DNA from: Verrucomicrobiota bacterium
GTDB taxonomy: Bacteria > Verrucomicrobiota > Verrucomicrobiia > Chthoniobacterales > JAFAMB01
Direction of reading: 5' to 3'
Assembly: GCA_019233825.1 (NCBI GenBank)
Contig: JAFAMB010000040.1
Location: 1-34,570, forward strand
DNA: 34,570 bases
Numbering within the stretch: position 1 is the first letter of the stretch; the number at the start of each line of letters is the position of its first letter. Made by a program: the position numbers and the translations under genes. Shown here piece by piece: positions 1-34,570 of the stretch. A model generated the notes under the pieces. It was not told the origin of the DNA and ran no database searches. It was given only the letters and a program-made list of their open reading frames with translations.

Positions 1-132
1 AACCTTCCGGCGCTCGAGGCGGTGCTGACCGATATCAAAACGCAGCGCGCCAGCATCCAAGTCTGTCTTGGCGACATCGTCGGCTACAACGCAGAACCCG
101 CGAGGTGCGTTGAGCGCGTGCGAGAAATATGC
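1..132 (+). pseudogene. Metallophosphoesterase fragment, cut at the window edge and broken at its 3' side
   Basis: Frame 1 is open from the first base and reads NLPALEAVLTDI, then CLGDIVGYNAEP and CVERVRE. This matches the start of calcineurin-like phosphodiesterases (GD.HGNLxALEAVL followed by xCLGDxVGYGxxPN). The upstream part, including the first metal-binding motif, lies outside the window. Similarity stops near position 130, where the sequence passes, in a different frame, into a short-chain dehydrogenase. An intact member would run on for roughly 150-200 more residues, so this is a broken gene. The family call is from motif recognition. Confidence 0.6.
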
Positions 133-496
133 GAATTTTTTTGGTTCTTACCACACTTCCAAGGCTGTCCTGCCACAGATGGTCATCCACGGATACGGTC
201 GATTGCTCCACATTGCCTCAATCGCCGGTAAAGAGGGAAATGCTGGGATGATGGCTTATTCCGCCTCAAAGGCCGCCGTCATCGGAATGACAAAAGTTCA
301 GGGCAAAGAATTGGCCGGTACGGGCGTCACGGTGAACGCGATAGCACCCGCCGTGATCGAGACCCCGATGGTAGAGGTGCTGCCGGACCAGCAGGTGAAA
401 TACATGACCGACAAGATCCCGATGGGTCGTTGCGGATCGTTGGAAGAGCTCGTTGTGATGGTGGAATTTATCATTTCTCCCAGTTGCAGCTTTTAG
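131..496 (+). pseudogene. Short-chain dehydrogenase/reductase (SDR) remnant
   Basis: The frame shows the C-terminal half of a classical SDR. RLLHIASIAGKEGN carries the catalytic Ser region, YSASKAA gives the catalytic Tyr and Lys, and GVTVNAIAPAVIETPM is the usual post-catalytic segment. The N-terminal Rossmann half with TGxxxGIG and NNAG is missing; in its place is the phosphoesterase fragment, joined near position 130. The C-terminal end is also damaged: after SPSCSF a TAG stop at 494-496 replaces the usual TTG...DLSGGRA ending, and nearby frames give only a trace of it. Loss at both ends argues for a non-functional gene. In the family these proteins are NAD(P)-dependent oxidoreductases of the FabG type. 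Confidence 0.75.
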
Positions 497-523
497 ATAC
501 AGGCTGTTGCGAAAAGGGTTATT

Positions 524-559
524 CCTCGTGCTCGTGCTCGTCGTCGTGCTCGTGCTCGA
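524..559. repeat. CTCGTG/TCG short tandem array
   Basis: The 36 bases are built from repeated CTCGTG and CTCG units. They lie between the broken SDR and the solute-binding protein gene. A related GAGGAC/GACGAC array, which is similar in reverse complement, occurs at about 34329-34350 at the other end of the window. No coding role is evident. Confidence 0.6.
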
Positions 560-610
560 TGTGTTCACCGGGTTCAATCATTGGCCAGGATGATCGGGCC
601 CAGCTCGCCT

Positions 611-725
611 GATCATCTGGCCTTGGCTCGATGAATCGTCTGGGCAAACGAATTGCAAGATGGGCACCGGCTAGCGCCGAAAAAGCCTCAACCGACCTCG
701 GTCATCTCGAAAAATTCTCTTCCCT
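611..725. repeat. Direct repeat, copy A, downstream of the solute-binding protein gene
   Basis: About 115 bases starting at GATCATCTGGCCTTGG match the segment at 2165-2277 in the same orientation, with roughly 15 differences including a few single-base gaps. Shared blocks include CGATGAATCGTCTGGGCAA, GGGCACCGGC and CCGAAAAATTC-like sequence. The two copies bracket the 736-2052 gene almost exactly. Neither copy encodes a recognised protein in any frame. Confidence 0.8.
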
Positions 726-735
726 TTCGAGGCGA

Positions 736-2052
736 TTAGGGTACGATGCGCTTTGCGACTCGTTCAATTTGCAGGACTGCATCTTGGGCTGATTCCTCGC
801 CGCTGAGTACTTTATTAACGTTTTCAAACAGACCGCTGGAAAGCTGATTATAGGATGCGCCGGTAACGGTCGAAGGACGGGCCACGGCGCTGCTGAGGAT
901 GTCCGGCGCATTCTTAAGCCATGCGATTTTTCCTTGTAGTTCGGGGTCGCTGTACAGGGCGGCGAGCGCTGGCAGCAAACCCAAATCGATCGCATGTTTC
1001 TTCTGTATCTCTGGCGAGGTGAGGTAGCGAACCAGATCAGCTGAGGCGTTAGGAACCTTTGAATACGCGGAGACCATTAATTGCCAGCCACCCAGGCAGG
1101 CAGCGTTCATGCCGTTGTCGCCACCCTTCGGCAGAACGGCGACATCGAATTTTCCGGAAATCGGACTCTTTGGATCTGCACCTAACGGATAGGCGTATGG
1201 CCAGTTACGCATGAAGGCGGCATTACCAGCCTGCCAGATGGTCCTAGCTTCTTCTTCGCCGTAGGTGGTGACATTCATCGGAGAGATCGTTCCTACCCAG
1301 CCTTTCGCGGTTTCAAGCGCCTTAACGGCATTCGGATTGTTGATCGTAACCTTCTTGTCGGGATCGACGACCGTGCCGCCTCCGTAGCTGTAGATCCATT
1401 CCACCGCATTACAGGTCACGCTTTCGCTGGCTTTTCCTTCGAAAACAAATCCCTGAAAGTCTGGCTTCCCAGCCGAACGTTCACCGTCCTGGATCTTCTT
1501 CGCCATTTCGGCGAGTTCTTCCCAGGTCTTCGGTGGGGCTTTGTACCCATACTTTTCTAGTAGATCCGTACGATAATAGAGGAGCCCGGCATCGACAAAC
1601 CATGGTATCGAGACGAGGCGGCCGTTGACCGTATTATTCTCAATGCTGCGCGGGAAAAACTCTTTGATTTGGTCGTCTTTGAAATACTTCTTCAAATCCA
1701 CGGCATGCGGGGCCGCAATTCCCTGCCAGATAACGTCGACCATGTACACGTCCACATCTGCGCTTTTTGATCCCCAATACTGTAGATACAGTTGGAGCGT
1801 CGCCGTTGCATCAGCAGGCCTGCTAATGTATTCGAGGATGTTGTTAGTCTTTTTGGCCCACTCCTCCGCGACTGCTCGCGTCCAAGGCCCGTTGGCACCG
1901 ACCAGGTCAGAATCTCCGGCAAACCGGACGGTTTCACCCGCAGCAAAATGGCGCGGAGTTAACAGGGAAACAAAAAAGAGGACACCGAGGAGTCGGACGG
2001 CGTTTCGTCCGAAAAAATTATTTAGACGGTTCATTGGGGGAAACTCTTTCAT
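736..2052 (-). CDS. ABC transporter extracellular solute-binding protein (family 1, sugar type)
   Basis: This 438-residue protein looks like a family-1 binding protein of the maltose/trehalose class, which captures a sugar outside the membrane and hands it to an ABC permease. It has an N-terminal export signal (basic MNRLNNFFGRNAVR, hydrophobic LLGVLFFVSLL, likely cleavage near FAAGE) and no lipobox Cys. The mature part begins with VRFAGDSD, then DVYMVDVIWQGIAA, SIPWFVDAGLLYYRTDLLEKYG and PPKTWEELAEMAKKIQ, all typical of the family. AAFMRNWPYAYPL and the C-terminal GLLPALAALY also fit. Either ATG, at 2052 or 2034, could start it; the second gives the more usual signal peptide. No permease or ATPase gene is adjacent, so it is an orphan binding protein here. 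It lies between two direct repeats, which suggests acquisition or rearrangement. The sugar specificity is not determined. Confidence 0.88.
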   Translation of the reverse strand: MKEFPPMNRLNNFFGRNAVRLLGVLFFVSLLTPRHFAAGETVRFAGDSDLVGANGPWTRAVAEEWAKKTNNILEYISRPADATATLQLYLQYWGSKSADVDVYMVDVIWQGIAAPHAVDLKKYFKDDQIKEFFPRSIENNTVNGRLVSIPWFVDAGLLYYRTDLLEKYGYKAPPKTWEELAEMAKKIQDGERSAGKPDFQGFVFEGKASESVTCNAVEWIYSYGGGTVVDPDKKVTINNPNAVKALETAKGWVGTISPMNVTTYGEEEARTIWQAGNAAFMRNWPYAYPLGADPKSPISGKFDVAVLPKGGDNGMNAACLGGWQLMVSAYSKVPNASADLVRYLTSPEIQKKHAIDLGLLPALAALYSDPELQGKIAWLKNAPDILSSAVARPSTVTGASYNQLSSGLFENVNKVLSGEESAQDAVLQIERVAKRIVP

Positions 2053-2164
2053 GGCTGCAATAAACCACTAGAGGCAATTGGTTCCGAGTCGTCAAGTTAA
2101 TCCGGGTCTTTCAGTTCCGCTGCGCACGGTCGGCGATGGCGTGAAGCTAGGAGCGCCAGAGTCT

Positions 2165-2277
2165 GAGCATCTGGCCTTGGCCCGATGAATCGTCTGGGCA
2201 AAAAAATTGCAGGTGGGCACCGGCCAGCCCACAAAGCTTCAACCGGTCTCGGTCATCCCGAAAAATTCACTGCCCTC
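2165..2277. repeat. Direct repeat, copy B, upstream of the solute-binding protein gene
   Basis: This is the second copy of the ~115-base repeat at 611-725, in the same orientation. It begins GAGCATCTGGCCTTGG and ends near AAAAATTCACTGCCCT. Start-to-start spacing is 1554 bases. The rest of the spacer (2053-2164 and 2278-2450) shows nothing recognisable. Confidence 0.8.
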
Positions 2278-2455
2278 TAGCTCCACGCGAAATCGCGTGG
2301 TAATAGCCCTGCGACAAACGCAATCCGAAGAGGTCGCGGCTTCAATATGCGAACAACATGACAATGAAGGTATCGCTCAACTGATTGAAAATGGAAATGT
2401 TAGTAATCAAACCGTGGAGGCGAAATCGGCGGAGCCGCTTCGGGTGAAAGGACTC

Positions 2456-2626
2456 TCCAAAACCTACTGGATTGCTCCGTTCGTCTTCCTGGGCGGACTA
2501 CCATTCGGAATAGTTGGCATGATCGTTTGGGGAATAGGCATGGGAGCGCAGGACTCTTTGCTCAAAGCAGTCCTGGCCAACGTTGTTCCGGTAGAAAACC
2601 GGCGCTTAAATCGGCATGAGTTCTAG
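2456..2626 (+). pseudogene. Remnant of a major facilitator superfamily (MFS) transporter
   Basis: The last ~55 residues of an open frame ending at 2626 read WIAPFVFLGGLPFGIVGMI, then WGIGMGAQDSLLKAVLAN and VVPVENR. This resembles the late transmembrane segment and following loop of an MFS protein, where the usual form is GxGMGxQ(D/E)S.L+A..A..VP...R. Nothing N-terminal to it in this frame looks like a transporter, and the residues after VPVENR are lost. The upstream part of the frame (from 2207) overlaps direct repeat B. I read this as a short decayed fragment, not a working gene. Confidence 0.5.
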
Positions 2627-2782
2627 AATCTCACGCAAAGCCGCGAAGGTAAATCGATTCACAACAAGATTACAACGGCTTCGACCTGAGCGGGTTGCTC
2701 GACAGACCTCACGAAAAGAGACCCGGAAACCCCGGGCAAGTTTATTCTGGACAAATGGCGCTGCATTGGTTAGAGAAAACGG

Positions 2783-3661
2783 ATGAGGGAAGTTCTGGCC
2801 GAGAGCAAGGTTTCTTTGCTTAGATTCAGATTTCTTTCCTTTGGTCGAAGAATCGGCAAATCTCTGCAAGTAAAGAATCTTTCGAAGGTTACCGGTGCAG
2901 CGATTGAAAGCGTCAAGATCAATGCAATCAGACCCGAACTGCGTGGTAACCGATTAAAGTGGGTGAAACGGCGGCGCCTCGGTAGCAGTCTGCTGGCCCT
3001 GGGTGCGAACGCGTTCTTTTTTCTGGTCGGGGCACGCATTCATCTTTGGATCAGACTCAAAAAGTGGCAGTCTTGGGAAGTCGCCTGTTTTCGCCTCTTA
3101 TACGGCCGCGCACATTTGGCTGTTCCGGAAGGCAGACGTACGGTCTGTGTGGATGAAATTCCCGGAAAAAGCCTGGATGATTATGCGGATCAAGGCATCC
3201 TGACGACGCGCGAGATCGAAGCAGCTGGCCGCGAGTTGAGTCGGGCTCACGGACTTTGGTGCGAAGAATTGCACGGATATTGGTCACACGGCGATCCTCA
3301 CCTTGATAATATCATTTATGATTCCAGGACAGATCGCGCGAGGCTCATCGACTTCGAAGTCATCCATTCTAAGTCTTTATCTGCTCTAGAACGTCACGCG
3401 GACGATTTGTTTGTCTTCCTGCAGCATCTCATGGGGTTAACTACTCGCGAACAATGGATCCCGTTCGCTCTCGCTTTTATCAGCGCGTATGACCGGCCCA
3501 TGGTCACAGAGAAGCTTCGGGAACGGTTGAATATGACTAATAACTGGGGAGCAGCTATCTGGTGGAATCTTCGGACCGATTATTTACTCCGGACTGAGAT
3601 AATTGAACGAGTTGGCGCGCTGAACCGCGCGCTCAAACCGAGGCGCTGCCTTTGCGCATAA
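2783..3661 (+). CDS. Protein-kinase-like (RIO/APH-type fold) protein
   Basis: This 292-residue protein carries a kinase-type catalytic core late in the chain. HGDPHLDNIIYD (about residues 168-179) matches the HGDxHxxN catalytic loop of aminoglycoside-phosphotransferase and RIO-like kinases, and LIDFE shortly after matches the metal-binding DFE/DFG site. GRELSRAHGLW and VCVDEIPGKSLDDY fit the region before it. A clear glycine-rich ATP loop and VAIK lysine are not obvious in the N-terminal ~80 residues, which are basic and may be a separate part. The substrate is unknown; a small molecule, a lipid or a protein are all possible. Its stop codon overlaps the next gene by one base (TAATG), so the pair is probably co-translated with the ICMT-like methyltransferase. 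Confidence 0.6.
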   Translation: MREVLAESKVSLLRFRFLSFGRRIGKSLQVKNLSKVTGAAIESVKINAIRPELRGNRLKWVKRRRLGSSLLALGANAFFFLVGARIHLWIRLKKWQSWEVACFRLLYGRAHLAVPEGRRTVCVDEIPGKSLDDYADQGILTTREIEAAGRELSRAHGLWCEELHGYWSHGDPHLDNIIYDSRTDRARLIDFEVIHSKSLSALERHADDLFVFLQHLMGLTTREQWIPFALAFISAYDRPMVTEKLRERLNMTNNWGAAIWWNLRTDYLLRTEIIERVGALNRALKPRRCLCA

Positions 3662-4308
3662 TGATCCGCATAACGATTGAATTTATGGCTCGTTTACACA
3701 AAGCGATGTTTCGAAGTTCAGCCTCAAGAGTTGCCACCGCGGTCGGGCGCGTCTTCTTTGCGCAACGATTGCTGTTTGGCTTGATTATTGCCTTGCTCGC
3801 AGCCTTACTGATTCGCCCGCATATCAGTTGGAGTCATTGGACAGCATTGAAGGGATTATCGGCGCTGCTGGTCTTGTTCGGCTTAAGTCTTCGGGCACTG
3901 GCCGGTGGTTTCGCCGGACGCCATACTCGGACCAGCGAAATGAGTGCGCCCCGGCTGGTGACCGGAGGAACCTATGCTTTTGTACGAAATCCAATTTACG
4001 CAGGGAGTATGGCGATCGGGCTGGGATTGGTAGGATTCCTGGGGAGCTGGATCGCCCTGATCCCATACGGAATGGTCTTTGCGCTATTCTATTTCTTTGT
4101 CATTCCGGCAGAAGAGCACTTCTTGAGAAAGACTTTCGGTCCCCAATACGATGAATATTGTCGCAATGTACCGCGTTTTTTCCCGAGGTTGACGCCCTGG
4201 CCGAATGGAGAAAAAAGCGCATTTGATTGGGCTCCGGTCTTGGGTGAGTGGCGAGTAGTATTAGCGATCGCTCTGATCTCGAGCTTTTTTACTATCATCT
4301 CCTTGTAA
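3661..4308 (+). CDS. Isoprenylcysteine/phospholipid-type membrane methyltransferase (ICMT family)
   Basis: An integral membrane protein of about 215 residues. Hydrophobic segments are visible at LLFGLIIALLAALLI, LSALLVLFGLSLRAL, GSMAIGLGLVGFLG and ALIPYGMVFALFYFFVI. The signature of the ICMT/PEMT family follows: GTYAFVRNPIYAGSMAIGLG, then PAEEHFLRKTFGPQYDEYC and VPRFFPR, in which the Arg-Asn-Pro and Glu-Glu residues bind S-adenosylmethionine and complete the site. Bacterial members methylate membrane lipids or other small hydrophobic substrates; which one is not clear here. ATG at 3661 overlaps the stop of the kinase-like gene; an in-frame TTG at 3652 and an ATG at 3685 are alternatives. A final hydrophobic segment ends the protein. 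Confidence 0.82.
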   Translation: MIRITIEFMARLHKAMFRSSASRVATAVGRVFFAQRLLFGLIIALLAALLIRPHISWSHWTALKGLSALLVLFGLSLRALAGGFAGRHTRTSEMSAPRLVTGGTYAFVRNPIYAGSMAIGLGLVGFLGSWIALIPYGMVFALFYFFVIPAEEHFLRKTFGPQYDEYCRNVPRFFPRLTPWPNGEKSAFDWAPVLGEWRVVLAIALISSFFTIISL

Positions 4309-4415
4309 ACGAATAGCAGACGTTAGCCTGCCGGGCGAGTTAGCTAAGCTAAGATGATGTGCGTCGATTCATTGAGCGCCGAAGCAGTTATCGTTACTGT
4401 TTAGTCGCAAAACGG

Positions 4416-5945
4416 TTAGGAGGCGAGTGCCGCGCGGGTGCGTTTGACGAGATCATTGTCCGCTTCACCGGAACCGCGGAGGTAGAAGGCACTCGCAGCT
4501 AGTAAGCGATCGCGCCACGGCGGCGAAAGGCATTCGTAATCTTCCAACACAGCGGAGCTGAATTTATAGTCATGCGCATTTGTCCCCTTAAGGAAGATAA
4601 GTCGGCGCGCCGCGTCGGCGAGCGGCTGTGGGTCGGGATGCTCCTTGAGGTAAGCCAGGATTTTGCGAGACGCGGTGAGCCGGTCCTCGCTGATATCGGC
4701 GAAGATCTCCGCGACTACCTCGTCCCCCTTGGCGCTCGGGCCAAGCGCTTCAAGGGCGTCGATGTGAAGGCCGTTGTCCTCGATGTTCCCACGATATAGC
4801 GGCATGAAAGCGGCGTTTTGCAGGAGAAGCAGCCGTCGCGTCTCGTCGCTGCGGACGCGCTGCCAAGCAAAATGCACGGCGTTAGTGAACGTCGTCGCGT
4901 GCAGCGAGAAAATTCCGGGCGCCTGCATGAGCAATTCACCGGCGCCGTTGAAAAGTCCGTCGAAAATCGACTGCGGCGCCACTCCCTCGTTGAGCAACTT
5001 CACCGTTAGTTCGCTTGTGTCAGCAGGCGAACCAGTCCGGATCGATTGAAGCAGTTCCGCTGTCGCTTCCGCGCTCGGTTTGCCGTCGAGCCAACCGTTG
5101 CGGATGCGCCTCACCATTTCGACATTTTGCCGGAACGGACGATCAGCAGGCAGGTCGACTTTGGCCGGATTTTCCCTGCCGCCCGAACGATCGAGTAACG
5201 CGTAGGCGAGCGAGCGCAGCACCGGCTCGCAGTGTTGCCAACCGATGACTTCCAAACAGCGAAAACTGTTGGCCACGTAAATAGCCTTGTGGCCTATGTC
5301 GCGGAAATCGCGTGCCCCGTATCGGCAGAAAATCTCGAACAACTCGTGGGCGCCGCTGGTGCGCGCGAGACCGACTACTGCGGCGTCGGCCGCGCTTTCG
5401 TCCCAATTGTCCATCGCCGCATTGAATGCGCTCTTTGCGTACTCGCTCGATGGCACGGCGCTTTCATCCACCGCTCCCATCGTCCAGTTGCCCTCGCTTA
5501 CGTTGGCAGCCTGCGAGGCTTTGAATTGATCGATAGCCCAGAAGATCGGCAGCCAGCGATCGGTGTCGGGAGACGCGAGGCTAGCGAGATGTGCAGAGTT
5601 TACGACCAGCACCGCGTGGAACTTGTACCCTACTGGGCGCGGCTGAATGTTTCGCACGCCGGCCAACAGCAGCGCCGTTAGCAATTCGCGGTAATTTAGC
5701 CCGTGTTTAACGCGACTTGATACTTCTTCCAGCACGCGGTCGCGCGGCATTTCCTCAATCAAGCGGACAACTGGTTCGATCTCGGGACGACAGCGGACCA
5801 TGCGCGGCTCCAGGGCAGCTTCCGCCGCAGAAACAGATGGGAGCTGGGTGAGGAATCCCAAATCGCCCAACGCGGCGAGAACACCACTGCCGGTGACAAT
5901 TTTTAGAAATGACCGGCGCGCAATCGTGGAATACTCCGTTTGCAT
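4416..5945 (-). CDS. Tat-exported protein of unknown function
   Basis: About 509 residues starting at MQTEYSTIARRSFLKIVTG. RRSFLKI is a good twin-arginine motif, followed by the hydrophobic stretch VLAALGDLGFLTQL and a likely cleavage after SVSAAEA, so the protein is probably folded, perhaps with a cofactor, before export. The remainder is largely alpha-helical in character and rich in Ala, Leu and Arg, without a catalytic motif I can name. Several His residues (KFHAVLVVNSAHLAS, GWQHCEPVLRS, FSLHATTFTNAVHFAW, HDYKF) are spread through the chain and could bind a metal; this is speculative. An upstream GTG at 5963 would add MLEYVP, but the ATG at 5945 places the Tat motif more normally. It stands alone between an ICMT-like gene and a graveyard of broken genes, so context gives no function. 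Confidence 0.7.
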   Translation of the reverse strand: MQTEYSTIARRSFLKIVTGSGVLAALGDLGFLTQLPSVSAAEAALEPRMVRCRPEIEPVVRLIEEMPRDRVLEEVSSRVKHGLNYRELLTALLLAGVRNIQPRPVGYKFHAVLVVNSAHLASLASPDTDRWLPIFWAIDQFKASQAANVSEGNWTMGAVDESAVPSSEYAKSAFNAAMDNWDESAADAAVVGLARTSGAHELFEIFCRYGARDFRDIGHKAIYVANSFRCLEVIGWQHCEPVLRSLAYALLDRSGGRENPAKVDLPADRPFRQNVEMVRRIRNGWLDGKPSAEATAELLQSIRTGSPADTSELTVKLLNEGVAPQSIFDGLFNGAGELLMQAPGIFSLHATTFTNAVHFAWQRVRSDETRRLLLLQNAAFMPLYRGNIEDNGLHIDALEALGPSAKGDEVVAEIFADISEDRLTASRKILAYLKEHPDPQPLADAARRLIFLKGTNAHDYKFSSAVLEDYECLSPPWRDRLLAASAFYLRGSGEADNDLVKRTRAALAS

Positions 5946-6009
5946 CGGGACGTACTCTAGCACGTGCCAAGAAACCGAGCCAGCTGGGCGAGCATTGGTC
6001 CTCTATGTC

Positions 6010-6070
6010 GCTCCTAACGGTGCTGACGGCGTTTTTTCCTTGCATCTATAGATATGGCTCCTACGGAGCC
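6010..6070. repeat. Double-hairpin repeat (GCTCCTA...CTATAGAT...GGCTCCTACGGAGCC), copy A
   Basis: A short hairpin GCTCCTAACGGTGC (6010-6023) is followed by a TTTTTT tract, then CTATAGATAT and a second hairpin GGCTCCTACGGAGCC (6056-6070). The same order is repeated at 6459-6524. The two copies bracket the broken methyltransferase gene. A partial relative, GGGCTCCTGCAGAGCT, lies just before rpsT at about 17078-17093. Confidence 0.7.
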
Positions 6071-6095
6071 AACCAGGTATTGTGTACCTATCGAA

Positions 6096-6432
6096 ATGAC
6101 TCAGAATATCTACGATGACCCCACGTTTTTCGACGGATACAGCCGGTTGGGCCGTTCGGTCGAGGGACTCGATGGCGCAGCCGAATGGCACGCGCTTCGG
6201 GCGCTGCTCCCGGACCTGCGCGGCATGAAAGTGGTGGATCTCGGTTGCGGCTATGGCTGGTTTTGCCGCTGGGCGGCCCAACATGGGGCGCAGAAGATTC
6301 TTGGCCTCGACCGCTTTCACGATAGCTCATCTCGACGAATGGGGGCCGACAGACGAACAGATGACAGCGCGGCCCGAGCTGGCTGAAGAACGTGAACGCC
6401 CGATGATGTTGCTCGTGTCCGCGCGGCGGTAG
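6096..6432 (+). pseudogene. Class I SAM-dependent methyltransferase with an internal deletion
   Basis: From ATG 6096 the frame reads MTQNIYDDPTFFDGYSRL, then VVDLGCGYGWFCRWAAQHGA, the SAM-binding motif I (DxGxGxG) of class I methyltransferases, and ILGLD at the end of the second strand. Sequence similarity stops at about 6318. From about 6319, in a different frame, the sequence reads HLDEWGPTDEQ and ARPELAEERERPMMLLVSAR before TAG at 6430-6432, which looks like the natural C-terminus of the same family. Roughly 140-150 central residues are missing and the frame is broken, so the gene is dead. The substrate cannot be told. Double-hairpin repeats lie on both sides. Confidence 0.8.
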
Positions 6433-6458
6433 TTGGTATCGGCGAGCGATGAGATGCC

Positions 6459-6524
6459 GCTCCTATCGGAGCTGGTGATATTTTTTCTGTCCCGAGCTAT
6501 AAAGATCCTGGCTCCTACAGAGCC
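6459..6524. repeat. Double-hairpin repeat, copy B
   Basis: GCTCCTATCGGAGC (6459-6472), TTTTTT at 6481-6486, CTATAAAGAT at 6497-6506 and GGCTCCTACAGAGCC (6510-6524) occur in the same order and orientation as copy A at 6010-6070. Both hairpins are near-perfect and the spacing differs by only about five bases. Confidence 0.7.
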
Positions 6525-6599
6525 CGGCTTGCCGCAAGTCCGGAGTGTCCCGTTTTTCTCTTTTGGCCTGGGCACCGACAGGGCAGCTCGATCACGCAG

Positions 6600-6866
6600 A
6601 CAGGTGACGATGGCTCGAACCGTTTCCTCCTTTGCGGCAGGAAGCGACAAGTGCTTTGGACGCCTCAAAACCGCCGCGTGGGATAACGCATCTAACATGT
6701 TAGTCACAACAAACAATAGCAGGTCAAAGTCCGCAGTAGTCCCCAGCTCCGGCACTCTGGACGCAATTGCTAGTCGCAGAACACCATTGAGCCGTTCCGC
6801 CAGACTCCGGGCAGTGTTGGCTCAGCAAGGTGTCTCGGTCTGTAGAAGTTCATAGAGTTCGGGCAT
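6600..6866 (-). pseudogene. C-terminal remnant of a TetR-family regulator
   Basis: On the minus strand from 6866 the frame reads MPELYELLQTETPC, a TGA stop, then ANTARSLAERLN and, further on, MLDALSHAAVLRRP and LPAAKEETVRAIVTCLR. The run D..LLFVVTNMLDALSHAAVL followed by an amphipathic helix ending in a basic tail is typical of the ligand-binding half of TetR regulators. The DNA-binding helix-turn-helix half is absent upstream, and an in-frame stop interrupts what remains. TetR genes are commonly divergent from the oxidoreductase they control; the NmrA-like remnant lies immediately on the other side, so the two were probably partners. Confidence 0.6.
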
Positions 6867-6867
6867 T

Positions 6868-7258
6868 CACCCGGACGACATTGCGGACGTTTCCGCAATC
6901 GCATTGATGAGGCCGGACTACGACGGAAAAAGGTTGCCGATCGATCGCAACTGCATTACGCGGAATCGATACGATTTTTCTGATCAACTCCGGTCCCGAT
7001 CTGGTGGCCCGAGACGATCTCGCAGCCCGTGTTGCCAAAGCTGCCGGTACGAAACGAATCGTCAAACTTTCGACCATGGATGTGGAACAAGGCGTCGGGA
7101 CCGGCGCCTGGCATGCCAAAGGTGAATCGGCGATTTGCACAAGCTGGGATTGGGATTACATTTGTGCGGCCAAGCGGGTTTATGACAAATGCCCTAGCCT
7201 GGGCGCGACATCGATCAAAGCAGAAGGCATCGTTCGGTCAGTGGCCTGGAGGCGTTAA
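6868..7258 (+). pseudogene. Scrambled NAD(P)-binding NmrA-like oxidoreductase
   Basis: Two parts of one NmrA-like gene are present in the wrong order. The first piece (about 6868-6940) reads HPDDIADVSAIALMRPDYDG, which belongs near the C-terminus of such proteins. The second piece starts near 6962 with GIDTIFLINSGPDLVARDDL, then AAGTKRIVKLSTMDVEQGVG, which belongs upstream of it. Within the second piece the frame shifts near 7135 (GIGITFVRPSGFMTNALAWA appears in the next frame) and shifts back near 7205 (SIKAEGIVRS). The N-terminal GATGxxG motif is absent. A tandem duplication followed by deletion, or a local rearrangement, would explain the order. Confidence 0.7.
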
Positions 7259-7305
7259 GCTATTCGGAATGAGCGCGAAGATTAGCGCTGTCGTCGGGTG
7301 CCCAC

Positions 7306-7614
7306 TTAGATTTGAATCCATCTCGGAAGCGCGGAATTTGATTCTTTCCGCTTTTCCCAATACTTGGTCCAAGCTCGTTCGAAACCTACGCGGAAATCTT
7401 TGATACCATGCGCAATTAAAAGCACGCTATGGGTAGCCAGAAACGCATTCCAACCGGCCGCGAATGCTTCATGTTGACCAGCTTCGAGTGTGTCGGCTAG
7501 ATCCTTAAATGCTTTCTTTACTTTTGGTGAAGCCATCACCTCTTCATAGATCCCTTCGCTTTTGAGGAAATCATCAAAATCGCTGCCCTTATGCGGATTG
7601 AGTTTTTCGTTCAT
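7306..7614 (-). CDS. Small protein with an antitoxin-like N-terminus, function unknown
   Basis: From ATG 7614 this encodes about 102 residues: MNEKLNPHKGSDFDDFLKSE, GIYEEVMASPKVKKAFKDL and then AAGWNAFLATHSVLLIAHGI. The first ~25 residues resemble the N-terminus of HigA-like antitoxins, where GS.FDDFL.EEGI.EEV is common, but no helix-turn-helix follows and no HigB-like toxin gene was found next to it. The C-terminal half is helical and rich in Trp and Phe and does not match a family I know. A longer frame starts at 7704, but its first 30 residues look unstructured. It may be a diverged regulator, a chimera, or an unrelated protein with a chance resemblance. Confidence 0.45.
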   Translation of the reverse strand: MNEKLNPHKGSDFDDFLKSEGIYEEVMASPKVKKAFKDLADTLEAGQHEAFAAGWNAFLATHSVLLIAHGIKDFRVGFERAWTKYWEKRKESNSALPRWIQI

Positions 7615-7704
7615 AGGGCCATTGGCTGAATTGGTTTGAAACGTTGGTGTAACCGGTCGTTCACCAAATGAGTGTGCCGAATTCCGGTTGTTCCATTTCT
7701 TCAA

Positions 7705-8260
7705 ACATAATCAATGCCCGCAGGATATCATCACGAACCGTTTGCCAATCGCTCGCCGATCCGATGCTCAAACCGCGTTGCTTTTTACGGACGAGGCTTG
7801 TTCAAAGGAATAGCTTGGCCCGATCTAGAGTTTTCAAAAGCGCTTGATCTGCTTGAGCAAAACTTCTTTCATTCCCTAACGCAGCCTGTCGCCCCAGTGA
7901 GCCCCTTGGAGCTCCACCGTTAAAAACTGCCGACTCCGCCAGGCATTTCGGCTTCCCATTCCTCTTCTAACTCCAAAGGCGTGAGTCGAGGGCTATGCAG
8001 ACGATTCGTCAATTGTCTGCGTATCATATTGAGAATGGTGGCGGGCCGATTCGGATGCTTACGATGGATACGACTGGTGCGATTGGCGGAGAGATCGACA
8101 CAATCACGGGAGGAATAAAGCTGAATTCTTTTTTCTTGCCGACGGGACTGAGGAATGCTTGGCTGGCGGCGTGCAATTCTTCCCGGGCTTCTTCGTCCGG
8201 ATTTCGTCTCACCCCGCGGCTGCTCGTTCTTACGCGTCGCTCGGTGCCGGCGGGATCGCT
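7705..8260. other. Gene-poor spacer with a possible 35-codon remnant
   Basis: No convincing gene lies here. On the minus strand 8027-7920 reads MIRRQLTNRLHS...PLELEEEWEAEMPGGVGSF, which has the feel of a protein C-terminus but is too short to name. Another minus-strand stretch near 7760-7680 reads DWQTVRDDILRALIMFEEME and is likewise unassigned. Both may be remnants of genes linked to the small protein at 7306-7614. Confidence 0.3.
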
Positions 8261-8360
8261 CTAGAATCCTTGAAAGGCAAAAGATGTTGCAGACAGGTCA
8301 AGTTTTATTCCGGCGTCTCTCCGTTGATTTCGCGTTGGTCTTGCCTTTCAAGGATTCTAG
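8261..8360. mobile_element. MITE-like 100-bp element, copy 1
   Basis: Exactly 100 bases begin with CTAGAATCCTTGAAAGGCAA and end with its perfect reverse complement, giving 20-bp terminal inverted repeats. A second copy lies at 16074-16173 in the opposite orientation and differs by a single base (A versus G in the GCGAARTCAAC segment). There is no coding capacity. The outer CTAG may be a duplicated target or part of the terminal repeat; CTAG-type targets are used by some IS5-group elements. A non-autonomous transposon moved by a transposase elsewhere in the genome is the simplest reading. Confidence 0.82.
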
Positions 8361-8445
8361 CGAGGCGGCTGAACCCCGCTGTTCTACACCCATCGCGATC
8401 AAACTGCCGGATACGCCTCGCCGGTCTGAGGCGCCGCCTCGCTAG
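8357..8445. repeat. Inverted repeat abutting the MITE-like element
   Basis: CTAGCGAGGCGGC at 8357-8369 is repeated in perfect inversion as GCCGCCTCGCTAG at 8433-8445. It shares its CTAG with the right end of the 100-bp element. The corresponding flank of the second element copy (about 16063-16077, AGCGCCTCTTCGCTAG) is similar, so this flank may be part of a larger or composite unit. The remaining spacer up to the next gene at 8592 shows nothing further. Confidence 0.65.
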
Positions 8446-8591
8446 GGGGAGAGTTAGACATTAGCTGGAAGGCGGGAGGTAGCACTGATAATTTTGGGGT
8501 AACTAGGGAGGATGGAAACTAATGATGAGCTCGGTATGAGGTGACGTTGCCCAACGCAGTTATTAACAGAGAGGCAGAGCTGGGGAAAGGT

Positions 8592-10901
8592 ATGCACGGA
8601 ATCCTGCAAAACCGGTTTCAGATGTGTCGATTGGTGGTTGCGTTTTCCATCCTGGCGACTCTGGCGGCAGGGCGAGACGTTTTGACTTCGCGCAATGATG
8701 AGGCGCGTTCCGGTCTTCAGCCGGACGAGACCATCTTGACACCGGCAAACGTGTCAACGCCGTCGAACGGACAGCCTGGCTTTACGTTGTTAGACCAGCT
8801 TCCTGTCGACGACCAGGTTTACGCGCAGCCTTTCTACGTTTCTGCGGCAAATGTGTACGTAAACGGCGTGCTTCAGGGCGAGAAGAACCTCCTGATTATT
8901 GCGACTGAGAACGACAGCGTCTACTGCTATGGCGCGGATAGTGGGGCGCTTTATTGGCAGCAATCCTTGGTCCTTCCCGGAGAGACGCCAGCCGATTCGT
9001 TAGGGTGCGTCGATCTGCAGCCCCAGAACGGCATTACCAGCACCCCGGTCATCGACCGTGCGAACGGGCCAAACGGCACCATCTACGTCGTTAGTTTCAC
9101 CAAAAGCTCGGGAAATTACACTTACCGGCTGAACGCTTTGGATCTTGGCACCGGGAACAAAACGCTGGGTCCAACCGTCATTAATGCCGCCGTTGCTGGG
9201 AACGGTCCCGGGGCCAATGGCAACGGGGCCGTCGTCTTCTTGCCAAGCCAGCAAAGACAACGGACAGGCCTGGCGCTTGCCAACGGCAACATTTACATCG
9301 GCTTCGGTTCGATCTGCGATTCTCCACCATTCACGGGCTGGATGCTGGCTTACAGCCAAAACACCCTAACGCAGGTTGCAGCCTTTAGCTCTAACCCTAA
9401 CGGTATTCCGGCTTTTGGTTACGCCGGCAGCAGCGGCGCCGGCATCTGGCAAGGCGGCGTTGCGCCGGTCATCGCTCCAGGCCGCGGGAGAATTATATTT
9501 GCCACTGGGAATGGCCCATTTTACCCCGCCTCGAGCGATTACGGCGATACCGTTTTGCGGCTCGGTAAAAGCTTAAACGTGGTGGATTCCTTTACCCCGG
9601 CAAATGAGGCCCTGCTTGAGGAAGACGACCTCGATTTAGGTAGCGGTGGCTGCACCATGTTCACCGTGGCAGGCCACTCGCTCATCGCCATCTCAGGGAA
9701 AGACGGCATTATCTATCTTCTGGACTTATCCAAGCTCTGGGCTCAATACAACGGTCAATACAACGATTATATCTACCAGGAACTCGATGGGGCGAATCCC
9801 GGCGGAATTCGGGGTAACGCAGCTTATTTTAATGGTTCACTCTATTACGGACCCAACGGAGGGGCATTACGGCAATTCACTTTTAACAGCAGCGGGATGT
9901 TGCAAGGACCGACGAGCGTTTCGCCCACGGCCTTTGCTTATCCCGGCACCGTCCCAAGTGTGTCGGCAAACGGTACCCAGAATGGCATTGTGTGGGCGAT
10001 TGAAGTCCCGAACAATGGTGCGGGCATTACGACTGGTCCAGCGGTTTTACACGCGTATGCTGCGAATAACCTTCAGAACGAATTGTTCAGGAGCGCCCAG
10101 AATTTTGGCGACGGGGTTAAATTTTCCGTGCCGACAATTGCCGGCGGCAAAGTTTTTGTGGGAACAAAAAGCGCAGTAGGCGTTTTTGGGCTGCCCGCCC
10201 CGACGCCCGCCCCGACGCCTACGCCTGCGCCTACGCCTGCGCCTACGCCTACACCGACACCTACGCCTACACCGACACCGTGCCCTCCGTGCCCGACATC
10301 AGCAATTCAGTCGAACTTTAACGGCACAGCGATTGGGGCAGGTGACACCATCTGGTTTAATGCCCATATCCAGGCGAGCGGGATACCCAGCTCCGGCGCA
10401 ACGATCAGCTTCAGCTGTTCGACGATCACGTCCAGTGCGTTCACGGCGTCCGTTCCCGACGGGGTAATTATCTTCAGCCCGACCGCCACTTGCGCCAGTA
10501 CTTCGTTTAGCAATAATACCTGGACGACGACCGTTCCGGTCTCGGGGAGTGATGAAATTTTCCTGACCGGTCTGGGTTTCCCAGTGCCGTCAGGTTTGCC
10601 GGGCGGCGGTATTTCGCCGACCTGGGGTGGTATCTTCAGCGCCTCTGTTCCCGGCATATCCGTGCAGTGGCAATGGGGTGCGGCCGTCTACACGTGCTTT
10701 CCGTCTGACCCCAACGTGCTTAATCTCAAGCCGACCCACCAGAACGCATGCAATGTCAACAACGGGGACCATGCGGGGACTCCGGAAAATCCGTCGTACC
10801 AGCAGTGTGTGACCGGCGGAGCCACGGGCGGTGGCGGTTCGAACTTTACAGGAGGATGGAGCGGTACGGTGTCGGTATCGGATATCTGCGCGCCGCAATG
10901 A
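8592..10901 (+). CDS. Secreted quinoprotein-like beta-propeller protein with Pro-Thr linker and C-terminal domain
   Basis: About 769 residues from ATG 8592, which has GGGGAAAGG just upstream; the longer frame from 8541 lacks such a site. A signal peptide is visible at MCRLVVAFSILATLAAG. The next ~530 residues look like a PQQ-type beta-propeller: LLIIATENDSVYCYGADSGA followed by LYWQ, NGITSTPVID, GTIYVVSF, LNALDLGTGN, SLIAISGKDGIIYLLD and GGKVFVGTKSAVGVFG near the end. A linker of repeated PAPTPTP units (coded at about 10195-10283) ends in PCPPCP. A C-terminal domain of roughly 200 residues follows, rich in Ser, Gly, Trp and Cys (QWQWGAAVYTC, NACNVNNGDHAGTPENP). The propeller may act as a surface or secreted enzyme or binder, but I see no clear quinone-binding or catalytic residues. 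It is followed 46 bases later by xseA, probably without functional connection. Confidence 0.78.
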   Translation: MHGILQNRFQMCRLVVAFSILATLAAGRDVLTSRNDEARSGLQPDETILTPANVSTPSNGQPGFTLLDQLPVDDQVYAQPFYVSAANVYVNGVLQGEKNLLIIATENDSVYCYGADSGALYWQQSLVLPGETPADSLGCVDLQPQNGITSTPVIDRANGPNGTIYVVSFTKSSGNYTYRLNALDLGTGNKTLGPTVINAAVAGNGPGANGNGAVVFLPSQQRQRTGLALANGNIYIGFGSICDSPPFTGWMLAYSQNTLTQVAAFSSNPNGIPAFGYAGSSGAGIWQGGVAPVIAPGRGRIIFATGNGPFYPASSDYGDTVLRLGKSLNVVDSFTPANEALLEEDDLDLGSGGCTMFTVAGHSLIAISGKDGIIYLLDLSKLWAQYNGQYNDYIYQELDGANPGGIRGNAAYFNGSLYYGPNGGALRQFTFNSSGMLQGPTSVSPTAFAYPGTVPSVSANGTQNGIVWAIEVPNNGAGITTGPAVLHAYAANNLQNELFRSAQNFGDGVKFSVPTIAGGKVFVGTKSAVGVFGLPAPTPAPTPTPAPTPAPTPTPTPTPTPTPCPPCPTSAIQSNFNGTAIGAGDTIWFNAHIQASGIPSSGATISFSCSTITSSAFTASVPDGVIIFSPTATCASTSFSNNTWTTTVPVSGSDEIFLTGLGFPVPSGLPGGGISPTWGGIFSASVPGISVQWQWGAAVYTCFPSDPNVLNLKPTHQNACNVNNGDHAGTPENPSYQQCVTGGATGGGGSNFTGGWSGTVSVSDICAPQ

Positions 10902-10947
10902 GTTCCTGGCCGAATTTGAAATCGTGCTTCGTCCTTTAGTTGCCAAG

Positions 10948-12291
10948 ATGGCCTCAATTCTTACCGTATCCGAACTCACGCGGGTCGTGCGCGAAGTTAT
11001 CGAGGGCCACATCGGCGAGGTCTGGGTCGAAGGCGAGATTTCAAACTACCGGAGGCAATCGTCGGGCCATCATTATTTCACCCTGAAGGATGACCGTGCC
11101 CAGCTCGCCTGTGTCATGTTCGCACGATCGTACGGCGCCCAGACCAGAGTGCCGCTCGCTGACGGAATGCATGTCCAAGTCTACGGACAGGTGACCGTCT
11201 ACGAGTCACGAGGCCAATATCAGCTGATGGTCCGACTCGTACAGCCCAAGGGGCAAGGGGTGCTGCAGGCGAAGTTCGAAGCTCTCAAGCAAAGGCTTCA
11301 AGCAGAAGGGCTTTTCGATCCAGATCGTAAACGGCCTCTGCCAAAGTTTCCCCGGCGGGTGGCGTTGGTTACATCCCCAACCGGAGCAGCCGTTCAGGAT
11401 ATGCTCAACATCCTGAGGAGGCGAAGTCCCTGGCTCTCGATTCTCATTTGCCCGGTGCGCGTTCAAGGTGAAGGCGCTGCGCTAGAGATTTCCAGGACGA
11501 TCGATCATGTCAGCTCCCGTGCGTTGGAATTGAAGGTGGACGTGATGATTGTCGGTCGTGGCGGCGGAAGCCTCGAAGATCTGTGGCAGTTTAACGAAGA
11601 GATTGTTGCGCGAAGCATTTTTCGTTCGCGGATTCCTGTGATTTCAGCGGTCGGACACGAGATTGATTTTACAATCGCGGATTTTGTTGCTGACCGGCGG
11701 GCGCCGACGCCGAGCGCGGCGGCCGAGATTGTAGCACCGGACATCGTCGCGTTGCAGAGCGAGCTGATCTCGCGGAGCTCGGCTCTGGACCGGCTGGTAC
11801 GTCAAGCGCTGGAGATCCGCCGGATCCGATTACAGCGTCTGGCAGGCATGCCACACCTTCGCGACCCTCGGCGGCTCATCTTTGAGCGCCAACAACGCGT
11901 CGATCAATTGGAGATGCGCCTCGTGCAACTCGGGAAAGACGTTTTCCAGCAACGCCGATCCCGGATCGAAAAGATCCTGATGTTCCTTTCAGCGTTTCGC
12001 CCAGATCGATTGTTACAGGCCAAGCGCGCGGAACTCGCGGTTTTAGAAATGCGCCTAAGACGATCTTTGTCAGCGAACGTGGAGTTTCGAAAAAGTCGGG
12101 TGACGGAGCTGGCCAATGTCATTCGGTTGCTTGGTCCGCAGCAAACGCTCGAGCGTGGCTACTCGATTACGTTGGATGCGAGGGGAAACGTTATCCGGTC
12201 GGTTCAGGACCTGGAACCGGGTGACAGGATTCAAACGAAGCTTGCAGACGGCGCGGCAAAATCTGTGGTCGAGGAATTGGCCAGTGGCTAG
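10948..12291 (+). CDS. xseA: Exodeoxyribonuclease VII large subunit
   Basis: This 447-residue protein is the large subunit of exonuclease VII, which degrades single-stranded DNA from both ends. The N-terminal OB fold is clear: LTVSELTRVVREVIEG, VWVEGEISNYRRQSSGHHYF, TLKDDRAQLACVMF and VQVYGQVTVYESRGQYQLMV. The catalytic domain shows ALVTSPTGAAVQDML, VMIVGRGGGSLEDLWQFNEE and PVISAVGHEIDFTIADFVAD with RAPTPSAAAE, the hallmark motifs. A long coiled-coil region and the C-terminal LERGYSITLDARG close it. ATG 10948 matches the usual MASILTVSEL start; the frame stays open upstream to 10831, but that part overlaps the preceding gene. The small subunit gene xseB, often adjacent, is not present nearby. 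A 46-bp palindrome follows 9 bases after the stop. Confidence 0.95.
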   Translation: MASILTVSELTRVVREVIEGHIGEVWVEGEISNYRRQSSGHHYFTLKDDRAQLACVMFARSYGAQTRVPLADGMHVQVYGQVTVYESRGQYQLMVRLVQPKGQGVLQAKFEALKQRLQAEGLFDPDRKRPLPKFPRRVALVTSPTGAAVQDMLNILRRRSPWLSILICPVRVQGEGAALEISRTIDHVSSRALELKVDVMIVGRGGGSLEDLWQFNEEIVARSIFRSRIPVISAVGHEIDFTIADFVADRRAPTPSAAAEIVAPDIVALQSELISRSSALDRLVRQALEIRRIRLQRLAGMPHLRDPRRLIFERQQRVDQLEMRLVQLGKDVFQQRRSRIEKILMFLSAFRPDRLLQAKRAELAVLEMRLRRSLSANVEFRKSRVTELANVIRLLGPQQTLERGYSITLDARGNVIRSVQDLEPGDRIQTKLADGAAKSVVEELASG

Positions 12292-12300
12292 CCTAGCCTA

Positions 12301-12346
12301 GCCTGCATCGCTCACAAATCCTAAGAGATTTGTGAGCGATGCAGGC
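12301..12346. repeat. 46-bp palindromic repeat, copy 1
   Basis: GCCTGCATCGCTCACAAATC and its perfect reverse complement are separated by the 6 bases CTAAGA. The sequence lies 9 bases after the xseA stop, between convergent xseA and glgB. Copies with the same arms occur at 15853-15898 and 29933-29978. No T tract follows, so it is not a standard terminator, though a 20-bp RNA hairpin could protect transcripts from both sides. Confidence 0.85.
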
Positions 12347-12410
12347 ATCAGAACCCCGGATCGGGAGGTGGAATTGGCATGAGCCGCAGGCCGTCTCTGG
12401 AGGGCTACGG

Positions 12411-12426
12411 TAGGGACGCGCTCCCG
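12411..12426. repeat. Short dispersed motif TAGGGACGCGCTCCCG
   Basis: The 16 bases are present here downstream of glgB and exactly in reverse complement at 28691-28706; a near copy is at 28565-28579. In the second location it is part of a long inverted repeat. The match suggests another dispersed repeat family. Confidence 0.5.
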
Positions 12427-12449
12427 GCTTGGGCGGAGCCTCGCCTACC

Positions 12450-14651
12450 TCAGCGATACTCGTGCCTTTTGAACCCGATGGTGGCGAGCGGAGGCAGGGT
12501 CAAACAAAGGGAGTGGGAACGTCCTTGCCAAGCGATCGGATCTGCGTGCATGCCGCCATAGTTCCCTATGTTGCCACCTCCGTAGATGCCGGCGTCAGTA
12601 TTCAAGATCTCCTCGTACCATCCCTCGCCTGGAGCACCGACCCGGTAGGCATACCTCGGCACTGGGGTAGCATTCACCACAAACACAATCGGCGGGCCCG
12701 ACTCCGCCTTGCGTACAAACGTCAGGACGCTGTTGTCGGCGTCGTGAAAATCGATCCAATCGAATCCGAGATAACTATCATCATTTTCCCAAAAGGCGGG
12801 TTCGCTCTCATACAAGTAATTAAGATGTTGCATCAGGCGTCTGACACCGTCATTCAGCGGATATTGCAGCAGATGCCAATCGATGCTCTCGTCGTGGTTC
12901 CATTCCCTCCATTGCCCGATTTCGCCCCCCATAAACACCAACTTTTTACCAGGGTGCGCGTACATCCAGGCGTAAAACATCCGGAGATTGGCGAACTTCT
13001 GCCAGGTATCGCCGGGCATCTTGTTCAGTAATGAGCTCTTGCCGTGCACCACTTCGTCATGGCTCAAAACGAGAACAAAATGTTCATGGAAAGCGTAAAT
13101 CATAGAGAATGTGACTTCCCCCTGGTGAAACCGGCGATGGATTGGTTCGCGGCTCATGTAGAGCAGAAAATCGTGCATCCAGCCCATGTTCCACTTGAAT
13201 CCAAATCCAAGTCCACCCACATAAGTCGGACGCGAGACACCCGGCCAAGCGGTGGATTCCTCTGCGATGGTCATAATGCCTGGGAATCGCGCATAACAGA
13301 CTTCATTAAAGCGCTTTATAAAATCGATAGCATCCAGATTCTCGCGCCCGCCATGGACGTTTGGCACCCACTCGCCATGTTTGCGGGAGTAGTCCAGGTA
13401 CAACATTGAGGCGACCGCGTCTACCCGAAGCCCGTCGATGTGGTATTCGTCGAGCCAGAACAGGCCGTTGCCGATGAGGAAATTACGGACTTCGTTTCGA
13501 CCATAATTGAAGATCAATGTACCCCAGTCGCGGTGTTCGCCCTGGCGTGGATCAGAGTGCTCGTAAAGGTAGGTTCCGTCGAATTGAGCCAGACCATGCG
13601 CATCCTTCGGAAAATGGCCTGGAACCCAGTCCATGATGACGCCGATCCCGTTTTCATGGCAGCGATCGACGAAATGCCGAAATTCATCCGGATTTCCGAA
13701 CCGGCTGGTTGGCGCGAAGTAGCCGGTCACTTGGTACCCCCAGGACCCGTCGAACGGATGTTCGGCTACCGGCATGAGTTCGATATGCGTAAAACCTAAA
13801 TCTTTTACGTACGGGATCAGGCGATCTGCTAGCTCGATGTAGCTCAGGTATCGATTGCCTTCCTCGGGAACCCGGGCCCAGGATCCCAGATGGACTTCGT
13901 AGATGCTGACCGGCCCCTTGTGCCATTGCCTGGCCTTCCGCGTCTCCATCCATTCATCGTCGCTCCACTTGAACCGGTCGAGATTAAACACGAGCGAAGC
14001 GGTTTGAATCCCGTGCTGCCCGAAGAAACCGACGGGATCGCTTTTTAAGACCACCTGACCAAAGCAATTCCGCAGTTCGAATTTGTAGTGGGCCTCCTCA
14101 ACGACGCCTGGAATGAAGATCTCCCAGATCCCAGATTCGATCCGTTTCCGCATCGGGTGTGCCCGGCCGTCCCAGCCGTTGAAGTCGCCCACGACGCTGA
14201 CCCGCTGCGCGTTCGGTGCCCAAACGGCGAAACTCACACCAGCATGCCCGTTAATTTCGGTCAGATGAGCACCCAATTTTTTGTAGATCTCGAAATGGTT
14301 TCCCTCCCGATAGAGGTACATGTCGAGGTCGCCGAGAATCGGCCCATAAGAGTAAGGGTCGCTGATTTGGAAGGTTTCTCCGGACCAGGTAGTGATCTCC
14401 AACAGGTAATCAAAAGCCTCCTTTACTTCGGGTAGCTGCGCCTCGAACAGGCCTTCATTCGCTATGCGATTTGCCGGAAAATGACGCTTGGGGTTGTATC
14501 GATCGACGATCGTCAGTTCTTTGGCGTCGGGACGAAAGGCGCGTACGACCCAAAGTCCATCGACCCTGTGCAGGCCGAGGACGCCAAATGGGTCATCATG
14601 TTCGGCATTCAGGAGCCGGTGGATATCGCCAGAGGCAAGCGTGGTATTCAT
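12450..14651 (-). CDS. glgB: 1,4-alpha-glucan branching enzyme
   Basis: A full-length 733-residue branching enzyme (GH13), which cuts alpha-1,4 glucan chains and rejoins them as alpha-1,6 branches during glycogen synthesis. The N-terminal carbohydrate modules are present (DPFGVLGLHRVDG, then VSVVGDFNGWDGRAHPM). The barrel follows with VPGHFPKDAHGLAQFDGTYL, GLRVDAVASMLYLDYS (nucleophile Asp), MTIAEESTAWPGV (acid/base Glu) and LVLSHDEVVHGKSSLLNKMP (transition-state His-Asp). LVFMGGEIGQWREWNHDESI ends the catalytic part and the C-terminal beta domain follows. Its ATG overlaps the stop of the upstream glycosyltransferase by 4 bases, so the pair is translationally coupled. No other glg genes are in the window. 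Confidence 0.97.
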   Translation of the reverse strand: MNTTLASGDIHRLLNAEHDDPFGVLGLHRVDGLWVVRAFRPDAKELTIVDRYNPKRHFPANRIANEGLFEAQLPEVKEAFDYLLEITTWSGETFQISDPYSYGPILGDLDMYLYREGNHFEIYKKLGAHLTEINGHAGVSFAVWAPNAQRVSVVGDFNGWDGRAHPMRKRIESGIWEIFIPGVVEEAHYKFELRNCFGQVVLKSDPVGFFGQHGIQTASLVFNLDRFKWSDDEWMETRKARQWHKGPVSIYEVHLGSWARVPEEGNRYLSYIELADRLIPYVKDLGFTHIELMPVAEHPFDGSWGYQVTGYFAPTSRFGNPDEFRHFVDRCHENGIGVIMDWVPGHFPKDAHGLAQFDGTYLYEHSDPRQGEHRDWGTLIFNYGRNEVRNFLIGNGLFWLDEYHIDGLRVDAVASMLYLDYSRKHGEWVPNVHGGRENLDAIDFIKRFNEVCYARFPGIMTIAEESTAWPGVSRPTYVGGLGFGFKWNMGWMHDFLLYMSREPIHRRFHQGEVTFSMIYAFHEHFVLVLSHDEVVHGKSSLLNKMPGDTWQKFANLRMFYAWMYAHPGKKLVFMGGEIGQWREWNHDESIDWHLLQYPLNDGVRRLMQHLNYLYESEPAFWENDDSYLGFDWIDFHDADNSVLTFVRKAESGPPIVFVVNATPVPRYAYRVGAPGEGWYEEILNTDAGIYGGGNIGNYGGMHADPIAWQGRSHSLCLTLPPLATIGFKRHEYR

Positions 14652-15841
14652 GGTTGGTCCTGGAGGAATGGTTCTATTTTATTAAGATACAACCGCTCTG
14701 CAGAGTAGTTGCGCAGCAGTCGTTTTCTACTCTTGAAAGTGTCGTCGTTTTCGACGGTTTTACGAATCTTCTCTGCAATATTTCTGGGGGTGTCCGTCAG
14801 GTCAAACAATAGTGTGCCGGAAGGCGCGATCGATCTCAACGGTTCGATGTTTGAGCAAAACACCGGCAGCCGATAGGCGGCGGCCTCAAGCATGGGTAGC
14901 CCGAAGCCTTCCTGGCTTGAAGGGAAAAGAATCGCGTCGGCGACCATGTAAAGGCTATGCAACTGCGGTTCATCAACAAAAAAAAGCTCGTTTACCCAGG
15001 CGACGGAAGCCTGGACCTGAAGCTCCGCGGCCAATTGCTTCAGTCTCACAAAATATTCGGCGCTGGAGCGGTTGTGGGGATCGAGCGCGCCTGAAATTAG
15101 TAAAAGCACCCGAACACCTATGTCCCGAAGCGCTTGAACGATCCGGAGAGCAAACGCGATGTTCTTTCGCTCTAAAATCCGTGTCGGATAGAGGAGAATG
15201 ATAGATGCGTCCAAGGCGTTCTGGACAAGTTTGGCTACCTCCGAAGTAATGGCGCACGCGAAGGGGAAGTCCAGACCGTTCGGAATGATAGCATCCGCCT
15301 CTCCGCCCATTAGTTTTTTGAACTCCGCCGCGCGAGATTCCGAGATGATTACATATTTTACTCTTTGGTTGCGGTTCCGGATGAGGTCGAAGGTTCTGTC
15401 GGCGGGAATTTTGTAAAACGGATTTACGGCCGCCAGATCGTGGGTCCAAGCGATCACTTTCCCGCTCTGGTCCGCGAAGGCGCCGAGCGCCTGAGTTGCG
15501 GCCAGATTGAACGGCATAGTGAACATGTTGTGTACAATGACACGATCGAATTTAATGAAAAACTGTGCGAACAACTTCTGCAATGCTTTCAGGAGGCTGA
15601 AGTACGCTTGACGGGGGTGCCCCTGATAGGCTTCCTGTTGAGCGGCCGTGACCAGCGAGTCGCCCGAATCGAGTTCAGGAAGGGCCACGGTTGGAACCTG
15701 TTTATCGAAGCCGGTACCTTGGCCGCATAGGATTGAGACTTCATGACGGTGACGCGACATCAGCTGCGCATGTTGGCGGATCACAGTTTCCACGCCGCCG
15801 ACGACAGGCCAGGAAGTGTAGTGGACGATCGCAATTTTCAT
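14648..15841 (-). CDS. Glycosyltransferase family 4 (group 1) protein
   Basis: A 397-residue GT-B fold glycosyltransferase. The N-terminal domain begins MKIAIVHYTSWPVVGGVETV, with the GG-x-E glycine-rich acceptor loop, and VIAWTHDLAAVNPFY follows. The C-terminal domain has IILLYPTRILERKNIAFALR, close to the usual G-R-x-xx-KN donor-binding stretch, and ILFPSSQEGFGLPMLEAAAY, the conserved EGFGLPxLEA motif whose first Glu contacts the sugar nucleotide. It overlaps glgB by 4 bases and is transcribed first. That suggests a role in glucan or storage-polysaccharide metabolism, although many family members make surface glycans. Donor and acceptor cannot be inferred from the motifs. A 46-bp palindrome lies just upstream of its start codon (15853-15898). 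Confidence 0.88.
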   Translation of the reverse strand: MKIAIVHYTSWPVVGGVETVIRQHAQLMSRHRHEVSILCGQGTGFDKQVPTVALPELDSGDSLVTAAQQEAYQGHPRQAYFSLLKALQKLFAQFFIKFDRVIVHNMFTMPFNLAATQALGAFADQSGKVIAWTHDLAAVNPFYKIPADRTFDLIRNRNQRVKYVIISESRAAEFKKLMGGEADAIIPNGLDFPFACAITSEVAKLVQNALDASIILLYPTRILERKNIAFALRIVQALRDIGVRVLLLISGALDPHNRSSAEYFVRLKQLAAELQVQASVAWVNELFFVDEPQLHSLYMVADAILFPSSQEGFGLPMLEAAAYRLPVFCSNIEPLRSIAPSGTLLFDLTDTPRNIAEKIRKTVENDDTFKSRKRLLRNYSAERLYLNKIEPFLQDQP

Positions 15842-15852
15842 TACTGGCCCTA

Positions 15853-15898
15853 GCCTGCATCGCTCACGAATCTTCAGAGATTTGCGAGCGATGCAGGC
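15853..15898. repeat. 46-bp palindromic repeat, copy 2
   Basis: The outer arms GCCTGCATCGCTC and GAGCGATGCAGGC match the other two copies exactly. The inner arms differ slightly (ACGAATCT against AGATTTGCG), so two pairs in the stem are weakened. It lies in the upstream region of the minus-strand glycosyltransferase, 11 bases before its start codon, so it would fall in the 5' leader or promoter. Confidence 0.8.
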
Positions 15899-15902
15899 TC
15901 AG

Positions 15903-15991
15903 GCAGCGGAATCCCGCCGCTCTTCGAGCTAGGGCGCGTCCGCAAGCCGGAAAAGGTCGCGCCACAGCGAAGCGACGGCGGATTCCGCTGC
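15903..15991. repeat. Inverted repeat GCAGCGGAATCC / GGATTCCGCTGC
   Basis: GCAGCGGAATCCCGCCG at 15903-15919 is matched in inversion by CGGCGGATTCCGCTGC at 15976-15991, with one extra C. CTTTTTGG follows the right arm. It could be the ends of a small dispersed element or a terminator-like structure; no gene is inside. Confidence 0.5.
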
Positions 15992-16073
15992 TTTTTGGAG
16001 AGTAGAATTTGAAGGCACTTTGTTTCAATTCATTTTAAATCAGGCTTTTAAACAGGCGCGCAGCGCCTCTTCG

Positions 16074-16173
16074 CTAGAATCCTTGAAAGGCAAGACCAAC
16101 GCGAAGTCAACGGAGAGACGCCGGAATAAAACTTGACCTGTCTGCAACATCTTTTGCCTTTCAAGGATTCTAG
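16074..16173. mobile_element. MITE-like 100-bp element, copy 2 (inverted relative to copy 1)
   Basis: The 100 bases have the same perfect 20-bp terminal inverted repeats, CTAGAATCCTTGAAAGGCAA at one end and its reverse complement at the other. As a whole the sequence is the reverse complement of 8261-8360 with one mismatch. It ends 53 bases before the tRNA-Met. A minus-strand open frame that runs through this element and the tRNA is a shadow. Confidence 0.82.
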
Positions 16174-16226
16174 CTTGAATCCGGAGGGATGTGCCTTAGT
16201 TTTTGTGTCCTTCGGAGTCTGAGAAA

Positions 16227-16299
16227 TGCCAGGGTAGCTCAGTGGTAGAGCAGGGGACTCATAAGCCCTTGGTCGCGAGTTCAACTCTCGCCCCTGGCA
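16227..16299 (+). tRNA. tRNA-Met (CAT anticodon)
   Basis: A 73-base cloverleaf. The acceptor arms TGCCAGG and CCTGGCA pair fully. The D arm is GCTC-AGTGGTA-GAGC, the anticodon loop is CTCATAA with anticodon CAT, and the T arm is GCGAG-TTCAACT-CTCGC. The anticodon stem GGGGA/GCCCT has a G-T pair and an A-G mismatch next to the loop. CCA is not encoded. It is most likely an elongator tRNA-Met; a CAT tRNA modified to read Ile AUA codons cannot be excluded from sequence alone. Confidence 0.93.
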
Positions 16300-16300
16300 G

Positions 16301-16349
16301 AGATTCTGCTGAGAAACCCGATCTCCAGCCGGGTTTCTCAGCAGAATCT
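16301..16349. terminator. Perfect 20-bp hairpin right after tRNA-Met
   Basis: AGATTCTGCTGAGAAACCCG (16301-16320) and its exact reverse complement (16330-16349) flank a 9-base loop and begin 2 bases after the tRNA. It is well placed to end or process the tRNA transcript, but no T tract follows. It may instead be another palindromic repeat family of this genome. Confidence 0.6.
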
Positions 16350-16409
16350 GCGCGCGCTTGGCCTTGATCCGAACAGAAGAGGGGTTAGTTTGCCCAGTCC
16401 GCAAATTTT

Positions 16410-16886
16410 ATGGACTTCCTGAACAACTATTTCTATTGGGGCCTCGGCATTGGTGTCGTCCTGGGCTTGATCGGAATCGGTTTCACCATTATGCGACTTT
16501 GGGATACCAAAGGTGAAGTGAGACGTTTGAAACGGCACCTCGCGGACAAGCTCGAACTTGAATCCGAAGCGACCAACAGGTTGCGCCTGGATCTGCAGGA
16601 GTTGAAACAACAGAACGAAAATCTCCGAATCAAAGTCGCAAACTTGAACCAGTTTCCGGACAAGCGTTTGCAGAGGGAGCTGGAGATCTACGCGAGAGCT
16701 GAGCGCTTTATGGTGTCCAGCTCGCCCGGTTTTCCAGCGGTCTGGGAAGAGGCTAAGCGGAGCGCCGTAACCGGCCTCGAACAAGAAGAAAGTGGCAAGA
16801 GTCTGCCGAAACGCGTGTTTAACGCCCTCTTGAATCGTCCGTCATCGAAAAGTTCAAATTCCGATCCCGGCCACGATGGAGCTTAG
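16410..16886 (+). CDS. Membrane-anchored coiled-coil protein of unknown function
   Basis: A 158-residue protein with one N-terminal membrane segment (WGLGIGVVLGLIGIGFTIM) and a charged helix after it. From about residue 33 to 95 the pattern EVRRLKRHLADKLELESEA, LRLDLQELKQQNENLRIKV and LQRELEIYARAE is strongly heptad-like, so a coiled coil is expected. The C-terminal part is polar and ends in a Ser/Asp-rich tail. This layout resembles LapA-like or YhcB-like small membrane proteins, but no specific family motif is seen. It sits between the tRNA hairpin and rpsT with no operon partner. Confidence 0.65.
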   Translation: MDFLNNYFYWGLGIGVVLGLIGIGFTIMRLWDTKGEVRRLKRHLADKLELESEATNRLRLDLQELKQQNENLRIKVANLNQFPDKRLQRELEIYARAERFMVSSSPGFPAVWEEAKRSAVTGLEQEESGKSLPKRVFNALLNRPSSKSSNSDPGHDGA

Positions 16887-17047
16887 CCTGCCCCGGCAGC
16901 GAGCTGTAGAGCCGCAACCGCAAAGGACGAGGTGTCGGCGTATCGGCGAACGCGGAGATGTAGGCGAAGCGCCCCGCTTTGCTTCTTCATCAGATCGATG
17001 CAAAACGAGACGCTGCGCCTACACGAGTCCGCCCTACCGGCCTTTAC

Positions 17048-17076
17048 TTGACACGCTGAAATGAGGTGATAGTCTT
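17048..17076 (+). promoter_or_regulatory. Possible promoter of rpsT
   Basis: A perfect TTGACA stands at 17048-17053, with a weak -10 candidate AGTCTT after a 17-base spacer. The leader between it and rpsT contains the hairpin-like GGGCTCCTGCAGAGCT. The -10 is poor, so this is tentative. Confidence 0.25.
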
Positions 17077-17099
17077 TGGGCTCCTGCAGAGCTGACCAT

Positions 17100-17384
17100 A
17101 TGGCAAACACACGATCGGCCGCTAAGCGAAAAAGGCAAACCGAGCGACGTACCAATCTGAACAAGAGCATCTTGTCAGGTTTGAAGCATCAGCAGAAAAG
17201 GCTTGCCGCGGCGGTTGCCTCCGGAGACAAAGCGAACGTGCAGGTTGCGTTAAATCTACTGGCCTCCCGCCTGGATAAAGCGGCGAAGCGCGGCGTTGTT
17301 CATCGGAATCTCGCGAATCGGCGGAAGAGCAGGGCTGCAAAGGTTGTTGCGATAGCTTCAAGCAAGGCAGAGACGGGCCGGTAG
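17100..17384 (+). CDS. rpsT: 30S ribosomal protein S20
   Basis: A 94-residue basic protein that binds 16S rRNA in the small subunit. MANTRSAAKRKRQTERRTNL and NKSILSGLKHQQK fit the S20 start, and the last third (LDKAAKRGVVHRNLANRRKS) contains the conserved KAA.KG.+H.N.A.R+KSR motif. ATG 17100 gives the family's normal N-terminus; the frame is open upstream but without a plausible S20 extension. The 186-base spacer after it has the small hairpin GTTCCGCG-GA-CGCGGAAC (17447-17464) and nothing else I can name. Confidence 0.95.
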   Translation: MANTRSAAKRKRQTERRTNLNKSILSGLKHQQKRLAAAVASGDKANVQVALNLLASRLDKAAKRGVVHRNLANRRKSRAAKVVAIASSKAETGR

Positions 17385-17570
17385 AGCGAGGCTCCCGGCT
17401 CCGCACCGGTTCCCTCTTGCTGCGTCGGGCCAGCAGGGGCGCCATAGTTCCGCGGACGCGGAACGACGGCGGCCGTCCGAGCCGAGGGACGAGCACGCCG
17501 CACTGGCCTTTGATGACGTCACGCACCGCGGCTCCGGCGGAGTCTTGCCCTAACGCGCCTTTTTTGGGGA

Positions 17571-17930
17571 TTAGCTGATCTGGTCGGTCAGCTCGAGGCG
17601 ATCTGCGACTCGGCCAAGGCCCTCCTGGGCCGGTTCGGTCACGTCAAGAAAAAGTATAGTGGCCTCAAAGCTCGGATACCGTTCCTCGATGCGTTCGCAG
17701 GAGACGACCATACCGGTTACATCCTCACATACCGGACAATCTTCAGGACCGACGGGGTGAGCGCAGATCCGGATTGCGAGCTGGGTTCCGAGCGGAAAAC
17801 GCCAGCGCGACCTTAGCACGATCCCATTCTCGCTGATTACGAGGTCACCGGGATTTCCGAAGCAACAATCGATCCCGTAGTCGAGATAAATCGCGAAGTC
17901 CGCGTCTTGGGAATCACCTGGAGCACACAT
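17571..17930 (-). CDS. Small PilZ-like protein
   Basis: 119 residues on the minus strand. The centre reads IVLRSRWRFPLGTQLAIRI, then GMVVSCERIEER and ATILFLDV, which resembles the beta-barrel of PilZ domains (S...+..+P.G..L.+.+, then G.VV.C, then +..+.F.D+). The N-terminal RxxxR and D/NxSxxG signature for cyclic di-GMP is not convincingly present (VISENGIVLRSR is the nearest), so nucleotide binding is doubtful. A short Cys-containing insert (HPVGPEDCPVCED) is unusual. It ends a run of minus-strand genes. The assignment is tentative. Confidence 0.5.
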   Translation of the reverse strand: MCAPGDSQDADFAIYLDYGIDCCFGNPGDLVISENGIVLRSRWRFPLGTQLAIRICAHPVGPEDCPVCEDVTGMVVSCERIEERYPSFEATILFLDVTEPAQEGLGRVADRLELTDQIS

Positions 17931-17978
17931 TGCTTTCGCTATGCCGACGTGGGAAAGGTAGTCTCGAACTCGCTTGAG

Positions 17979-18737
17979 TCAAGGTTGGTCGCTCATCTCA
18001 GATTCTACTTCTCCCATTATGCGGCGCGCGAGTCGGCCAAGCAGATAGGTCGTTACGATAGTGACGATGAAGCCGCTCCCCCAGAGTAGATAATCGTGCA
18101 GATCCGGTTTTCGGGTTCCTCGCGCCATATCGACGCCGAATTGCCCGAGAGTACCAATAAACGCGTAGAGAAAGAGTCCCGGACTTTGACCGAGCGCCAC
18201 CCAGAGCAGACAGCGGCTGAGACGCACGCGGGTTAACCCATAAAGGTAATTTAACAGGCTCGAAGGTGCCAACGGGTTCAGTTGTGACAATACGACGATC
18301 TTCCAGCCGTGGCGCGCTATGGCTCCGTCCAGGATGCGCAGTCTGCGGTGGTTGGAAAGGAGCCTGTCAATACGCTGGCGTCCCACTTTTCTGGCGATCA
18401 TAAAGGCAGAGGCTGCTCCCAAGAGGTTTCCCGCTAAAACCAAAAAAAATCCCCACCAGAGCCCAAAAAAGAATCCGCCGCCCATGCTCAGGATCCCGCC
18501 CGGCAATAGCAACAAATTACAAAGTGCATAGGTAATCGGGTAAACGAGGCCGCTCCAAAAACCGAGCTGCTGAACATACTCGCGTGCATCGCCGATCCAG
18601 TTGAGGATCGGATATTTTGTGGATGCGGCGAAGAGGGCAACCAGAGCGAGCAGCAGTCCGCCCCATTGAATAATCCAGGACCAAGGGACCCTATGATAAG
18701 TTGCGGACGAACTGTGCGAGCTCGGCGGTGGTGTCAT
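17979..18737 (-). CDS. TVP38/TMEM64 (DedA-like) membrane protein
   Basis: A 252-residue integral membrane protein. After a Ser/Pro-rich start come WIIQWGGLLLALVALFAAS, LVYPITYALCNLLLLPGGIL and the family core GGGFFFGLWWGFFLVLAGNL, followed by GAASAFMIARKVGR. SQLNPLAPSSLLNYLYGLTR matches the second conserved loop of the family (R..P..P...+NY..G), though the usual Arg is Gln here. Family members are thought to move or balance lipids across membranes. Its first 47 bases overlap the 3' end of the homocysteine methyltransferase gene in another frame, which suggests tight coupling. No in-frame ATG closer to the membrane segment was seen. Confidence 0.88.
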   Translation of the reverse strand: MTPPPSSHSSSATYHRVPWSWIIQWGGLLLALVALFAASTKYPILNWIGDAREYVQQLGFWSGLVYPITYALCNLLLLPGGILSMGGGFFFGLWWGFFLVLAGNLLGAASAFMIARKVGRQRIDRLLSNHRRLRILDGAIARHGWKIVVLSQLNPLAPSSLLNYLYGLTRVRLSRCLLWVALGQSPGLFLYAFIGTLGQFGVDMARGTRKPDLHDYLLWGSGFIVTIVTTYLLGRLARRIMGEVESEMSDQP

Positions 18738-20514
18738 AAGCGAGGAAAGGTGTGATCAGGTAAATTCCGGGGAAATACTCCAAAACGGCACGCACCACGT
18801 CTTTCGCGATTTCTATGCCTTGACGACGTCCTTGTGGTCCTTCCGTCCCGGCCATGCGAGACCGGATTTCATCCGGGACGATGATTCCCGGAACCTCATG
18901 ATGTAAAAACTCAGTCTGTTTTCCGTTCAACAACGGCCAAACGCCAGTCAATATCGGTACCCTGAGATGCTTGGTTCGTGTGTGCATCTGTTTAACGAGC
19001 GTCTGATCGAAAACTGGTTGCGTCATGACGTAACGCGCCCCGGCTGCGATCTTGCGTTCGAGTCGTGAGATTTGAGCGTCCAGGTTTTTGGCGTTGGGAT
19101 TAAAGGTGCAACCCGTAACGAAATCTGTGGGGTATTTAATGTTCTTGCCCGCAAAGTTATAGCCTTTATTCAAGCCGCAGATGATCTCCATCAGTTGGAT
19201 GGAGTTAACATCGTATACAGAAGAAGACCCTGGATGATCGCCGAATTTGGCAGGGTCTCCGGTCAAAGGCAAGATGTGTCTGATGCCAAGTGCAGCGATA
19301 CCCATGAGCTCGCTTTGGAGGCCGATGAGATTTTTGTCTCGGCAGCTGATGTGGAGCAAAGGCATTATGTTGTACTGCTGTTTGAGGATCGCGCCGATCG
19401 CCAGGTTGCTGACGCGGAGAATCGCCAGCGAATTATCTGCCAAGGTGATCGCGTCGCTGCCGGCATCGATTAAGGCCTGCGCCGCCGTGAAGTATTTTGC
19501 AAGATCCAGGGTCTTGGGCGGATCAAGCTCGGTCACGACGACCGTCTGACCGCTGGCCATTAAATCCAGGATGCTGGTCTCGGCCGGTCTTCTCTCGGTT
19601 TTTAATTCCGGTTCAGCGAACCATTGGATAACCGGTTTCGACCGAACCGGTTTTAAGCCGGCGATCGCTTTCGCCACTTCGCGAATGTGCTGCGGTCCAA
19701 CACCGCAGCAGCCGCCAATCAGGCTCGCGCCTTGCGTGACAAATTCCTTCGCCGCCTGACCCAGATACTCCGGCGCAGCGTTGTAAAGGTAACGTCCATT
19801 TTGATAACGGGCATATCCGGCGTTAGGAAATGCACTGATCAAAAATTCAGCCGGAATCCGTCGCAAAACGCGCAGCATCGCGCGCGGGCCGGTGACACAG
19901 TTGACTCCAACGACGTTGGCACCGAGTCGGACCAGCTCCCGAAACGCCTGAGTAATCGGCAAGCTGGATGGCAATCGGCCTTCCTCGGAGGATACCATCG
20001 AGCAGATGACGGGAATCTTGGCGTCGAGTTTTCTCACGGCGTCGAGAGCGATCCGGATTTCTTCGAAATCCAGGAACGTCTCCAGAAAAACAACGTCGAT
20101 CCCAGCATCCAGGAGCGCTTCCGCCTGTTCCCTGAACAATGCTGCTCGGTCGCTGTTTTGACCCTCGGTTTGAGGATCTGCGATCCCCAGTGGCCCGATG
20201 CTCGCGGCCAGATAAGTTGGACGCGAGCCGATGGATTGACGCGCCAACTGGACCGCCGCCTGATTCAGTTCTTTAACGCGACTCTGCAAGCCATGTTTTG
20301 AAAGTCGCGCACCGTTTGCTCCGAATGTATTGGTCTCGATCAAGCGAGCGCCCGCCTGTACATAAGAGTCATGAATGCGCGTGACCAGGTCGGGCGCGGA
20401 AACGTTCAGTTCTTCAAAACAGACTTCGAGCGGCACTCCCGCCGACATCAACTCGGTTCCCATCGCGCCGTCGCCGCACACTACAGCAGACTTTAGTTCT
20501 TCCAGAAAATCCAT
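18691..20514 (-). CDS. Bifunctional homocysteine S-methyltransferase / 5,10-methylenetetrahydrofolate reductase
   Basis: A 607-residue fusion. The N-terminal ~290 residues are a cobalamin-independent-type homocysteine methyltransferase (pfam S-methyl_trans): GDGAMGTELMSAG, GARLIETNTFGANGARL, VGVNCVTGP and GASLIGGCCGVGP, giving the zinc ligands Cys206, Cys269 and Cys270. From about residue 318 the chain is a MetF-type reductase: TVVVTELDPPKTLDLAKYF, DAITLADNSLAILRVSN, HILPLTGDPAKFGDHPGS and ARYVMTQPVFD. The two halves would supply methyl groups as 5-methyl-THF and use them in methionine synthesis, as in YitJ-type proteins. No SAM or B12 riboswitch is recognisable in the 138-base upstream spacer, which is filled by a repeat array. 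Confidence 0.92.
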   Translation of the reverse strand: MDFLEELKSAVVCGDGAMGTELMSAGVPLEVCFEELNVSAPDLVTRIHDSYVQAGARLIETNTFGANGARLSKHGLQSRVKELNQAAVQLARQSIGSRPTYLAASIGPLGIADPQTEGQNSDRAALFREQAEALLDAGIDVVFLETFLDFEEIRIALDAVRKLDAKIPVICSMVSSEEGRLPSSLPITQAFRELVRLGANVVGVNCVTGPRAMLRVLRRIPAEFLISAFPNAGYARYQNGRYLYNAAPEYLGQAAKEFVTQGASLIGGCCGVGPQHIREVAKAIAGLKPVRSKPVIQWFAEPELKTERRPAETSILDLMASGQTVVVTELDPPKTLDLAKYFTAAQALIDAGSDAITLADNSLAILRVSNLAIGAILKQQYNIMPLLHISCRDKNLIGLQSELMGIAALGIRHILPLTGDPAKFGDHPGSSSVYDVNSIQLMEIICGLNKGYNFAGKNIKYPTDFVTGCTFNPNAKNLDAQISRLERKIAAGARYVMTQPVFDQTLVKQMHTRTKHLRVPILTGVWPLLNGKQTEFLHHEVPGIIVPDEIRSRMAGTEGPQGRRQGIEIAKDVVRAVLEYFPGIYLITPFLAYDTTAELAQFVRNLS

Positions 20515-20524
20515 GAGTTAAAAC

Positions 20525-20621
20525 GTTTCTCGTTGCTGGTTTCTCGTTGCTGGTTTCTCGTGTGCTGCTGTCGCATCAAAGGGTTACGAGAAACGAAAAA
20601 CCAGAAACGAGAAACCAGAAA
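20525..20621. repeat. Inverted pair of GTTTCTCGTTGCTG tandem arrays
   Basis: The left part (20525-20561) repeats TTTCTCGTTGCTGG about 2.5 times. The right part (20586-20621) holds ACGAGAAAC and CCAGAAACGAG units, that is, the same motif inverted. The pair can fold into a long imperfect hairpin, in the spacer between panC and the homocysteine methyltransferase gene. Confidence 0.75.
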
Positions 20622-20652
20622 GGCTTTAAGCCAGCATGTTAACCGCGGATGC

Positions 20653-21495
20653 TCACTCCACCAAGAGATTATCAATCAGGCGCGTCGCGCCAAAAAAGAC
20701 GGCCGCGGCAAGAAGGACCGGCAACCTGATTGGCTCTTTGGGCTGAAGCGTTTTCGGATCGACGGCCACGACGTAATCGACTTTGGCGAGCGATCCGCGC
20801 TCGATGCGGCGTCGCATCCAGTTCTCCAGAGCTTGCCGTCGAACCGCCTGCGTTCGTATCTTCAGCTCGGCTTCGCGGAGCGCCTGTTGGATCAAGGGTG
20901 CCTGTTTTCGTTCTTCCGCGCTGAGATAAACATTCCGCGAACTGAGCGCTAGTCCGTCCGATTCGCGGACCGTCGGATGGCCGATGATCCGCACTGGAAT
21001 ATTCAGATCGCGTACCATTCGGCGCAAAATTGCGAGCTGCTGAAAGTCCTTTTCGCCGAAGACTGCAGAATCGGGTTGAACAAGATTAAATAATTTCGTG
21101 ACGACCGTGCACACACCCGCGAAATGGCCGGGACGAGAAGTTCCGCACATCGCCGCGGCCATCGTCGATTCATTCACGGTAACGGATGCATCGGGGGCGT
21201 ACATTTCGGCAGGTGCAGGTGCGAACACAACGTCGCATTTTCGTTCCCGGAGGAGCGAGCAATCACGTTTAAAAGGGCGGGGATATTTGTGAAAGTCTTC
21301 TCGGGGGCCGAATTGCGTTGGATTTACAAAGATGCTGACAACGGTGGATCCACGGCGTCCGGCAAGACACCTGGCATGATCGACCAGGGCAAGGTGTCCT
21401 TCATGGAGGGCTCCCATGGTGGGGACCAGGATCAGCGGTCGAGGCAAACGCCGGCTGAGCCGGCGCATCCCGGTTAGGGACTCAACTATGCGCAT
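20653..21495 (-). CDS. panC: Pantothenate synthetase
   Basis: A 280-residue PanC, which joins pantoate and beta-alanine with ATP to form pantothenate. The nucleotidyl-transferase signature is intact: LVPTMGALHEGHLALVDHAR (HxGH-type motif), VSIFVNPTQFGPREDFHKYP, GHFAGVCTVVTKLFNLVQPD, VFGEKDFQQLAILRRMVRDL and SDGLALSSRNVYLS (KMSKS-like SSRN). Length is normal. It lies 33 bases downstream of the oppC-type permease gene on the same strand and could be read through from it, though no functional link is expected. panB and panD are not in the window. Confidence 0.96.
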   Translation of the reverse strand: MRIVESLTGMRRLSRRLPRPLILVPTMGALHEGHLALVDHARCLAGRRGSTVVSIFVNPTQFGPREDFHKYPRPFKRDCSLLRERKCDVVFAPAPAEMYAPDASVTVNESTMAAAMCGTSRPGHFAGVCTVVTKLFNLVQPDSAVFGEKDFQQLAILRRMVRDLNIPVRIIGHPTVRESDGLALSSRNVYLSAEERKQAPLIQQALREAELKIRTQAVRRQALENWMRRRIERGSLAKVDYVVAVDPKTLQPKEPIRLPVLLAAAVFFGATRLIDNLLVE

Positions 21496-21528
21496 ATCGG
21501 TTTTTTCCGAATTAGTTTCTCATCAAAA

Positions 21529-22428
21529 TCATCTTCTTTGCCTCGGATCGAGCGCGTCACGCAGACCATCCCCGAGAAAGTTCAGGGCAAGGAGAGTCAG
21601 CGACATGGCGATAGCCGGGAAGACCAGCAACCACCAGTAACCCTTGACAGGATTGATCACTTGCGCCGCGTCACTCAACAACAAGCCCCAGCTTGCCAGA
21701 GGCGCTTGAACACCGACGCCGAGAAAACTGAGAAAGGATTCGTCCAAAATGACAGCCGGTACCGTCAGTGTCAGGTAAACCAGCGCTACGCCGATCAGGT
21801 TCGGCAAAAGGTGCTGAAAAATGATATTGAAATGACTCTGACCGATGCTGCGGGCGGCCAGCACAAATTGTTGCGATTTGAGGCTGAGTACCTGGCCCCT
21901 CACAATCCGCGCCATCGTGAGCCATTCGGTCAAGCCGAGGCAAAGAATCAAAATAACGATTTTTGAGTAACCGATAAGGGCTTGTAGTCCGTGAGTTTCC
22001 ATGCCGCGGCGAAGCAGGGGGTCGAGCGCACTGATTAAAACGAGCAAAAAAATGAGTCTCGGAATCGCGTACAGCACGTCTACAAACCGCATCATGATCG
22101 AGTCGGCCTGACCGCCACCGTACCCTGCAACCATTCCATAGATGATCCCGACAACAAAACTCACGAGTGCACCGGCGATCCCGACGATCATGGAAATCCG
22201 GGCCCCAAGCAAAACCCGGTAGAGCAGATCCCGGCCATTCAGGTCGGTCCCGAAGGGATGCTGGTCAGAAGGCGGCAAAAAGCTGTTGCGAGTGACTTCT
22301 CCGAAGCCGGCCGGCAGGAAACCCGGCCCAAAAATTGCCGCGAGAGCGACCACAATGAGGATAATCGCCGAGGCGACTGCGGCGGGATTCCGACGGAGCT
22401 TAGTCCAAGGGGACTGAGACTTAGTCAT
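21529..22428 (-). CDS. Oligopeptide/dipeptide ABC transporter permease, OppC/DppC type
   Basis: About 299 residues from ATG 22428, which overlaps the stop of the upstream permease (ATGACTAA). The first membrane segment (VASAIILIVVALAAIFGPGF) is followed by the OppC signature HPFGTDLNGRDLLYRVLLGA and RISMIVGIAGALVSFVVGII. The cytoplasmic EAA loop (FVLAARSIGQSHFNIIFQHL, LPNLIGVALVY) docks the ATPase. A longer frame to 22467 is open, but the overlap start is more natural. With the OppB-type gene it would make the membrane channel of a peptide or nickel-type importer. No binding protein or OppD/F ATPase genes adjoin it. Confidence 0.93.
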   Translation of the reverse strand: MTKSQSPWTKLRRNPAAVASAIILIVVALAAIFGPGFLPAGFGEVTRNSFLPPSDQHPFGTDLNGRDLLYRVLLGARISMIVGIAGALVSFVVGIIYGMVAGYGGGQADSIMMRFVDVLYAIPRLIFLLVLISALDPLLRRGMETHGLQALIGYSKIVILILCLGLTEWLTMARIVRGQVLSLKSQQFVLAARSIGQSHFNIIFQHLLPNLIGVALVYLTLTVPAVILDESFLSFLGVGVQAPLASWGLLLSDAAQVINPVKGYWWLLVFPAIAMSLTLLALNFLGDGLRDALDPRQRR

Positions 22429-23341
22429 AGAGCGTGATGCGGCGATCCAGGAAGCCATAAAGGACATCGACTATCAGGTTAAACAGCACCAGCAGCGTGC
22501 AGTAGACGATGACCACCCCTGCGAGCAAAAACCCGTCCCGGTTGAGCACTGAATTGACGAAAAAACTGCCGGCCCCGGGAATACTAAAAATGCTTTCCAC
22601 TACTATCGATCCGGTCAGCAAATTGGCCGCAAGCGGGCCCAGAAATGATACGACCGGAAGAATCGCGACTCGCAAAGCGTGTTTGTAAATGACGGCGTTT
22701 TCACTGAGGCCCTTCGCGCGGGCCGTGCGAATGTAATCCTGGGTCAATATCTCCAGCATGCTTGCCCGGGTGAGTCGAGCGATGTAGGCTGCGTATGGTG
22801 CCGCAAGGGTGATCGAGGGCAGGATAAGACTTTGGAGAGTGCCCCAGCCGCCCACAGGGAGCACAGGAACGTAAATTGCGAAGACAAGCACCAGGAGTGG
22901 GCCGATGACAAAGGAGGGTAAGGATATGGCGAACAATGCGGCCAGCATGGCGGTTCGATCGATCCAGGTGTGTTGCTCTGCCGCGGCCAGCGACCCCAGA
23001 AAAACACCTCCGATGGTGGCCACACAAAAGGCGATCCCACCCAATAATCCGGAGACAGGCAGGCTGTCAGCTAGGATTTCGTTGACAGACCGGCTCCGGT
23101 ATTTCGTCGAGAGTCTCAAATCGCCGTGCACCAGATCTCCGAGATAGTTGATATACTGTTCCGCGAGCGGCCCATCTAATTTGTACTTGGCGAGAAGCTG
23201 TTTCTCGATGTGCTCCGGTAACTTTCGTTCCCTGTCGAACGGTCCGCCCGGCATGAGACGGACGAGGAAAAAGGTGATCGTGACGACGCAGAAGAGGATG
23301 ACTATCAATCCGAGACATCTTGTCGCGATGAACCTGAGCAT
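22421..23341 (-). CDS. Oligopeptide/dipeptide ABC transporter permease, OppB/DppB type
   Basis: A 306-residue permease. The first membrane helix (CLGLIVILFCVVTITFFLVR) is followed by LMPGGPFDRERKLPEHI and a periplasmic stretch ending in LRLSTKYRSRSVNEILADSL, then PVSGLLGGIAFCVATIGGVF, all as in OppB/DppB. ILTQDYIRTARAKGLSENAV with KHALRVAILPVVSFLG is the EAA loop. Six membrane helices are expected. It overlaps the OppC-type gene by 8 bases. Upstream is a repeat array and then apt, so the usual substrate-binding protein gene is missing from this locus. Confidence 0.94.
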   Translation of the reverse strand: MLRFIATRCLGLIVILFCVVTITFFLVRLMPGGPFDRERKLPEHIEKQLLAKYKLDGPLAEQYINYLGDLVHGDLRLSTKYRSRSVNEILADSLPVSGLLGGIAFCVATIGGVFLGSLAAAEQHTWIDRTAMLAALFAISLPSFVIGPLLVLVFAIYVPVLPVGGWGTLQSLILPSITLAAPYAAYIARLTRASMLEILTQDYIRTARAKGLSENAVIYKHALRVAILPVVSFLGPLAANLLTGSIVVESIFSIPGAGSFFVNSVLNRDGFLLAGVVIVYCTLLVLFNLIVDVLYGFLDRRITLYD

Positions 23342-23350
23342 GGAAGGGCG

Positions 23351-23588
23351 GTCAGGAGTACACGGAGTTGCAGGAGTTCAGGAGTTCAGGAGTCAGGAGT
23401 TGCAGGAGTTCAGGAGTTCAGGAGTCAGGAGTCAGGAGTCAGGGGAACTGGAGCGTGCCGCACTAAAGAGGGTACAAAATGCCATACAGCCCTTCGGGCA
23501 AGATCCACGCTTTCACTTTCTTCGCGCAACTTAACGTCTGGAACCCGGACTTCTCCTGAACTCCTGCAACTCCTGAACTCCTGCCTCC
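23351..23588. repeat. GGAGTTCA/GGAGTTGCA tandem array facing an inverted copy
   Basis: 23351-23442 is built of CAGGAGTT, CAGGAGT and GGAGTTGCA units of 7-9 bases. 23551-23588 carries the inverse, CTCCTGAA, CTCCTGCAA and CTCCTGCC. About 110 bases of unrelated sequence lie between. The whole non-coding spacer between the OppB-type gene and apt is occupied by this structure, which could form a long imperfect hairpin. Confidence 0.85.
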
Positions 23589-23594
23589 TACCCC

Positions 23595-24122
23595 CTAGTA
23601 TTGCACCATAGAGTACACGGGTACGTCGGGAGGAAGCTTCTTTCGTCCGTTGAGGAATGCCAGCTCGATGACAAAAAGCGCCGAGGTGACGACCCCCCCA
23701 ATTTTTTGTACGAGATTTACCACCGCTCCTGATGTCCCGCCGGTGGCAAGCAGATCATCGATCAGCACCACTCGTTCGCCATCTGTAATAGCGTCGATAT
23801 GCATTTCCACCTCGGCGTCACCGTACTCGAGTTGGTACGAAGATCCGATCGTCTTGAAAGGGAGTTTACCCTTCTTTCTGACCGGCACACAGCCAAGGCC
23901 CAGTTTGTAGGCGACCGCAGCTCCGAACAAAAAGCCGCGCGCATCAATGCCGACCACTTTCGACGGATTCGCTTTCTGAGCTTCGCTCGCAAGGTGATCG
24001 ATTACCCGTTGGAATAATTGTCCGTTTCCCAGAATGGGCGTTATGTCTTTGAAAACAATGCCGGGCTTCGGAAAGTCCGGGATATCTCGGATGGCGGACC
24101 TAAGCTGCTCTAAGTTGACCAT
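23595..24122 (-). CDS. apt: Adenine phosphoribosyltransferase
   Basis: About 175 residues from ATG 24122; the frame is open further upstream, but MVNLEQLRSAIRDIPDFPKP is the regular family start. GIVFKDITPILGN, KVVGIDARGFLFGAAVAYKL, VPVRKKGKLPF and the PRPP-binding loop RVVLIDDLLATGGTSGAVV are all intact. The enzyme salvages adenine to AMP. It is transcribed away from the heme operon, and an imperfect 30-bp inverted repeat lies between the two start codons. Confidence 0.96.
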   Translation of the reverse strand: MVNLEQLRSAIRDIPDFPKPGIVFKDITPILGNGQLFQRVIDHLASEAQKANPSKVVGIDARGFLFGAAVAYKLGLGCVPVRKKGKLPFKTIGSSYQLEYGDAEVEMHIDAITDGERVVLIDDLLATGGTSGAVVNLVQKIGGVVTSALFVIELAFLNGRKKLPPDVPVYSMVQY

Positions 24123-24129
24123 TGGCAAC

Positions 24130-24236
24130 GAACCTGGACGAACGGTGGCGAACGTCAATGAACATAATAGAGAAATCCTTCGCGCGGGCGTCCGGGACAC
24201 CTTTTAATTGACGTCCGCTCTCGTTCGTCCAGGTTC
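24130..24236. repeat. Imperfect 30-bp inverted repeat in the divergent apt/heme-operon spacer
   Basis: The left arm 24130-24159 starts GAACCTGGACGAACG and ends GTCAAT. The right arm 24207-24236 is its inverse with 4 mismatches out of 30; 47 bases separate them. The arms lie 7 bases from the apt start and 16 bases from the start of the cytochrome-assembly-like gene, so they sit in both leaders. They may be an operator or a dispersed element. Confidence 0.7.
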
Positions 24237-24252
24237 TTTGCTGTTCATAATT

Positions 24253-25053
24253 ATGAGTTCGTTCGACCGTTTCTGGGTTGAGTTAGCCTTGATTTGTTAT
24301 GTCGTTGGCTTCGGGTATTCGGTCTATTCACTGGCCGCAAACAGATTTCTGACGCCGCGTCTCACGTTTCTGGCAATCTGCGCCGGGTTTTTGTGTACGA
24401 CGAGCTTTCTCTTTGATCGTGGGCATGCGATTGGGCGTTGTCCCATCACAAACCGGTTCGAGGTGCTGGTCTTCATGACTTGGTCGATGGTGTTGATCTA
24501 CTTGGTGATCGGCCCCACCTATCGTCTCTCCTTAATGGGGGCATTTACCGCGCCGGTTGCGTCCGCCTTGCTGCTGCTGGCGGTCTCGCTTTCCCCTGAC
24601 GACCTGGCAACCCGAAAGATTAAAGTCAATCCTTGGCTCGAGGCGCATACTTCGTTCTCGATGGTGGCCTGTGGAGCATTCGCCTTGGCATGCGTCGCCG
24701 GTGTGATGTATCTGGTGCAGGAGCAGCAATTGAAAACGCGCCAACCAGGTTCGATCTTTTTCCGGCTACCGCCAATCACGGCGCTGTCGGTGGCAAATTC
24801 ACGTCTGTTATGGTTGGGTTTCACCCTGTTCACGGTCGGACTCAGCACGGGATTTCTGATTGGCCAACAGATTGATTGGGTGCAGGCGGCCTGGTCGATC
24901 GCGGTGTGGTGTGTTTACGGCGGTATCTTGATTGCCCGGGCTCGCCATGCGATGGCGGCCAAGTGGGTTGCGAGGTTGTCGATCGTCGCATTTAGCTTGT
25001 TATTGAGCACGTTTTGGGGGATTCGATTCATCTCAGATCGTCCGTCGCTTTAG
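24253..25053 (+). CDS. Cytochrome c assembly / HemX-like membrane protein
   Basis: A 266-residue protein from ATG 24253 with about eight membrane helices, among them FWVELALICYVVGFGYSVYS, LTFLAICAGFLCTTSFLF, WSMVLIYLVIGP, FTAPVASALLLLAVSL and FTLFTVGLSTGFLIG. It belongs to the CcsA/CcmC/HemX group. The usual family pattern of a His followed by a periplasmic tail is visible at NPWLEAHTSFSMVACGAFAL, and RGHAIGRCPITNRFE near residue 57 resembles a family loop. The tryptophan-rich WGxxWxWD motif of true CcsA proteins is not seen. It stands directly before hemA with no spacer (TAG then ATG), the HemX position, and HemX influences the amount of glutamyl-tRNA reductase in Bacillus. Confidence 0.85.
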   Translation: MSSFDRFWVELALICYVVGFGYSVYSLAANRFLTPRLTFLAICAGFLCTTSFLFDRGHAIGRCPITNRFEVLVFMTWSMVLIYLVIGPTYRLSLMGAFTAPVASALLLLAVSLSPDDLATRKIKVNPWLEAHTSFSMVACGAFALACVAGVMYLVQEQQLKTRQPGSIFFRLPPITALSVANSRLLWLGFTLFTVGLSTGFLIGQQIDWVQAAWSIAVWCVYGGILIARARHAMAAKWVARLSIVAFSLLLSTFWGIRFISDRPSL

Positions 25054-26121
25054 ATGAATATCTACTGTTTCGGCATCAGTCATCACACGGCGAACATTGA
25101 GGTCCGCGAGCGGTTTGCTATCCCGGATTCGGCTTTGGCCGACTCGCTGATGCGGCTGGCGAGAATCCGCAGCGTCGACGAGGGTGTCCTCCTTTCAACC
25201 TGCAACCGAACAGAATTTTACATTGTCAGCCCCGATGCCCAGTTGACTGTCGAGCCTCTTTTTCATGATTTCTACGGTCTGGGAGAGATCGCGGAGTTGC
25301 AGCATCTTTTCCGGCTGCCGGCTGTTCCCACCGTTCGGCATTTGTTTCGGGTCGCTTCGGGTCTGGAATCCATGGTCGTCGGTGAGACAGAAATCTTCGG
25401 GCAGGTCAAACGCGCATATGACGCCGCGGCCAGGTCGGGGACAACGGGAAGGATATTGAACCGGCTCTTCCAGAAGGCTTTCCAGGTAGGCAAGCACGTG
25501 CGATCATCGACGGGGATCACACGGGGTCGCGTTTCGGTCGGTTCTGTGGCCGTGGATCTGGCGCAACAGATATTTGGGAATCTTGCAGGGTGCAAAATTA
25601 TGATCTTAGGCGCCGGCGAGACGAGCGAGCGAACGGCGAGGAGTTTTCAATCACGGGGCGCAAAGCAACTTTTTGTCTCGAACCGCTCTTATGAGAGAGC
25701 AGCCGCTTTGGCGAAGGCCATGGGGGGCCGAGCCATCCGGTATGACGACTGGGAAGAAGAATTCAGAGATTTGGACATTCTGGTTAGTTCTACCGCTGCT
25801 CCGCACGCGATCGTGACAAGGGCGAAAATCGAGCCGATTTTGAGGATGCGCCGGGACCGGCCGCTTTTCATCATTGACCTCGCTATGCCGCGGGACGTCG
25901 AACCAGCCGTTCACGATCTGGATGGTGTCTTTGTGTACGATCTGGATTCGTTGCAGGCCATCGCAGATCGAACGCTTGAGGCTCGTCGAAAAGAATTGGT
26001 TGCATGCGACGGCTTGATCGAAAAGCATGTCCGCGATTTTCAGGTATGGCTAAACCGGGCTGCTGAGGGGGCTGCTGAGGTGACGGTTCTGCCGGCGGGA
26101 ACTCAGGGCCCGCGGACGTGA
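25054..26121 (+). CDS. hemA: Glutamyl-tRNA reductase
   Basis: 355 residues; this is the first enzyme of C5 tetrapyrrole synthesis and turns glutamyl-tRNA into glutamate-1-semialdehyde. FGISHHTANIEVRERFA is the family start, and LLSTCNRTEFYIV holds the catalytic Cys50. GLESMVVGETEIFGQVKRAY and AGCKIMILGAGETSERTARS (NADPH site) follow. The C-terminal dimerisation helix begins (ARRKELVACDGLIEKHVRDF) but the chain ends about 45 residues later, whereas enterobacterial HemA has about 418 residues. ATG directly follows the upstream stop codon, and the end overlaps the hemC start by 4 bases (GTGA). The missing tail could affect dimer formation or heme-controlled turnover. Confidence 0.96.
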   Translation: MNIYCFGISHHTANIEVRERFAIPDSALADSLMRLARIRSVDEGVLLSTCNRTEFYIVSPDAQLTVEPLFHDFYGLGEIAELQHLFRLPAVPTVRHLFRVASGLESMVVGETEIFGQVKRAYDAAARSGTTGRILNRLFQKAFQVGKHVRSSTGITRGRVSVGSVAVDLAQQIFGNLAGCKIMILGAGETSERTARSFQSRGAKQLFVSNRSYERAAALAKAMGGRAIRYDDWEEEFRDLDILVSSTAAPHAIVTRAKIEPILRMRRDRPLFIIDLAMPRDVEPAVHDLDGVFVYDLDSLQAIADRTLEARRKELVACDGLIEKHVRDFQVWLNRAAEGAAEVTVLPAGTQGPRT

Positions 26122-27047
26122 AGCAGATCATCCTAGGGACTCGCGGCAGCCAGTTGGCATTAGCCCAGGCTGAGCTCGCAAAGCAGGCGGTTGGCCGCCT
26201 GCCGGAGAGGCCAGAGGTGATTACCCGGATCATCGCGACGACCGGCGATCGACGACTGGATATCAGCTTGAACCAACCAAGTTCGAAAATTGCCAAAGGC
26301 TTGTTCACTAAGGAGTTGGAAGAGGCTCTGCTGACCGGAGAGATCGATATCGCTGTCCATTCCCTGAAGGACCTCCCGACCGAATTGCCGCCGGACCTTG
26401 AATTGGCCGCCACCTTGCCGCGCCACGATCCTGTGGATGTGCTCGTGTCCAAATCCGCGAATTCACTCCGCGAGATTCCGGTGAGCGGAATGGTTGCAAC
26501 CGGCAGCCCGCGACGGGCGTGCCAGATAGCGGTTCTCCGGCCCGATCTCCATGTGACTGACATCCGGGGAAACGTGCCTACTCGAATCGCGAAGCTTCTG
26601 GCCGAGGGTTCATGGAACTCGCTCGTGCTCGCTAAGGCCGGTTTGGAAAGAATTGGTTACAGCCTGACCGGCAGTCGAATGGAATTCGCAGGACAAGGAC
26701 TGTTGGTTTCGGACCTGGTGGAGATTCTACCGGCAGTGGGCCAAGGCGCGATTGGCTTGGAAATCAGGGCAAACGATGTTGGACTGAAGCAAATGCTGAC
26801 CTCTGTCAACCATGCTCCAACCTGGTTTTGCACCGGAGTCGAACGCGAGTTCTTGAGGCTGCTAGGTGGCGGTTGCCAACTGCCGTTGGGTGTTCGTACC
26901 CGGATTCGAGAGGGCGAGCTACACTTCGAAGCGATCTTTTTCGATGAGTGCGGCAAGCCGAGGTCTGGAGTTGTCTCGGGTCAATACCAAACGCCCTGGG
27001 AAGCCGCCTCCGCCCTTCTCGACAAAATCTATGAAAATGCAAAGTAA
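26118..27047 (+). CDS. hemC: Hydroxymethylbilane synthase (porphobilinogen deaminase)
   Basis: 309 residues starting at GTG 26118, which overlaps the hemA stop. The enzyme polymerises four porphobilinogens into hydroxymethylbilane. ILGTRGSQLALAQAELAK, SLNQPSSKIAKGLFTKELEE, DIAVHSLKDLPTELP (catalytic Asp region), VATGSPRRACQI and LLGGGCQLPLGVR are all conserved; Cys253 would carry the dipyrromethane cofactor. The last ~17 bases overlap the next gene. Length and motifs are normal. Confidence 0.97.
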   Translation: MKQIILGTRGSQLALAQAELAKQAVGRLPERPEVITRIIATTGDRRLDISLNQPSSKIAKGLFTKELEEALLTGEIDIAVHSLKDLPTELPPDLELAATLPRHDPVDVLVSKSANSLREIPVSGMVATGSPRRACQIAVLRPDLHVTDIRGNVPTRIAKLLAEGSWNSLVLAKAGLERIGYSLTGSRMEFAGQGLLVSDLVEILPAVGQGAIGLEIRANDVGLKQMLTSVNHAPTWFCTGVEREFLRLLGGGCQLPLGVRTRIREGELHFEAIFFDECGKPRSGVVSGQYQTPWEAASALLDKIYENAK

Positions 27048-28545
27048 AGGTGTCTGCGTTCTAGCCGGAGCGGGTCCGGGCGATATTGGACTGGTCACCC
27101 TGCGAACTAAGGAGGCGGTCGAACACGCGCAAGTAATTGTGTACGACTACCTCTGTAATCCCGAGATTCTGAAGTGGGCGCCGGCGGATGCGGAGATTAT
27201 TTATGCCGGAAAGAAATCCGGCCGGCACACGTTGCGCCAGGAGGAGATCAACCAATTTCTTATCGATAAGACAAACGAAGGAAAACGAGTTGTGCGGTTG
27301 AAGGGAGGCGACCCGTTTGTTTTCGGAAGAGGCGGTGAAGAGGCTGAAGCATTGGCGGCGGCAGGGCTGGCCTTCGAAATCGTGCCCGGGATAAGCTCTG
27401 CAATCGCGGTTCCTGCATACGCGGGGATACCATTGACTCACCGGGATGTCGCTTCTTCCTTTACCGTCTTTACCGGACACGAAGACCCAGCCAAAGAAGC
27501 AACGGCTGTTGATTACAAAGCACTGGTCGCGGGGAAGGGCACTTTGGTCATGCTGATGGGCATGGAGCGGCTTGAAGCGGTGGTTCCACAGTTACTTGCA
27601 AGCGGTGCGGATGTCCATCTGCCAGTCGCGGTGATTCGTTGGGGGACGACCGGCCGTCAGGAAACAGTGGTGGGAGAACTTGGCTCGATTGTCGCGGCGG
27701 CCGACGGATTTCAGCCCCCGGCAATTACGGTCTTTGGTCGTGTGGTTGACCTTCGGGCAAAACTGAGCTGGTTCGAGCGCCGACCGCTCTTTGGCCGCCG
27801 GATTGTGGTCACGCGCACGCGGAAGCAGGCGGGAGCGCTGAGCGCAAAGTTGAGAATCCTCGGCGCGGACGTCTACGAGCTACCGACGATCCAGGTGGAG
27901 CCACCGAAGGACCTGATGGAATTCGGTGAACTAGTCCGGGACGCCTATCAATATGATTGGCTGATTTTCACCAGTCCGAATGGCGTCGATGCGTTCTTTG
28001 AGATGTTTTACCGGCTCTACAATGATGCGCGCAACATCGGGAACGTAAAGATTGCGGCAATCGGTCCCGCAACCGCCCAACGGATCAAAGATTTCCATCT
28101 TTCGGTCGAAATGCAGCCGAAGGAGTTCATTGCTGAGGCTATCATCGACGGGCTACAGGAATTTGGAAGCGTCGAAAACCTCAAATTCCTGGTGGTGAGA
28201 GCAGAGGGAGCGAGGGAAGTCTTGCCCAGGCGCCTTTCGGAACTTGGGGCTATCGTCGACGAGGCGATCGCCTATCGAACGGTGCCGGAGACCAAGGATG
28301 TCGCGGGCGGTCTGGAGAGATTTCGAGCCGAGGGAGCCGATCTGGTAACCTTTACAAGTTCATCGACTGTGGAGAACTTTCTGGCGTTGAAGCTACCATG
28401 GCCAGACCAGTTAAGAACGGCCAGTATCGGGCCAATCACCTCCGATACGATGCGGAAAAATGGTCTGCATGTGGACGTGGAAGCCGAACGGTACGACATG
28501 GACGGCTTGGTGGAGGCGATTCTCAGATTGTATTCGGCCGGCTAG
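27031..28545 (+). CDS. Fused uroporphyrinogen-III C-methyltransferase / uroporphyrinogen-III synthase
   Basis: 504 residues from ATG 27031 (or ATG 27037), inside the last codons of hemC. The first ~245 residues are a CobA-type methyltransferase: CVLAGAGPGDIGLVTLRTKE, VIVYDYLCNPEIL, VVRLKGGDPFVFGRGGEEAE, VPGISSAIAVPAYAGIPLTH and MLMGMERLEAVVPQL. The second part, from about residue 255, is a HemD-type synthase: RRIVVTRTRKQAGALSAKLR, DWLIFTSPNGVDAFFEMF, KIAAIGPATAQRIKDF and DLVTFTSSSTVENFLA. HemD closes hydroxymethylbilane into uroporphyrinogen III; the methyltransferase part diverts it to precorrin-2, the start of siroheme and cobalamin. Fusion places both activities at the branch point. No CysG-type dehydrogenase or ferrochelatase domain is attached. 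Confidence 0.95.
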   Translation: MKMQSKGVCVLAGAGPGDIGLVTLRTKEAVEHAQVIVYDYLCNPEILKWAPADAEIIYAGKKSGRHTLRQEEINQFLIDKTNEGKRVVRLKGGDPFVFGRGGEEAEALAAAGLAFEIVPGISSAIAVPAYAGIPLTHRDVASSFTVFTGHEDPAKEATAVDYKALVAGKGTLVMLMGMERLEAVVPQLLASGADVHLPVAVIRWGTTGRQETVVGELGSIVAAADGFQPPAITVFGRVVDLRAKLSWFERRPLFGRRIVVTRTRKQAGALSAKLRILGADVYELPTIQVEPPKDLMEFGELVRDAYQYDWLIFTSPNGVDAFFEMFYRLYNDARNIGNVKIAAIGPATAQRIKDFHLSVEMQPKEFIAEAIIDGLQEFGSVENLKFLVVRAEGAREVLPRRLSELGAIVDEAIAYRTVPETKDVAGGLERFRAEGADLVTFTSSSTVENFLALKLPWPDQLRTASIGPITSDTMRKNGLHVDVEAERYDMDGLVEAILRLYSAG

Positions 28546-28564
28546 GGGCCCGCTCCCGCGCCGG

Positions 28565-28706
28565 TAGGGGGCGCTCCCGCGCGAGCCGGGCGTGCACGTT
28601 TCAAAGCGTCCTTTCGGGTTCTGCAGTCCGACATCGGCGCTTCGGGGAAGCCCGTGTTCACGTTTCTTAGACGTGCGCACCCGGTTCGCGCGGGAGCGCG
28701 TCCCTA
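28565..28706. repeat. 28-bp inverted repeat (GCGCTCCCGCGCGA...) downstream of the heme operon
   Basis: The left arm 28571-28598 and right arm 28672-28699 are inverted copies with 3 mismatches in 28. The motif TAGGGACGCGCTCCCG is present in reverse complement at 28691-28706 and again at 12411-12426. It may serve as a transcription end for the + strand operon, but there is no T tract; a dispersed repeat is more likely. Confidence 0.7.
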
Positions 28707-28751
28707 TCGCCCGTTTTGCACAAGATCTGCCCATGGGAACTGTTCGCTTAC

Positions 28752-28780
28752 AAAAAAAAACTCCGCCACGAGGGTGGAGT
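28752..28780 (-). terminator. Rho-independent terminator of rpsU
   Basis: Read on the minus strand, ACTCCACC and GGCGGAGT pair around CTCGT and are followed by nine T residues. It lies 27 bases after the rpsU stop. Confidence 0.88.
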
Positions 28781-28806
28781 TCGATAAGTTCCTTAACAAG
28801 AAAGCG

Positions 28807-29001
28807 TTAAGGATTGAATCGGAACTTAAGCTTGCCGCGTTTGGCGGCTAATTTTGCCTTTCGGCGCACCTTTTGCGATGGCGTTTCGAAAGCGCGCAAA
28901 CGGCGAACCTCCTCCATAATCCCCTCAGCATCGAGCTTGTTCTTGAGCCGCTTAAGGGCTCTGTCGATGGGTTCACCCTTCCTGACAATGACTTCCGGCA
29001 T
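28807..29001 (-). CDS. rpsU: 30S ribosomal protein S21
   Basis: 64 residues: MPEVIVRKGEPIDRALKRLK, with EEVRRLRAFETPSQKVRRK and the basic tail KLAAKRGKLKFRFNP. This is a complete S21, a small-subunit protein involved in translation start. It stands alone on the minus strand with its own strong terminator. The ~210-base region between it and lemA (29002-29214) holds the presumed divergent promoters, but no convincing -35/-10 pair was found. Confidence 0.95.
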   Translation of the reverse strand: MPEVIVRKGEPIDRALKRLKNKLDAEGIMEEVRRLRAFETPSQKVRRKAKLAAKRGKLKFRFNP

Positions 29002-29214
29002 AAAAATCCTCTTCTTACAGATGCTTTTTGGTATGAGGGGTAAATAGTAACCGGGGTTTTTCGGAGCGTCAATCGATCAAGCAAAAATCCTAGGCGAGTT
29101 TTCAGTTGCGTCCGGAGCCTCTTTTAGTAACGATGCCAAGCCTGAAAACCGGGTACAGCCAGCCCACCTACAGCTGTCTTACCCGTTCAGCACTTTGCAA
29201 TTTCTGCCAACGCC

Positions 29215-29853
29215 ATGAACAAAGCTGTTGTTTTCGGTCTGGGTTGCCTCGGGATAATAATTCTCGTGCTCGCCGGTTTGTTCGCTGCTCTTGCGGGCGG
29301 TTACAACGGGCTGGTCAGGTCCTCCACAGCGGTCGACGCCTCCTGGGCGCAGGTGCAGACACAGTATCAACGTCGAGCGGATTTGATTCCCAACCTCGTA
29401 CGGACCGTCGAGGGAGCCGCCAATTTCGAGAAATCGACGTTGACCGATGTCGTCAATGCCCGGGCCAACGCAACAAAGGTCACGATCGATCCGTCGAAGG
29501 CCCCCACTGACCCCGAGCAGCTTCGACAGTTTGAACAGGCGCAGAACGCGCTCACCGGGACTTTGGGCCGGCTCTTGGCGGTCAGCGAAAGGTATCCGGA
29601 GCTGAAAGCGAACGGCAATTTTCGTGATCTCCAGGCTCAGATCGAGGGCACCGAAAATCGGATTGCCGTGGCGCGCCGTGATTTCAACAACACCGCTCAA
29701 GCTTATAATGCTCAAGTCCGTTCGTTTCCGACCATGATTTACGCTGGTTGGTTCGCATTCCAACCCAAGCCGTACTTCCAAAGTGTTGCGGGCGCAGAAA
29801 CCGCCCCAACCGTCAGTTTCCCCTCATTCAGCCCAACCCCGAGCCCCAGGTAG
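29215..29853 (+). CDS. lemA: LemA family protein
   Basis: 212 residues. One N-terminal membrane helix (GCLGIIILVLAGLFAALAGG) precedes YNGLVRSSTAVDASWAQVQT, QYQRRADLIPNLVRTVEGAA and the long helical bundle. LKANGNFRDLQAQIEGTENR, IAVARRDFNNTAQAYNAQVR and FPTMIYAGWFAFQPKPYFQS are the classic family motifs. The tail is Pro/Ser-rich. LemA proteins are membrane anchored with the bundle outside the cytoplasm; their molecular job is poorly known. It is followed by two TPM-domain genes, the usual partners. Confidence 0.95.
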   Translation: MNKAVVFGLGCLGIIILVLAGLFAALAGGYNGLVRSSTAVDASWAQVQTQYQRRADLIPNLVRTVEGAANFEKSTLTDVVNARANATKVTIDPSKAPTDPEQLRQFEQAQNALTGTLGRLLAVSERYPELKANGNFRDLQAQIEGTENRIAVARRDFNNTAQAYNAQVRSFPTMIYAGWFAFQPKPYFQSVAGAETAPTVSFPSFSPTPSPR

Positions 29854-29930
29854 CCGTTCAGGGTTCACCGTTCGCCGTTGACGCCTTGCACTTTAGACCG
29901 CTGAACGGCGAACGGCGAACGGTGAACGCC
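29853..29930. repeat. GTTCACCGTTCGCCG tandem array facing its inverted copy
   Basis: The left part (29853-29883) contains CCGTTCAGGGTTCACCGTTC and CGCCGTTGACG. The right part (29901-29930) is built of GAACGGC and GAACGGTGAAC units, the inverse of the left. The two parts face each other around 17 bases, immediately after lemA and just before a 46-bp palindrome. Confidence 0.8.
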
Positions 29931-29932
29931 GA

Positions 29933-29978
29933 GCCTGCATCGCTCACAAATCTCCAAAGATTTGTGAGCGATGCAGGC
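29933..29978. repeat. 46-bp palindromic repeat, copy 3
   Basis: The arms GCCTGCATCGCTCACAAATC and GATTTGTGAGCGATGCAGGC are identical to those of the copy at 12301-12346; only the 6-base loop differs (TCCAAA here). It lies in the lemA/TPM spacer, so it is likely transcribed within an operon. Confidence 0.85.
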
Positions 29979-29998
29979 TAACGCTGTTAGATTTGACA

Positions 29999-30775
29999 AT
30001 GGCTTACCGCGCGATTGTCGTTTTGACTCTGCTGATTCTGCACGCGGTGGCTGCGGACATTCCGCCGAAGCCGCAGCGTTATTTCAACGACTTTGCTTCA
30101 CTGGTCGATGCGCAGACGGCTCAGCGGCTGAACCGAGAGCTGGAGGAATTCGAGCGGCAGACCTCAAACCAGCTCCTGGTTGTTATCTATCCCAGCTTAC
30201 CGCCAAATGCGGCTATTGAAGACTTCACTCAGGATGCGTTCCGGGCATGGAAACCCGGCCAGCAAGGACGGAATAACGGCGCCATACTCTTTGTGTTTGT
30301 GAAAGATAGGAAAATGCGAATCCAGACCGGATACGGTCTGGAAGGCGCGTTGCCCGATGCGATCTGCAAACGCATCATCTCGGACGAGATGGCGCCGCGG
30401 TTTCAGGCGGGGGATTTTGCCGGCGGATTGACTGCGGCTGTCAATGCGATGATCGCAGCCACGCGCGGGGAATACACGGGTGCTGGCCGGACTGTTGCTG
30501 AGGCTCGCGGTCAGGCGCGGCACAGTGAGGGTGCTTTACTTAACTTGATCATCTTTCTGGTTGTTCTCGGCATCATCGTGCTGTCCTGGCTCCGAGCCGC
30601 GCGCCGGGGTACCGTTTACTCAAGTTCCGGCTCCAGCGGACCCGGAAGCCCGGGAGGTATCTGGTGGATGGGAGGAGGCGGCGGTGGGGGGGTTGGTGGC
30701 GGTTCTTCCGATGGAGGCGGATTTTCCGGTGGCGGCGGCGACAGTGGCGGGGGTGGGGCAAGCGGCAGCTGGTGA
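29999..30775 (+). CDS. TPM-domain protein, exported, with Gly-rich C-terminus
   Basis: 258 residues from ATG 29999. A signal peptide (IVVLTLLILHAVAA) is followed by a TPM (YgcG-type) domain: YFNDFASLVDAQTAQRLNRE, QTSNQLLVVIYPSLP, NNGAILFVFVKDRKMRIQTG, YGLEGALPDAIC and GDFAGGLTAAVNAM. A membrane helix (LLNLIIFLVVLGIIVLSWL) comes next, then a tail made almost wholly of Gly and Ser (GGGGGGGVGGGSS, GGGGASGSW). This architecture is typical of TPM proteins next to LemA. TPM domains have been assigned phosphatase activity in one plant case, and the bacterial role is open. A TTG at 29993 is the only earlier start in this frame. Confidence 0.92.
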   Translation: MAYRAIVVLTLLILHAVAADIPPKPQRYFNDFASLVDAQTAQRLNRELEEFERQTSNQLLVVIYPSLPPNAAIEDFTQDAFRAWKPGQQGRNNGAILFVFVKDRKMRIQTGYGLEGALPDAICKRIISDEMAPRFQAGDFAGGLTAAVNAMIAATRGEYTGAGRTVAEARGQARHSEGALLNLIIFLVVLGIIVLSWLRAARRGTVYSSSGSSGPGSPGGIWWMGGGGGGGVGGGSSDGGGFSGGGGDSGGGGASGSW

Positions 30776-30783
30776 GATTCTCC

Positions 30784-31218
30784 ATGAAGCCGCATCATTT
30801 CCTCAAGGCGATCGATCATGACAGAATTGTTTCGGCCATAGGGGCCGCGGAGAAACGGACCAGCGGCCAGATACGCGTCTATGTGAGTCATCGAAAGCGA
30901 GTCAATGTGTTCGAGTTCGCGAACCGTCGGTTCCTAAGCCTCAAAATGGATCGCACTCCGTTCAGGAATGCCGTGATGATCTTCCTGGCGCCCCGCACGC
31001 ATAAGTTCGCTGTGGTCGGCGATGTGGCTGTTCATGCCAAGTGCGGCGACGGTTTCTGGCGCAGTGTGATCGCTGCCATGGAACCGCTGCTGAAGCGCGG
31101 CGATTTTACAGAAGCGGTCGTAGTTGGAGTCACCAAGGTCGGCGACGTTCTCGCTGAACATTTCCCGCGATGGTCGGACGACCGGAACGATCTGTCCGAT
31201 GCGGTTGTTGAGGAGTGA
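30784..31218 (+). CDS. Second, cytoplasmic TPM-domain protein
   Basis: 144 residues from ATG 30784, eight bases after the preceding stop. HHFLKAIDHDRIVSAIGAAE, KRTSGQIRVYVSHRK, FRNAVMIFLAPRTHKFAVVG and GDFTEAVVVGVTKVGDVLAE are those of the TPM domain without signal or membrane segments; the same pair of long and short TPM genes is often found beside lemA. An open frame extends upstream to 30664, but that part is a shadow of the neighbour's Gly-rich tail. Confidence 0.88.
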   Translation: MKPHHFLKAIDHDRIVSAIGAAEKRTSGQIRVYVSHRKRVNVFEFANRRFLSLKMDRTPFRNAVMIFLAPRTHKFAVVGDVAVHAKCGDGFWRSVIAAMEPLLKRGDFTEAVVVGVTKVGDVLAEHFPRWSDDRNDLSDAVVEE

Positions 31219-31224
31219 ACTTGC

Positions 31225-31320
31225 GGTTCGGAGTTCGGAGTTCGGAGTTCGGAGTTCACAGTTTACCGAACCCCTGACCCGAACCCCGAACCCCGAACCC
31301 CAAACCCCGAACCCCGAACC
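31225..31320. repeat. GGAGTTC tandem array facing a CCCCGAA array
   Basis: 31225-31257 repeats TTCGGAG 4-5 times. 31267-31320 repeats CCCCGAA/CCCCAAA about seven times, which is the approximate inverse. Fifteen or fewer unrelated bases lie between. The array fills the spacer between the TPM genes and the mutase genes, and ends two bases before the ATG of the B12-binding gene, so any leader of that gene would consist largely of it. Confidence 0.85.
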
Positions 31321-31322
31321 TT

Positions 31323-32522
31323 ATGCTCCCAATTCGGATCTTGACGGCGGTCCCGATTTGCGACGGACACGACAGCGCCATTAACACGATTAACTTGGAA
31401 TTCATTCGGCACGGCGTGGAAGTGATTTATCTCGGGTTTCACCGCTCGGCGAAGGACATCGTGCGAGCGGCCATTCAGGAGGATGTAGTCGCGATCGGAC
31501 TTTCAACGTATAACGGCGGCCACATTGAGTTTTTCGGGGAAGTCATTGACCTCTTGGAGCAGCGCTGTCCGGCTCCGCCAATAAAACTTTTCGGCGGGGG
31601 AGGCGGAACCATTACCCAGGAGGACGCTCAAATCATGTACGGCCACGGTGTTGACCGAATCTTCTTCGCCGGCACGCCGCTTGATGAGATGACGAAATAC
31701 TTAAGGAGTGCTTATGGTGCGATTGCCCAGTCTCCCTATGATTCGGAGTTCGCCGGCAGTGATCAATTTCTATCGCGACAATTAACGCTGGCTGATGATG
31801 GCAGCGGTTTGTCGCCGCAGGCTTCTGAAACGGCGTGGGCGGGCGATAAACCTGTCCGCGGCACGAGGGTGATCGGTTTGACCGGTCCGGGAGGCGCCGG
31901 TAAAACAACGTTGATCGATGAGTTGGTTTTGCGGTTTCTTCGCTCGCACGCCGAGGATCAGCGCGTGGCCATTCTCTCCCACGATCCAAGCATCGTCGGT
32001 TCGGGTGCGCTTCTCGGTGACCGGGCCACGATGATATATTCGCAACATGACCGAGTCTTCATGAGGAGCGTTGGCACGCGCGGTATGGCTGGAGGCCTCA
32101 GTCTTTCTACCGATCGGTGCCTCAAAATATTGGCCGAGAGCAATCTATTCGAATTCATACTCTTGGAGACGGTTGGCACCGGCCAGGAAGCGATCCCATT
32201 TGGGATTGACAAGCTTGTGGTCGACCTGTCCGTCCTGGTTATGCCGCCGGATTATGGAAGTCGACTACAGCTTCAGAAGATCGCGATGATTGACGTAGCG
32301 GATGTGATCGTTGTGAACAAGGCGGATCTGCAGGGAGCCCGAACTGCCGTTGCCGAAATTGAATCCCGGATTCGCACGAATCGAAAGGGCCAACGTTTGC
32401 TGCACACCCAGGCGAACCGGCATCGCGACTCAGGCGTCGATCAGCTTTTTGAGCTACTATTCACTGACCCTGAAACTAACACCAACACCGGCACTGGCAC
32501 TAATACCGGCACTCCCCAATGA
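31323..32522 (+). CDS. B12-binding plus MeaB/ArgK-like G-protein, the front half of a split IcmF
   Basis: 399 residues. Residues 1-125 are a cobalamin-binding domain: DGHDSAI at 14-20 with the lower-ligand His16 (DxH), STYNGGHIEFF (61-71) and KLFGGGGGTIT. This is closer to IcmF than to methylmalonyl-CoA mutase. From about residue 182 comes a MeaB-type G-domain: Walker A GPGGAGKTT (188-196), AILSHDPS, RSVGTRGMAGGLS, ETVGTGQ (282-288) and NKADLQ (332-337). Such G-proteins guard and repair B12-dependent mutases. The chain ends in TNTNTGTGTNTGTPQ, coded by a tandem repeat at about 32475-32515, exactly where IcmF would continue into its mutase domain. The stop overlaps the next ATG by 4 bases (ATGA). 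Confidence 0.9.
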   Translation: MLPIRILTAVPICDGHDSAINTINLEFIRHGVEVIYLGFHRSAKDIVRAAIQEDVVAIGLSTYNGGHIEFFGEVIDLLEQRCPAPPIKLFGGGGGTITQEDAQIMYGHGVDRIFFAGTPLDEMTKYLRSAYGAIAQSPYDSEFAGSDQFLSRQLTLADDGSGLSPQASETAWAGDKPVRGTRVIGLTGPGGAGKTTLIDELVLRFLRSHAEDQRVAILSHDPSIVGSGALLGDRATMIYSQHDRVFMRSVGTRGMAGGLSLSTDRCLKILAESNLFEFILLETVGTGQEAIPFGIDKLVVDLSVLVMPPDYGSRLQLQKIAMIDVADVIVVNKADLQGARTAVAEIESRIRTNRKGQRLLHTQANRHRDSGVDQLFELLFTDPETNTNTGTGTNTGTPQ

Positions 32523-34309
32523 CTTCTCTCGGACAAGTTGTTTTGGCCATCGAAAAATACCGGCGATTCGTCCTTGACGAGACCCGGAAAGCTCGGACCA
32601 ATGAGGAATTTGGCCAGCAAATCCTGCAGAGGTGGCAGGAGGCAAAGGCTGGAATTGGAACTACGTTAACGCCCACCGGACTACGGCTACCGCGCTTGGC
32701 TTTGCCTGATTTGGACGAAGCCGGGGAAATTGCGCGCTTCCTTTGCGAAGAAGGATTGCCCGGCGAGTTTCCTTTTGTAACGGCTGCTTATCCGGAGCAG
32801 TATCTGGAGCCTGCACCGACGAGCTCGACGGATAACGAAAATCGGCGGAACGGCGACAAGACGGTAGTCGAAGAACCAACGCGGCTGTTTGCCGGTTTAG
32901 GTCTGGCTGAGGACACGAATGCGCGATTTCATTACTTGTCCCGCAACCAGCGGAGCAAGCGGTTGAGCACCGCGTTTGACGGGCCGACGCTTTACGGCGT
33001 GGGTGCAGGAGCCGGCGGAGTTTTCGGCAAGATCGGGGAGGGCGGCGTGGCGATTGACACGGTGGAAGATATGGAGCGGCTGTACGCCGGGTTCGCGCTC
33101 GATCAGCCGAATGTTTCAGTTTCCATGACGATTTCCGGCCCGGCGCCGATTCTCCTCGCCATGTTCCTGGCCGCGGCGAAGCATCGATTTGGTCCGGACG
33201 TCGGCGCTAAATTGCGTGGAACCATCCAAGCCGATGTCTTAAAGGAGGTCCAGGCTCAGAACGAGTTGATTTTCCCGATCGAACCATCGCTCCGGTTTCT
33301 GGCGGACATGGTCGACTATTCTTGTCGCGAGATGCCACGCTGGTACCCGATCTCGATTAGCGGATATCACATTGCCGAAGCAGGCGCGACTCCGGTTCAG
33401 CAGGCGGCCTACACTCTATCGAATGGGTTTGCTTATGTGGACTATTTCCGGAATCGCGGCTTGGATGTGAACGTATTTGGGCCGCGTCTCTCGTTCTTTC
33501 TGGACTGCGGTTTGGACGTCGAATACATCGCGCTGGCGCGCGTTTGCCGGAAGATCTGGGCTATTGGAATGCGCGAGGTGTTTGGCGGAGGTAACCGGGC
33601 GCAGATTCTGAGGTTGCACACTCAGACCAGCGGCCGCTCGCTGATCGCCGCGGATTGGCGTAACAACCTCACGCGAACGGCACTGGAGTTGATGCTGGCT
33701 TGCATGAACGCGACAAATTCCTGTCACAGCAATTCGGCCGATGAACCTTTCACCACGCCGAGCGAGGAATACGCCCGCTACGCCGCTCACGCTCAGGCCA
33801 TCCTGCTTGAGGAGAGTGGGTTGTTTAAGCATATGATGAACACCCTGCCGGGATCTCCCGGCATGAAGGTGGTTGGTAACGCTGTCGAAGAAGCGATCCT
33901 GGAAGAATTTCGTGAAATTGAGCAGCAGGGTGGCGTGATTGGCGCGGTCGCGCGGCGCTATCAGCGGAGTCAGATTCAAGCGTCCGGCCATAGGTTGGAA
34001 AGCCAGATCTATGACGGGGTTCGTCCTGTGATCGGCTTGAATCGATATTGCGATCAGGGTAGAGACTGGCCTGAGGTCCGGATGATCCGCACGCCGAAAG
34101 AGAAGAAGCAACTGCAACAGGATCGGCTGCAGGATTTTGAAAAGCGGCATGCCGGAGAATCTGAGCGCTGCCTGAACCGGCTATCGGACGTGGTTGAGAG
34201 TGGAGGCAACGTTTTCGAGGAGTTAACGCATACGGTCGAACATTGTTCGCTGGGTCAGATTACCGAACGATTGTGTGAAGTTGTGGGAAAGTTTCGGCCG
34301 ATGGTGTGA
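32519..34309 (+). CDS. Acyl-CoA mutase catalytic subunit, the back half of a split IcmF
   Basis: 596 residues with IcmF-type order: an N-terminal linker, GEFPFVTAAYP, then TRLFAGLGLAEDTNARFHYL, KRLSTAFDGPTLYG, VSVSMTISGPAPILLAMF and RGTIQADVLKEVQAQNELIF. ISISGYHIAEAGATPVQQAA (active-site His284), LSFFLDCGLDVEYIALARV, HTQTSGRSL and SCHSNSADEPFTTPSEEYAR follow. Phe124 and Gln247 stand where methylmalonyl-CoA mutase has Tyr and Arg, which is the isobutyryl-CoA mutase pattern. The enzyme would interconvert isobutyryl-CoA and butyryl-CoA, or a related branched pair, with the corrinoid bound on the partner. There is no B12 domain of its own. Most glycine-rich and substrate loops appear intact. Confidence 0.92.
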   Translation: MTSLGQVVLAIEKYRRFVLDETRKARTNEEFGQQILQRWQEAKAGIGTTLTPTGLRLPRLALPDLDEAGEIARFLCEEGLPGEFPFVTAAYPEQYLEPAPTSSTDNENRRNGDKTVVEEPTRLFAGLGLAEDTNARFHYLSRNQRSKRLSTAFDGPTLYGVGAGAGGVFGKIGEGGVAIDTVEDMERLYAGFALDQPNVSVSMTISGPAPILLAMFLAAAKHRFGPDVGAKLRGTIQADVLKEVQAQNELIFPIEPSLRFLADMVDYSCREMPRWYPISISGYHIAEAGATPVQQAAYTLSNGFAYVDYFRNRGLDVNVFGPRLSFFLDCGLDVEYIALARVCRKIWAIGMREVFGGGNRAQILRLHTQTSGRSLIAADWRNNLTRTALELMLACMNATNSCHSNSADEPFTTPSEEYARYAAHAQAILLEESGLFKHMMNTLPGSPGMKVVGNAVEEAILEEFREIEQQGGVIGAVARRYQRSQIQASGHRLESQIYDGVRPVIGLNRYCDQGRDWPEVRMIRTPKEKKQLQQDRLQDFEKRHAGESERCLNRLSDVVESGGNVFEELTHTVEHCSLGQITERLCEVVGKFRPMV

Positions 34310-34570
34310 TGGAGTGTGCGTAGGATCTCGAGGACGAGGACGACGACGAGTTCTCAAGTTCGGAGTTTAGATTTAGGCTTTATTTGGGGCGAGCAGACGT
34401 GAAACAGGCTGGAAGCCTATGCTACGATATAGCTTGACCTGGGCGACCCTAGCTCATAAGCTGCAGGGCAAACGTTTGCGCCGAAGTAAGCGCATTTACA
34501 AACTAACTCTCACTGCAAATCCCTCCGGAACGAACCGGCCCCGCACCGGCGTTGCCGTCGCGGCGTCGTT
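34310..34570. other. Right-edge spacer with short repeats
   Basis: No gene is recognised. A GAGGAC/GACGAC array (about 34329-34350) is followed by TTCGGAG, a unit of the array at 31225-31257, and by the small hairpin AGGCTGGAAGCCT (34406-34418). Nothing else stands out. Confidence 0.5.

Follow-up and report, generated by a model that had tools for sequence, protein, structure and literature searches.

Background

The closest described relative of the locus reported here is IcmF (NF045497; C. metallidurans, PDB 4XC6), in which a B12 domain, a MeaB-type G domain and an acyl-CoA mutase follow one another in a single chain of ~1060-1200 aa. In the two-subunit ICM and HCM enzymes (IcmA/IcmB and HcmA/HcmB), the mutase large subunit is free, the B12 domain sits on the other chain, and the chaperone MeaB is a separate protein. 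Canonical methylmalonyl-CoA mutase (MCM), paired with MeaB, has the same catalytic fold but carries its B12 domain C-terminal to the mutase. An engineered construct brings MeaB together with the isolated MCM B12 domain, with no mutase barrel (PDB 8DPB).

Studies of IcmF and MeaB show that two G proteins pair, with switch III of the first inserted into the GTP site of its partner, and that this pair acts as a wedge, moving the B12 domain away from the barrel so that cofactor can be loaded; in fused IcmF, such pairing requires oligomerisation (PMC9974510, PMC10481361). Roles have been assigned to the GTPase motifs and to the Gln and Lys of switch III (PMC10481361). The benefit, if any, of fusing IcmF, and the need for G-domain pairing between enzymes, are questions raised by that work (PMC9974510).

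Here we describe a gene pair whose products are very probably, judging from their sequences, the two chains of one AdoCbl-dependent isobutyryl-CoA-type acyl-CoA mutase, the Verrucomicrobiota counterpart of fused IcmF. The pair lies in a stretch of 34,570 nucleotides that was analysed as a whole, referred to below as the window.

Two overlapping genes divide the domains of IcmF

31323..32522, + strand: B12-G protein gene; ORF, 399 aa; cobalamin-binding and MeaB-type GTPase chaperone domains in one chain
31335..31652, + strand: B12-binding domain, residues 5-110 (Pfam PF02310, E 2e-13)
31368-31370, + strand: His16 of the DGHD motif, aligning with the cobalt-ligating His
31863..32495, + strand: G domain, residues 181-391 (Pfam PF03308, MeaB, E 3.8e-36)
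31884-31910, + strand: P-loop GPGGAGKTT, inside the G domain
32268-32279, + strand: switch III Gln316/Lys319, inside the G domain
32519..34309, + strand: mutase subunit gene (substrate-binding, catalytic); ORF, 596 aa; its start ATG overlaps the upstream stop (ATGA)

The ORF listing of the window places the two genes in different frames with a 4-bp ATGA overlap, and the coordinates, overlap and frame change given in the first-pass annotation are all borne out. The G domain also carries LLGDR, switch II Glu282 and NKAD, and the mutase ORF matches Pfam MM_CoA_mutase (E 5.9e-106). The NCBIfam IcmF model (NF045497) aligns with the B12-G ORF over model positions 2-398 (261.2 bits) and with the mutase ORF over positions 499-1073 (529.9 bits); neither reaches the equivalog cut-off of 1500 bits. 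For both ORFs the best PDB relative by sequence is the fused IcmF of C. metallidurans, with IcmF identities of ~31-41% for the B12-G protein and 33-46% for the mutase. IcmF is also the top structural match of both predicted models, with a TM-score of 0.81 and a nearly end-to-end alignment for the B12-G protein (pLDDT 82) and a TM-score of 0.77 for the mutase, whose model is of only moderate confidence (pLDDT 69). The Pfam domains, together with IcmF as the closest model and structure for both halves, thus uphold the earlier claim of an IcmF-like enzyme with its domain order kept.

What the pair shares with IcmF is its domains, their N-to-C order, the linker helix, the specificity residues and switch III; it differs in being made of two chains and in having a shorter linker. 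Like ICM and HCM, it has a free mutase large subunit and a B12 domain on another chain, but the B12 domain and the chaperone, which are separate proteins in those systems, are here joined in one 399-aa chain. This confirms that the layout is distinct from IcmA/IcmB/MeaB. Moreover, the free large subunits of ICM and HCM lack the linker helix and belong to another clade. The B12-G protein matches the 8DPB construct in combining B12 domain and chaperone away from a mutase barrel, although that is a two-chain laboratory construct and this a natural single chain.

The cut precedes the linker helix

32525..32653, + strand: helical hairpin at the N-terminus of the mutase, residues 3-45; its first helix is homologous to the IcmF interdomain linker helix
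32475..32519, + strand: low-complexity C-terminal tail of the B12-G protein, TNTNTGTGTNTGTPQ; 18-bp-period repeat, limited to the closest relatives

In an alignment with 25 fused proteins, the cut falls in a variable loop that connects the G domain to the linker helix, in agreement with the earlier claim that the chain is cut in the linker. Helices are predicted at mutase residues 3-27 and 29-45, and pLDDT in the hairpin block is mostly 82-96. Comparison of the mutase N-terminus with the fused linkers by hhalign gave 89% (E 2.3e-6), with residues 3-27 corresponding to the IcmF linker helix, whereas no such helix was detected at the N-termini of free ICM/MCM large subunits (hhalign 0.4%). The coiled part of the linker is longer in the fused proteins, which also have a strand there that the split form lacks.

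The first-pass annotation had placed a tandem repeat at the cut and had suggested that its expansion, or a frameshift, made the split. The stretch 32475-32515 does have an 18-bp period, with a self-match of 74% that none of 5000 shuffles of its own letters equalled, and it encodes the last 15 residues of the B12-G protein, which are predicted to be disordered (pLDDT < 50). However, Tandem Repeats Finder did not list it even at score 30, and 88 of the 34,529 windows of equal size across the 34.6-kb window score as high, so that what stands is a short low-complexity stretch of 18-bp period. Of the 20 split loci that were aligned, the window and L031, a relative with 91% identity to it, were the only two with such a tail. 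An origin of the split in repeat expansion or frameshift is ruled out, since the sampled Verrucomicrobiota homologues are split as well without the repeat, and the split predates the radiation of the lineage.

Other repeats occur in the window. The spacer just 5' of the B12-G start (31226-31320) is taken up by two heptamer arrays (GTTCGGA x4.6, CCGAACC x8), similar arrays of octamers are present at 23352-23443 and 23553-23583, and a 786-aa ORF at 8541-10901, with no Pfam match at 1e-6, contains a hexamer/18-mer repeat (10193-10280).

The split form is widespread in Verrucomicrobiota

Searching 84,980 species genomes with the mutase returned 80 relatives, most of them Verrucomicrobiota, with identities of at least 61%; this and the other locus counts are approximate because a few genomes are possibly present twice under different handles. 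The B12-G gene was a separate ORF wherever the upstream region was present, and all Verrucomicrobiota-type homologues with both genes were split, among them the isolates Chthoniobacter flavus Ellin428 and Haloferula sp. BvORR071 and the single-contig genome G195. Spacing varied among the 77 adjacent pairs: 33 share the 4-bp overlap, one overlaps by 26 bp, 16 are separated by 0-60 bp, 23 by 61-300 bp and four by ~1 kb, the largest spacer being +1199 bp. In L046 the ~1-kb spacer holds a GNAT acetyltransferase gene, and in the lichen-associated genome G365 the mutase and B12-G genes are on different contigs (L035 and L179). Neither linkage nor tight co-translation is therefore required.

No fused IcmF above the model cut-off was found in 289 sampled genomes of the window's phylum (Verrucomicrobiota). 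In the phylum to which L108 belongs (a Bryobacterales deposit), 56 of 247 genomes have one, as do 70 of 197 in that of L101 (a Phycisphaerales deposit). Each of the 56 fused loci that were examined is a single frame of at least 1062 aa. L101 was placed in the split clade, and the split-type presence in both L108 and L101 possibly reflects transfer or mis-binning. The L108 pair (L108:4154-6653) contains runs of N and is followed by a carboxyltransferase/AtuA-like region.

Several candidate exceptions were set aside. G253, proposed as a fused member inside the phylum with an open frame of 1109 aa, has two in-frame stops between the domains. A supposed B12-G fusion on a haloarchaeal plasmid of Halomarina has MeaB as a separate ORF. 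Of the split forms proposed for other phyla, the matches in G597, G580 and G409 run into or near contig ends, and in G619 the MeaB and mutase genes are separate.

A survey of homologues had been named in the first-pass annotation as one test that could refute it, should the split prove to be a standard, described subfamily. It is indeed the standard form in Verrucomicrobiota; in the open-licence literature, however, we found no description of a natural B12-G protein with a free mutase, a result that does not establish that none exists. The arrangement is old and conserved, and it apparently works.

Phylogeny and origin of the split

Mutase trees were built from 92 rows and from a careful set of 48 rows, with MCM, ICM and HCM included. 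In both, the split proteins form one clade, the fused proteins form another, and the two are sisters apart from MCM, ICM and HCM (SH-aLRT 99-100 in the 92-row tree; bootstrap/SH-aLRT 100/99 or better in the 48-row tree). The mutase subunit groups with fused IcmF (100/100) and not with IcmA/HcmA. The tree of the B12-G half gave the same result, which shows joint inheritance of the two halves. A recent origin of the split within either group is excluded by the present sampling, although the root is a weak point owing to long outgroup branches.

That an assembly error or a recent frameshift at the repeat broke one fused gene might be read from the shared strand, the ATGA junction and the repeat-like sequence at the cut, but we give it practically no credence. 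Some 80 loci from independent assemblies are split alike, including isolate genomes (L099, L107) and the single-contig genome, their junctions differ, with spacers of up to 1.2 kb and one unlinked pair, the repeat is absent from relatives, and both genes are under purifying selection. Together, the number of split loci, the isolates and single-contig genome among them, and the varied spacing exclude such a break. The trees instead point to a single ancient event on the stem of the split clade, which may be either a fission of IcmF or the survival of a B12-G stage that predates mutase fusion; the sisterhood of split and fused forms fits both. Under the second history, the ancestor was never fused, B12 domain and chaperone having joined first and the mutase having been added later only in the IcmF lineage. 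We regard this as quite possible, if somewhat doubtful. The split clade is not nested within the fused one, the longer coiled part and extra strand of the fused linker are absent from it, and two events are needed under both histories. Against it, the N-terminal helix of the mutase is homologous to the IcmF linker and was not detected in free ICM/MCM large subunits, and the gene order is the IcmF domain order, both of which are simply explained if a gene was cut.

Conserved residues and selection

32888..32890, + strand: Phe124, specificity residue (IcmF F598; Tyr in MCM)
33257..33259, + strand: Gln247, specificity residue (IcmF Q742; Arg in MCM)

Both residues, earlier taken as signs of isobutyryl-type specificity, align with C. 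metallidurans IcmF F598/Q742, once a 20-residue tag in the PDB chain is allowed for, and occur without exception in the 86 split and 56 fused homologues, a result that supports that claim. Among 17 outgroup mutases, 13 have Tyr at the Phe124 site and 13 have Arg at the Gln247 site. His16 is likewise invariant (79/79 split, 56/56 fused). In the 79 split proteins, the P-loop Lys, the acids of switches I and II and the Gln/Lys of switch III vary little or not at all, and they are the same as in the 56 fused ones. Where fused IcmF has a P-loop Ser, 71 of the 79 have Thr. Values of dN/dS against near relatives were 0.054-0.153, indicating that both genes are under purifying selection.

Genome context

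The B12-G protein is the sole MeaB-family protein in 26 of 28 genomes, and the two exceptions carry, on the same contig, a separate methylmalonyl-CoA mutase-like gene near an extra MeaB of its own. An adenosyltransferase is present in 17 of the 20 genomes checked; it was not found in the window's genome (71% complete) or in two relatives, of 74% and 97% completeness. In several relatives, the genes beside the pair encode a thiolase, SDR, 3-oxoacid CoA-transferase, acyl-CoA dehydrogenase, carboxyltransferase or AtuA. Directly upstream of the B12-G gene in the window (29215-31218) are a LemA gene followed by two TPM-domain genes, with no acyl-CoA genes.

Similar-looking ORFs lie upstream in L033 and L034; the Pfam scan covered the window's copies only. 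Elsewhere in the window, one ORF (18691-20514) joins a homocysteine S-methyltransferase domain to methylenetetrahydrofolate reductase, and another (26866-28545) fuses a tetrapyrrole methylase to uroporphyrinogen-III synthase, after hemA- and hemC-like genes.

Proposed mechanism

The genes most likely encode a functional isobutyryl-CoA-type mutase, in effect a known enzyme made as two chains, and the B12-G and mutase chains are expected to form a complex. Its reaction would be a carbon-skeleton rearrangement, probably of isobutyryl-/n-butyryl-CoA and perhaps of isovaleryl-/pivalyl-CoA, that feeds beta-oxidation-like steps. Gene neighbourhoods do vary, with a thiolase, SDR and CoA-transferase in some and an acyl-CoA dehydrogenase, carboxyltransferase and AtuA in others, and IcmF also turns over isovaleryl- and pivalyl-CoA (PMC9974510). 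We nonetheless consider it unlikely that another branched or hydroxylated acyl-CoA takes the place of isobutyryl-CoA as substrate, as the invariant Phe/Gln pair is that of fused IcmF and unlike the Tyr/Arg of MCM. More speculative still, and to our minds improbable, is the idea that the B12-G protein serves as a mobile carrier of cofactor with its own chaperone, with loading or repair taking place off the mutase and the entire subunit being exchanged. If true, cofactor would be replaced by subunit swapping, whereas fused IcmF and MCM-MeaB prop open a tethered active site.

For the two-chain isobutyryl-CoA-type mutase, the retained GTPase and switch III residues make a cycle like that of IcmF and MeaB most likely, with the B12 domain free of the barrel. 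On the model of those systems (PMC9974510, PMC10481361), the active site would form when the B12 domain of the B12-G chain docks on the mutase chain. With GTP bound, two B12-G chains would come together through switch III of their G domains, and the G-domain pair would prise the B12 domain from the barrel, so that an adenosyltransferase could load AdoCbl or damaged cobalamin could leave; GTP hydrolysis would then allow the active site to close. Because no covalent tie joins the B12-G and mutase chains, this pairing need not crosslink enzymes into supramolecular assemblies, unlike in fused IcmF.

Annotation of such loci should be corrected accordingly: both genes fall far under the IcmF equivalog cut-off, yet together they apparently form an IcmF-type enzyme. 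The B12-G protein is the natural equivalent of the minimal B12-domain/MeaB construct on which structural work has been done. As a natural sister of fused IcmF whose B12 domain is kept with its chaperone but freed from the catalytic barrel, the pair allows a direct comparison between the two systems.
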